In this document: positions 1 to 32,888 of the stretch, one piece after another | Position numbering within the stretch: the stretch's first letter is position 1 | How the letters are laid out: every line of letters starts with the position of its first letter | Assembly (NCBI GenBank): GCA_003153415.1 | Contig: PLYQ01000044.1 | Location: 1-32,888, forward strand | Direction of reading: 5' to 3' | From: Rhodospirillales bacterium | Lineage (GTDB): Bacteria; Pseudomonadota; Alphaproteobacteria; Reyranellales; Reyranellaceae | DNA length: 32,888 nucleotides | Translations under genes and position numbers: made by a program | Notes under the pieces: model-generated | What the model was told of the DNA's origin: nothing | Databases searched by the model: none | What the model saw: the letters and a program-made list of their open reading frames with translations, nothing else

Positions 1-82
1 CCGACTTCTGCAACAAAATCAGCACTTTTGCGACATAGCGAAGGTCGCGAACGAAGTCCGCTTTAGGCCCGGGATCGGACAT
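1..82 (-). other. Open frame running off the left edge
   Basis: From an ATG at 82 the minus strand stays open for 27 codons to the window edge, starting MSDPGPKADFVRDL. There is no clear Shine-Dalgarno. Just upstream on this strand is an interrupted inverted repeat (CTTTGC ... GCAAAG, 84-105). I do not recognise the product. The piece could be the start of a real gene outside the window or a non-coding repeat that happens to be open. Only the open frame itself is seen. Confidence 0.2.
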
Positions 83-236
83 CTTTGCTCTGGTCGGTGC
101 AAAGCCCGTTGATGGGTTTACGCCTGGTCCTGAAGACCACATGACCTTCGGCGCCAGGCGTCACCCCCACGCCAGTCACCATTCCTTTCGAATTTGGGCG
201 GGCGCTCGGCTCTGCGGGGAGGAGGGCCCTTCTCCC

Positions 237-616
237 CTATAACCTGCCCGTCGCCTTCTTGGTCCGGTGACGGAAGCGCCGGCCGGTCTCGCTGAAGGCC
301 TTGCGCCGGGACGCTGTCGATCGCGGCTGGCGATCGCCGGCCACGATCGTGAGCTTGACGCCAAGCGCGCGCAGCACGGCGCTCACCGTCTCGTAGCGAG
401 GGCGCGCGCCCGCGCCCAGCGCCTTGTACAGGCTCTCGCGGCCGAGGCCCGAGTCCTTGGCAATGCGTGCCATGCCGCGCACCCTGGCGACATCGCCCAG
501 GGCGGCGAGGAAGACCTCGGGATTGGGGTCTTCGGCCGCAGCACTCAGGTACTCGGCGATGAGGCGTCATTGTCGAGATATTGCGCAGCATCGAAGGGTG
601 CGTAGGTGTTTTTCAT
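237..616 (-). pseudogene. HigA-type addiction-module antitoxin, frameshifted
   Basis: The ATG at 616 opens MKNTYAPFDAAQYLDNDA, the usual N-terminus of the 'putative addiction module antidote' family, but this frame stops after 23 codons. One frame over, the rest of the family sequence follows: IAEYLSAAAEDPNPEVFLAA, then a helix-turn-helix with GMARIAKDSGLGRESLYKAL, then ALGVKLTIVAG, ending at 237. The break lies near 566-571, where GAC GCC is followed by TC and then ATC GCC GAG, so one base appears to be missing. The C-terminal tail after about residue 98 is longer and more basic than usual for this family of roughly 100 residues. The start overlaps the toxin stop by four bases (ATGA), the normal toxin-first order. 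Because the DNA-binding part is separated from the start, the gene is probably inactive unless the lost base is a sequencing error. Confidence 0.8.
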
Positions 617-846
617 TTGTCGGCCTCCTTCAATTCGTGGACCATCTTCAGCGCGCGGGCGATGTCCCGCTTCTGCGTTGGCTTGTCGCCACCTGCGAGC
701 AGGACGTAGACGGTCGATTCTTTCCGCATGAAATAGACCCGATATCCAGGGCCGACATCGACACGCATTTCCGACACGCCCGCGCCGACTGGTTTGCAAT
801 CGCCGAAATTTCCGAATGCCGCTTGGCAAGGAGACGTCGCGGCCAC
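613..846 (-). pseudogene. HigB/RelE-type (Gp49-like) toxin, N-terminally truncated
   Basis: The frame encodes the C-terminal two thirds of the phage-derived Gp49-like/HigB killer family (mRNA-cleaving toxins). The landmarks are FGNFGDCKPVGAGVSEMR, GPGYRVYFM and LLAGGDKPTQKRDIARA. Family members are usually about 95-105 residues and begin with a helix-rich segment. Here the longest open frame starts at GTG 846 and gives only 77 residues, and an in-frame TAG lies two codons upstream of that start. The first dozen residues fit the family poorly. The upstream DNA (847-1026) does not restore the N-terminus in any minus frame. It sits directly before the broken antitoxin with an ATGA overlap. I infer a dead module; residual expression of a short product is possible. 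Confidence 0.7.
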
Positions 847-1026
847 GTGCCTCTATCGGACGCCTACGATGGCAGGCGAGCGATTCGGGCTAAGGACCAT
901 AATCGTCGATTCGAGGTCGGTGGGCGTAGAACGGGGGGTGACCCTCGTCCGCATCCCCCGGTGGGCGGCGGCCGCGGTTTTTCGACGGTTTATTTAACCG
1001 CGAACCCCCTCGAAGGAGACAGCGCC

Positions 1027-1476
1027 ATGGCCAAGTTCGACAGAGACAACAACGGCAAGTTCCAGAAAGGCAATGCCGCCGGCCCTGGCCGTCCGCTCGG
1101 CAGCCGCAACGCGACCAACCGCCTGCTCGACCAGCTTGCCGCCGAGAGCGCCGAGGGTATCCTGCGCAAGCAGATCGAGATCGCGGGCGAGGGCGATCCG
1201 CGCGCCGCCGACCAGGTGCTGAAGCGCGCCTGGACGATGCCCCGGGGCCGGCCGATCGAGCTCGACCTGCCGGCGATCGAGGAACCCGCCGACCTGGTGC
1301 GCGCCCACGCCGTGGTCGTGGCGGCAATGGCTGCGCACACCATCACGCCGGAGGAGGCGGCCTCGGTCAGCGCCGTGCTGGATGCCCAGCGCCGGGCCTT
1401 CGAGGTGGTCGACCTCGCCCAACGCGTCGAGCAGCTCGAGGCGCGGGTGCATCGCTACAAGGCCGACCTGCGGTGA
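1027..1476 (+). CDS. DUF5681-like small basic protein
   Basis: This 149-residue protein starts at ATG 1027 behind GGAGAC. Residues about 6-30 read like the DUF5681 motif (NGKFQKGNAAGPGRPLGSRN), a basic glycine-rich segment often found in small phage-like or mobile-element proteins of proteobacteria. The remainder is helical and charged, and the last 30 residues (DLAQRVEQLEARVHRYKADL) look like a short coiled coil. The function of the family is not known. A small dyad (CGGTT-TATTT-AACCG, 986-1000) lies in the leader. The stop overlaps the next start (GTGA), so the two genes are probably translated together. A DNA-packaging or terminase-associated role would be speculation. Confidence 0.7.
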   Translation: MAKFDRDNNGKFQKGNAAGPGRPLGSRNATNRLLDQLAAESAEGILRKQIEIAGEGDPRAADQVLKRAWTMPRGRPIELDLPAIEEPADLVRAHAVVVAAMAAHTITPEEAASVSAVLDAQRRAFEVVDLAQRVEQLEARVHRYKADLR

Positions 1477-1933
1477 GCGCCCTGCGGCGGCGCGTGCTGG
1501 CGCTCGACCGGCAAGTGCGCTGGCTCGAGACCGAGGGCGTGCTGATCAATATCGAGGCGATGATCAAGACCCTGGAGATAAAGCAGGAGATCGCCGATCG
1601 CCTCGCGACCGACCCCGAGGTCGCGGCGAAGTGGAAAGAGGCGGGCTGGGGGGCAGTCTGCCGCCGCCCCGCGTGAAGCCGAGGCCGGCGCCTTTGCCGC
1701 CTCCACCTCCATCACCGCCCCCGCCCCCGCCGCCTGCGGCGGCACCGCCGCCGCCCGCGCCGACACCCCGGCCGCCGCCCGAGCCGCCGGTGCCGACCTG
1801 GCAACCCTACGATCCGTCCGAGCACATGCAGATCCGGCCAGTCCGCTGGCGTCTGCGCGACGCCACGGACTATTTCGATGACGACGACGACACGCCGGAG
1901 GACGAAGACTATGACCCGTTCGCCGATCCCTAG
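1473..1933 (+). CDS. Proline-rich protein with acidic tail; frame broken at a G6 run
   Basis: The gene starts at GTG 1473, overlapping the previous stop. The first frame gives MSALRRRVLALDRQVRWLE and a helical segment with a likely coiled coil, then hits TGA at 1674-1676 after 67 residues. A -1 shift inside the G6 run at 1648-1653 joins it smoothly to a second frame. That frame has SLPPPRVKPRPAPLPPP, a stretch of about 50 residues dominated by proline and alanine, then WQPYDPSEHMQIRPVRWRLR and the acidic end DDDDDTPEDEDYDPFADP, stopping at TAG 1931-1933. The joined product would be about 153 residues. The break could be a sequencing or assembly slip, a real mutation, phase variation, or ribosomal slippage; no canonical X-XXY-YYZ heptamer is present in frame. 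No function is recognised. The layout suggests a membrane- or complex-spanning linker protein, which is inference. Confidence 0.55.
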
Positions 1934-1935
1934 TC

Positions 1936-2097
1936 CTACCCTCCCCCGTCATACGGGGGAGGGTAGGGAGGGGGAAAGCGACTCGGCTGGCGCTAGCGGA
2001 ATTCAGATCATGATCTCATCCGGAAAGAGAACGCCGCGTTGCCTTCCCCCTCCGTCGCCGTAAGACGGCGCCACCTCCCCCGTATGACGGGGGAGGG
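1936..2097. repeat. Compound palindromic intergenic element
   Basis: Three hairpins and a long-range pairing fill the gap. CTACCCTCCCCCGT (1936-1949) pairs perfectly with 1953-1966 across a CAT loop, a 14-bp stem. CGCCGT-AAG-ACGGCG occupies 2056-2070. CCTCCCCCGT-ATG-ACGGGGGAGG occupies 2074-2096, and its arms are an inverted copy of the first hairpin. In addition GGAGGGGGAA (1967-1976) pairs with TTCCCCCTCC (2044-2053). The whole therefore folds as an element with inverted ends, like the dispersed REP/RIME-type palindromes of alphaproteobacteria. It lies between two convergent genes and may also end transcription, although no T-tract follows. Confidence 0.75.
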
Positions 2098-2119
2098 AAG
2101 AGATGGAGATGGAAGAGCG

Positions 2120-2920
2120 TTACTTCGGCAGCTCGTACTTCAGCGTCACCTCGCCCAGGCCCTCGATCTTGCCGAAGGCGGTGCTGCCGGGCGGCACGAA
2201 CTGGCAGGCGACCATGCTGCCGCTCGATACGATCATGCCCTTCTTCAAGGTCTTGCCGTGCTCGCCGAGCTTGTTGGCGAGCCAGGCCAGGGCGTTCAGG
2301 CAATGCCCGAGCACGTCGCCGGAATGGCCGCTGCGGACTTCCTTGCCGTCGAAGAAGATCGTGCCGTTGAGGTTGCCGAGATCGAGGTTGCGCCAGTTCT
2401 TGTTGAGCTTGCCGACCAGCGAGCCGCCGTTCCAGCCGACATCCATGATCAGGTGGTTGACGGTGAGGCGCGAGTAGTCGGCGCCGCGATCCTCGATCAG
2501 CTCGAAGCCGGCGCGCGCTTCGCCGACATACTTGGCGATCGACTCCCGGTCGTACGGAGTGCCTTTCGGCTTGGGCACGTCGGCGCCCATGATCAGGATG
2601 ATCTCGAGCTCGACGCCCAGGCGCGTCCAGCGGTCGGCGCGCACACTGCCCTTGTGATGCAAGACGCGCGACTTGCGGATCGGGCCGTAGACCGGCCCCT
2701 TGAGGCCGGTCTGCGCCAGGATCTGCGGCGAGGTCAGCGCAATCTTGTAGCCGACCACCGGACCCTGCTTGGGGATCAGCTTCTTGAGGAAGGCGTCCTG
2801 CACCTTGTAGGCGGTACGTTCGTCCTCGGGCATGACGTGCGGCGGCGGCCAGGCAACGACCGCGCCCGCCTTGTCGACCTGCTGGAACCACTTGGCCGCC
2901 TTGGCGATGCTGAACGCCAT
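2120..2920 (-). CDS. 2-keto-4-pentenoate hydratase family protein (MhpD-like)
   Basis: This 266-residue protein matches the hydratase/decarboxylase branch of the fumarylacetoacetase superfamily in length and landmarks: YKVQDAFL near 39-46, VVGYKIALTSP near 55-65, a metal-site segment GVELEIILIMGADV near 102-115, and the end segment GSMVACQFVPPGSTAFGKIEGLG. Relatives add water to 2-hydroxypenta-2,4-dienoate in meta-cleavage of aromatics, or decarboxylate 4-oxalocrotonate. The family uses a divalent metal bound by acidic residues. No partner meta-cleavage genes (dioxygenase, aldolase) are in the window, so the true substrate is open. It is divergent from mobA across 48 bp, so the two promoters must overlap. 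The start at ATG 2920 follows a GGGGAGGAAAA ribosome site. Confidence 0.85.
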   Translation of the reverse strand: MAFSIAKAAKWFQQVDKAGAVVAWPPPHVMPEDERTAYKVQDAFLKKLIPKQGPVVGYKIALTSPQILAQTGLKGPVYGPIRKSRVLHHKGSVRADRWTRLGVELEIILIMGADVPKPKGTPYDRESIAKYVGEARAGFELIEDRGADYSRLTVNHLIMDVGWNGGSLVGKLNKNWRNLDLGNLNGTIFFDGKEVRSGHSGDVLGHCLNALAWLANKLGEHGKTLKKGMIVSSGSMVACQFVPPGSTAFGKIEGLGEVTLKYELPK

Positions 2921-2968
2921 GATTTTTCCTCCCCTTGCTTAGGTCTCTGCGCTTCGCATAGTGCGCCC

Positions 2969-3664
2969 ATGGCGGTCAACGCGTCGCGAACTTTCGGCCC
3001 GGTGCGGGCGGGTGCCCTGGTCGGCGTCGTCCTGGCGGGCGGCGAGGGCCGGCGCATGGGGCCTGGGGTGGCCAAACCGCTGCGCTCGCTCGCCGGCCGG
3101 CCGATGGTGGCCCATGTCGTCGAGCGGCTGCGGCCGCAGGTCATGGATCTGGTGGTGGTGGCCAACGACCGCGCGGCGGCCTTTCGGGCGCTCAAGGTCG
3201 CGGTGATCGCCGATCCGCCGGATATCCAGCGCGCTGCCAAGCGCGAGGGGCGCCGGCTGGGGCCGCTGGCCGGTATCCTGGCCGGTATGGAATGGTCGCT
3301 CGCCCATCATCCCCACGCCGGCTGGATCCTGACCGCGCCGGCCGACGTGCCGTTCCTGCCGCTCGACCTCACGGTTCGGTTGTGCGGCCTGATGCATGTG
3401 CCGGAACCCGACGTGCTGATGGTCCGTCATGGACGACGGCGCGAGCACACGCTGGCCGTCTGGTCGGTCAAGCTCGCGGCCGATCTGCGGCGCGCCGTGC
3501 TGGAAGAGGGCCTGCGCCGTGTCGAGGATTTTGCCAAACGCTACCGCTTTGCCGAGCTCGTCTGGCCGCGAGGCGGCGCGCCGTTCCTCAACGTCAACAC
3601 GCCGGCCGATCTCGGGAAGGCGAAGGCTCGTCTGGCTGGAGCTCGATCACGCGGGCGTCGATGA
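2969..3664 (+). CDS. mobA: Molybdenum cofactor guanylyltransferase (MobA-like)
   Basis: This 231-residue nucleotidyltransferase shows the MobA/CTP-transferase signature: VVLAGGEGRRMG followed by KPLRSLAGRPM (about residues 20-46), LAGILAGMEW near 100, the metal-binding segment TAPADVPFLPLDL near 124-136, and the C-terminal FLNVNTPADL. MobA transfers GMP from GTP to molybdopterin to make the bis-MGD cofactor used by DMSO-reductase-family enzymes, in the cytoplasm. The MobA name is favoured over related sugar-phosphate or MocA transferases because of the GRPM and NVNTPADL segments. The start was set at ATG 2969 because it precedes the signature by a short leader; the reading frame is open further upstream. 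The last 71 bases overlap the antisense DUF3553 gene. Confidence 0.8.
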   Translation: MAVNASRTFGPVRAGALVGVVLAGGEGRRMGPGVAKPLRSLAGRPMVAHVVERLRPQVMDLVVVANDRAAAFRALKVAVIADPPDIQRAAKREGRRLGPLAGILAGMEWSLAHHPHAGWILTAPADVPFLPLDLTVRLCGLMHVPEPDVLMVRHGRRREHTLAVWSVKLAADLRRAVLEEGLRRVEDFAKRYRFAELVWPRGGAPFLNVNTPADLGKAKARLAGARSRGRR

Positions 3665-3782
3665 CGACCTTGCCGGTATTCTCGAAATTGACGGTGGTGC
3701 GATAGCCGATCATCGACTGGATCTGGCCGAGGCCCCAGTCGGGGCGGGCGGGATGGCGCACGAAGTCGCCGGGCGAGAGCAT
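3594..3782 (-). CDS. DUF3553 family small protein
   Basis: The 62-residue product begins MLSPGDFVRHPARPDWGLGQ and continues with IGYRTTVNFENTGKVVI, the characteristic DUF3553 pattern: a small SH3-like beta fold resembling the end of UvrD/PcrA-type helicases and CarD-type RNA-polymerase-binding modules. Length is normal for the alphaproteobacterial family. Its function is unknown; an RNA polymerase or helicase contact is suggested only by fold similarity. The 3' end overlaps mobA tail-to-tail by 71 bp, so both C-termini are coded on opposite strands of the same DNA. It is divergent from the bufferin precursor across about 108 bp. Confidence 0.8.
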   Translation of the reverse strand: MLSPGDFVRHPARPDWGLGQIQSMIGYRTTVNFENTGKVVIDARVIELQPDEPSPSRDRPAC

Positions 3783-3890
3783 GGCGTCAAGTTTCCGTGA
3801 GCGTCGGTTATGGAAACGATAGCTCTGGTGTGAGAGCCAGTGAGCCGATTCTGTCGTATAAAAGCGTCATCTTCATTCAAGGAGCATCGC

Positions 3891-4136
3891 ATGACCACTG
3901 CCCGCATCGCCATCGCCGCTGCACTCGCCGCCGCCCTCGCGCTGCCCATCGCCGTCCAGGCCCAGGGCAACATGGAGAAGTGCTTCGGCGTTTCGAAGGC
4001 CGGCAAGAACGACTGCCAGACCGCGAGTTCCTCGTGTGCCGGCACGTCCAAGAAGGACGCGCAGGCCGACGCCTGGATCTCCGTGCCCAAGGGCACCTGC
4101 GAGAAGATCATCGGCGGCAAGCTCGCCGCCAGCTGA
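3891..4136 (+). CDS. bufA1: Bufferin precursor peptide (DUF2282, BufA1-like)
   Basis: This 81-residue precursor has a Sec signal peptide (residues 1-24, cut expected after AVQA) and a core with four cysteines at 31, 42, 49 and 70, in the family pattern MEKCFGVSKAGKNDC ... SSCAGTSKKDA ... VPKGTCEKIIGG. DUF2282 proteins are the substrates of MNIO (DUF692) enzymes, which convert core cysteines to thiooxazole-type heterocycles. The exported product, called bufferin, chelates copper in the periplasm and raises copper tolerance. The start at ATG 3891 has a strong AAGGAG site 6 bases upstream and puts the signal peptide first, so the longer frame starting at 3840 is rejected. The MNIO gene follows after four bases. 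No ECF-type promoter of the form known for Caulobacter copies was convincing upstream. Confidence 0.9.
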   Translation: MTTARIAIAAALAAALALPIAVQAQGNMEKCFGVSKAGKNDCQTASSSCAGTSKKDAQADAWISVPKGTCEKIIGGKLAAS

Positions 4137-4140
4137 TCCC

Positions 4141-4980
4141 ATGAAGCAGGTCGCCGGCATCGGTCTGCGCTCGCCGCATCTCGTGGAGATCGGGCGCGAC
4201 CGGCCGGCCACTGCCTTTCTCGAGATCCACGCGGAGAATTATCTCGCCGGATCTCCGGCGCTCGCGACCGTCGAGCGGTTGCGGGCCGACTACACCTTTT
4301 CCGTTCACGCCGTCGGACTGTCGCTGGGATCGGCCGAGGGACTCGACGAAGCTCATCTGGGTCGCGTCGCCGCGTTGGTGAAGCGTCTGCAGCCTGCCTA
4401 TGTCTCCGACCACCTGTCCTGGAGCGTGGCCGGCGGGCGATATTTCAACGACCTGCTGCCACTGCCCTATACCGAGGAAGCGCTCGGCGTGGTGGTGCGC
4501 AACGTGGGTCGCCTGCAGGAGGCGCTGGGACGGCAAGTCGCGATCGAGAATCCGTCTTGCTACCTGGGCTTTGCCCATTCCACCTTGTCGGAACCGGAAT
4601 TCCTGTCTGAACTCGTGCGGCGGAGCGGCTGCGGCCTGCTGCTCGACGCCAACAACATCTTTGTCACCGCACACAATCTCCGGCTCGATCCGCGCGCCTG
4701 GCTCGACGGCCTGTCGGGCGCGGCGATCACCGAGTATCACCTGGCCGGCTACGCCGTGAACGACGCCGACGGCGAGCCGATCCTTATCGACGATCACGGC
4801 AGCCGCGTCGGCGACGCCGTTTGGGCACTGTTCGGCGACATCGTGCGACGCTTCGGCCCGCGGCCGACCCTGATGGAATGGGACACCGACATTCCCGCCT
4901 TGTCGGTTCTGCTCGACGAGGCCCAGCGCGCCGACTGCGCGATTGCGGCTGCAGGTTCCCATGCCGCTCGCGCTGCGTGA
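4141..4980 (+). CDS. bufB: MNIO-family (DUF692) peptide-modifying enzyme, BufB
   Basis: This is a 279-residue TIM-barrel enzyme of the multinuclear non-heme iron oxidative family. Metal-site motifs appear in order: EIHAENYL (28-35), FSVHAVGLSLGS (53-64), VSDHLSW (88-94), AIENPSCY (134-141), LLLDANNIFV (166-175), EYHLAGY (198-204), DDHG (217-220) and MEWDTDIP (245-252). These supply the His, Glu, Asp and Asn ligands typical of the family. It is expected to oxidise cysteines of the preceding DUF2282 peptide to heterocycles, with the help of the partner protein coded next, in the cytoplasm before export. Tight spacing (four bases from the precursor stop, and a 20-base overlap with the next gene) supports one transcript. 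Confidence 0.92.
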   Translation: MKQVAGIGLRSPHLVEIGRDRPATAFLEIHAENYLAGSPALATVERLRADYTFSVHAVGLSLGSAEGLDEAHLGRVAALVKRLQPAYVSDHLSWSVAGGRYFNDLLPLPYTEEALGVVVRNVGRLQEALGRQVAIENPSCYLGFAHSTLSEPEFLSELVRRSGCGLLLDANNIFVTAHNLRLDPRAWLDGLSGAAITEYHLAGYAVNDADGEPILIDDHGSRVGDAVWALFGDIVRRFGPRPTLMEWDTDIPALSVLLDEAQRADCAIAAAGSHAARAA

Positions 4981-5728
4981 TCTCCAGGCGGCCTTCGCCG
5001 CCCACATCATGTCCAACGATCGCGCCGACCTGATCGCGGCCGTCGTCGGCGATTCGATTCCAGCGGCGTCGCGGCTCAACGTCTATCGCCACCATGTCTT
5101 CCACAGCCTCGCCGGCGCACTGGCGGCAACCTTCCCGACGGTACAAGCGCTGGTCGGCGAGGAATTCTTCCGCAAGCTCACGCACGCCTTCGTGGCGGAC
5201 GCGCTACCGAGTCAACCCGTACTCGCCGAATACGGCGCGAACTTCCCCGCCTTCGTCGAAGGCCACACCGTGGCGCGCGACCTGCCATATCTCGCCGACA
5301 TTGCGCGGCTCGACTGGACGCTCAACGTCGCCTTCCACAGCCCGGCCGAGGGCCACCTGGATGCCGCCGACCTGGCGACGATCCCGGCAGAACAGCTGCC
5401 CTCGAAGACAGTCGCACTGGCCGCCGGCGCAGGCTTAATCCGATCGCTCTATCCCATCGACCGTATCTGGACGGTGTCCCAGCCCGGCGCGCCGACCGAG
5501 ACGGTGGATCTGGCGGCGCGCGCGGCCCGTCTGCTCGTGCTGCGCCGGCCGGACGATGCGAGCTTCATCGTTCTGAGCGAGGGCGAGGCAGCTTTTGTGA
5601 CGGCGTTGGACGCCGGCCGATCGCTGGAACGCGCGGCCGAGGCGGGCTTCGCCGCCGACGCCGCGTTCGATCTATCCACGGTCCTTGCCCGGCTGCTTGC
5701 CTTGCGGGCATTTGCTGCGTTGCAATAG
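4961..5728 (+). CDS. bufC: Bufferin partner protein (DUF2063, BufC/HvfC-like)
   Basis: This 255-residue protein has an N-terminal DUF2063 domain: LRDLQAAFAAHI, then RLNVYRHHVFHSLAGALAAT and FPTVQALVGEEFF (about 6-75). The C-terminal domain is a variable beta-rich region of about 140 residues. DUF2063 proteins form complexes with MNIO enzymes and present the precursor peptide. The start was placed at ATG 4961, inside the 3' end of bufB, rather than the TTG at 4943, because the family N-terminus begins just after this methionine. Unlike the four-gene Caulobacter arrangement, no DoxX-family gene follows; the next gene is dksA behind its own promoter. Confidence 0.88.
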   Translation: MPLALRDLQAAFAAHIMSNDRADLIAAVVGDSIPAASRLNVYRHHVFHSLAGALAATFPTVQALVGEEFFRKLTHAFVADALPSQPVLAEYGANFPAFVEGHTVARDLPYLADIARLDWTLNVAFHSPAEGHLDAADLATIPAEQLPSKTVALAAGAGLIRSLYPIDRIWTVSQPGAPTETVDLAARAARLLVLRRPDDASFIVLSEGEAAFVTALDAGRSLERAAEAGFAADAAFDLSTVLARLLALRAFAALQ

Positions 5729-5752
5729 GGAAATCTCGTCGATTCCCATAAT

Positions 5753-5768
5753 CCCCCTATTTTGGGGG
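5753..5768 (+). terminator. Weak hairpin after the bufferin operon
   Basis: CCCCC (5753-5757), a six-base loop and GGGGG (5764-5768) form a short G/C stem, followed by GAATTTTC. It lies about 25 bp past the bufC stop. The T-run is only four long, so it is at best a weak intrinsic terminator. Confidence 0.4.
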
Positions 5769-5831
5769 GAATTTTCGGCCAGGATTTTGCTGCAGTGCAC
5801 GACAAGAGTCGGCGGTGCGGCGTCAATAATC

Positions 5832-5859
5832 TTGCGGGACGAAGGCTCGTCCCTATACT
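5832..5859 (+). promoter_or_regulatory. Sigma70-type dksA promoter with a dyad in its spacer
   Basis: TTGCGG (5832-5837) and TATACT (5854-5859) are separated by 16 bp, a good housekeeping promoter about 70 bp before the dksA ATG. The spacer is a perfect inverted repeat, GGGACGA-AGGC-TCGTCCC (5836-5853), touching both hexamers. Such a placement would let a dimeric regulator block polymerase, but the dyad could also be chance or an RNA hairpin from upstream readthrough. Confidence 0.55.
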
Positions 5860-5927
5860 CCGCGCGCCTTGAAAGCCCGCCTTCCCCCGAGGCGGATGTG
5901 TAGTCGCTGCGAGTGGAGTTGCCAACG

Positions 5928-6353
5928 ATGTCGATTACGTTGCCGCAGAATTACCGGCCGACGGAACGCGAACCCTTCATGAATGCCATGCAGCAGGAGT
6001 ACTTCCGGCAGAAGCTGCTGAAGTGGAAGGGCGAACTGGTCGAAGAGTCCAACCAAACGCTTCAGAACATGCAGGAAGAAAGTCTGGCGCAGCCCGATCT
6101 CGCCGATCGCGCCACCGCCGAGACCGATCGCTCGCTGGAGCTCAGGACCCGCGACCGCTTCCGCAAGCTGATCTCCAAGATCGACCAGGCGATGAAGTCG
6201 ATCGAAGAGGGCACCTATGGCTACTGCGAGGAGACCGGTGAGCCGATCTCGCTGAAGCGCCTAGAAGCCCGCCCGATCGCCACCCTGTCGGTCGAGGCGC
6301 AGGAGCGGCACGAGCGCATGGAACGCACGCGCCGCGACGAGGGCGCCGCTTAG
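5928..6353 (+). CDS. dksA: RNA polymerase-binding transcription factor DksA
   Basis: This 141-residue DksA/TraR protein has an N-terminal leader, an antiparallel coiled coil (about 25-100) and a C-terminal globular domain with the signature YGYCEETGEPISLKRLEARP. DksA binds the RNA polymerase secondary channel and, with ppGpp, retunes rRNA and biosynthetic promoters. Only one of the four zinc-finger cysteines of the E. coli protein is present (the C of YGYCE); replacement of the others is normal for alphaproteobacterial DksA. The coiled-coil tip has DLADRATAETD, which keeps the acidic and alanine residues that matter for activity. The ATG at 5928 is preferred over the GTG at 5913. Its stop overlaps the convergent D-aminoacylase stop. 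Confidence 0.92.
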   Translation: MSITLPQNYRPTEREPFMNAMQQEYFRQKLLKWKGELVEESNQTLQNMQEESLAQPDLADRATAETDRSLELRTRDRFRKLISKIDQAMKSIEEGTYGYCEETGEPISLKRLEARPIATLSVEAQERHERMERTRRDEGAA

Positions 6354-7810
6354 GCCTTAGCCTCGTTCTGCATGTCCTGACGCTTGAGCGCGTGCCCGGC
6401 GCGGCCGCCGCCCGGCTTGCCGTCGCGCCACACGATCTGGCCGTTGCACAGCACCGTGTCGATGCCCCGGGCGGGTGAGATCGGTTTGTCGAAGGTCGCC
6501 GTGTCGATCACCGTCGCAGGATCGAACAGGCAGATGTCGGCATAGAAGCCGGGTCTGACCTCACCGCGCTTGGTGAGGTGGAAGCGCCCAGCCGAGTACG
6601 ACGTCATGCGGCGTACGGCATCTTCCAGTGGGAAGAGCTTGAGGTCGCGCGAATAGTGCCCCAGCACGCGCGGAAAGGTACCCCACAGGCGCGGGTGCGG
6701 ATGGGTATCGAACGGGATGCCGTCCGAGCCGATCATCGCGCCCGGGTGGGCCATGGCGCTTTGCACGTCCTTCTCGTCCATCATGAAATAGATCGCGCCG
6801 GCGGGCTGCAGCCGGTCGGCCGCCTCGCGCATCGAGCAGCCCATCTCCTGGGCGATTTCCTTGAGATCGCGGCCGCTCACGCCGGGGACCTTGTCGGACC
6901 AGGTGATCAGCACCTTGTCGGCGCGGTCGAGCATGTCGCTGCGCAGGATGGTCGAGCCGGCGATGTAGGGATAAACGTCGAAGGCGATCTCCTGCTGTTT
7001 CATCGCCTCGGTGAATTTCGGCAGAGTCTCCTTCATGCGGCCGAAGTTGGAACGGCCCGAGCATTTGTGGTGCGACACGATGATCGAGGCGCCGGCGCGG
7101 CGGCCGATTTCGAAGGTCTCGTCCATCGCCTTCAGGATGTCGTCGCCCTCGTCGCGCATGTGCGCCGTGTAGACGCCGCCCCATTTGCCCAGCGGCTTGG
7201 CGACCTCGGCCACCTCGTCGGTCGAAGCGGCGTTGGCCACGGCATAGAACAGGCCGCTCGACATGCCGATGGCGCCCTGTTCGAGACTCTGGTCGAGCAA
7301 ATCGCGCATCACGACGATCTCGGCCGCCGTTGCGGTGCGGCCGATGTCGTCGCCCATGGCGTTCATGCGCAGCGTGCCGTGTCCGATCAGGAAGGCGCCG
7401 TTGATGGCGGGCTTGGCAGCGTCGACCTTGGCGGCGAACGCCGCGAAGTTCTTGGAGACGTTCCCCTTCTTTTTCACGATCAGCGACAGGAAATGGCCGA
7501 TGTCGGACCGCACGTAGGGTGCGGCCGAGACGCCGCAGTTGCCGCAGACGACAGTCGTCACGCCCTGGCTCGCCTTCATCGCCATGGTCGGATTGTCGAT
7601 CAGAGCGGTGTCGTCGTGCGTGTGCACGTCGATGAAGCCCGGCGCCACGACCTTGCCCTTCGCATCGATCTCGTTGTCGCCGCGCAGCGAGCCAGGCGCC
7701 TCGACGGCGGCGATGCGGTCGCCCTTCAGCGCGACGTCGGCGGCGAACAGCTTCTTGCCGGTCCCGTCGGCCACCTGGCCGTTACGGATCACGATGTCAT
7801 AGGCAGCCAT
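6350..7810 (-). CDS. N-acyl-D-amino-acid deacylase (D-aminoacylase family)
   Basis: This 486-residue amidohydrolase-superfamily enzyme matches D-aminoacylases in length and motifs: DVHTHDDTAL (about 61-70, metal HxH), VVCGNCGVS (about 87-95, with the conserved metal-bridging cysteine), IGHGTLR, HMRDEGDD, SHHKCSG, and the C-terminal SDGIPFDTHPHPRLWGTFPR. These enzymes remove acyl groups from N-acyl-D-amino acids using zinc; relatives also act on dihydropyrimidine-like rings. It follows the MlrC-like gene by 10 bases on the same strand, behind a GAGGAAACC ribosome site, so the two are surely one operon. Together they suggest breakdown of D-amino-acid-containing or modified peptides. The exact substrate is not shown by sequence. 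Confidence 0.9.
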   Translation of the reverse strand: MAAYDIVIRNGQVADGTGKKLFAADVALKGDRIAAVEAPGSLRGDNEIDAKGKVVAPGFIDVHTHDDTALIDNPTMAMKASQGVTTVVCGNCGVSAAPYVRSDIGHFLSLIVKKKGNVSKNFAAFAAKVDAAKPAINGAFLIGHGTLRMNAMGDDIGRTATAAEIVVMRDLLDQSLEQGAIGMSSGLFYAVANAASTDEVAEVAKPLGKWGGVYTAHMRDEGDDILKAMDETFEIGRRAGASIIVSHHKCSGRSNFGRMKETLPKFTEAMKQQEIAFDVYPYIAGSTILRSDMLDRADKVLITWSDKVPGVSGRDLKEIAQEMGCSMREAADRLQPAGAIYFMMDEKDVQSAMAHPGAMIGSDGIPFDTHPHPRLWGTFPRVLGHYSRDLKLFPLEDAVRRMTSYSAGRFHLTKRGEVRPGFYADICLFDPATVIDTATFDKPISPARGIDTVLCNGQIVWRDGKPGGGRAGHALKRQDMQNEAKA

Positions 7811-7820
7811 GGTGGTTTCC

Positions 7821-9335
7821 TCAGGCTTCGTTGCGGCCGAGCCGCATGTCGGGATCGAACGGATAAAGCGGCCGCTTGATCTTGGTGTATTTGAACAGCT
7901 TGAGGTCCGACGCCGTGCAGCCGTCGCCGTCGCACATCACGATGTGCTTGGCGATCGGCTCGAAGCCGGCGCGGAAATGTTGGCGCGACTTGATCAGCAC
8001 GTACTTCTTGCGCCTTGGATCGATGCCGCAGTGGGTGAAGACGCCGAGATCGTAGGGCTCTGCGCGTTTCTCGGAGACCACGATCAGCATCTTGCCCGCG
8101 TCGAGCACGGCGGTGCGTCCCATGCGCACCGTGGTGCCCGTGGCCATCGGTCCGGTGACGGTGAACTGGCCGTCGGTGATGGCCTTCACCCTGCCGGTGA
8201 TCTTGAGCGGCTGGCCCTTCAGCCCCATGGCCGGCATGTCGACCTTGCCGCCGAGCTGCAGCGTCACTTCGGCGCCGACACCCGCCTTGATCATCTGCTC
8301 TACGCAGGCCGGGTCGCAGATCGGGCCGGCGACGGCGTCGTCGAGGCCCTGCTTGATGGCTTCTTCGATCACGCTCATGACGTCCTGCGTGCCGCCCGAG
8401 GCAGTGTTGTCGCCGTGGTCGGCCATCACCACCGGTCCCCCACCCGATGAATGGGCGTTCAGCGACTTGGCGCGCGCCACCTGCACGGAGAGCAGCTCGG
8501 GATGGAACAGGAAGCCTTCGCGCTTTTCCCAGGCGGTATCGAGGATCCGGTTGAGCAGCACTTCGCCGTCGGCCGTACGCTTGTCGCAAACGATGACCGA
8601 CGACAGCGCGAGATGGGGAATGTCGGCCTGGGGGAAGCCGCCGAACACCGAGGCGTTCAACACCTGGCCGGTGTCTTCGGCCTGGTTGGCCATGGCCATC
8701 AGGGTCTTCATCGGCTCGCGAGAGGGTGTGTGGACCAGCGAGCTGCTCATGATCGGACGGTTGCCCCACACCATCCTGGGCTCGATCTCGCCCGCCAACG
8801 TGCGCATCAGCGTACGGCCGGCGCGGCGCGCGGTGTCGGCCATGTCGATGTGCGGATAAGTGCGGTAGCCGGTGATGATGGTGGCGCCCTCGATCATGGC
8901 GTCGGTCATCTGGGTGTGGAAATCGAGCGCCACGGCGATCGGCACGTCAGGCGCGATCCTGCGGATGCGATTGAGCAGTTCACCTTCGCCGTCGTCGAAC
9001 TGTTCGGCGACCATGGCGCCGTGCAGCGCCAGCAACACGGCGTCACAGCCCTTCTTGATCTCCTCGACGATCGCCGTCGTCATCTGCTCGTAGGCGGCCT
9101 TGGTGACCGGGCCCGACGGATTGGCCGATGCCGCCATCGGCAGGGTGAATTCAGCGCCCGCCTTGCGCGCCACCTCGATGAAGCCGCCGAGCGAGGTGTT
9201 GGTGCCCTCGAACTCCGTGATGGCGGCCGGACCGCTCAAGGCGCCGGCGCGGGCGAAGGAGTCGATGGGGGTGGGAAGGGGCGAGAACGTGTTCGTCTCG
9301 TGCATCATCATTGCGACTACGAACTTTTTCGCCAA
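7821..9335 (-). CDS. M81 family metallopeptidase (MlrC / microcystinase C family)
   Basis: This 504-residue protein has the MlrC N-terminal domain (DUF1485) starting with MMMHETNTFSPLPTP, then LLALHGAM, ALDFHTQMT and ITGYRTYPHIDMADTARRA (zinc-site region), and the MlrC C-terminal domain from about residue 300 with VVMADHGDNTASGGTQD. MlrC in sphingomonads cleaves linearised microcystin fragments, but most homologues sit with amidohydrolases in soil alphaproteobacteria and have unknown substrates. The start is TTG 9335, with GGGAGAG a few bases upstream. It is the first gene of the pair with the D-aminoacylase. The 343-bp leader region contains a candidate small RNA on the opposite strand. Confidence 0.9.
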   Translation of the reverse strand: MAKKFVVAMMMHETNTFSPLPTPIDSFARAGALSGPAAITEFEGTNTSLGGFIEVARKAGAEFTLPMAASANPSGPVTKAAYEQMTTAIVEEIKKGCDAVLLALHGAMVAEQFDDGEGELLNRIRRIAPDVPIAVALDFHTQMTDAMIEGATIITGYRTYPHIDMADTARRAGRTLMRTLAGEIEPRMVWGNRPIMSSSLVHTPSREPMKTLMAMANQAEDTGQVLNASVFGGFPQADIPHLALSSVIVCDKRTADGEVLLNRILDTAWEKREGFLFHPELLSVQVARAKSLNAHSSGGGPVVMADHGDNTASGGTQDVMSVIEEAIKQGLDDAVAGPICDPACVEQMIKAGVGAEVTLQLGGKVDMPAMGLKGQPLKITGRVKAITDGQFTVTGPMATGTTVRMGRTAVLDAGKMLIVVSEKRAEPYDLGVFTHCGIDPRRKKYVLIKSRQHFRAGFEPIAKHIVMCDGDGCTASDLKLFKYTKIKRPLYPFDPDMRLGRNEA

Positions 9336-9518
9336 GACACTCTCCCGATCTCGTTAAACCCTTGAGTAATCTATCGAAAGGCAGCCAACCTGCGACGACA
9401 CCAGCTTTGCGCGTTATGCAGACCTGCTTCGCAGGAATCTTGTGCGTTGCAGAAAAGCCACACCTATTTCCCGAACCAACGGGCGTTAACCCTGTGAAAA
9501 GAAGGGTTCTTTTGCCTC

Positions 9519-9547
9519 TTGCATTTCCTTCGCACTTGCACCATTCT
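9519..9547 (+). promoter_or_regulatory. Candidate promoter of the small RNA
   Basis: TTGCAT (9519-9524) and CATTCT (9542-9547) are 17 bp apart. This places a start site close to 9551-9554, exactly where the structured RNA region begins. The -10 element is imperfect. An alternative -35, TTGCCT at 9512, would give too long a spacer. Confidence 0.4.
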
Positions 9548-9550
9548 TAG

Positions 9551-9652
9551 CGGGCAGCAAACGCCACCTCGGTGGCCGCATTGTTTGCTGTATGCCCGTC
9601 TTGGGCGTTTCCTCCCTAAACTCGGGCCGTGCTTGTCACGGCCCCTTTTTTT
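9551..9652 (+). ncRNA. Candidate small RNA with an exposed CCUCCC
   Basis: About 102 nt in the only gap longer than 300 bp. The 5' half is one long stem-loop: CGGGC (9551-9555) with GCCCG (9594-9598), AGCAAAC (9556-9562) with GTTTGCT (9583-9589), and an inner GCCAC-CTCG-GTGGC hairpin (9563-9576). A linker with TTTCCTCCCTAAACT (9608-9622) is predicted single-stranded and contains CCUCCC, complementary to Shine-Dalgarno sequences. The 3' end is a strong terminator. Both flanking genes lie on the other strand, so no protein gene explains a plus-strand terminator here. Alphaproteobacterial sRNAs with exposed CCUCC-type anti-SD motifs are known; I cannot assign this one to a family. The remaining DNA (9336-9518) holds a small CCTGC-TTC-GCAGG hairpin and AACCCT/AGGGTT arms but no gene. 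Confidence 0.55.
9624..9652 (+). terminator. Strong Rho-independent terminator
   Basis: GGGCCGTG (9624-9631), loop CTTGT and CACGGCCC (9637-9644) form a perfect 8-bp stem followed by C and seven Ts (9646-9652). Orientation is plus strand only; reading the other way the hairpin has no U-tract. Confidence 0.85.
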
Positions 9653-9678
9653 GGGCGCTCTTCAACCTGTGACGAAGG

Positions 9679-10572
9679 TTATTCGGCTGCCAGCGGCCGC
9701 GGCAGCAGCATTTCCAGGGCGTTCTCGCCGATCTGCCCGAGCAATCCCGTCATCAACTGCTCCACGCCAGCCAGGGCCGGCAGCTCTTCGTGCCGCGCTT
9801 CGTCCATGTAGAGCGAGCGGTTTATTTCGATCTGCAAAGCGTGGCGGCCGAGACTTGGCCGGCCATAGCGCTGGGTGGTGAAGCCGCCGGCGTAGGGCTG
9901 GTTACGCTGTACGCGCAGGCCCTGGGCGACGAGCCACCGTTCGGCGCACTCGACCAGCGCGATAGCACAGGACTCGCCGTGATTGTCGCCCAGCACGATA
10001 TCGACACGCCGCTCGCGCGAGCCGATGCCCGAGGCCGACGACGGCATGGAATGGGCGTCGATCAGCAGGGCGGCGCCAAACAGGCTGTAGGTCTGCTCGA
10101 CCAGCATCGACAGCGCCACGTGGTAGGGCCGCCAGCAGGTTTCGAGCCGCTGCTCGATCTCGTCGGCCGGAACGCGGCCGCGATAGATCGCCTCGCCGCT
10201 GGCGGCGACCCGGGGGATCATGCCGAGGCCGGCGGCGACCCGGGTGGTGCGGTGGTTGAGCGGCCGCGGCAGGGGGCCTTCGAACATGGCGGGATCGAGT
10301 TCGTAGGGCTCGCGGTTGGCGTCGACATAGGAGCGCGGGAAGCGGGCGGCCAGGAACGGCATGCCGAGCGTCGGCGCCGCCGCGAAAAGCTGGTCGACAA
10401 AGGCATCTTCAGCGCGGCGCAATGCCGCCAGCGGCACGGCCGCTTGGGCCAGGAACTCGGCGGGGTAGAGTGCGCCGCTGTGTGGCGAGGCCACGACCAC
10501 CGGGATGGTCTGGCGCGCCGGCAGTCGACAGTCCAAAGCGCCATGATCGGTGGGCATCGGCGAGGAATCCAT
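9679..10572 (-). CDS. N-formylglutamate amidohydrolase family protein
   Basis: This 297-residue protein has family landmarks VVVASPHSGALYP (metal/substrate loop, about 24-36), SYVDANREPYELDPAMF, LLIDAHSMPS and LQIEINRSLYMDE near the C-terminus. N-formylglutamate amidohydrolase (HutG type 2, FGase) hydrolyses N-formyl-L-glutamate to glutamate and formate in one branch of histidine breakdown. No other hut genes are near, so a different N-formyl or amide substrate is possible. The start is ATG 10572, because GAGG sits five bases upstream; an in-frame ATG at 10557 is the alternative and the longer frame from 10665 has no support. It is transcribed away from the tRNA. Confidence 0.85.
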   Translation of the reverse strand: MDSSPMPTDHGALDCRLPARQTIPVVVASPHSGALYPAEFLAQAAVPLAALRRAEDAFVDQLFAAAPTLGMPFLAARFPRSYVDANREPYELDPAMFEGPLPRPLNHRTTRVAAGLGMIPRVAASGEAIYRGRVPADEIEQRLETCWRPYHVALSMLVEQTYSLFGAALLIDAHSMPSSASGIGSRERRVDIVLGDNHGESCAIALVECAERWLVAQGLRVQRNQPYAGGFTTQRYGRPSLGRHALQIEINRSLYMDEARHEELPALAGVEQLMTGLLGQIGENALEMLLPRPLAAE

Positions 10573-10677
10573 CCAAGCCTCATAGCGCGTGGATCGGAGC
10601 CCGTCACGCGCCGTACTCTTGCCAAGTTGGGGGGGCCGATGTAGACGACCGCACCCTCGGTTCAAGGGACCGGCGAT

Positions 10678-10752
10678 GGGCGCGTAGCTCAGCGGTAGAG
10701 CACTGTCTTGACATGGCAGGGGTCACAGGTTCAATCCCTGTCGCGCCCACCA
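10678..10752 (+). tRNA. tRNA-Val (anticodon GAC)
   Basis: The cloverleaf is complete. The acceptor stem is GGGCGCG with CGCGCCC, the D stem GCTC/GAGC, and the anticodon stem CTGTC/GGCAG around loop TTGACAT, giving anticodon GAC (reads GUC, valine). The T arm is ACAGG-TTCAATC-CCTGT. The discriminator A is followed by an encoded CCA (10750-10752). The nadE start is only 19 bases downstream, so a shared transcript is likely. Confidence 0.97.
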
Positions 10753-10771
10753 TCGCCGAACCCCCAATCCC

Positions 10772-12820
10772 TTGATCTCCAATTTCTTCTCGCTCTACTC
10801 CCACGACTTCGTGCGCGTGGCGTGCTGCGTCCCGCGCACCCGGGTGGCCGATGCGGGCTACAACCTCGCCGAGACGCTGCGTCTGGCTGGAGAAGGCGAC
10901 AAGGCCCGGACTGCCATCATGGTCTTTCCGGAGTTGGGCCTCTCGTCCTACGCGATCGAGGATCTGCTGCTGCAGGACGCACTGCTCGATCAGGTCGAGC
11001 AATCGATCGCCAAGGTCGTCGAGGCATCGACGAAGCTCTTCCCCGTCCTGATCGTCGGCGCGCCGCTGCGGGTAAGCGGTCGGCTCTACAACACCGCCGT
11101 CGTGATCCATCGCGGGGCGATCCTGGGCGTGGTCCCCAAGACCTACCTGCCCAACTACCGCGAGTTCTACGAAAAGCGACACTTCGTGTCGGGCGCCAAC
11201 GTGATCGAGAGCAGCATCAAACTTGCCGGCCAGGACGTGCCGTTCGGCACCTACATGCTGTTCCGCTCGAACGGTTCGATCGTCGTCACCTTCCATGTCG
11301 AGATCTGCGAGGACATCTGGGTGCCGGTGCCGCCCTCGAGCCACGCCGCTCTCGCGGGCGCCGAGGTGCTGGTCAACCTGTCGGCGAGCAATATCACGAT
11401 CGGCAAGGCCGACGCGCGGCGCCTGCTGTGCGGCAGCCAGTCGGCGCGCGGTATCGCGGCCTACGCCTATTCGGCGTCGGGCCCGGGCGAATCGACGACC
11501 GATCTGGCCTGGGACGGCCATGCCGCGATCTACGAATGCGGCGACCAGCTGGTCGAGTCGGCGCGCTTCGAGAAGGACTCGACGATCGTCCAGGCCGATG
11601 TCGATCTCGGCCGCATCCGCCAGGAGCGCCTGCGCAACAACGGCTTTGCCGATTGCGCCGCGCAGGAGGCCGACAAGGTCGCGCGCTTCCGCAAGGTGGC
11701 CTTCGCGCTCGAAGCGCCCAAGGAGAAGGTCGCCCTTGATCGCGCCGTCGAACGCTTTCCCTACGTGCCGTCCGATCCTGCCAAGCTGCGCGACAATTGC
11801 TACGAGGCCTACAACATCCAGATCCAGGGGCTGGCGCAGCGCCTGCAGTCGAGTCGGACGGAGAACGCCGTCATTGGCGTCTCGGGCGGCCTCGATTCGA
11901 CGCATGCGCTGATCGTCGCCTGCCGCTCGATGGACCTCCTGGGCAAGAGCCGCAAGAACGTGCTGGCCTACACCATGCCGGGCTTCGGCACGTCGGACAA
12001 AACCCACGCCAATGCCTGGCGCCTGATGAAGGCTCTGGGTGTCACGGCGGCGGAGATCGACATCCGCCCGACGGCCAAGCAGATGCTGGGCGACATCGGC
12101 CATCCTTTCGCCAAGGGCGAGAAGGTCTACGACGTCACTTTCGAGAACGTGCAGGCGGGCCTCCGCACCGATTATCTGTTCCGCCTGGCCAACCAGCATC
12201 GCGGCATGGTGGTCGGCACCGGCGATCTGTCGGAGCTCGGGCTCGGCTGGTGCACCTACGGCGTCGGCGATCACATGTCGCACTACAATCCCAACGGCTC
12301 GGTCTCCAAGACGCTGATCCAGCACCTGATCCGCTTCGTGGCGGCCTCCGGCGACGTCGACAAGGAGACGGCCGCGATCCTGCACGACATCCTCGACACG
12401 GAAATCTCGCCGGAACTGATCCCGGCCGGCGCGGGCGGCGTCGTCCAGTCGACCGAACAGTCGGTCGGCCCCTACGCGCTGCAGGATTTCAATCTCTACT
12501 ATCTGACGCGGCTGGGCTTCCGGCCCTCGAAGATCGCCTTTCTCGCCTGGCATGCCTGGCACGACGTCGAGAAGGGCGCTTGGCCCGCCAACCTGCCGAA
12601 GGGGACGGAGCGCGCCTACACGCTGGCGGAGATCCGCAAGTGGCTCGAGCTTTTCCTGCGCCGCTTCTTTGCCAACCAGTTCAAGCGTTCGGCGCTGCCC
12701 AATGGGCCCAAGATTTCGTCGGGCGGCTCGCTGTCGCCGCGCGGCGACTGGCGGGCGCCATCGGACGGCAGTCCCGATGTATGGTTGGCCGAACTCGCCG
12801 AGCACGTTCCGGAACGATAG
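10772..12820 (+). CDS. nadE: Glutamine-dependent NAD(+) synthetase
   Basis: This 682-residue two-domain enzyme makes NAD from deamido-NAD, ATP and glutamine. The N-terminal nitrilase-type glutaminase carries the triad Glu54 (VFPELGLSSY), Lys123 (VVPKTYLPNY) and Cys179 (EICEDIW). The C-terminal synthetase has the pyrophosphate loop GVSGGLDST and later TGDLSELGLGW. Length and layout match the long actinobacterial/alphaproteobacterial form. The start is TTG 10772, since the following residues (ISNFFSLYSHDFVRVA) match the family N-terminus and no closer ATG would keep the catalytic Glu. No strong ribosome site is visible before it. It begins 19 bases after tRNA-Val, so its mRNA 5' end may be produced by tRNA processing. 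Confidence 0.95.
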   Translation: MISNFFSLYSHDFVRVACCVPRTRVADAGYNLAETLRLAGEGDKARTAIMVFPELGLSSYAIEDLLLQDALLDQVEQSIAKVVEASTKLFPVLIVGAPLRVSGRLYNTAVVIHRGAILGVVPKTYLPNYREFYEKRHFVSGANVIESSIKLAGQDVPFGTYMLFRSNGSIVVTFHVEICEDIWVPVPPSSHAALAGAEVLVNLSASNITIGKADARRLLCGSQSARGIAAYAYSASGPGESTTDLAWDGHAAIYECGDQLVESARFEKDSTIVQADVDLGRIRQERLRNNGFADCAAQEADKVARFRKVAFALEAPKEKVALDRAVERFPYVPSDPAKLRDNCYEAYNIQIQGLAQRLQSSRTENAVIGVSGGLDSTHALIVACRSMDLLGKSRKNVLAYTMPGFGTSDKTHANAWRLMKALGVTAAEIDIRPTAKQMLGDIGHPFAKGEKVYDVTFENVQAGLRTDYLFRLANQHRGMVVGTGDLSELGLGWCTYGVGDHMSHYNPNGSVSKTLIQHLIRFVAASGDVDKETAAILHDILDTEISPELIPAGAGGVVQSTEQSVGPYALQDFNLYYLTRLGFRPSKIAFLAWHAWHDVEKGAWPANLPKGTERAYTLAEIRKWLELFLRRFFANQFKRSALPNGPKISSGGSLSPRGDWRAPSDGSPDVWLAELAEHVPER

Positions 12821-12847
12821 ACTTGGGCGTTGTGTAGGGAGGCAAGC

Positions 12848-13270
12848 ATGCCGCTTAAGATCAAGAAGACGGTGAAGCAGATGGTCGACGAGGCAAACGC
12901 CGCCATCGAGACCCTGCCACTCGGCGAAGCGATCAAGCTGGTCGGCAAACCCGGCATCACCTTCATCGACATCCGCGATCCGCGCGAGCTGTGGCGCGAC
13001 GGCACGATCCCCGGCGCGATCAATGTGACGCGCGGCATGCTGGAAATGTGGATCGATCCCGAGAGCCCCTACGCCAAGGACTATTTCCAGAGCGGCAACA
13101 AGTTCGTCTTCTTCTGCGCCGGCGCCTGGCGCTCGGCGATGGCCACCAAGACGGCGCAGGACATGGGGCTCACGCCGGTGGCCCACTTCGAAGGCGGCTT
13201 CGCTGCCTGGAAGAAGGCCGGCGGGCCGGTCGAGAAGGTCGAGCCCAAGGAAGCCAAGAAACAGGCATGA
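12848..13270 (+). CDS. Rhodanese-like domain protein
   Basis: A single rhodanese domain of 140 residues with FIDIRDPRELWRDGTIPGA (about 39-57) and the active-site loop FFCAGAWRSAMAT (88-100, nucleophile Cys90). The six-residue loop after the cysteine is the size used for sulfane-sulfur transfer. The ATG at 12848 follows a GGGAGG site 6 bases upstream. The stop overlaps the next start (ATGA), making it the first gene of a four-gene operon with an acyl-CoA synthetase, DUF3237 and DUF1989. Why a sulfurtransferase should lead this operon is unclear; a thioester- or thiol-related step is conceivable. Confidence 0.88.
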   Translation: MPLKIKKTVKQMVDEANAAIETLPLGEAIKLVGKPGITFIDIRDPRELWRDGTIPGAINVTRGMLEMWIDPESPYAKDYFQSGNKFVFFCAGAWRSAMATKTAQDMGLTPVAHFEGGFAAWKKAGGPVEKVEPKEAKKQA

Positions 13271-14871
13271 GTCCTCCCGATACCGCTTTGGTGCCGCAGC
13301 CGTCGTTGGCCGACTTTCCCGAGTTCGTCTCGATCCCGGTGAGGGTGGCGCTGAACGCCCGGCTGTTTCCCGACAAGCGGGCGGCGGTATGCGAGGGCAA
13401 GACGCGCACCTGGCGTGAGTTCGACAAGCGCATCAACAAGATCGCCCGCACTCTGGCCGGCATGGGCGTGGGCCGCGGCGACAAGATCGCCATCCTCGCC
13501 GCCAACTCGGTCGAGTACCTGGAAACATTCATGGGCGGTCTGCGAGCCGGCGCCTGCGTGGTGCCGCTGTCGACCATGGCGGCGGCCGATTCGCTGGAGA
13601 AGATGCTCGACGATTGCGACGCCAAGGTGCTGTTCCTGTCGGACCAGTATCGCGGTCTGGTCGAGCCTTACGACGGCCGCCTGTCGAAGCTGATCGCAGG
13701 CGGTCGCATCGCCTACGACTTCAAGCGACGGGGCTGGGACGATTTCGAGAACTGGCTGGCGGCCGCCGGCGATGCCCCGTTCGAGGTGCCGATCGGCCAG
13801 CTCGACGACTTCAACATCATCTATAGCTCCGGTACCACCGGCCTGCCCAAGGGCATCCTGCACAGCCACGCCATGCGCGATCTTCTCGCAGTGAGGTTCA
13901 CGGCGTTCGATTACGGCCCCGACACGATCTCGCTCGCCTCGACGCCGCTCTACTCCAACACCACGCTCGTTTCCGTTTTGGCGACGATCGGGACAGGCGG
14001 CACGACCATTGTCATGCCGAAGTCCGACGTGGTAAAATTCCTTGAGATCGCCCAGCGCGAGCGGGTGACCCACGCCATGCTGGTGCCGGTGCAGTATCAG
14101 CGCGTGCTCGCGCATCCGGACTTCGGCAAGTACGACCTGTCGAGCTTCAAGTGCAAGCTGTCGACCAGCGCGCCGTTGCGCGCCCATATCAAAGCCGATT
14201 GCCTGGCGCGCTGGCCGGGCCGGCTGATCGAGATCTACGGCCTGACCGAGGGCGGCGGCTCGTGCACGCTCGAGGCCAACCTCCATCCCGACAAGCTCCA
14301 CACCGTGGGCAAGCCGGGCCTCGGCAGCGAAGTCATCGTGCTCGACGAGGAGGGAAGGGTGCTGCCACAGGGCGAGGTTGGTGAGCTCGCCGGCTGTGGG
14401 CAGGCGATGATGAAGGGCTACTACAAGCAGGAAGACAAGACGCGCGATCTCTTCTGGCATCATCCCGAGGGCCGGCTGTTCTTCAAGTCTGGCGACATGG
14501 GCCGGATCGACGAGGACGGCTTCGTCGTCCTGCTCGACCGCAAGAAGGACATGATCATTTCCGGCGGCTTCAACGTCTATGCCGCCGACATCGAGGTGCT
14601 GCTGCTCAGGCACCCCGACGTGATCGACGTGGCCGTCATCGGCATCCCGAGCGAGCAGTGGGGCGAATCGCCGATGGCGCTCGGCGTGCGCCGGGCCGGC
14701 GCCACGGCGACGGAGGAAGAGATCCGCGCGTGGGCCAACGGTCAGCTCAGCAAGACCCAGCGACTGGTCGCCGTCGAATTCCGCGACTCGCTTCCGCGCA
14801 GCACCATCGGCAAGATCATGAAGCGCGAATTGCGCGAACCCTATTGGGCGGGCCACAACGCCAAGATCTGA
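13267..14871 (+). CDS. Acyl-CoA synthetase (AMP-forming, class I adenylating enzyme)
   Basis: This 534-residue ligase carries all the adenylation motifs: IIYSSGTTGLPKGILHSH (ATP P-loop), EIYGLTEGGG (A5), SGDMGRIDEDGFVVLLDRKK (A7-A8) and the catalytic lysine in STIGKIMKREL near the C-terminus. It activates a carboxylic acid with ATP and then forms the CoA thioester. Motif spacing is like medium-chain or aromatic acid ligases; the acid is not predictable. It starts with an ATGA overlap after the rhodanese gene and is followed by DUF3237 after seven bases. A 621-codon frame on the opposite strand is a shadow. Confidence 0.92.
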   Translation: MSPPDTALVPQPSLADFPEFVSIPVRVALNARLFPDKRAAVCEGKTRTWREFDKRINKIARTLAGMGVGRGDKIAILAANSVEYLETFMGGLRAGACVVPLSTMAAADSLEKMLDDCDAKVLFLSDQYRGLVEPYDGRLSKLIAGGRIAYDFKRRGWDDFENWLAAAGDAPFEVPIGQLDDFNIIYSSGTTGLPKGILHSHAMRDLLAVRFTAFDYGPDTISLASTPLYSNTTLVSVLATIGTGGTTIVMPKSDVVKFLEIAQRERVTHAMLVPVQYQRVLAHPDFGKYDLSSFKCKLSTSAPLRAHIKADCLARWPGRLIEIYGLTEGGGSCTLEANLHPDKLHTVGKPGLGSEVIVLDEEGRVLPQGEVGELAGCGQAMMKGYYKQEDKTRDLFWHHPEGRLFFKSGDMGRIDEDGFVVLLDRKKDMIISGGFNVYAADIEVLLLRHPDVIDVAVIGIPSEQWGESPMALGVRRAGATATEEEIRAWANGQLSKTQRLVAVEFRDSLPRSTIGKIMKRELREPYWAGHNAKI

Positions 14872-14878
14872 GGCGACG

Positions 14879-15349
14879 ATGACCGAACCGACGCTGCGCT
14901 CCACCCACCTGTTCACACTGAGCCTGACTGTCGACCCAAACTTCACCGATATAGGCGAGACGCCTTATGGCCGCCGCCGCATTGGGACCGTCACGGGCGG
15001 CAGCTTCGAGGGCGAGGAACTCAAAGGCACCGTCATGCCGTCGCCCGGCGGCGACTGGCTGCTGCTGCGGCGCGACGGCATCCTGATGCTCGACGTGCGG
15101 CTCACCCTCAAGACCGACGACGGCCATCTCGTCTACATGAGCTACCGCGGCATGCGCCATGGACCCGCCTGGGTGATCGAGCAGCTCAACAAGGGCGAGA
15201 AGGTCGACCCCAGCCAGTATTATTTCCGCTCGACCCCGGTGTTCGAGACCTCGTCGGAGAAATACCGGTTCCTCAACCGCATCGTCTGCGTGGCGACCGG
15301 CCGGCGCGAACCGACCGGCCCGATCTACGAGGTCTTCCAGATCCTGTGA
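14879..15349 (+). CDS. DUF3237 domain protein
   Basis: This 156-residue protein matches DUF3237 end to end: LFTLSLTVDPNFTDIGETPYGRRRI, then FEGEELKGTVMPSPGGDWLLLRRDGILMLDVR, LVYMSYRGMRHGP and FRSTPVFETSSEKYRFLNRI. The family forms a small beta barrel and is common beside acyl-CoA ligases and dehydrogenases in aromatic or terpenoid degradation clusters, but no activity is established. It overlaps the next gene by four bases (GTGA). Confidence 0.85.
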   Translation: MTEPTLRSTHLFTLSLTVDPNFTDIGETPYGRRRIGTVTGGSFEGEELKGTVMPSPGGDWLLLRRDGILMLDVRLTLKTDDGHLVYMSYRGMRHGPAWVIEQLNKGEKVDPSQYYFRSTPVFETSSEKYRFLNRIVCVATGRREPTGPIYEVFQIL

Positions 15350-15930
15350 ACATCATCGTCCCCGCCGGCGCGCCCTGGTCGGGCATCGTCCGCAGGGGAC
15401 AGGTCCTGCGTATCACCGATCTCGAAGGCGAGCAGGCGGTGGATTTCCTCTGCTATAACGCCGCCGACCCGCAGGAGCGCTACCACGCGCCCAATACCCT
15501 GAAAGCCGCCGGCACCATCTTCCTGACGACCGGCCACAAGCTCTACTCCGATATCGCCCGCCCGATCTTCACCATCGCCGAGGATCAGTTCGGCGGCCAC
15601 GACACGATCGGCGGCTGCTGCAGCGGGCCGTCCAACCGGATGCTCTACGGCGTGGAAAACCGTCCCGGCTGCCGCGAGAACTTCCTTACAGCACTCGCCA
15701 GCCACGGCCTCGGGCGGCGCGACATCGTGCCGAACGTGAACTGGTTCATGCGCGTGCGGGTCGGCGGCGACGGCAGTGCGGCGATCGCGGCCGCTGTCTC
15801 GTCGCCGGGTTGCCAGGTGGCGTTGCGCGCCGAGATGGACGCGCTGGCCGTGATTTCGAACTGCCCACAGATCAACAACCCCTGCAACGGCTTCAAGCCG
15901 ACGCCGATTCGGGTAGAGGTATCGGGCTAG
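15346..15930 (+). CDS. DUF1989 / urea carboxylase-associated family protein
   Basis: This 194-residue DUF1989 protein starts at GTG 15346 inside the previous stop. Landmarks are IIVPAGAPWSGIVRRGQ, LEGEQAVDFLCYN, the cysteine pair GGCCSGPSN near 88-96, CRENF, VNWFMRV, LRAEMDALAVISNCPQ and the closing NPCNGFKPTPIRVEV. In other bacteria two DUF1989 paralogues sit with urea or guanidine carboxylase. Here there is one copy and no carboxylase, so a link to urea metabolism is not supported. The conserved cysteines suggest a metal site. It is the last gene of the rhodanese operon. Confidence 0.87.
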   Translation: MNIIVPAGAPWSGIVRRGQVLRITDLEGEQAVDFLCYNAADPQERYHAPNTLKAAGTIFLTTGHKLYSDIARPIFTIAEDQFGGHDTIGGCCSGPSNRMLYGVENRPGCRENFLTALASHGLGRRDIVPNVNWFMRVRVGGDGSAAIAAAVSSPGCQVALRAEMDALAVISNCPQINNPCNGFKPTPIRVEVSG

Positions 15931-16080
15931 GCCTGCTCGGCCGTGCGAAACATCTAGTGGCGGTTACCGCACGGGCGAAATAACGGGAAATCACCCCGAT
16001 TTTAGTGGTCGGTGGGATCTCTGCACCACGCTCGATCCGGCCCACGGTCCGGCGTCTCCTGTAGTCCCCGCGCTTCAGCG

Positions 16081-16148
16081 TTTGGCCGCCAACACGGCCA
16101 AAGCGCGTCGGCAACTCGCTCTGGGTCCGGGTCCCCGTCTCGGGACCC
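16081..16148. other. Two perfect hairpins in a convergent gap
   Basis: The 244-bp gap 15931-16174 between convergent genes holds no credible gene. It contains TTTGGCCG-CCAACA-CGGCCAAA (16081-16102) and GGGTCCC-CGTCTC-GGGACCC (16129-16148). Neither is followed by a T-run on either strand, so termination by Rho or by RNA structure alone is a guess. Confidence 0.5.
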
Positions 16149-16174
16149 AATATTGCGAATACCGCATCAATTGT

Positions 16175-17017
16175 TTAGGAGATTTTCGCCAGCACCGGCA
16201 GGATGTATTCGCGGAACTTCGCCGGGTTCTCGCTCATCGGGAAGTGGCCGACTTCCTTCATGATTTGCACTTCGACGCCGGGGATCTGTGCGGCGGTGCG
16301 CAGCGTGTCCTCGGCCGTGCAGGAGAAGTCGTACTCGCCGGTCAGCAGGTAAAGCGGGCAGAGTTTGGTGTCGATGGCCTTGACCTTGTCGCGCAGATCG
16401 CCGTCGACGCGATAGAAATAGAGATCGCCTTTGAACACGCCGGGGCCGCTCTGCATGTACATCCACAGCGTCTCGTGGCGATTGACCGGCGGGCTGTGCG
16501 GGGCGATCAGGCCGGAGATCAGCGCGGCCGAGACCTCGCCGCCATGCACGTCGGGCCGGTGCAGCCACGAGGTGTCGTACCATGGCTGCTGGAAGTCGGC
16601 GGCTTCGAGCGCGATCAGGGCGCGGAACTCAGCGGCATGTTCGATCGCCAGATTGAGCACGATGCGGCCGCCGATCGAGCAGCCCATGACGGCCGGCCTG
16701 TAGAGCTCCATCGCTTTGCAGAAGGCGCGGATGGCCGCCGTGTAGGACTGCGTGGTCAGCCGATATTCGCCGCGCTCCCAGCCGTCGGGCGGCGTCGATT
16801 TGCCGTGCCAGGGCATGTCGAAGGCCAGCACCCGAAAGCGCCGGGTGATCTCGGGGTCAGCCAGCAGATGGCGGAACTGGCGATTGTCGGCGCCAGCGGT
16901 GTGCAGGCAGACCAACGGGATACCTTGGCCGGCCTCCTCGACGTAGAGGCGATGCGGCACGCCGTCGATCTCGAGCTTGAGGTAGCGGCCGATCATGGGC
17001 TCGAGCGACGGCGCCAT
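16175..17017 (-). CDS. Alpha/beta hydrolase
   Basis: This 280-residue alpha/beta-fold hydrolase has the oxyanion segment VCLHTAGADNRQF, the nucleophile elbow GCSIGG, the likely acid in LTGEYDFSC and the histidine in KEVGHFPMSENP. The fold covers esterases, carbon-carbon hydrolases and dehalogenases; the substrate cannot be told. The start at ATG 17017 has GGAAGGAAG upstream and lies two bases after the stop of the SCP2-like gene. The longer frame reaching 17188 is read-through into that neighbour. It is the last gene of a three-gene minus-strand operon. Confidence 0.88.
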   Translation of the reverse strand: MAPSLEPMIGRYLKLEIDGVPHRLYVEEAGQGIPLVCLHTAGADNRQFRHLLADPEITRRFRVLAFDMPWHGKSTPPDGWERGEYRLTTQSYTAAIRAFCKAMELYRPAVMGCSIGGRIVLNLAIEHAAEFRALIALEAADFQQPWYDTSWLHRPDVHGGEVSAALISGLIAPHSPPVNRHETLWMYMQSGPGVFKGDLYFYRVDGDLRDKVKAIDTKLCPLYLLTGEYDFSCTAEDTLRTAAQIPGVEVQIMKEVGHFPMSENPAKFREYILPVLAKIS

Positions 17018-17019
17018 GG

Positions 17020-17403
17020 TCAGCTTCCTTCCGGTAGCCGGCGCGGCAGGGCCAGCAGGTCCTTGAAGTATTGCAGGTTCTGCAGGAGCGGGCGCAGGTC
17101 GCCCTCCATTGACGCCGCGCCACGCTTGGTGAGCGCGAAGACATCGTGCCAGCCGGGAGCGGGGATCGGACGCCAATAGTTCGCCCACGCTTCGGATGTG
17201 GCACGGAACGAAAAGGCCGTGGAGCGCATCAGGCGCGGCCCGCGCTCAAGACCGGCAAGTGCTCCGTCGCGCAGCGAGAGATGAAAAGGGTCGTCGCCGA
17301 CATCGATCCGGCAGTCGACTGTCAGCCAACGACCGCGACGCAGCAGATCTGCGTCGGCGGCCAGCAGGGCGGGCAGTTGGGCAAAACGATCGGCGGGACT
17401 CAT
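17020..17403 (-). CDS. SCP2-like small protein
   Basis: This 127-residue protein begins MSPADRFAQLPALLAADADL. The pattern of a short N-terminal helix, WLTVDCRIDVGDDPFHLSLR, a beta strand pair with FSFRATSEAWANYW, and a C-terminal EGDLRPLLQNLQYFKDLL resembles the SCP2 sterol-carrier fold that binds hydrophobic ligands. Similarity is judged by pattern only, so hypothetical protein is the safe name. Its start overlaps the DUF6134 stop (ATGA) and its stop is two bases from the hydrolase start. This hints that it presents a lipid-like substrate to the hydrolase. Confidence 0.7.
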   Translation of the reverse strand: MSPADRFAQLPALLAADADLLRRGRWLTVDCRIDVGDDPFHLSLRDGALAGLERGPRLMRSTAFSFRATSEAWANYWRPIPAPGWHDVFALTKRGAASMEGDLRPLLQNLQYFKDLLALPRRLPEGS

Positions 17404-18104
17404 TCCTGCAGAATGTACTCGATCGTCGATCCATCGTAAGCGACGAAAGTGGCCTTCACCCAGCGGTCGCGACTGTCGAACCACTGGTCCATGGCGATGT
17501 CTCCGGAATAGCGGTAGTGCGTAGCTTGCAGGGTACCGGTCGCCGTCTTGATCGTCTCACGGCCGATGGTAACGGCGTGGACATGCGCCTCGGTGCCGTA
17601 CTGCGTGTCGAGCAGCACGCCCTGGCGGAGCTGCCGGAAATTCCAATAGGTCGTCGGCAAGACCTGTCCCGGTACCGTCTCCCGGATTGTCGCATGGTGC
17701 GGGAAGCCCTCGTCGGCGGTCGAGGCCCGCACCACTTCCGACTGGGCGAAGCGCTCGACCCTGAGGCCCGAAAGGTCGCGCTTGATGTCGACCCTAAATT
17801 TCTTGCCGTTGTCGTCAGTTTGTGCGGACAGCGCCATGAAGGTGTCGCCGTTCCACACTTCGCGCGTACGGTTCGTATAACGATAGGCCGTGAGACCGAG
17901 CACTTTCACGGCGAAGTCGACCGAGGTCGAAACCGTGACCTCCGAACCATTGCGCTGGAAGGAGATCGTATGACGGCCGATGTTCTGGCCATGGCGGAAA
18001 GCGGCAAAGGAATGCAAGGAGCCGTACCCCGGGACGTCCGCCGCATGGGCGACCTGTGGCACGGCCATCGCCGCCAGCAGAGCAGCAAGGATGAACCTGC
18101 GCAT
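17400..18104 (-). CDS. Exported DUF6134-like protein
   Basis: This 234-residue protein has a clear Sec signal peptide (residues 1-21, ending VAHA) and a mature part rich in beta strands, with FAAFRHGQNIGRHTISFQRN, VDFAVKVLGLTAYRYTNRTR and TATGTLQATHYRYSGDI. This resembles DUF6134, a periplasmic beta-rich family without assigned function that looks like lipid-binding proteins. First gene of the operon with the SCP2-like protein and hydrolase. Its ribosome site (AAGGG) falls in one arm of an inverted repeat, noted separately. Confidence 0.75.
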   Translation of the reverse strand: MRRFILAALLAAMAVPQVAHAADVPGYGSLHSFAAFRHGQNIGRHTISFQRNGSEVTVSTSVDFAVKVLGLTAYRYTNRTREVWNGDTFMALSAQTDDNGKKFRVDIKRDLSGLRVERFAQSEVVRASTADEGFPHHATIRETVPGQVLPTTYWNFRQLRQGVLLDTQYGTEAHVHAVTIGRETIKTATGTLQATHYRYSGDIAMDQWFDSRDRWVKATFVAYDGSTIEYILQE

Positions 18105-18110
18105 CGCATC

Positions 18111-18147
18111 GTTTCCCTTCCAAGCAAGAGGCGTCGTGGAGGGAAAC
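18111..18147 (-). promoter_or_regulatory. Inverted repeat that can sequester the DUF6134 ribosome site
   Basis: On the minus-strand transcript GTTTCCCT pairs perfectly with AGGGAAAC across 21 nt (18140-18147 with 18111-18118), and the second arm contains the AAGGG just before ATG 18104. The hairpin would hide the ribosome site. It could equally be a DNA operator. Confidence 0.4.
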
Positions 18148-18162
18148 CTAAATGCGCCGATC

Positions 18163-18179
18163 AGACGACAAGGTCGTCT
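18163..18179 (-). terminator. Hairpin at the end of the CoA-transferase gene
   Basis: AGACGAC-AAG-GTCGTCT is a perfect 7-bp stem abutting the stop codon at 18179-18181. No U-run follows on the minus strand, so intrinsic termination is uncertain. It may stop readthrough into the DUF6134 operon. Confidence 0.35.
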
Positions 18180-19363
18180 CAGACGACCCGGTCGGCCCTC
18201 AGCTTAGTGATAACGGCCGGCTCGTAGCCAAGTTCCTTCAGGATCTGATCGGTGTGCTCGCCGAGCTTGGGCGCGCGGCTGCGGATGGTGAGCGGGGTGC
18301 GCGAGAGTTTTACCGGCTCCTGGAGCACGGGCACGGGCTTGGGCACGCCGGGATACGTCATGGCATGGAAGAAGTCGGCCTTCTGGACATGGTGGTCGTC
18401 GAGCGCCTGCTGCGGCGTATAGACGGCGCCGGCCGGAATGCGGTTGGCCTCCAGCGCCTCCAGGGCCTCGTTGACCGTCCGCGAACCGCACCATTTCTGC
18501 ATGATGGCCGACAGCGCCTCCCCGTTGTCGCCGCGCGCCAGATCGTCCTTGAAGCGCGGGTCGGCGGTCATGTCCTCGTTGCCCATCAGGCGGCACCAGC
18601 GCACGAACAGCGGCTGGCCGATGGTCATGGCGTAGATCCAGCCATCCTTGCACTTGAAGGTGTCCGACGGTCCGGCGGTGAAGCCGCGGTTGAGCGTGGC
18701 GATGCGGTCGAGGCCGAGCATCGCCTGCTCGATCAGGTGGCTGTTGGTGATGTTGATGGCGGTGCGCAGCAGTGCCGTCTCGACCTTCTGGCCCTTGCCG
18801 CTCTTGGCGCGGTCCATGAGGGCTGCCAGCACGCCCACCGTGCTGAGCAGCGCCGAGCTGAAGTCGACGTAGGGGGCGTTGGCACGGGTTGGCACCTTGC
18901 CGTCGCCCGACAGATGCATGGCGCCCGACATGGCCTGGCCGATCGTGTCGAAGCCGACCCTGGTGGCATAAGGGCCTTCCGATCCGAAGGTCGAGTTGGT
19001 GGCGAGGATGATGCGCGGGTTGATCGCCGAGATGGTGTCGTAGTCGATGCCCATCTTCTTCAGGTCTTCGTAGGGCAGGTTGGCGATCACCACGTCCGAC
19101 ACGGCCACCAGCTTCCGCACGATCTCGCGGCCTTCGGGCTTCATCGGGTTCAGCGTCATCCCGAGCTTGTTGCGGCCCATCTGGAGGAACATGGCGCCTT
19201 CGCCGCCCTCGGCGACCGGCGTCACCCAGCGGTCCTCGCTGCCCTCGAGCTTCTCGATGCGGATCACTTCGGCGCCGAGGTCGCCCAGCATGGTGCCGCA
19301 GAACGGTCCGGCGATATACCGGCCGAAATCGAGGACGCGAATCCCCTCCAGAACGCCAGCCAT
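18179..19363 (-). CDS. Family III CoA-transferase (CaiB/BaiF)
   Basis: This 394-residue protein has the family N-terminus VLEGIRVLDFGRYIAGPFCG, the segment LGAEVIRIEK, the catalytic-aspartate region ANAPYVDFSSALL (Asp167) and the C-terminal PLTIRSRAPKLGEHTDQIL. Family III enzymes move CoA from one acid to another through a glutamyl/aspartyl anhydride. As last gene of a run with TctB, TctA, an HMG-CoA-lyase-like enzyme and a cupin, it most likely activates the imported acid so that the lyase can cleave it. The gap to the cupin gene is 22 bases. Confidence 0.92.
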   Translation of the reverse strand: MAGVLEGIRVLDFGRYIAGPFCGTMLGDLGAEVIRIEKLEGSEDRWVTPVAEGGEGAMFLQMGRNKLGMTLNPMKPEGREIVRKLVAVSDVVIANLPYEDLKKMGIDYDTISAINPRIILATNSTFGSEGPYATRVGFDTIGQAMSGAMHLSGDGKVPTRANAPYVDFSSALLSTVGVLAALMDRAKSGKGQKVETALLRTAINITNSHLIEQAMLGLDRIATLNRGFTAGPSDTFKCKDGWIYAMTIGQPLFVRWCRLMGNEDMTADPRFKDDLARGDNGEALSAIMQKWCGSRTVNEALEALEANRIPAGAVYTPQQALDDHHVQKADFFHAMTYPGVPKPVPVLQEPVKLSRTPLTIRSRAPKLGEHTDQILKELGYEPAVITKLRADRVV

Positions 19364-19385
19364 GGACGTGTCTCTCCGCTCGGAC

Positions 19386-19754
19386 TTATTTTTGATCGAA
19401 GAAGGTGTTGGGCTTCAGGAAGAACGCCAGCACCAGGCAGCCTTCGTCGGTCCAGGCGTCGTGGCGGCTGCCGGGACGGCGCCAGACATACTGGCCGGCG
19501 CGGGCGACACCGGCATGGTCGGCCAGCGAGCCCTCGATCACGTAGGTCTGCTCGATGGCGACGTGCTCGTGATGGGGCAGGCGCGAGCCCGGCTTCCAGC
19601 GCATCAGCTGGGTCGACATGCCGGTCGCCTTGTTCTCCATCAGAAACTTGGTCTCGATGCCGGGGAAGCGCGTCGGCTGCCAGGGCATTTTGTCGACATC
19701 AACATATGTCGAATCGGGGGCGGTCGAGTCGGCAATCATGGTTTCGGCGTTCAT
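19386..19754 (-). CDS. Small cupin-domain protein
   Basis: This 122-residue single-domain cupin has the first motif GSRLPHHEHVAIEQTYVIEG (about 56-75, with HxH and E as metal ligands) and the second motif RRPGSRHDAW (about 92-101, His). Such proteins may be metal-dependent dioxygenases, isomerases or sensors. The ATG at 19754 overlaps the stop of the lyase gene (ATGA), and this fixes the start; the longer frame from 19913 belongs to that neighbour. A role in the same acid-degradation route is inferred from position. Confidence 0.85.
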   Translation of the reverse strand: MNAETMIADSTAPDSTYVDVDKMPWQPTRFPGIETKFLMENKATGMSTQLMRWKPGSRLPHHEHVAIEQTYVIEGSLADHAGVARAGQYVWRRPGSRHDAWTDEGCLVLAFFLKPNTFFDQK

Positions 19755-20719
19755 GCGGCGTCCCTCCGTGTGGCGCGCTGCTTGGCAGTCTTCAAGGTGC
19801 CACCGCGCATGACGTGGCCGGGCAGGGGGCGGCCGACGACGTCCTCGGCGATCTTGGCGACCTCGATCAGCTTCTCGACGTCGAGGCCGGTCTCGACACC
19901 CATCTCCTCGCACATATAGGCGAAGTCCTCGGTGCAGATATTGCCGACCGCGCCGTCGGTGGCGGCGAATGGGCAGCCGCCGAGGCCCGCGATCGAGGCA
20001 TCGAACTTGGTGACGCCGAGACGGAGGCCGGCATAGGCCGCGGCCATCCCGGTGCCGCGCGTGTCGTGCAGGTGAAGCGCCACCTCAAGCTCCGGCCACT
20101 TGTTGCGGATGGCGCCGATCAGGCGCTCGACGGACTGCGGCGTCGCCCAGCCCATGGCGTCGGTGAGCTTGATGCCCTTGAGCTTGAAGCCGGCGAGCAC
20201 AGCCTCGTCGAGGGCCAGCTGCACCCGCTGCAGGATCAGTTCGGTCGAGAGCTCGCCTTCGTAGTTGCAGCCGAAGGCGCCGAGGATGATGCCCCATTCG
20301 ACCGGCATGCCGCGATCCTTGAAGGTCTTGAGCGACATGCGCTGCTCGACCATGGCATCGGGCACCGACTTGCCGATGTTCTTGCGCGAGAAGGTGTCGG
20401 AGGCCGTGACCCGCACGCCGCCATCGACGTGCAGCGGGCCGCGCAGCGCCCGTTCGAGGCCCTGCTGGTTGAGCCACAGCGCGCTGTACTGGATGCCGGG
20501 CTTCTGACGGATCTTGCCCGCCACTTCCTCGGCATCGGCCATGGTCGGCACGCGCTTGGGATTGACGTAGGAGACACAGGCAATGCGCTTCAGCCCGGTG
20601 TCGGCCAGCGCCTCGATGAGACGCACCTTGTCGGCTACCGGGATGGTCTTCTTTTCCGACTGGAAGCCCTCGCGAGGGCCTTCCTCGTCGATCGTCACAC
20701 GCTTGGGCAGGTCGGACAT
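19751..20719 (-). CDS. HMG-CoA lyase-like enzyme (DRE-TIM metallolyase)
   Basis: This 322-residue TIM-barrel enzyme has the lyase landmarks: GPREGFQSE (14-22, catalytic Arg16), the metal pair HLHDTRGTG (216-224) and the loop GLGGCPFA with Cys249, followed by GN at 259-260. HMG-CoA lyase cleaves 3-hydroxy-3-methylglutaryl-CoA to acetyl-CoA and acetoacetate. The usual D of GPRDGLQ is E here, common in non-classical members that act on other 3-hydroxyacyl-CoAs such as citramalyl-type substrates. Neighbouring CoA-transferase and dicarboxylate transporter fit cleavage of an imported hydroxy-diacid. Confidence 0.88.
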   Translation of the reverse strand: MSDLPKRVTIDEEGPREGFQSEKKTIPVADKVRLIEALADTGLKRIACVSYVNPKRVPTMADAEEVAGKIRQKPGIQYSALWLNQQGLERALRGPLHVDGGVRVTASDTFSRKNIGKSVPDAMVEQRMSLKTFKDRGMPVEWGIILGAFGCNYEGELSTELILQRVQLALDEAVLAGFKLKGIKLTDAMGWATPQSVERLIGAIRNKWPELEVALHLHDTRGTGMAAAYAGLRLGVTKFDASIAGLGGCPFAATDGAVGNICTEDFAYMCEEMGVETGLDVEKLIEVAKIAEDVVGRPLPGHVMRGGTLKTAKQRATRRDAA

Positions 20720-20750
20720 GACAGGACTCCCTTCGGACGTCAGGCGGGCG

Positions 20751-22256
20751 TCAGGTCTCTTCTTCCTGGAACGCCTGTTCGCGCGCCCTCTTGATGTTGG
20801 GCAGAGCCATCAAGACCAGCAGGATGGCGGTGGTGATCAGCAGACCGAGGCTGATCGGCCGCTCGATGAATACTCCGGGGTTGCCGCGCGACAGCAGCAT
20901 GGCGCGCCGGAAATATTCCTCCATCTGAGGCCCCAGCACGAGGCCGAGCAAGAACGGTGCCCCTTCGCAGCCCAGTCGGACGAAGATGTAGCCGAGCACA
21001 CCGAATCCCGCGACCTGCAGCACGTGGAAGGTGCTGTTCTGCAGACTATAGGCACCGATGGCGCAGAACAGCAGGATCGCCGGAGAGAGGAAACGGTAGG
21101 GCACCGTCAGCAGCTTTATCCACATGCCGATCATCGGCAGGTTGATGACCACCAGCATCAAATTGCCGATCCACATCGAGGCGATCAAGCCCCAGAACAG
21201 ATCCGGCTTCTTGGTCATGACCTCGGGACCGGGCTGGATGCCCTGGATGATCATGGCGCCGACCATCAGCGCCATGACGGCGTTGGACGGGATGCCGAGG
21301 GTGAGCATCGGGATGAACGAGGTTTGCGCCGCCGCGTTGTTGGCTGCTTCCGGCGCCGCCACGCCCTCGACCGCGCCCTTGCCGAAGCGCTCGGGGGTCC
21401 TCGAGATCTTCTTCTCCAGGGTATAGGCCGAGAAGGCACCAAGCGTGGGGCCGCCACCGGGCAGCACGCCCAGAATGCCGCCCAACAAAGTGCCGCGGAT
21501 GACGGCCGGCCAGGCGCGTCGAGCCTCTTCACGGGTTGGCCATAGCGATGTCACCTTGATCGCCCCGGACCTCGACATTTTTCGCTCGAGGTTGACCACG
21601 ATCTCGGCGATGCCGAACAGGCCCATGGCGATCGGCGCGAAGTCGATGCCGTCGCTGAGCTCGGGAATGTCGAAGGTGAAACGTTGCGCGCCGGTGTTGA
21701 CGTCGGTACCGACCAGTCCGAACAGCAGGCCGAGGAAGACCATGGCGATCGCCTTCAGCACCGAGCCGTTGGCCAGCACAACGGCCGCCACCAGGCCGAG
21801 CGCCATCAGCGAGCAGTAGTCGGCGGGCCCGAATTTCTGCGCCATACGGGTCAGCGGCTCGGCGAACAACACGATGACGATCGTGCCGACCGTGCCGGCA
21901 AAGAACGAGCCGAGCGCCGAGATCGTCAGCGCGGCGCCGGCGCGGCCCTGGCGCGCCATCTGGTAGCCATCGATGCAGGTCACGACGGACGAGGCCTCGC
22001 CCGGCAGGTTGACCAGGATCGACGTCGTCGAGCCGCCGTATTGCGCGCCGTAATAGATGCCGGCCAGCATGATCAGCGAGGCTGTCGGCGGCAGGTGGAA
22101 GGTGATGGGCAACAGCATGGCGATGGTCGCCACGGGGCCGATGCCGGGCAGAACGCCGATCAGCGTGCCGACCATGCAACCGACAAGTGCGTAGAGCAGG
22201 TTCTGGAGCGAGAGGGCGACACTCATTCCGAGGATGAGATTGTGGAACAGATCCAT
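20751..22256 (-). CDS. tctA: Tripartite tricarboxylate transporter large permease (TctA)
   Basis: This 501-residue, very hydrophobic membrane protein with about 12 helices has both TctA signature loops: GVLPGIGPVATIAMLLPITF (about 34-53) and GVLPGGGPTLGAFSAYTLE (about 260-278). It also has YYGAQYGGSTTSILVNLPGE and TLGIPSNAVMALM. It forms the channel part of a secondary transporter for citrate-like or dicarboxylic acids with TctB and a periplasmic TctC/Bug protein. One base separates it from the tctB stop. No TctC gene is adjacent; a Bug protein occurs 9 kb away at 31.7 kb but next to a different operon. Confidence 0.95.
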   Translation of the reverse strand: MDLFHNLILGMSVALSLQNLLYALVGCMVGTLIGVLPGIGPVATIAMLLPITFHLPPTASLIMLAGIYYGAQYGGSTTSILVNLPGEASSVVTCIDGYQMARQGRAGAALTISALGSFFAGTVGTIVIVLFAEPLTRMAQKFGPADYCSLMALGLVAAVVLANGSVLKAIAMVFLGLLFGLVGTDVNTGAQRFTFDIPELSDGIDFAPIAMGLFGIAEIVVNLERKMSRSGAIKVTSLWPTREEARRAWPAVIRGTLLGGILGVLPGGGPTLGAFSAYTLEKKISRTPERFGKGAVEGVAAPEAANNAAAQTSFIPMLTLGIPSNAVMALMVGAMIIQGIQPGPEVMTKKPDLFWGLIASMWIGNLMLVVINLPMIGMWIKLLTVPYRFLSPAILLFCAIGAYSLQNSTFHVLQVAGFGVLGYIFVRLGCEGAPFLLGLVLGPQMEEYFRRAMLLSRGNPGVFIERPISLGLLITTAILLVLMALPNIKRAREQAFQEEET

Positions 22257-22257
22257 C

Positions 22258-22707
22258 TCACCAGACCCCGTTGAGGACTGCGATATTCATGCTGAGGCCG
22301 ACCTTGAAGACGAGGATGCACAGGATCGTCAGCACCACGATGTTTGCGACGACTTCCCACAGCTTGAACTCGTCGCCGCCCAGCGAGGCGATCAGGACCA
22401 GGGCGACCAGCGCCGGAAACATGCCCGTGCTCTCGAGCAGCAGCGCGAAGGCCACGATGCCGATGGTCACCATGGTGATCGGCTTCCACTTCGGTGCTTC
22501 GACCTGCTCGCCGCCGGTGAACAGCGCAATGACGCTGACGATGCCGCCCAAGACCAGCATGATGTAGGAGAGCGCATGGGGCACCCAGCCCGGTCCCATG
22601 CGGACGCTCGTGCCCGGCGCCAAATGGCGGCCCAGATACAGCGCGCCCAGCCCGAAGGCGATGAACATCACCCCGGCCAGGAAATCCTTGCTCAGGAATC
22701 GACTCAA
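22258..22707 (-). CDS. tctB: Tripartite tricarboxylate transporter small subunit (TctB)
   Basis: This 149-residue membrane protein has four predicted helices and the TctB pattern: KDFLAGVMFIAFGLGALYLG, MGPGWVPHALSYIMLVLG, then the last two helices VTIGIVAFALLLESTGMFPA and VVANIVVLTILCILVFKVGL. First gene of the run. The start is TTG 22707, with GGGGAGG five bases upstream, a good ribosome site that decides for this non-ATG start. About 110 bp of upstream DNA separates it from the TauE remnant; no clear -35/-10 pair was identified there. Confidence 0.9.
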   Translation of the reverse strand: MSRFLSKDFLAGVMFIAFGLGALYLGRHLAPGTSVRMGPGWVPHALSYIMLVLGGIVSVIALFTGGEQVEAPKWKPITMVTIGIVAFALLLESTGMFPALVALVLIASLGGDEFKLWEVVANIVVLTILCILVFKVGLSMNIAVLNGVW

Positions 22708-22818
22708 CGATGCCTCCCCTACTCAGAACCCGTTATCAGTCGGATATTGGGCCCGGAAGCCCGGACCAGCCCACTCCCTAGCTAAACACGATTCCAGTGC
22801 TCTGCCCAAGTGCCAAGT

Positions 22819-22905
22819 TCACAGCCGCAGCAGAATGCGGACCGCAATGGCAGCCAGGCAGAACGCGAACAGACGACGCAATACCACGACAGGGGCGTGC
22901 GCCGA
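22819..22905 (-). pseudogene. Detached last helix of TauE, after an in-frame stop
   Basis: After the TGA at 22906-22908 the same frame stays open for 28 codons: SAHAPVVVLRRLFAFCLAAI then AVRILLRL, ending at TGA 22819-22821. The RRLFAF-plus-hydrophobic helix pattern is the usual C-terminal helix of TauE/SafE permeases, so the upstream stop looks like a nonsense mutation (or read-through site). Confidence 0.7.
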
Positions 22906-23637
22906 TCAGTGGGCAGCGATGGGCGCGACAAAGAGCGCGGGCAGCGAGAGGGCTGCAACGCAGAATACCGCGACCTCGCCGACACTGTCGGCGGGTCGGC
23001 CCGGCATGCTCCAACCCGCACAGAGGAAGGTGACTGTGGCGGGCAGGGCGATCACCAGATTGAACAGGGCCCCGGCGCCGATCGCCCGTCGAATGGGGAA
23101 GGAAAACATCGACAGGACCGGCGTCGACAGCGTGCCGCCCCCGACGCCGACCGACGAGGCGAGCACGCCGACCAGCCACGCCGCGACGTGGGTCCCGACG
23201 CCTTTCAACGGCTGGCGGGTGGAGAACATGTGCTCGCCCAACGCCATCTTGAGGGCGAGCACCGCAGCGACCGCGGCGAAGACGCCGGTCAGGAGCTTTG
23301 CCGGGGCGAAAGGGCCGAGCGCCAGGCCGCCGGCCGTCCCGAAAACCACCGCCGGCAGCCACGACCTGACCAAGGGACGATCGACCGTGCCGGCCCGCCA
23401 GTGTGCGAACGCCGCCGTCAGCGAGGAGATCAGGATGCTGGCCTGCGCCGTACCGACCGCGACGGGCACCGCGATATTCTCCGGGACGTCGATCGCGGCA
23501 AAGACTTCGAGGAGAACCGGCACGGCCACGACCCCGCCGCCGACTCCGAGCAGGCCGGCCAGTAGGCCGATCACGATCCCTGCGACCAGCAGCACAATCC
23601 AGACGATCGTCGGATAGGTCGACAGCAAATCGTGCAC
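22906..23637 (-). CDS. TauE/SafE family anion permease, shortened
   Basis: This multi-helix membrane protein has two repeats of the TauE glycine motif, AGLLGVGGGVVAVPVLLEVF near the start and VGVLASSVGVGGGTLSTPVL in the middle. The family exports sulfite, sulfoacetate or other organosulfur anions. The start is taken as GTG 23637 because GGAG lies five bases upstream; ATG 23664 adds nine residues but has no ribosome site. The frame ends at TGA 22906-22908 after LPALFVAPIAAH, one helix short of the family's normal length, and the missing helix follows in the same frame. The product may be non-functional. It is divergent from the phosphotransferase gene. Confidence 0.85.
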   Translation of the reverse strand: MHDLLSTYPTIVWIVLLVAGIVIGLLAGLLGVGGGVVAVPVLLEVFAAIDVPENIAVPVAVGTAQASILISSLTAAFAHWRAGTVDRPLVRSWLPAVVFGTAGGLALGPFAPAKLLTGVFAAVAAVLALKMALGEHMFSTRQPLKGVGTHVAAWLVGVLASSVGVGGGTLSTPVLSMFSFPIRRAIGAGALFNLVIALPATVTFLCAGWSMPGRPADSVGEVAVFCVAALSLPALFVAPIAAH

Positions 23638-23729
23638 GTAAACTCCGTGCCTGTCGTATTGCATGGCTGGAAGCGGGCGAGCAAACTCGCACCAAGTAAA
23701 CGAGCGTTCAGGGGCTTCGGGAGCAACGA

Positions 23730-24809
23730 TTGGCGAGAAAAGGCGCGGACTACATCGGCACGATGGAAGTGCAGGAGAAGCATCGCTTCGACGAGCTGAA
23801 GCTTAGCCGATTCATGTCCGACCACGTCGCAGGCTTCGTCCCGCCGGTGCGCGCCGAGCAGTTCCGCGGCGGTCAGTCCAACCCGACCTATCGTCTGACC
23901 GACGGAGCCGGCCGTCACTATGTCCTGCGTCGCAAACCGCCGGGCAAGCTCCTGCCGTCGGCCCATGCCGTGGATCGCGAGTTCCGCGTGATCTCCGCCC
24001 TCAACAAAACCAACGTGCCGACGCCGCGGGCATATTCCGTCAGCGAGGACGCTAGCGTGGTCGGCACCGCCTTCTACATCATGGAATATTGCGACGGCCG
24101 CGTGCTGTGGGATCCGCTGCTGCCGGAAGTGCCCAAGGACGGGCGGCTGGCGATCTATCGCGCGAAGTTCGAGGCGCTGGCGCGGCTCCACGCCGTCGAT
24201 TATGCCGCCCTTGGCTTGGCCGACTTCGGCCGCCCCGGCAGTTACGTGGCGCGGCAGATCTCGCGCTGGGGCAAGCAATACAAGGCGTCCGAAACCGAAG
24301 CGATCGAGGCTATGGACAGGCTGCTCGAGTGGCTGCCCGCACATCTGCCCGCCAGCGACGAGACGGTGCTGGTGCACGGCGACTATCGTCTCGACAACAT
24401 GGTCTTCCATTCGAGCGAACCCAGGGTGCTGGGCATCATCGACTGGGAGATTTCGACGCTGGGCGATCCGCTGGCGGAGCTCAGCTATCTCTGCATGCTG
24501 TGGCGGACGCCCAAGGACTGGGGTGGACTCGAGGGCCACGATCTGGCAGCGCTCGGCCTGCCGGGCGAGCAGGATATGGTCGCTTATTACTGCACATTGT
24601 CGAAGCGCGCCGTGCCTGCTGTGGCGCTTTGGGAATTTTACATGGCCTACAATCTCTTTCGCGTGTCGTGCATTCGCCAGGGCGTCTACGCCCGCGCGCT
24701 CGACGGCACGGCGTCCAACGTCCGCGCCGCTGACTCCGGCAAGCTGGTGCGCCCGGCTGCCGAGCTCGGCTGGCGGCTGGTCGAAGGCATCGCCGGGGCC
24801 GCCCTATGA
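23730..24809 (+). CDS. Aminoglycoside phosphotransferase-fold (APH) family protein
   Basis: This 359-residue kinase-fold protein has an N-lobe FRGGQSNPTYRLT with the lysine region YVLRRKPPGKLLPSAHAVDREF, the catalytic loop VLVHGDYRLDNMVF (HGD, N) and the metal motif GIIDWEISTLGDPLAELSYL. This subgroup resembles the ACAD10/11 phosphotransferase domain, which phosphorylates 4-hydroxy fatty acyl-CoAs, and is common near acyl-CoA genes. Antibiotic resistance is unlikely. The start TTG 23730 has GGGAG upstream; ATG 23763 is the alternative. The TetR gene overlaps its stop (ATGA). Confidence 0.85.
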   Translation: MARKGADYIGTMEVQEKHRFDELKLSRFMSDHVAGFVPPVRAEQFRGGQSNPTYRLTDGAGRHYVLRRKPPGKLLPSAHAVDREFRVISALNKTNVPTPRAYSVSEDASVVGTAFYIMEYCDGRVLWDPLLPEVPKDGRLAIYRAKFEALARLHAVDYAALGLADFGRPGSYVARQISRWGKQYKASETEAIEAMDRLLEWLPAHLPASDETVLVHGDYRLDNMVFHSSEPRVLGIIDWEISTLGDPLAELSYLCMLWRTPKDWGGLEGHDLAALGLPGEQDMVAYYCTLSKRAVPAVALWEFYMAYNLFRVSCIRQGVYARALDGTASNVRAADSGKLVRPAAELGWRLVEGIAGAAL

Positions 24810-25453
24810 CGAAGCGCAAGCCGGTCGCTCCAGCCGCACCCGAACGCGAACAGCGCCCGCCGGTCGAGGCGATCCGCGCCGCCGCCTTCAAACAGTTCGC
24901 CGAGCGCGGCTATCCGGTGGTGACGGTGCGCGACATCATGAAGGCCTGCGGCCTGACGCAGGGCGCGCTCTACAACCACTTCAAGTCCAAGGACGAGCTG
25001 CTGCACGACATCATCGCCTCGACCCAGGCCGAGCTGGAACGGCTGTGCCTGCAGGCGGTCGCAGGCGCAGGCGACGATCCGCGCGCCAAGCTCGCCGCCT
25101 TCGTGCGGGTCTATGTCGTGCGCCATTGCCGGCTGCGGGTCGAGGCGTTGGTTGCCAATCGCGAGATCGGCTGGCTCGACGCCGAGCATGTCGCCGACAT
25201 CCGCCGTAGCCGGCGCGCGATTCGCGACATCCTGGTCGGCATTCTGGCGCGGGGCGTCGAACGCGGCGTGTTCAATCCGCCGCAGCTCGACGGGCGCCGC
25301 GATCTCAAGGCGGTGTCCATGGCGTTGCTCGATCAATGTACCCATGTCTCCATGTGGTATCTGCCCGGCGGACGGCTGGGCGAGGAGCAGATGGCCGGGC
25401 TCTACGCCGAAATGGCGCTGCGTTCGGTCGGAGCCAAGACACAAACGACCTGA
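24806..25453 (+). CDS. TetR family transcriptional regulator
   Basis: This 215-residue regulator has a TetR N-terminal helix-turn-helix (about 19-66): AFKQFAERGYPVVTVRDIMKACGL followed by TQGALYNHFKSKDELL. The C-terminal ligand domain is all-helical, with FVRVYVVRHCRLRVEALVAN. TetR proteins of this kind often sense acyl-CoAs. It is translationally coupled to the phosphotransferase and is followed 33 bases later by the C13 peptidase gene. Its operator was not identified near its own operon; the dyad at 27905-27933 is a distant candidate only. Confidence 0.9.
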   Translation: MTKRKPVAPAAPEREQRPPVEAIRAAAFKQFAERGYPVVTVRDIMKACGLTQGALYNHFKSKDELLHDIIASTQAELERLCLQAVAGAGDDPRAKLAAFVRVYVVRHCRLRVEALVANREIGWLDAEHVADIRRSRRAIRDILVGILARGVERGVFNPPQLDGRRDLKAVSMALLDQCTHVSMWYLPGGRLGEEQMAGLYAEMALRSVGAKTQTT

Positions 25454-25486
25454 CAGTTGGCGGCCTGAGTATTGGAGTAGTCGGAG

Positions 25487-26254
25487 ATGTTGCTGCGCGT
25501 TGCGGCCGTTCTCGCCGGTCTGTTTGTCGCCGGCTGTGAGCCGACGATGACCGTCGACGCGCCGTCTCCAGTCGGCCAGACCGCGACGCTTGTCGCGCCG
25601 ACGCAGAACGTACCCGCCAATCGCTGGCGCGCTGTGCTGGTTGCCGGCGACAACAGCAGTCCGGCATTCGACAACGGCATCGAATCGCTGCGCGAGCGGC
25701 TGACGGCGGCCGGCGTGCGCGACATCAAGCTCTTGTCGGCCGATCCGGGGCGCGTCGCCGGCGGCCAGCTCGCCAGCTCGATCAACGTGCGCCATGCGGT
25801 GGGCAGCGGCGGCGGGGAGGCCTGCCTTGCCTTCGTCACCAGCCACGGCGAGGAACGCGGCTTCTTCCTGCGGGTCGATCGCCGCTTGTTTGGGCCGGCG
25901 TTGCTCGACCAGGCCCTGACCGAGGGCTGCGGCGCGGTGCCGACCGTCGTGGTGGTGTCGGCCTGCCACAGCGGCACTTTCATCGACAATCAGATGCGCA
26001 AGCCCAACCGGGTGATCCTGACGGCAGCCGCCACGGACCGCACCAGCTTCGGCTGCGGCTCGGATGACGAGTTCACCTATTACGACCGCTGCCTGCTGCA
26101 GCAGTTCGACGAGGCCACGACCTGGCGCGGCCTGGCGCTGGCCACCAGGTCGTGCGTCGAGGGCCTCGAGCGGCGGCTGGGCGTGCGTCCGCCCTCGATG
26201 CCGCAGCTCTTCGTCGGCGCGGCGGTCGCTGACCTGCGCCTGCCGGGACGATGA
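25487..26254 (+). CDS. C13 (legumain/caspase-fold) cysteine peptidase lipoprotein
   Basis: The 255-residue product starts with a lipoprotein signal MLLRVAAVLAGLFVAGC; lipobox VAGC makes Cys17 the lipid site. The mature part has a caspase-like Rossmann fold: WRAVLVAGDNSSPAFDNGIE (about 47-66), the catalytic histidine in FVTSHGEERGFFL (His120) and the nucleophile in VVVVSACHSGTF (Cys160). This His-Gly ... Ala-Cys-x-Ser-Gly pair is the C13 signature shared with legumain and GPI transamidase. Bacterial C13 proteins are known by sequence, but their targets are not. It would act at the outer-membrane face or in the periplasm. It may share the TetR transcript. The stop is seven bases from the convergent RidA stop. 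Confidence 0.88.
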   Translation: MLLRVAAVLAGLFVAGCEPTMTVDAPSPVGQTATLVAPTQNVPANRWRAVLVAGDNSSPAFDNGIESLRERLTAAGVRDIKLLSADPGRVAGGQLASSINVRHAVGSGGGEACLAFVTSHGEERGFFLRVDRRLFGPALLDQALTEGCGAVPTVVVVSACHSGTFIDNQMRKPNRVILTAAATDRTSFGCGSDDEFTYYDRCLLQQFDEATTWRGLALATRSCVEGLERRLGVRPPSMPQLFVGAAVADLRLPGR

Positions 26255-26261
26255 GGAAGTT

Positions 26262-26651
26262 CTAGCCGCCGATCACCGCAGTGAAATCGCAAGTCACATG
26301 GTTGGGGTTGTTGGCAGGCAGAGCGAGCGTGTGGCGCGCCGGCCGGGACTCGGCGTCGGGAAACATCTTCGACCATTCGCCGTTCAGCATCTTGCGGCCG
26401 ACGGCCGGATCCTTGACCCAAAAATTGACCTTGATGATGTCGTCGACGGTGCCGCCCGCCGCTTCGACGCACAGCCTGATCTGCTTGAAGATGTTGGCGA
26501 TCTGCGCCTCGGCCTCGGGCGGCACGGCGCCCGTCGCGGGATCCCTGGGGCCGATGATACTCGACATCAGGATGTTGCCGATGCGGCTGGCATTGGGAAT
26601 TGGGTTCTCGTGCTTGAAGCCGGCATAGTTGATGCTCTTGCGCTTGGCCAT
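26262..26651 (-). CDS. RidA (YjgF/YER057c/UK114) family protein
   Basis: This 129-residue RidA-like protein has NPIPNASRIGNILMSSIIGP at the start, an internal AQIANIFKQIRLCVEAAG and the closing SRPARHTLALPANNPNHVTCDF. RidA trimers hydrolyse reactive enamines and imines; the conserved arginine in the RPAR segment is present. The start is ATG 26651, with AGGAGAG upstream. It follows the solute-binding protein gene by 26 bases, as RidA-like genes often do in amino-acid or amide uptake operons. Confidence 0.88.
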   Translation of the reverse strand: MAKRKSINYAGFKHENPIPNASRIGNILMSSIIGPRDPATGAVPPEAEAQIANIFKQIRLCVEAAGGTVDDIIKVNFWVKDPAVGRKMLNGEWSKMFPDAESRPARHTLALPANNPNHVTCDFTAVIGG

Positions 26652-26677
26652 GTCTCGTCTCTCCTGTTGCGATCCGT

Positions 26678-27892
26678 TTACTTGACGCGGGCGCTCAGCA
26701 GCTCGCCGAACACCTCGAAGCGCTCGCCGGTGAAGCGCTGCAGCGCCATCTCTTCCATCGGCTGGTAGTCGGTCGGGCTGGTATTCATCATGATGCCCTT
26801 GAGCAGCATGGGGGGATGGAAATCTTTGAGGTTGGCCGCCTGCTTCATGACGTTCTCGCGCGTGACGTTGTCGCCACACTGCTTCAGCACCTGGACCATG
26901 GTTTGGGCCTGCACGTAGCCCACCACGTTCTGCGGATCCTCGAGGCTGCCGGACGGAAAATACTTCTTCATCCAGGCCACCCAGGCCTGGAACTCAGGAT
27001 CGTCCGTCAATTTCGGATCGGTCGGGTCCTTCACGAACGCCGCCGAGATGATGCCCTTTGAGGCCTCGACGCCAGCCGGCCGCATCACGATGCCGATCGA
27101 GGCCGCGGGATTGTCGATGAACTGAGTAGGCTTCCAGCCGAGCTCGTACGCCTTGCGGATCGCCTGCACGGCGAATTTCGGCGTGGAGATGTTGAGGAAG
27201 ACATTGGCCTTGGTCGAGGCGAGGTCGATGATCTGCGAATCGACGGTGGCGTCGGTGACCTCGTAGCTCACTTCGCGCACCATTATGCCGGCTGCCTTGT
27301 CACCCAGGCGTTCGCGGAAGCCCTTGAGGAAATCCTTGCCGAAGTCGTCGTTCTGGTAGAGCACTGCCACCTTGGGATCCTTGATCTCCTTCAGGACATA
27401 GGTGGCGTAGATGCTGGCCTCCGCCGTATAGATCGGCGTCAAGGTCATCGTGTAGGGGAAGTTCTTCGGATCGTTCCAGCGGCTGGCACCCGACGCCAGG
27501 AAGAGCTGCGGCACCTTCTTGGCGTTGAGGTACTTCTGGACGGAGGCATTGGTCGACGTGCCGAGCGAGCCCGACATCGCCAGCACTTGGTCGTCCTCGA
27601 TGAGCTTGCGCGTCTGCTCGACCGTCTTGGGCGGGCTGAAGCCGTCGTCGAGCGAGATCATGGTGATCTTGCGCCCGTTCACGCCGCCCTGCTCGTTGAC
27701 CATGGCGAAATAGGCGATCTCGGCCTTGGCCAGCGTAATGAAGCCCGACAACGGCCCGCTATAGGGCATGGTCTGGCCAAGCTTGATCTCGGTGTCCGAC
27801 GCGCCCGGATCGTATTTCTTCTGGGCGCCCGCCGGCAGGGCGAGCAAGGCCAGTGACAGGAACGCCGTTACCGCTACGCGGATACTAGCCAT
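26678..27892 (-). CDS. ABC transporter substrate-binding protein (branched-chain amino acid type)
   Basis: This 404-residue type I periplasmic binding protein (Peripla_BP_6) has a signal peptide (residues 1-23, ending AGA) and then the family start TEIKLGQTMPYSGPLSGFIT. It continues with NEQGGVNGRKITMISLDDGF, PKVAVLYQNDDFGKDFLKGF and a C-terminal domain ending FTGERFEVFGELL. It would bind amino acids, amides or aromatic acids and hand them to a Liv-type ABC transporter. No permease or ATPase genes are near, so it is an orphan component. It starts at ATG 27892 behind GGGAGG and diverges from the enoyl-CoA hydratase gene. Confidence 0.92.
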   Translation of the reverse strand: MASIRVAVTAFLSLALLALPAGAQKKYDPGASDTEIKLGQTMPYSGPLSGFITLAKAEIAYFAMVNEQGGVNGRKITMISLDDGFSPPKTVEQTRKLIEDDQVLAMSGSLGTSTNASVQKYLNAKKVPQLFLASGASRWNDPKNFPYTMTLTPIYTAEASIYATYVLKEIKDPKVAVLYQNDDFGKDFLKGFRERLGDKAAGIMVREVSYEVTDATVDSQIIDLASTKANVFLNISTPKFAVQAIRKAYELGWKPTQFIDNPAASIGIVMRPAGVEASKGIISAAFVKDPTDPKLTDDPEFQAWVAWMKKYFPSGSLEDPQNVVGYVQAQTMVQVLKQCGDNVTRENVMKQAANLKDFHPPMLLKGIMMNTSPTDYQPMEEMALQRFTGERFEVFGELLSARVK

Positions 27893-27904
27893 GGTTTCCT
27901 CCCG

Positions 27905-27933
27905 ATTTTGTCGGTTAGCATGGCATACAAAAT
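27905..27933. promoter_or_regulatory. Perfect dyad in a 52-bp divergent promoter region
   Basis: ATTTTGT (27905-27911) and ACAAAAT (27927-27933) are perfect inverted arms with a 15-bp spacer. They lie between the binding-protein start and the enoyl-CoA hydratase ribosome site (AGGAGGAGACG). AT-rich arms in GC-rich DNA at a divergent promoter suggest an operator controlling both genes. No regulator is adjacent. Confidence 0.5.
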
Positions 27934-27944
27934 AGGAGGAGACG

Positions 27945-28727
27945 ATGGCGCTGGTGAATTACGAGCGTGACGGCCAGGTCGTCACGCTGACGCTCAATCG
28001 TCCGGAGAAGCTCAACGCCTTCTCGGACGAGCTGGTTGGCGCGCTGGGCGATGCGCTGCATCGCTTCGATACCGAGGACGAGGCGCATATCGCCATCCTG
28101 CACGGCACCGGGCGCGCCTTTTCTAGCGGCGCCGACGTCCAGCAGCGCCAACTGCGCAGCCGCGAGGAGTTTCTGAAACTCGGCGGGCCGCAGGGCAGGG
28201 GCACGCACTCCTCCGATCTGCTGACCAAGGCAGTGAACTGGAAGCCGGTGATCGCCGCCGCGCACGGCTATGTGTTGGGGCTTTCGGTCGGCATCGTGCT
28301 GGAGTGCGACCTGATCGTGGCCGAGGAAGGCACGAAGTTCCAGATCACTGAAACCTCGCGCGGCCTGGGCGCGGGAAAGTACTGGGCCCTCATGCACTAT
28401 CGCGGCGGCGGCGCCTTCACCATGGAGGCGGCGCTGACCGGTCGCTTCTTCACGGCCGAGGAGGCTTTCAAGGCCAACTTGATCAATCGCGTGGCGCCCA
28501 AGGGCAAATACCTCGACGTCGCGCGCGATTTGGCGAACGAAGTGATCAAGAACCCGCCGCTCAGCGTCCGTTCCACCGTGCGCATGCGCCGCCACTTCAT
28601 GAACCAGCTTAGCCGCGAGGTCATGTTCCAGACGGCGCCGGAGCGACTCTATCTCACCGAGGATTTCCACGAAGCGGCCAAGGCCTTCACCGAGAAGCGC
28701 AAGCCGGGCAAATTCAAGGGTCGATAG
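27945..28727 (+). CDS. Enoyl-CoA hydratase/isomerase family protein
   Basis: This 260-residue crotonase-fold protein has TLTLNRPEKLNAFS near 15-26, oxyanion-hole segment AFSSGADV near 58-65, and AHGYVLGLSVGIVLECD near 106-122. In hydratases the second oxyanion and first catalytic segment is GGGCE; here the position of the first glutamate is Gly116, while the second survives as Glu136 (FQITETSRG). Loss of one glutamate often marks isomerases, hydrolases or other crotonase reactions rather than true hydratases. A strong AGGAGGAGA site precedes ATG 27945. The MetE-like gene follows after two bases. Confidence 0.88.
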   Translation: MALVNYERDGQVVTLTLNRPEKLNAFSDELVGALGDALHRFDTEDEAHIAILHGTGRAFSSGADVQQRQLRSREEFLKLGGPQGRGTHSSDLLTKAVNWKPVIAAAHGYVLGLSVGIVLECDLIVAEEGTKFQITETSRGLGAGKYWALMHYRGGGAFTMEAALTGRFFTAEEAFKANLINRVAPKGKYLDVARDLANEVIKNPPLSVRSTVRMRRHFMNQLSREVMFQTAPERLYLTEDFHEAAKAFTEKRKPGKFKGR

Positions 28728-28729
28728 AC

Positions 28730-29941
28730 ATGAGAAAAAGCAGCGATCGCATTCTGACCAGCCACGCCGGCAGCCTGCCGCGACCCGACAGTCTGATCGA
28801 GGCCAATCATCAGCGCGAGGCCGGCAAGGTCGACGAGGCAGCCTTCCAGAAATCGCTGACCGCGTCGGTGGCCGACGTCGTGAAGCGCCAGGTGGCGGCC
28901 GGCATTGCGGTGCCGGGCGACGGCGAATACGGCAAGTCGATGGGCTCGAAGGTCAACTATCGCGCCTGGTGGAGCTACTCATTCGAACGGCTGAGCGGGC
29001 TCAAGATCGAGGATATCGATCGCGATACTCTGCCGATCCACCGCTCGACGCCGGGCAACCCGGTGCTCTCGACCTTCGCCGACCGGCGCGACCGCGCACG
29101 CTTTGCGGCGGCCTACTCCGATCCCGACTCAGGCATCACCACCGGCCCGCGTCCGAACAATTGGCCGTTCGCGGTCGAACGGGTGAGCTACACCGGCAAG
29201 GCCGCGATTGCCGCCGACATCGCGAACTTCAAGGCGGCACTCGCGGCCAACAAGGTGAGCGAGGGCTTCATGACCTCGATCGGACCGGCGAGCTGCGCGC
29301 GCATCGGCAATCGCTTCTACAAGAGCGACGACGAGTTCGTCTTCGCCTGCGCCGATGCCATGCGCGAGGAATACAAGGCGATCGTCGATGCCGGCCTCAT
29401 CCTGCAGATCGACGATCCAGCGATCGCCGAAAACTTCGACCAGATCAATCCCGCGCCGACGCCCGAGGACTATCGCAAATTCACCCTGCCCAAGGTCGAG
29501 GCGCTGAACCACGCGCTGCGTGGCCTGCCCAAGGATCGCGTGCGCTTTCACCTGTGCTGGGGCAGTTGGCACGGCCCACACACCACCGACATCGCCATGC
29601 GCGACATCGTCGAGGTCATGCTCAAGATAGATGCCGGCGGCTATTCCTTCGAAGCGGGCAACGTGCGCCACGAGCACGAATGGGCGGTCTGGAAGGACAC
29701 CAAGCTGGCCGACGACAAGCTGATCCTGCCGGGCGTGGTGAGCCATGCCACCAACGTGGTCGAGCATCCCGAACTGGTGGCCGAACGCATCGGCCGATTC
29801 ACCCGGCTGGTCGGCCGCGAGCGCGTGATCGCCTCGACCGATTGCGGACTGGGTGGCCGCGTCCATCGCGATATCGCCTGGGCCAAGCTCGAGACCCTGG
29901 CCCAGGGCGCGGCAATCGCCAGCAAGCAACTCTGGTCCTAG
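28730..29941 (+). CDS. MetE-like cobalamin-independent methyltransferase
   Basis: This 403-residue protein corresponds to the C-terminal catalytic domain of methionine synthase MetE (UROD/MetE-like TIM barrel). Zinc ligands are visible: FHLCWGSWH (His274, Cys276), YSFEAGNVRHE (Glu308) and STDCGLGG (Cys372). It begins RILTSHAGSLPRP, typical of stand-alone members. Full MetE has an N-terminal folate-binding half of similar size, absent here, so the methyl donor is probably not polyglutamyl folate. Stand-alone proteins act as core methionine synthases or as methyl- or alkyl-transferases in catabolism. It lies two bases after the crotonase gene, and its stop overlaps the convergent synthetase by four bases. 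Confidence 0.88.
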   Translation: MRKSSDRILTSHAGSLPRPDSLIEANHQREAGKVDEAAFQKSLTASVADVVKRQVAAGIAVPGDGEYGKSMGSKVNYRAWWSYSFERLSGLKIEDIDRDTLPIHRSTPGNPVLSTFADRRDRARFAAAYSDPDSGITTGPRPNNWPFAVERVSYTGKAAIAADIANFKAALAANKVSEGFMTSIGPASCARIGNRFYKSDDEFVFACADAMREEYKAIVDAGLILQIDDPAIAENFDQINPAPTPEDYRKFTLPKVEALNHALRGLPKDRVRFHLCWGSWHGPHTTDIAMRDIVEVMLKIDAGGYSFEAGNVRHEHEWAVWKDTKLADDKLILPGVVSHATNVVEHPELVAERIGRFTRLVGRERVIASTDCGLGGRVHRDIAWAKLETLAQGAAIASKQLWS

Positions 29942-31542
29942 GACGACAGAAGAAGGTCCTCGGCCATCTCGCGCAGCTTCGTGCGCTGGATCTTGAAGCC
30001 GTTGGGCGAGGGCGTCTTGGGGAAGTCGTCGACCGCGAAGACGCGCAGCGGCACCTTGTAGTTGGCGAGGCTCTCCCTGCAGTGGGCGATCACCGCCGCC
30101 TCGTCGAGTGTGGCGCCGGGTTTCAGGATGACGAACGCAACGGCGCGCACGCCGGCGGCGCTCGACACCGCGATGGTCTGGCAGCCCTCGATGCCCGGCA
30201 CTTTCTGGATGTGCGTTTCGATCTCCAGCGGATTGACCAGAAAGCCCGACAGCCGCAGCACGTCGCCCATGCGGCTCAAGAAGGTGAATCCGCCCTGGCC
30301 ATCGAGTTCGGCGAGGTCGCCGGTACGAACGTAGCCGTCCGCGGTCAGCGTTGCCGCCGTCGCCGCATCGTTGCCGTAGTAGCCCACCATCAGGGAGGGT
30401 CCCGCGCATTCGAGCTCGCCGGCCTGGCCGACGCCCAGTAATACCCCGGTCTCGGGATCGCGCACGCGGACATGGGCGAGCGGCGAGGTCGGCACGCCGC
30501 CGCCCAGCTTGCGGCGCGCCACGGCCGACTCCGGCGGCTGCTGGGCGTAGAACGCCTGCACCTCGCTCATGCCGTAGAGGCCGCACAGCACCAGGCCGCG
30601 TTGCTCGGCACGCTCGGCAATGTCTTCGAGCGAGGCGTTGAAGTTGGCATAGCCCGCCCATTTGATCGATGGAAACGGCCGCTCGCCCGGCACCATCTCG
30701 AGCAGGCGGGCATACATGTCGTCGCTGCCGAACATCTGACTCGGGTGATGGCGCTCGATCAGGCGGGCGATCTCCTCGATCTCGTAGGACTCGACCAGCA
30801 CCGAGGGCTTGCCGGCGGCCAGCGTCGCCATCGCCTGGTCGAAGCCGAAGACGCCGCACAGCGGCAGGATCGCCAGCGACAGCGTGCCCTCGGCCGCGAA
30901 GCCGAAGCTGCGCGCGACCTGCTGGGCGTGGCTGGCAATGGCGCCCTGGCGATGCAGCACGAATTTTGGCGTGCTGGTCGTGCCCGAAGTTGTGAAGATG
31001 TTGCAGGCCACGTTGGCGGCGGCGTGGCCCGTGCCCAGCCGCGGCCGCGACAGCAGGCGGTCGAACGGCACGCGCCGCAGCCGCTCGATGGCCGGCGGCG
31101 GCGTGGCGGGCTCGTCGCCGACATTGACGATGGCCGCCAGCCGGTCGAGCGCGGCCGGCTCGATCTCGGCCAGGATCGACAGGAAGTCGATGCTGCGAAA
31201 ACCCGGCGCGCAGGCCAGCACCTTGGCGCCCGAGCGGCCGACGATGTCGGCGACCTCGACGGCGCGATAGCGCGTGTTCACCGCGACGGCGATGGCGCCG
31301 AGTCGCGTGCAGGCGAAATAGAGAATCGGATAGGCCGGCATGTTGGGCAGCCACAGCGCCACCCGGTCGCCGAGCCCCACGCCGAGATCGGACAGGCCCT
31401 GGGCCGTGCGCAACGCCCGCTCGTGCAGCTCGGCGAACGAAATCGCGGTTTCACCGTGCATGAACGCGGGAGCCTCGGGCGTCTGCTCGGCCCAATTGGC
31501 GAGCAGGCTCCAGACGTCGGCGGCGTGAAGGTCGAAGGCCAT
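29938..31542 (-). CDS. AMP-dependent acyl-CoA synthetase
   Basis: This 534-residue adenylate-forming ligase has WSLLANWAEQTPEAPAF at the start, the P-loop NIFTTSGTTSTPKFVLH, GLYGMSEVQ (A5), YVRTGDLAELDGQGGFTFLS (A7) and the lysine segment PNGFKIQRTKLREM. The P-loop lacks the usual glycine after TT (STPK instead of GxPK), seen in a side branch of the family. The acid substrate is unknown. ATG 31542 is the family-like start. It is tail-to-tail with the MetE-like gene. Confidence 0.9.
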   Translation of the reverse strand: MAFDLHAADVWSLLANWAEQTPEAPAFMHGETAISFAELHERALRTAQGLSDLGVGLGDRVALWLPNMPAYPILYFACTRLGAIAVAVNTRYRAVEVADIVGRSGAKVLACAPGFRSIDFLSILAEIEPAALDRLAAIVNVGDEPATPPPAIERLRRVPFDRLLSRPRLGTGHAAANVACNIFTTSGTTSTPKFVLHRQGAIASHAQQVARSFGFAAEGTLSLAILPLCGVFGFDQAMATLAAGKPSVLVESYEIEEIARLIERHHPSQMFGSDDMYARLLEMVPGERPFPSIKWAGYANFNASLEDIAERAEQRGLVLCGLYGMSEVQAFYAQQPPESAVARRKLGGGVPTSPLAHVRVRDPETGVLLGVGQAGELECAGPSLMVGYYGNDAATAATLTADGYVRTGDLAELDGQGGFTFLSRMGDVLRLSGFLVNPLEIETHIQKVPGIEGCQTIAVSSAAGVRAVAFVILKPGATLDEAAVIAHCRESLANYKVPLRVFAVDDFPKTPSPNGFKIQRTKLREMAEDLLLSS

Positions 31543-31663
31543 GGGCGGCGGAGACTACCCCAAGTCCGTTTCATCTCAAGCGCGCCACCTTGACCCGGCT
31601 ACTCTTGATTCGGCACGCGGCTTGCTCGACTGTCGATATCGGGGATTGGGGAGCGTTGACGTC

Positions 31664-32632
31664 ATGCTGTTGCGCAGAACTCTGCTGGCGAGCCCGTTGC
31701 TGCTGGCGGCCACCGCGGCCCGCGCCGACTGGGTGCCCAAGCAACTGATCCACGTCATCGTGGGCTTCGCACCCGGCGGCACCGCCGACATCGCCGCCCG
31801 CCTTGCCGGCGAAGCGATCCAGCGCCGAACGGGCACGACCGTCGTGGTCGACAACAAGAGCGGCGCGCTGGGCTTCATCGCGCTCAAGTCGGTCGCGAAC
31901 GCCGCACCCGATGGCTACACCGTGGGCATCGGCATCATGGGCCAGCTCGCCGTGGCGCCGGTCGTGCCGGGCTCGCAGATCCCGTTCGATATAGACATGG
32001 AGTTGATGCCGCTGTGCAATCTCGTCGGCGTGCCGATGGCGCTGATCGTGCGGCCCAACGCGCCCTACAAGACCGTTGCCGAGCTGATCGCCTATGCCAA
32101 GGCCAATCCCGGCAAGGTGTCCTACGGTTCGACTGGCAACGGCTCGACCAATCAGCTCGGCGCCGAATTGTTCGCCGCCGAAGCGGGTGGGCTGAAGCTC
32201 CTGCACGTGCCCTATCGCGGCGGCGCGCCGGCGATTGCCGACGTGGCGACCGGCCAGATCGACATGTTCTTCGCCAATGTCTCCGAGATCGGCGGGCAGA
32301 TCAGCAGTGGCCAGGTCCGCGCTCTGGGCATCGCGGCGACACATCCCAATCCGATCGCGCCCGATCTGCCGCTGCTGACTAAGGACATGCCCACGGTCGA
32401 CATCAGCAACTGGTTTGGGCTGGTCGGGCCGGCCGGTCTGCCACCCGAGATCGCCTCGGCGCTCAGCAGGCTCTTCCTCGACGCCATGGCCGATCCGGCG
32501 ACCAAGCTGCTGCTCGCGTCACGCGGGCTGGAGGCGATTTCGCAGGACGGCCCCGCGTTCAAGGCCGCGATCCTGAAGGACCGCGAGCGCTGGGCCAAGG
32601 TGGTGAAGCAGGGCAATATCAAAGCGGAATGA
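31664..32632 (+). CDS. Bug/TctC family solute-binding protein
   Basis: This 322-residue periplasmic binding protein has a signal peptide (residues 1-21, MLLRRTLLASPLLLAATAARA) and the Bug pattern: IHVIVGFAPGGTADIAARLA, VVVDNKSGALGFIALKSVAN, DGYTVGIG, KVSYGSTGNGSTNQLGAELF, LLHVPYRGGAPAIADVATGQ and MPTVDISNWFGLVGPAGLP. Bug proteins bind carboxylates, nicotinate or pyroglutamate-like ligands for TctAB-type transporters. It overlaps the hydantoinase gene by four bases, so its ligand is probably a cyclic amide such as a hydantoin or 5-oxoproline. It might instead serve the TctAB pair at 20.8-22.7 kb. Confidence 0.92.
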   Translation: MLLRRTLLASPLLLAATAARADWVPKQLIHVIVGFAPGGTADIAARLAGEAIQRRTGTTVVVDNKSGALGFIALKSVANAAPDGYTVGIGIMGQLAVAPVVPGSQIPFDIDMELMPLCNLVGVPMALIVRPNAPYKTVAELIAYAKANPGKVSYGSTGNGSTNQLGAELFAAEAGGLKLLHVPYRGGAPAIADVATGQIDMFFANVSEIGGQISSGQVRALGIAATHPNPIAPDLPLLTKDMPTVDISNWFGLVGPAGLPPEIASALSRLFLDAMADPATKLLLASRGLEAISQDGPAFKAAILKDRERWAKVVKQGNIKAE

Positions 32633-32888
32633 GTACGCCGCACGCGCCGCTGTCCCTCGGCATCGATATCGGGGGCACCTTCACCGATCTCGTCATTCAC
32701 GATCCGCGCGACGGCCGCGCCGTCATCTGGAAGGAAAGCACCACGCCCGACGATCCGGCGCGCGGCGCGCTTTTGGGCACGCGCAAGGTGCTCGAGAAGG
32801 CCGGCGCCCGGCCGGAGCAGGTGGGTCGCGTCGTGCACGCCACGACGCTCTTCACCAACGCGCTGATCGAGCGCAAGGGCGCCAGGAC
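32629..32888 (+). CDS. Hydantoinase/oxoprolinase subunit A (HyuA), partial
   Basis: The first 86 codons of a HyuA-type protein are present before the window ends. They show the ATP-binding motif LGIDIGGTFTDLVIHDPRDG (about 9-28) and VVHATTLFTNALIERKGA (about 67-84), both diagnostic of the family. HyuA with HyuB hydrolyses hydantoins, 5-oxoproline or N-methylhydantoin with ATP, or carboxylates acetone and acetophenone. The ATG overlaps the preceding stop (ATGA). Subunit B is expected beyond the right edge. Confidence 0.92.
   Translation, partial: MSTPHAPLSLGIDIGGTFTDLVIHDPRDGRAVIWKESTTPDDPARGALLGTRKVLEKAGARPEQVGRVVHATTLFTNALIERKGAR

Follow-up and report, generated by a model that had tools for sequence, protein, structure and literature searches.

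We report a predicted small RNA gene in Reyranella (Alphaproteobacteria) which we take, with a probability of about 0.93, to be the Reyranella orthologue of the trans-acting sRNA alphaR8 (MmgR / suhB / SisA), situated in its usual place beside the gene for N-formylglutamate amidohydrolase (FGase) and acting by pairing of a 10-mer. Under the name suhB element, the family has been on record since 2005; it was then proposed to be a noncoding RNA that has a promoter and a terminator of its own and possibly an antisense role (PMC1273637). In alphaR8 RNAs, a weak hairpin is followed by an internal single-stranded UUUCCUCCCU and then by a terminator, and most species have one copy adjoining an FGase gene (PMC12559287). 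Since the candidate belongs to Rfam family RF00519, which is widespread in the class, it is a known kind of sRNA. With it, a clear alphaR8 orthologue is on record in a genus for which a literature search on Reyranella and small RNAs gave no bacterial sRNA study by title or start of the abstract; the phylogeny of the family by Lagares (2016) or the MmgR paper of 2017 may already cover the genus. Modest new points are a well-supported extra 5' hairpin and a promoter which seemingly lacks the usual storage-polymer (PhaR) switch.

The window, i.e. the whole stretch of 32,888 nucleotides that was analysed, holds a promoter, three hairpins and a linker at 9518-9652 on the plus strand, flanked by an MlrC and an FGase gene which both lie on the minus strand. 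The features of the locus are the following.

7821..9335, minus strand: MlrC / M81 metallopeptidase gene (PF07364, PF07171), on the other side of the RNA
9518..9547, plus strand: promoter recognised by its conservation in the genus, CTTG(C/A)A as -35 and CATT.T as -10 with 17-base spacing
9519..9524 and 9542..9547, plus strand: -35-like TTGCAT and -10-like CATTCT of the window, 17 bases between them
9529..9541, plus strand: conserved TTCGCA-NN-TGCAC element of the spacer, directly adjoining the -10 and a candidate operator
9550..9652, plus strand: predicted sRNA transcript of about 100 nt, start placed from the -10 and end from the terminator
9554..9591, plus strand: 5' hairpin SL1 of 14 pairs, interrupted by one internal bulge and situated for the most part upstream of the Rfam model; arms in the fold 9554-9562 with 9583-9591 and 9563-9567 with 9572-9576
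9587..9659, plus strand: match to Rfam RF00519, suhB / MmgR (alphaR8), 60.3 bits
9594..9606, plus strand: short hairpin SL2 with a GCCC-GGGC core, from the Rfam model and the consensus fold
9608..9617, plus strand: single-stranded 10-mer UUUCCUCCCU, anti-Shine-Dalgarno, unpaired in the predicted fold
9624..9652, plus strand: intrinsic terminator, 8 pairs (9624-9631 with 9637-9644) and seven Ts (9646-9652)
9679..10665, minus strand: FGase, N-formylglutamate amidohydrolase (PF05013, 247.8 bits, Pfam), convergent neighbour

Family membership, structure, conservation, locus and the presence of hfq were each established by computation. Upon comparison of the whole window with Rfam, the RF00519 match covers model positions 1-77 of 77 and its score exceeds the gathering score of 41 (E 3.3e-10). 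It is one of two gathering-level matches in the whole window, the other being a tRNA; this tRNA gene (10678-10749, plus strand) lies between the FGase gene and a gene for glutamine-dependent NAD+ synthase (10772-12820; CN_hydrolase and NAD_synthase domains). The marks of alphaR8 RNAs are all found at the locus, namely a score above gathering, the single-stranded UUUCCUCCCU after a weak hairpin and a Rho-independent terminator, and likewise the typical, not obligatory, FGase neighbour. The host genome, which is 88% complete, contains one RF00519 copy and an hfq gene (113 bits). Two other families were considered and rejected: SorY (RF02651) reached 21.2 bits versus a gathering score of 111, and asX2 stayed far below its gathering score. 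The unit as a whole is beyond chance, as seen from the Rfam E-value together with the stability of the fold: the 102-nt unit (9551-9652) folds at -45.4 kcal/mol versus a shuffled mean of -31.4 (z -4.4), and 0 of 200 shuffles were as stable. The terminator count by itself is unremarkable, because a scan of 9300-9900 gave two sites, both on the plus strand, versus 1.0 expected.

A preliminary description had put forward an sRNA of about 100 nt on the plus strand, equipped with a promoter and a terminator of its own, a proposal which is supported by the Rfam match and by the conservation of unit and promoter. It had correctly recognised the -35/-10 pair with 17-base spacing, the long stem-loop near the predicted start, a CCUCC-type anti-Shine-Dalgarno linker, which reads TTTCCTCCCT, the perfect 8-bp terminator with seven Ts and the minus-strand orientation of both flanking genes. 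The family had been left unnamed and an Rfam search suggested, which gives suhB/MmgR. A check for covariance and conservation in homologous loci had been suggested as well; the unit proved to be conserved there, and the stem carries compensatory changes.

Within the genus, the family model matched in 32 of 36 other genomes (44 of 61 genomes searched in all). RF00519 was not matched in genomes G009, G026, G027 and G034, all of at least 320 contigs, one of them said to be 98% complete. Hairpin arms and the 10-mer UUUCCUCCCU are identical in all 33 model-found loci, i.e. those of the 32 genomes and the window. Among the 26 of these loci with long flanks, FGase is convergent and downstream of the RNA in every case and MlrC is on the other side in 25; in the remaining one (L010) the contig starts too near. 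A pattern scan gave 56 stretches, many of them bearing the label Reyranella or Enhydrobacter aerosaccus. Genus stretches found by pattern number 55 (L059-L113) and partly overlap the model-searched genomes; they contain FGase in 51 and MlrC in 53 cases, and the four stretches without FGase (L075, L089, L103, L108) end just after the RNA. Near the loci of the order's sister family (L002 and L114, both from a single 19,080-base contig), FGase and MlrC were not found.

In an even sample of the class, 62 of 104 genomes matched. Places above the family cut-off numbered 67, with two Reyranella places left out and the sister-family locus L002 added; 58 of them passed filters for the 10-mer TTTCCTCCC followed by T or G, for a T-run and for 170 bases of upstream sequence, and 9 were dropped. 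FGase lies near 30 of the 58 places and is convergent in all 30, a count in which distant FGase genes would be missed because the protein of the window served as query and the flanks were short. Some Reyranella genomes have a second, more divergent alphaR8 copy with the same 10-mer (L040, L044, L049, L051, L052); upstream of these copies YGCRNNYGCR was not found, and by eye they are without the GCAAAC hairpin. One genome of the class sample (G068; L140, L161) has three tandem alphaR8 copies spaced by about 230 to 290 bases, and a PhaR-like core lies upstream of every copy.

The promoter is conserved together with the RNA. All 56 distinct genus rows agree in CTTG at 9518-9521, TTCGCA at 9529-9534, T9537 and T9547, whereas a comparison region at 9464-9486 has 0.03 to 1.06 bits per column. 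GCAC/TCATT at 9538-9545 was required in row picking and its invariance is not evidence. A scan with consensus sequences gave no promoter site above threshold, each hexamer having three of six positions of the E. coli consensus; these weak hexamers are still credible because they are conserved in the genus. A heat-shock (RpoH) reading of the CTTGAA-like -35 was considered as one possibility.

The 5' hairpin SL1 extends upstream of the Rfam model, and its status was assessed by covariation in an alignment (A1) of 55 rows, 46 of them distinct, with 26 named pairs. Rows were picked by the exact SL2-plus-10-mer core and the string GCAAACG, those from the pattern scan also by the outer arms. Invariance of the SL2 core, the 10-mer and the outer arms is thus no evidence, since they were used for row picking; the inner stem of SL1 was left free. 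All 26 pairs are kept in every row, and SL1 is paired in 100% of cells of the 46 distinct rows. Double changes affect 6 of the 26 pairs and amount to 51 cells versus a mean of 17.0 in shuffles that ignore the relatedness of rows (0 of 500 as high), and no double-change cells occur when partners are slid by 1-3 columns. Four of the 14 SL1 pairs show double changes, one of these in the single row L002, and three pairs covary strongly; in the terminator two pairs show them, in 3 and 1 rows. One of five measures, the number of further pair types, went in the opposite direction: it was 9, whereas the shuffles averaged 10.9. In the inner stem, columns 15-26 read CG or UA (one UG), columns 16-25 CG or UA and columns 17-24 AU or GC. 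Among the 34 rows of L001-L038 (33 Reyranella rows and L002 of the sister family) this amounts to 18 CG and 16 UA, 27 CG and 7 UA, and 21 AU and 13 GC, respectively. None of the rows breaks a pair at these three varying positions, although they comprise five different inner stems and 12 stem-loop variants. Without pairing at the RNA level it would be difficult to account for five stems in which every pair is kept, and this points to SL1 as a hairpin of the RNA. The compensatory changes indicate that the conserved RNA extends past the Rfam model into the 5' hairpin.

These changes bear on a shorter form of the RNA. If the mature molecule were only the Rfam part, some 66 nt from 9587, an internal start or processing would remove most of the 5' hairpin, which would then be a DNA palindrome or a processing signal. 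We regard this as unlikely. The Rfam model does begin at 9587, and MmgR of Sinorhizobium meliloti is described as 77 nt long (PMC7143759), but the compensatory changes keep the pairing and not the sequence, and the hairpin is preceded by the conserved promoter. Moreover, other families fold just before the body too. In the class sample, the 61 bases before the body have a mean z of -1.0 versus -0.31 for a control piece further upstream, and z falls below -1.5 at 23 of 58 places versus 8 of 58 in the control. The 5' hairpin therefore occurs in part of the alphaR8 family and is neither universal nor an invention of Reyranella. A switch between SL1 and SL2, in which GGGC would pair with GCCC, was rejected as not conserved: the outer 5' bases vary in L007, L020, L096 and L002.

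For the RNA of about 100 nt we propose the following mode of action, in which Hfq dependence, repression upstream of start codons and a metabolic role would carry over from Caulobacter and Sinorhizobium. RNA polymerase probably starts near 9550-9554, judging from the position of the -10, and would stop at 9652, releasing an RNA with three hairpins. The long 5' hairpin probably shields the 5' end, and the short SL2 and the terminator would hold the 10-mer UUUCCUCCCU single-stranded between them. Hfq usually binds the U-tail of the terminator. Most likely, the 10-mer pairs with Hfq's aid just upstream of start codons, at or near the Shine-Dalgarno sites of mRNAs, so that translation would be repressed. 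Such repression may tune carbon and storage metabolism; Reyranella carries phasins (14 loci in five genomes). In Caulobacter, a TonB-receptor reporter is repressed by SisA, the 10-mer of which pairs with it upstream of the start codon; mutation of the 10-mer abolishes repression of the CCNA_03574 reporter and the matching mutation of the mRNA leader restores it, in an assay done in E. coli with Caulobacter Hfq (PMC12559287). Sinorhizobium MmgR limits the accumulation of polyhydroxybutyrate, and its direct mRNA targets were not known as of 2020 (PMC7143759).

It is quite improbable that the RNA has a sponge sRNA such as CrfA, instead of mRNAs, as its main pairing partner. The Caulobacter sponge CrfA pairs with the same 10-mer and titrates SisA with help from Hfq, but it thereby counteracts an mRNA-repressing sRNA, and mRNA targeting is therefore still the base activity (PMC12559287). 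Finally, there is practically no chance that the locus holds no RNA gene and that hairpin and T-run simply terminate the FGase or MlrC gene or form a structure at its 3' end. The FGase stop codon does lie 26 bases beyond the T-run, but the T-run belongs to the plus strand and the two genes to the minus strand. The scan of 9300-9900 was without a minus-strand terminator, in line with the preliminary description, which had held the terminator to be of no use to either flanking gene. The unit in its entirety corresponds to an sRNA family of Rfam, and this family is also found at the 28 of 58 class places where the search did not find FGase.

Concerning the control of the alphaR8 gene, PhaR (AniA) represses mmgR in S. 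meliloti and binds its promoter, the motif having the core YGCRNYGCR (PMC12542648). This core is present in 38 of 59 class upstreams (shuffled mean 4.7, maximum 11 in 200 shuffles); n is 59 here versus 58 in the folding count, as less upstream sequence was required. The class-wide counts suggest that PhaR control of alphaR8 is common in Alphaproteobacteria. Reyranella would be a testable exception to this control: the core was found in 1 of 52 distinct genus upstreams (shuffles 1.4), and the upstream sequence of the window has none, contrary to what S. meliloti had led us to expect. PhaR itself seems to be present in the genome under study, where three PHB_acc_N matches exceed the cut-off, two of which are truncated at contig ends. 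Upstream of one phasin locus of this genome (L120; ORF 1456-1896, minus strand), at a distance of about 110 bases, a full PhaR motif occupies 2009-2029; at the other phasin locus (L124) no full motif was found. Among the 14 phasin loci of five Reyranella genomes, the full motif or TGCAnTGCA is present in 4 (L119-L122) and absent in 10, so that a PhaR site at Reyranella phasins is present but not general.

In place of the PhaR-like core, TTCGCAnnTGCA abuts the -10 of the Reyranella alphaR8 promoters. All 52 distinct genus upstreams contain TTCGCRNNYGCR (0.1 in shuffles), but the rows of the genus are related and this counts as one inheritance, not as 52 events. It also occurs in 4 of 59 class upstreams (shuffles 0.2), namely L002, L148 (two sites), L152 and L178; the nearest site lies 61 to 80 bases before the 10-mer in these four and 79 in the window. 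These four loci are from four other families, and by eye the nearest site adjoins a -10-like element, as in Reyranella. The strict form of the spacer element has a single site in the genome under study, at this promoter, and 7 sites in five genomes, 5 of them at the sRNA and 2 others in genome G022. The element was not called a PhaR site, as its gap is 2 bases versus 1 in PhaR sites. A text search of the literature gave no fitting published name for the palindrome TTCGCAnnTGCGAA; CceR and PckR are no more than guesses in this respect.

We tentatively suggest, at somewhat less than even odds, that Reyranella alphaR8 was freed from PhaR, the polyhydroxybutyrate sensor with boxes at alphaR8 promoters in much of the class, and came under another regulator which reads TTCGCAnnTGCA between -35 and -10, whereas PhaR was retained, with a canonical box at a phasin gene of this genome. 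Since an element of this kind recurs upstream of alphaR8 in L002, L148, L152 and L178, TTCGCAnnTGCA would, if the suggestion is true, provide the sRNA with a second control input that has been used repeatedly.

Compared with known systems, the RNA shares by alignment a UCC-containing linker and a terminator with SorY (RF02651), but its score is below gathering and it is no member of that family. Caulobacter crescentus SisA-D belong to the same family and have the same 10-mer, and sisA lies downstream of an FGase gene (PMC12559287), a neighbourhood found in most alphaR8 species according to the same source and also here. C. crescentus has four copies, whereas one was found in the Reyranella genome (88% complete). 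The leader of SisA is shorter than the 55 nt or so which are predicted to precede the 10-mer in Reyranella, because the CrfA-paired residues G33-C45 cover the 10-mer. With S. meliloti MmgR, the Reyranella RNA has in common the full-length RF00519 match, UUUCCUCCCU, a short hairpin before it, a terminator after it and a promoter of its own. The promoter of S. meliloti mmgR contains a PhaR motif and binds PhaR (PMC12542648), whereas the Reyranella promoter is without the PhaR core. MmgR measures 77 nt in all (PMC7143759), in contrast to about 100 nt predicted for the Reyranella RNA, the 5' part of which seems longer than in published relatives and contains a long covarying hairpin mostly outside the Rfam model.
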